Shown here in pieces: positions 1 to 5,078 of a stretch of 5,078 nucleotides of DNA. Positions within the stretch are counted from its first letter, which is position 1; every line of letters starts with the position of its first letter. The notes beneath the pieces are model-generated. The model saw only the letters and a list, made by a program, of their open reading frames with translations. It was not told where the DNA came from and did not search any database. Where the stretch lies: the NCBI GenBank assembly GCA_946886875.1, contig CAMPJN010000297.1, forward strand, positions 1 through 5,078. Reading direction: 5' to 3'. The DNA comes from an uncultured Pseudomonas sp. GTDB lineage: Bacteria; Pseudomonadota; Gammaproteobacteria; Pseudomonadales; Pseudomonadaceae. A program made the translations under genes and the position numbers.

Positions 1-3
1 GAA

Positions 4-38
4 TACAGGGCAGCCGGATCGTCGATGGCTGCCCTGTA
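4..38 (-). terminator. Probable intrinsic terminator after nasT (tail cut by window edge)
   Basis: A perfect 12-bp inverted repeat (positions 4-15 pair with 27-38; arms tacagggcagcc / ggctgccctgta) lies 4 nt beyond the nasT stop codon. The 11-nt loop can form a small extra stem (atc/gat). The location and GC-rich stem fit a rho-independent terminator for the nasST transcript. Only the first three bases past the stem (UUC on the minus strand) are inside the window, so the expected U-tract cannot be confirmed. It could instead be a stabilising 3' hairpin. Confidence 0.6.
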
Positions 39-42
39 GCGG

Positions 43-621
43 TTAATTACCCAACATGTCGTGCATGGCGATGATCTGTTCGGCGACCTGCACCAGTTTC
101 TGCTGACGGCTCATGGCCTGGCGGCGCATCAAGGTGTAGGCCTCCTCCTCGTTGCAGCTCTTCATCTTCATCAGCAGGCCCTTGGCCAGTTCGATTCTTT
201 TGCGCTCGGCTAGCTGGGCATCGCGGGCTTGCAGTTGGGCGCGTAACGCCTGGTCGCTCTCGAAGCGCGCCATGGCCACATCGAGGATCGGTTGCAGACG
301 CTGGGCGTGAATGCCCTCGACGATATAGGCGCTGACGCCGGATTGAATGGCCTGGCGCATCACGCCGGGGTCGTGCTCATCGGTGAACATGACGATGGGG
401 CGCGGCTGGTCGCGCGAAACCAGTACCACTTGTTCCATCACGTCGCGGCCGGGCGATTCGGTATCGATCAGAATCACATCGGGGCGTACGGCTTCGACGC
501 GTTCGGGCAGATCGATGGTCAGGCCGGATTCGTCGATCACCTCGAAACCCGCTTCGATCAGCGCGGCTTTCAGGCGGCCGACTTTTTTCGGCGTGTCGTT
601 GATTAGCAGGATACGCAGCAT
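43..621 (-). CDS. nasT: NasT: ANTAR-domain response-regulator-like transcription antiterminator of nitrate assimilation
   Basis: This is a 192-residue protein, the usual length for NasT. Residues 1 to about 120 form a receiver-like domain beginning MLRILLINDTP, with the candidate phospho-acceptor D53 in DVILIDTE and T80 in MFTDE. The acidic pair is N8-D9, and the position of the invariant receiver lysine appears to be E102 (AYIVEG), so classical phosphorylation is doubtful. Residues about 121-140 are helical and charged (a probable coiled coil). They lead into the C-terminal ANTAR domain (about 131-190: RKRIELAKGLLMKMKSCNEEEAY, then LMRRQAMSRQQKL), a three-helix RNA-binding module. In the family, NasT binds paired hexaloop hairpins in mRNA leaders and blocks termination of nitrate/nitrite reductase operons, while NasS sequesters it when nitrate and nitrite are absent. 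The ATG at 621 follows a weak AGAAGAG Shine-Dalgarno with 8 nt spacing. nasS ends 21 nt upstream, so the two are almost certainly co-transcribed. Confidence 0.93.
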   Translation of the reverse strand: MLRILLINDTPKKVGRLKAALIEAGFEVIDESGLTIDLPERVEAVRPDVILIDTESPGRDVMEQVVLVSRDQPRPIVMFTDEHDPGVMRQAIQSGVSAYIVEGIHAQRLQPILDVAMARFESDQALRAQLQARDAQLAERKRIELAKGLLMKMKSCNEEEAYTLMRRQAMSRQQKLVQVAEQIIAMHDMLGN

Positions 622-642
622 AAATGTGGCTCTTCTGTTGCG

Positions 643-1854
643 TTATAGGCTGACAGCTGAGCTGTCGGCCAGGGCGTTGAGACTGAAACTGCGGGCATAG
701 CCGACCGGGTCGCTGCCATCCCAGACCCGACCATCGAGCAGGCAACTGCTACGCATCACCTCGGGCACGCTGATCCCCAGGGCTTCGGCCGCTTGACGGT
801 ACAGTTCCAGTTGGTGAACCTGCTGGGCGACAGCCAGATAGTCTGGGTCGTCGCGCAATAGCCCCCAGCGCCGGAATTGGGTCATGAACCACATGCCGTC
901 CGAGAGATAGGGCATATTAACCGCCCCCTCTGCATGAAAGCGTAGCGGATGCGCATCCAACCAGGCATGACCGATGCCGTCCTGGTATTGGCCGAGAAAG
1001 CGTGGCTGGATCACGTTCAACGGCGCATCGACGTACTCGCCGCCGCTTAACAGTTGTGCGGTGCTGCGCTTGTTTTCCTCGTTTTCGTCGATGAAACGGC
1101 TGGCTTCCAGGATCGCCATGATCAGCGCGCGTGCGGTATTGGGGTTCTGCTCGACAAAGGCGCGGGTGCAGCCGAGTACCTTTTCCGGGTGATCCGGCCA
1201 GATCGATTGACTGGTGGCCAGGGTGAAGCCGAGATTCTCCTCGACCGCCTGGGCGCACCAGGGTTCGCCGACACAGAAACCATCAATGCGCCGGGCCTTG
1301 AGGTGGGGCACCATCTGCGGCGGTGGAACCACCACGCTGTCGACATCATCGAGCGGGTGGATGCCTTGGCTAGCCAGCCAATAATAGAGCCACATGGCAT
1401 GGGTGCCGGTGGGGAAGGTTTGGGCGAAGGTCAGTCTTGCGCCTTTTTGGTGCGCGCGCATGTTGAGTGCATCGCTTGTGGTCACGCCGGCGAATTTCAG
1501 CCCGTGGGACAGGTTGATGCTCTGGCCGTTCTGGTTCAGTCCCATCAATATCGCCATGTCGGTGGCGGATGCACCGCCCAGGCCGAACTGCACGCCATAG
1601 ATCAGCCCGTAGAGGCTGTGGGCGGCATCCAACTCACCGCTCAGCAGCTTGTCGCGCAAGGTGGCCCAGGAAGCCTGGCGCTGCAGGTTGAGGGTCAGGC
1701 CATATTTTTCGGCGAAGCCTTGAGTGGCTGTAACAATCACGGATGCCGCGTCGGTCAGGGCCATGAACCCGATATTCAGTACCCGTTTCTCGGGGGCATC
1801 GTTGCCGGCAACCCAGGCCTGTGTATCGTTACGGCTGATAGCATGTTCACTCAT
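643..1854 (-). CDS. nasS: NasS: cytoplasmic nitrate/nitrite sensor, NrtA/CmpA-type binding-protein fold
   Basis: A 403-residue protein of the NrtA/CmpA nitrate- and bicarbonate-binding family. Recognisable blocks are the early strand VLNIGFMALTDAASV (25-39), ASWATLRDKLLSGELDAAH (61-79), TFPTGTHAMWLYYWLASQG (146-164) and GFCVGEPW (192-199). The last two are hallmark motifs of the nitrate-binding family. There is no hydrophobic signal sequence, twin-arginine motif or lipobox: the N-terminus (MSEHAISRNDTQAWVAG) is hydrophilic. This separates it from the exported transporter subunit and fits a cytoplasmic sensor. In known systems NasS binds NasT and inhibits it, and nitrate or nitrite binding releases NasT. 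The ATG at 1854 is preceded by a modest GGGA 8 nt upstream, and the VAGNDAPEK segment soon after is typical of NasS N-termini, which supports this start. It is first gene of the nasST operon, behind a sigma-54 promoter and a probable attenuator. Confidence 0.92.
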   Translation of the reverse strand: MSEHAISRNDTQAWVAGNDAPEKRVLNIGFMALTDAASVIVTATQGFAEKYGLTLNLQRQASWATLRDKLLSGELDAAHSLYGLIYGVQFGLGGASATDMAILMGLNQNGQSINLSHGLKFAGVTTSDALNMRAHQKGARLTFAQTFPTGTHAMWLYYWLASQGIHPLDDVDSVVVPPPQMVPHLKARRIDGFCVGEPWCAQAVEENLGFTLATSQSIWPDHPEKVLGCTRAFVEQNPNTARALIMAILEASRFIDENEENKRSTAQLLSGGEYVDAPLNVIQPRFLGQYQDGIGHAWLDAHPLRFHAEGAVNMPYLSDGMWFMTQFRRWGLLRDDPDYLAVAQQVHQLELYRQAAEALGISVPEVMRSSCLLDGRVWDGSDPVGYARSFSLNALADSSAVSL

Positions 1855-1876
1855 TGCGTTTTTCCCAGGTCAACAC

Positions 1877-1926
1877 AAAAAGGCGCCGCACCAATGGCTG
1901 CCAGACGCAGCGATTGGGACGACACC
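1877..1926 (-). terminator. Leader terminator (attenuator) upstream of nasS
   Basis: On the minus strand a long imperfect hairpin ends directly in U5 (1881-1877), 22 nt before the nasS ATG. From the base: GGUGUCGU (1926-1919) pairs with GCGGCGCC (1889-1882) as 8 bp including 3 G-U pairs. After a C/U mismatch, CCAAU (1917-1913) pairs with AUUGG (1895-1891). After a C/C mismatch, GCUGC (1911-1907) pairs with GCAGC (1901-1897) around a 5-nt loop. That gives 18 pairs with two single mismatches, followed by UUUUUG. Its 5' base overlaps the second ANTAR-type hairpin (1933-1920), so the two cannot coexist. Pairing was done by hand and no free energy was computed. Confidence 0.7.
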
Positions 1927-1964
1927 ATTGTCAAATAAGCCAGTTCCGCCGTTGGAAATGGCTT
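1920..1964 (-). promoter_or_regulatory. Candidate ANTAR (NasT) target: two tandem hexaloop hairpins in the nasST leader
   Basis: Hairpin 1: AAGCCA (1964-1959) pairs with UGGCUU (1942-1937); after one U/C mismatch UUCC (1957-1954) pairs with GGAA (1947-1944), closing the 6-nt loop AACGGC. Hairpin 2 follows after 3 nt: UGAC (1933-1930) pairs with GUCG (1923-1920; one G-U pair), closing the 6-nt loop AAUGGU. Both loops have A at position 1 and G at position 4 and share the pattern AANGGN. The recognised ANTAR RNA motif is a pair of hairpins with hexanucleotide loops carrying A1 and G4. Hairpin 2 is short and overlaps the 5' arm of the downstream terminator, the classical arrangement for antitermination. 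Being in the leader of the operon that encodes NasT, it suggests autoregulation. Not verified with a covariance model. Confidence 0.68.
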
Positions 1965-1979
1965 TGCTGGATATGTGTT

Positions 1980-1996
1980 AGCAAGGCATATGCCAG
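1980..1996 (-). promoter_or_regulatory. Sigma-54 (RpoN) -24/-12 promoter of nasST
   Basis: The minus strand reads CTGGCATATGCCTTGCT (1996-1980). Against the RpoN consensus TGGCACG-N4-TTGCW it keeps TGGCA and TTGCT with exact spacing; only the C and G after TGGCA differ. GG (1994-1993) is the -24 element and GC (1982-1981) the -12 element. Transcription would begin near 1969, about 115 nt before the nasS ATG and just ahead of the hexaloop hairpins. RpoN control fits nitrate-assimilation genes, which are usually NtrC/RpoN-dependent. The -24 region also contains the perfect palindrome GGCATATGCC (1985-1994). No good sigma-70 alternative was found in this gap. Confidence 0.72.
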
Positions 1997-2053
1997 AGCT
2001 GTCCGCGGGATTCGTTTGCCAGCCCGGATTGCACCAGGATCTACAAAAAGCAG

Positions 2054-2084
2054 AAAAGAAAAAGCCCCGCACTGGGCGGGGCTT
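2054..2084 (-). terminator. Intrinsic terminator of acnB
   Basis: A perfect 9-bp GC-rich stem (minus strand AAGCCCCGC, 2084-2076, pairing with GCGGGGCTT, 2070-2062) with a 5-nt loop is followed by T3-C-T4 (2061-2054). It begins 33 nt after the acnB stop codon. The tail on the plus strand is much poorer in T, so it acts mainly on the minus strand. It separates acnB transcription from the sigma-54 nasST promoter just downstream. Confidence 0.9.
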
Positions 2085-2117
2085 CTCTTTATACATGCAG
2101 CGTGACGCGTTGTTTCG

Positions 2118-4727
2118 TTAGGCTTGAACGACCGGGATCTGAGCGTTCGCAGCAGCTTCACGGAACTCGGCGATCTGGTCGAAACTCAGGTAGCGGTAAA
2201 CGTCCGCTGCCATGGTGTCGATTTCCTTCGCGTAGACCATGTATTCCTCAACGGTCGGCAGGCGACCGAGGATCGAGGCAACAGCGGCCAGCTCGGCCGA
2301 AGCCAGGTAGACGTTGGCACCATCGCCCAGACGGTTGGGGAAGTTACGGGTGGAGGTCGAAACCACGGTGGAGTTTGCCTCAACGCGTGCCTGGTTACCC
2401 ATGCACAGCGAGCAGCCCGGCATTTCCATGCGCGCGCCGGCTTTGCCGTAGATGCCGTAGTAGCCTTCTTCGGTCAGCTGATGCTGGTCCATCTTGGTCG
2501 GCGGCGACAGCCACAGACGGGTCGGCAGGGTGCCTTCGACTTTTTCCAGCAGCTTACCGGCAGCGCGGAAGTGACCGATGTTGGTCATGCACGAACCGAT
2601 AAACACTTCGTCGATCTTCTCGCCCTGAACGGAGGACAGCAGACGAGCGTCGTCCGGGTCGTTCGGTGCGCAGAGGACTGGCTCGTTGATCTCGGCCAGG
2701 TCGATTTCGATGATTTCGGCGTACTCGGCGTCCTTGTCAGCTTCCATCAGCTTCGGATCGGCCAACCAGGCTTCCATCGCTTGGGCGCGACGTTCCATGG
2801 TGCGGGCATCGCCGTAGCCTTCGCTGATCATCCAGCGCAGCAGGGTGATGTTCGAACGCAGGTACTCGGCGATGGCTTTTTCCGGCAGCTTGATGGTGCA
2901 GCCAGCGGCGGAACGCTCGGCGGAGGCGTCGGACAGCTCGAAAGCCTGTTCCACGGTCAGCTCGTCCAGACCTTCGATCTCGAGGATGCGGCCGGAGAAG
3001 ATGTTCTTCTTGCCTTTCTTCTCGACGGTCAGCAGGCCTTTCTGGATGGCTACGTAAGGGATGGCATGGACCAGGTCACGCAGGGTGATGCCCGGTTGCA
3101 GTTTGCCCTTGAAGCGCACCAGTACCGACTCCGGCATGTCCAGCGGCATTACGCCGGTGGCAGCGGCGAAGGCGACCAGGCCGGAACCGGCCGGGAAGGA
3201 GATGCCGATCGGGAAGCGGGTGTGCGAATCGCCACCGGTGCCGACGGTATCCGGCAGCAGCATGCGGTTCAGCCAGCTGTGGATGATGCCATCGCCAGGA
3301 CGCAGGGACACGCCGCCACGGGTGCGGATGAAATCCGGCAGGGTGTGGTGGGTGGTGACGTCGATCGGCTTCGGATAGGCCGCGGTGTGGCAGAACGACT
3401 GCATCACCAGGTCGGCGGAGAAGCCCAGGCAAGCCAGGTCTTTCAGCTCGTCGCGGGTCATCGGGCCAGTGGTGTCCTGGGAGCCGACGGTGGTCATCTT
3501 CGGTTCGCAGTAGGTGCCAGGACGCACGCCTTTGCCTTCTGGCAGGCCGCAGGCCTTGCCGACCATCTTCTGCGCCAGGGTGAAACCCTTGGTGCTGGCA
3601 GCAGGCGGCTCAGGCAGCTTGAACAGATCGGTTGGGCCCAGGCCCAGCTCGGCACGGGCTTTCTCGGTCAAACCGCGACCGATGATCAGTGGAATACGGC
3701 CGCCGGCACGGACTTCGTCGAGCAGCACCGGGGTCTTCATTTCGAAGGTGGCCAGCACTTCTTCGGTACCGTGCTTGCAGACTTTGCCGGCATGCGGGTA
3801 CAGGTCGATCACGTCGCCCATGTTCAGCTGGGAAACGTCGAACTCGATCGGCAGAGCGCCGGCATCTTCCATGGTGTTGTAGAAGATCGGAGCGATTTTG
3901 CTGCCGAAGCAGAAGCCGCCAGCACGCTTGTTTGGCACGAACGGAATGTCGTCGCCGAAGAACCACAGCACCGAGTTGGTCGCGGATTTACGCGAGGAAC
4001 CGGTACCAACCACGTCGCCGACGTAAGCGATGGGGAAGCCTTGACCGCGCATGGTTTCGATCTGCTTCATCGGGCCGATGGCGCCTTGCTGATCAGGCAC
4101 GATGCCTTCGCGGGCCATTTTCAGCATGGCCAGTGCGTGCAACGGGATATCCGGGCGCGACCAGGCATCAGGTGCTGGGGACAGGTCGTCGGTATTGGTT
4201 TCGCCGGTGACCTTGAACACGCGCAGGCTGATCTTGTCGGCCAGGGTCGGGCGGTTCTTGAACCACTCGCCATCGGCCCAGGACTGCAGCACGCCTTTGG
4301 CGTGAACGTTGCCGTTCTTGGCTTTTTCCGCGACGTCGTGGAAGGCGTCGAACATCAGCAGGGTGTGCTTGAGTTGTTCGGCAGTCACGGCAGCCAGTTC
4401 GCTGTCGTCGAGCATTTCGACCAGGGTGGCGATGTTGTAGCCGCCCTGCATGGTGCCCAGCAGCTCAACGGCGTGCTTCTTGTCGATCAGCGGGGAGGTG
4501 GCTTCGCCTTTGGCAATGGCAGAGAGAAAACCGGCCTTGACGTAGGCGGCTTCATCGACGCCTGGCGGCACACGGTTGGTGATCAAGTCGAGCAGAAAGG
4601 CTTCTTCGCCAGTCGGCGGATTTTTCAGCAGCTCGATCAGGCCTGCGGTTTGTTCGGCGTTCAGCGGCTGGGGCACGATACCCTGAGCGGCACGCTCTGC
4701 TACATGGTTGCGATAGGCTTCAAGCAC
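2118..4727 (-). CDS. acnB: AcnB: aconitate hydratase B / 2-methylisocitrate dehydratase
   Basis: AcnB converts citrate to isocitrate via cis-aconitate in the TCA cycle and can also hydrate 2-methyl-cis-aconitate in the methylcitrate cycle. It is a cytoplasmic [4Fe-4S] enzyme. From the GTG at 4727 the product has 869 residues, the usual Pseudomonas AcnB length. The order is AcnB-type: N-terminal HEAT-like region (about 1-155), swivel domain (about 160-370, with [13 protein letters not shown] at 241-253), then the cluster-binding catalytic domains. Visible landmarks are GGDSHTR (498-504) and the three cluster-ligand cysteines C713 (FIGSCMTN), C772 and C775 ([10 protein letters not shown]). These match E. 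coli C710, C769 and C772 with a constant offset of 3. The GTG start is chosen because [16 protein letters not shown] aligns with the family's MLEAYR N-terminus and GAGGG lies 8 nt upstream. ATGs 18, 21 and 66 nt further upstream in frame would add residues absent from the family. No lesion was seen. It is monocistronic, judging by its own promoter and terminator. Confidence 0.97.
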
Positions 4728-4735
4728 AGTTATTA

Positions 4736-4740
4736 CCCTC
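4736..4740 (-). promoter_or_regulatory. Ribosome binding site that fixes the acnB GTG start
   Basis: The minus strand has GAGGG at 4740-4736, 8 nt before the GTG at 4727. The upstream in-frame ATGs at 4748 and 4745 overlap or sit next to this Shine-Dalgarno and have no equivalent of their own. The GTG is therefore preferred as the initiation codon. Confidence 0.8.
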
Positions 4741-4845
4741 ATCATTGGTCCCAAAGGGTTGTCCGGGACACGATCCAGAAACCAACAAACCAAGCGCTTC
4801 GCGACTTTATGGGTCGCTTAGCCGAGGCTTCGCTGATTTCTTCCA

Positions 4846-4983
4846 GAAGCTGCTTTCAAAGTTTTACGCCGGCAGGACGGTTTGATGAGGGCTGTCGCAA
4901 GCACTTGAAAAGGCTTTCAAATGCCGGCGACAACTAACGTACTGCAGGATCGACTGTGCTCGTGACGCTTTGAAAACAGCTTC
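4846..4983 (-). other. Structured 5' leader of acnB with nested inverted repeats
   Basis: The gene-free stretch 4728-5078 (351 bases) holds the acnB promoter and leader; no other gene was recognised. In the RNA, GAAGCUGUUUUCAAAG (4983-4968) can pair along all 16 positions with CUUUGAAAGCAGCUUC (4861-4846; one G-U pair), enclosing 106 nt. Nested inside are an 8-bp perfect pair (UGCCGGCG-type arms at 4922-4929 and 4867-4874) and a hairpin of up to 10 bp (4924-4915 with 4910-4901, loop GCCU, one G-U pair). The hairpin's outer three pairs compete with the 8-bp stem. No known riboswitch or sRNA was recognised. It may be a regulatory leader, a processed RNA, or chance. E. coli AcnB is known to bind its own mRNA when it loses its cluster, but no IRE-like CAGUGN loop is visible here. 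Confidence 0.45.
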
Positions 4984-5016
4984 CAACGGACATCGGCGCC
5001 TGTAAAAGGCGGGCCG

Positions 5017-5045
5017 ATTCTACTGGAAAGCTTAGACAAAGTTAA
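5017..5045 (-). promoter_or_regulatory. Sigma-70-type promoter for acnB
   Basis: The minus strand has -35 TTAACT (5045-5040, 4 of 6 consensus) and -10 TAGAAT (5022-5017, 5 of 6) with an optimal 17-bp spacer. Transcription would start near 5010, giving a leader of about 280 nt before the GTG at 4727. No better pair was found closer to the gene. The long leader means an additional proximal promoter cannot be excluded. Confidence 0.6.
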
Positions 5046-5078
5046 GCTAAAGGCCCCGCCTATATAGGGGTGATCTGC

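Follow-up and report, generated by a model that had tools for sequence, protein, structure and literature searches.

The locus analyzed here raises the question of whether the genes of the regulators NasS and NasT are themselves placed behind an RNA switch of the type read by NasT. In the window (the whole 5,078-nucleotide stretch of uncultured Pseudomonas sp. DNA under study), three genes follow each other on the minus strand in the order acnB (2118..4793), nasS (643..1854) and nasT (43..621). The true acnB start probably lies inside its frame, and this upstream neighbor of nasS is outside the switch, a terminator-like hairpin behind acnB (2059..2087, minus strand) separating it from the nasST leader. 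NasS, a nitrate/nitrite-binding regulator with a Pfam NMT1_2 domain (PF13379), is 87% identical to NasS of Pseudomonas sp. CC6-YY-74, while NasT combines a response-regulator-like (receiver-like) domain (PF00072) with an ANTAR RNA-binding domain (PF03861). An NMT1_2-type NasS adjoining an ANTAR-domain NasT identifies the pair as a NasS–NasT two-component regulator. Directly after nasT, a 12-bp perfect inverted repeat (window 4-38, arms 4-15 and 27-38) may end the operon.

The initial annotation had described, within 1964-1877, two hairpins with hexaloops AACGGC and AAUGGU, both with A at position 1 and G at position 4, followed by an 18-pair imperfect terminator and a U5 tract just before nasS. 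This description proved accurate to the base. On the minus strand, the first hairpin, P1 (1937..1964), is built of 6 bp, a U-C mismatch and 4 bp below the loop AACGGC at 1953-1948. The second, P2 (1921..1932), the antiterminator, reads GAC-AAUGGU-GUC. The intrinsic terminator (1877..1926) has 18 pairs (8+5+5) at 1926-1882, then U5 at 1881-1877, ending 22 nt before the nasS ATG. As also proposed earlier, its 5' arm (1926-1919) is composed of the last three bases of the P2 loop (4-6), the P2 3' arm and two further bases; therefore, P2 and the terminator are mutually exclusive. Of the features that define an ANTAR-target leader, besides binding of the ANTAR protein with read-through on induction, three are found in the window: paired hairpins, each with a stem of 3 bp or more and an A1/G4 hexaloop, P2 overlapping the 5' arm of a U-tract intrinsic terminator, and an encoded ANTAR protein, NasT. 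This definition of paired hexaloop hairpins, with A at position 1 and G at position 4, follows PMC3369931 (here and below, papers are cited from excerpts).

Upstream of P1, the sequence TGGCATATGCCTTGCT (1980..1995, minus strand) agrees with the sigma54 -24/-12 consensus (TGGC...TTGC) and its GG-N10-GC spacing, a match made at the level of sequence. With the usual promoter-to-start spacing of 12 bases, transcription of the leader is predicted to begin near 1969, five bases before P1. Of 81 loci, window included, 77 have the pattern TGGC-N7-YTGC in the 360 nt preceding nasS. A search of 1800-2200 gave no sigma70-type promoter-like site for nasS, so this gene seems dependent on read-through from this promoter. 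A promoter of the sigma54 type would probably be transcribed under nitrogen limitation, through NtrC, whose sites are upstream dyads. The best NtrC-like matches upstream of the sigma54-type promoter were no better than those in shuffled sequences, and we thus infer NtrC control from the promoter class only. In the literature, sigma54 promoters have been predicted genome-wide before the COG that includes NasT (PMC12316311, excerpt), and in P. putida KT2440, nasT rises 7.25-fold under nitrogen limitation (PMC7801951, excerpt). In the same strain, nitrogen limitation raises nasA even when rpoN is mutated (PMC7801951, excerpt). This is hard to reconcile with strict control of the regulon by sigma54, and dependence on this factor is therefore not to be presumed. 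The sampled relatives of P. putida, the species of KT2440, are without this attenuator before nasS.

The leader folds far more stably than expected by chance (z = -5.28; none of 200 shuffles equally stable). The terminated state of the 93-nt leader was computed at -43.1 kcal/mol, and the best structure with P2 forced and its loop unpaired at -32.5 kcal/mol. The two alternative states anticipated by the initial annotation are reproduced in growing transcripts, where P2 pairs with a probability of 0.70-0.97 before the terminator 3' arm is present, then of 0.04 and 0.00. P2 forming ahead of the terminator leaves a time window for a protein to trap it. P1 is paired at every transcript length (probability 1.00) and is folded in the terminated state too.

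A detector for dual hexaloops with an overlapping terminator returned the site described above as its single hit over both strands of the window. Applied to 80 related nasS upstream regions, it was positive in 33, against 1 of 800 shuffles; elsewhere in the same loci (1.05 Mb, both strands), it fired 65 times, real leaders and chance matches being unsorted. Its sensitivity is low: since it requires a 3-bp P1 beside the loop, it misses imperfect P1s, and over half of the nasS leaders of Pseudomonas escaped it; so did that of genome G006.

Conservation was followed in the best 80 of at least 585 confirmed NasS-encoding loci, all named Pseudomonas and biased to near relatives. The P2 pattern GACAANGNNGTC is present in 68 of the 80, and in 67 of these, as in the window, it overlaps a terminator, in line with the conserved overlap that had been anticipated; loop base 4 of P2 is paired within the terminator in all 68 folds (67 loci and the window). 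Two P. protegens strains (L055 and L057) are among those with the leader. The single P2 locus without a detected terminator, L059, has an insertion between the two arms of the terminator hairpin. Inspection by eye indicated leaders broken by insertions in L037 and L059.

Covariation was assessed on 57 of the 68 leaders, leaving aside eight near-copies and three leaders with a longer promoter-to-P2 distance (L019, L031 and L032). Across P1 and P2, 86.2% of cells are paired (79.9% for P1 alone), and double-sided changes affect 57 cells compared with 21.4 in shuffles, none of 500 shuffles being as high. This covariation is strong in P1, where six of the seven counted pairs changed on both sides, while P2 is invariant because the leaders were picked by its pattern. 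The lower seven pairs of the terminator are retained in 57/57 leaders, mostly through G-C/G-U or G-U/A-U exchange; covariation there is modest, with four pairs showing double changes, a number reached by 93 of 500 shuffles, and the remaining measures over the whole stem are less informative. In the P1 loop, A1 is present in 54/57 and G4 in 52/57 leaders, one or both failing in six (L003, L024, L039, L052, L064 and L067). Since both hairpins are reported as needed in work on EutV (PMC8934654, excerpt), these six count against the reading of the leader as a NasT target. The expectation of conserved hexaloops and terminator pairing held in most of the 80 loci and failed in the 12 without P2 and for these six P1 loops.

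The pattern-defined P2 is missing from L037, L051, L060, L062, L065, L071, L072, L074 and L077-L080, five of these loci forming part of a single P. putida clade. The presence and absence of this P2 require seven changes on the NasS tree, at least four forced by well supported branches, gain and loss being indistinguishable; the attenuator is thus dispensable. A loose sigma54-like site is retained in ten of the 12 loci (L080 lacks it and L071 is doubtful), and in eight of the ten, it lies closer to nasS than usual. In L051, P2 and terminator appear, by eye, to have decayed together. Visual inspection of a few relatives suggested a third A1/G4 hexaloop beyond the U tract and close to the ribosome-binding site; with stems of at least 4 bp, it was found in 5/68 leaders versus 71/1360 shuffles, which is no signal, and this candidate was rejected.

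The leader also matches a known RNA family. The Rfam narK RNA (RF03032) aligns with window 1994-1919 over the full model (1-72 of 72), through promoter, P1 and P2, with E = 4.4e-4 and 35.3 bits, a score under the curated cut-off of 43.2 for membership. Other Pseudomonas nasS leaders reach 43.2-59.7 bits (55.7 in G015, up to 59.7 in G029), and some score lower. The RF03032 consensus starts with GGCaCAgcucUUGCU, continues with a hexaloop hairpin AACGGC and then with CGACAAAGACGUCG. Its start appears to read as a -24/-12 promoter, so that about 25 bases of the model would be sigma54 promoter DNA. In its structure line, only P1 is paired, CGACAAAGACGUCG, which corresponds to P2, being left unpaired, and the model stops before the terminator. 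The sigma54-type promoter, the narK family and the wide distribution of the leader had not been mentioned in the initial annotation, and no paper on narK RNA by name was found in the literature searched.

Among the 30 narK loci listed from 15 genomes, five of which are nasS leaders, 29 have the sigma54 pattern, all 30 have P2 and 28 have an overlapping terminator. Ten proteins lying downstream of narK leaders, not necessarily encoded by the first gene, were scanned against Pfam: three are MFS transporters (presumably nasA/narK), two molybdopterin oxidoreductases, one an NMT1_2 protein, one outer-membrane-porin-like and two sensory, and one had no match. From these features and downstream genes, narK RNA in Pseudomonas is read as a leader of the NasT regulon. 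The two sensory cases are a PilJ-HAMP-PAS sensor protein (L103, 1926-3068, whose frame begins about 360 nt past the leader match) and a methyl-accepting chemotaxis protein (L108, 242-1432); judging from these leaders, NasT may also control genes of nitrate sensing or taxis. In L106 (1606-2880) and L104, loci of near relatives of the window, a narK-type leader stands before a porin-like outer membrane protein, the Pfam scan covering L106. Leaders of L096, L097, L098, L100, L101 and L102 form a sub-class with the P2 variant GACAAAGGCGCC; the Pfam scan covered three of them, with a molybdopterin oxidoreductase behind the leaders of L098 and L101 and no match for L096. In both near relatives (loci L151 and L153), a P1/P2/terminator leader resembling that of the L095 NMT1_2 gene precedes a gene that probably encodes a nitrate ABC transporter binding protein.

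Distribution was examined in an even sample of 89 genomes from the family of G006, with thresholds of E <= 1e-90 for NasS, E <= 1e-25 for NasT and E <= 0.05 for narK. NasS is encoded in 58 genomes, NasT in 59 (the same 58 and G300), and a narK match is found in 62. The narK match is present in 57/58 genomes with NasS compared with 5/31 without (Fisher p = 2e-16, a value overstated because the genomes are related), and in 57/59 with NasT compared with 5/30 without. Among 14 control genomes, none was positive at E <= 0.05 or at the curated score, and six were positive at a loose E <= 1. With strict filters, at least 36 of the 58 NasS genomes have a narK match no more than 400 nt ahead of their best NasS match; in one genus, it is found just upstream of nasS in 21/25 genomes. 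In G250, one of those 36, nasT is on the far side of the narK element. Direct reading of 29 nasS loci from this sample showed the sigma54 pattern in 27, the P2 pattern in 15 and an overlapping terminator in 14. These pattern counts are lower bounds, since the negatives include two leaders misplaced by cut flanks (L162 and L172, both with P2 and a U tract) and four with the P2 variant GACGATGGCGTC (L163, L170, L178 and L181).

With regard to the protein that reads this leader, NasT is the only ANTAR protein in 13/15 genomes, including the two nearest relatives of the window (G001 and G002). More than one NasS-like protein (two or three, about 60-74% identical to the window NasS) is present in several genomes, including G232, G284, G291 and G298, each of which also has two NasT matches. 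In P. denitrificans, it has been shown that NasT binds the nasA leader RNA and that nitrate dissociates the NasS–NasT complex (PMC3795266, excerpt). Similarly, in Pseudomonas, the nirBD leader NalA is described as driven by sigma54 and NtrC and antiterminated by NasT (PMC12830290, excerpt), RpoN, NtrC and NasT all having been implicated in its control (PMC8092218, excerpt).

Collectively, the promoter-like sequence, both hairpins, their mutual exclusion with the terminator through P2, the conservation of the leader with covariation in P1, the co-occurrence of narK with NasS and NasT and the sole ANTAR protein of near relatives support the NasT-type antitermination leader that the initial annotation had placed before nasST. 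Very probably, transcription stops ahead of nasS unless P2 is held by NasT that nitrate has released; this would establish a positive autoregulation tempered by co-made NasS; NasT binding, termination, autoregulation and the dependence on sigma54 and NtrC are the inferred parts of this mechanism. The 93-nt leader would be transcribed from the sigma54-type promoter and fold by default into the terminator ahead of nasS. Nitrate or nitrite would load NasS and free NasT, which would then bind the P1/P2 hexaloops on the nascent RNA, hold P2 and withhold the terminator 5' arm, letting RNA polymerase read through into nasS-nasT. The regulator pair would thereby raise its own level under an AND gate (low nitrogen and nitrate), and once nitrate is gone, co-made apo-NasS would turn the loop down.

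If NasT does open the nasST terminator, positive autoregulation follows. The nitrate-dependent feedback and self-reset suggested by the initial annotation were explored in a toy model with 36 parameter sets. With co-made NasS, all of it apo, the model settles in a single lower state, 1.9- to 43.7-fold below the induced one; bistability appeared in 6/36 sets, all with cooperative read-through. Self-reset through NasS is thus consistent with the model and, to be strong, would need an excess of NasS or a moderate gain. A wider proposal, that Pseudomonas narK RNA is a sigma54 promoter joined to a NasT leader which, before nasST, makes a switch that amplifies itself and may retain a memory (hysteresis), with the 93-nt product of termination, P1 intact, perhaps also serving as a threshold-sharpening NasT decoy, is regarded as doubtful. 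In itself, the nasST leader is a widespread, well conserved and fairly ordinary NasT/ANTAR attenuator.

Other readings of the same elements have to be weighed. The promoter-terminator unit might mainly produce a short stand-alone RNA which, with P1 intact and P2 buried, titrates NasT as EutX does EutV, read-through into nasST being secondary. P1 does remain folded after termination, a single hexaloop has been reported as the minimal ANTAR binding motif and EutX RNA as sequestering EutV (PMC8934654, excerpt). However, the P2-terminator overlap, retained in all but one of the P2 loci, would be superfluous in such a decoy, and nasS, with no sigma70-type site of its own in the interval searched, seems to require read-through; a predominant decoy function is therefore unlikely. 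We consider it very unlikely that the terminator is a constitutive, partial one which sets low NasST levels and is ignored by NasT, the hexaloops being relictual. The degenerate P1 loops (6/57) and the absence of the attenuator from 12/80 loci of several lineages would fit such a relic, but P1, which is no part of the terminator, covaries and mostly keeps A1 and G4, and the presence of narK-type leaders follows that of NasS and NasT through the family.

A reader other than NasT could be sought in the second ANTAR domain encoded by 2/15 genomes, and narK matches do occur in five of the 30 family genomes without a NasT match; with NasT the sole ANTAR protein in G001, G002 and 11 others, this is extremely improbable. 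The last alternative takes the hairpins as fortuitous and the terminator as the ordinary end of the acnB transcript. It is true that acnB lies upstream and that terminators are frequent between genes. However, a terminator-like hairpin (2087-2059) already follows acnB, which is found in the fetched flank of only 10/80 related nasS loci. These counts, the covariation of P1 and P2 and the detector results (33/80 versus 1/800 shuffles) contradict this explanation, the likelihood of which is close to nil.

The NasT leader thus favored shares with EutV/eut, NasR/nasF and AmiR/amiE the two A1/G4 hexaloop hairpins and the overlap of P2 with a terminator. It differs in its trans-factor, which would be NasT freed from NasS by nitrate, and in its target, which precedes the regulator pair itself. 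A precedent for a regulator behind its own ANTAR leader is amiR, located within the ami operon. NalA, before nirBD-PA1779-cobA of P. aeruginosa and P. putida, likewise combines a sigma54-type promoter with a NasT-opened terminator (PMC12830290 and PMC8092218, excerpts), a likeness drawn from its description and not its sequence; NalA controls the nitrite reductase operon, whereas the leader in the window precedes nasS and nasT. The nasTS pair of P. denitrificans resembles the nasST of the window as an NtrC-dependent, nitrate-induced regulator pair, although the excerpt of PMC5424462 describes promoter-level control with an NtrC site and mentions no attenuator.

To place the nasST leader outside Pseudomonas, 185 genomes drawn evenly from the class were used. 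Of these, 39 encode a NasT relative, and 28 of the 30 loci listed (L123-L150) were examined, taken as outside Pseudomonas because their NasT is 35-48% identical. The detector found dual hexaloops with a terminator in 17/28, always downstream of nasT, and no match upstream of nasT in flanks of up to 1.5 kb, within the low sensitivity already noted. In this modest sample, control of structural genes therefore looks older, and the leader of nasST seems to have been added within Pseudomonas.

In the literature searched, neither expression or binding data for the nasST leader nor a paper on nasST attenuation in Pseudomonas was found; prior publication is possible. If true, the mechanism adds positive autoregulation to the Pseudomonas nitrate-assimilation circuit. 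In the Rfam table, RF03032 is listed simply as 'Cis-reg, narK RNA', and reading it as a NasT leader would also supply this family with a mechanism. Finally, lineages with and without the nasST attenuator, all of which have NasT, provide natural comparisons for the purpose of this feedback.
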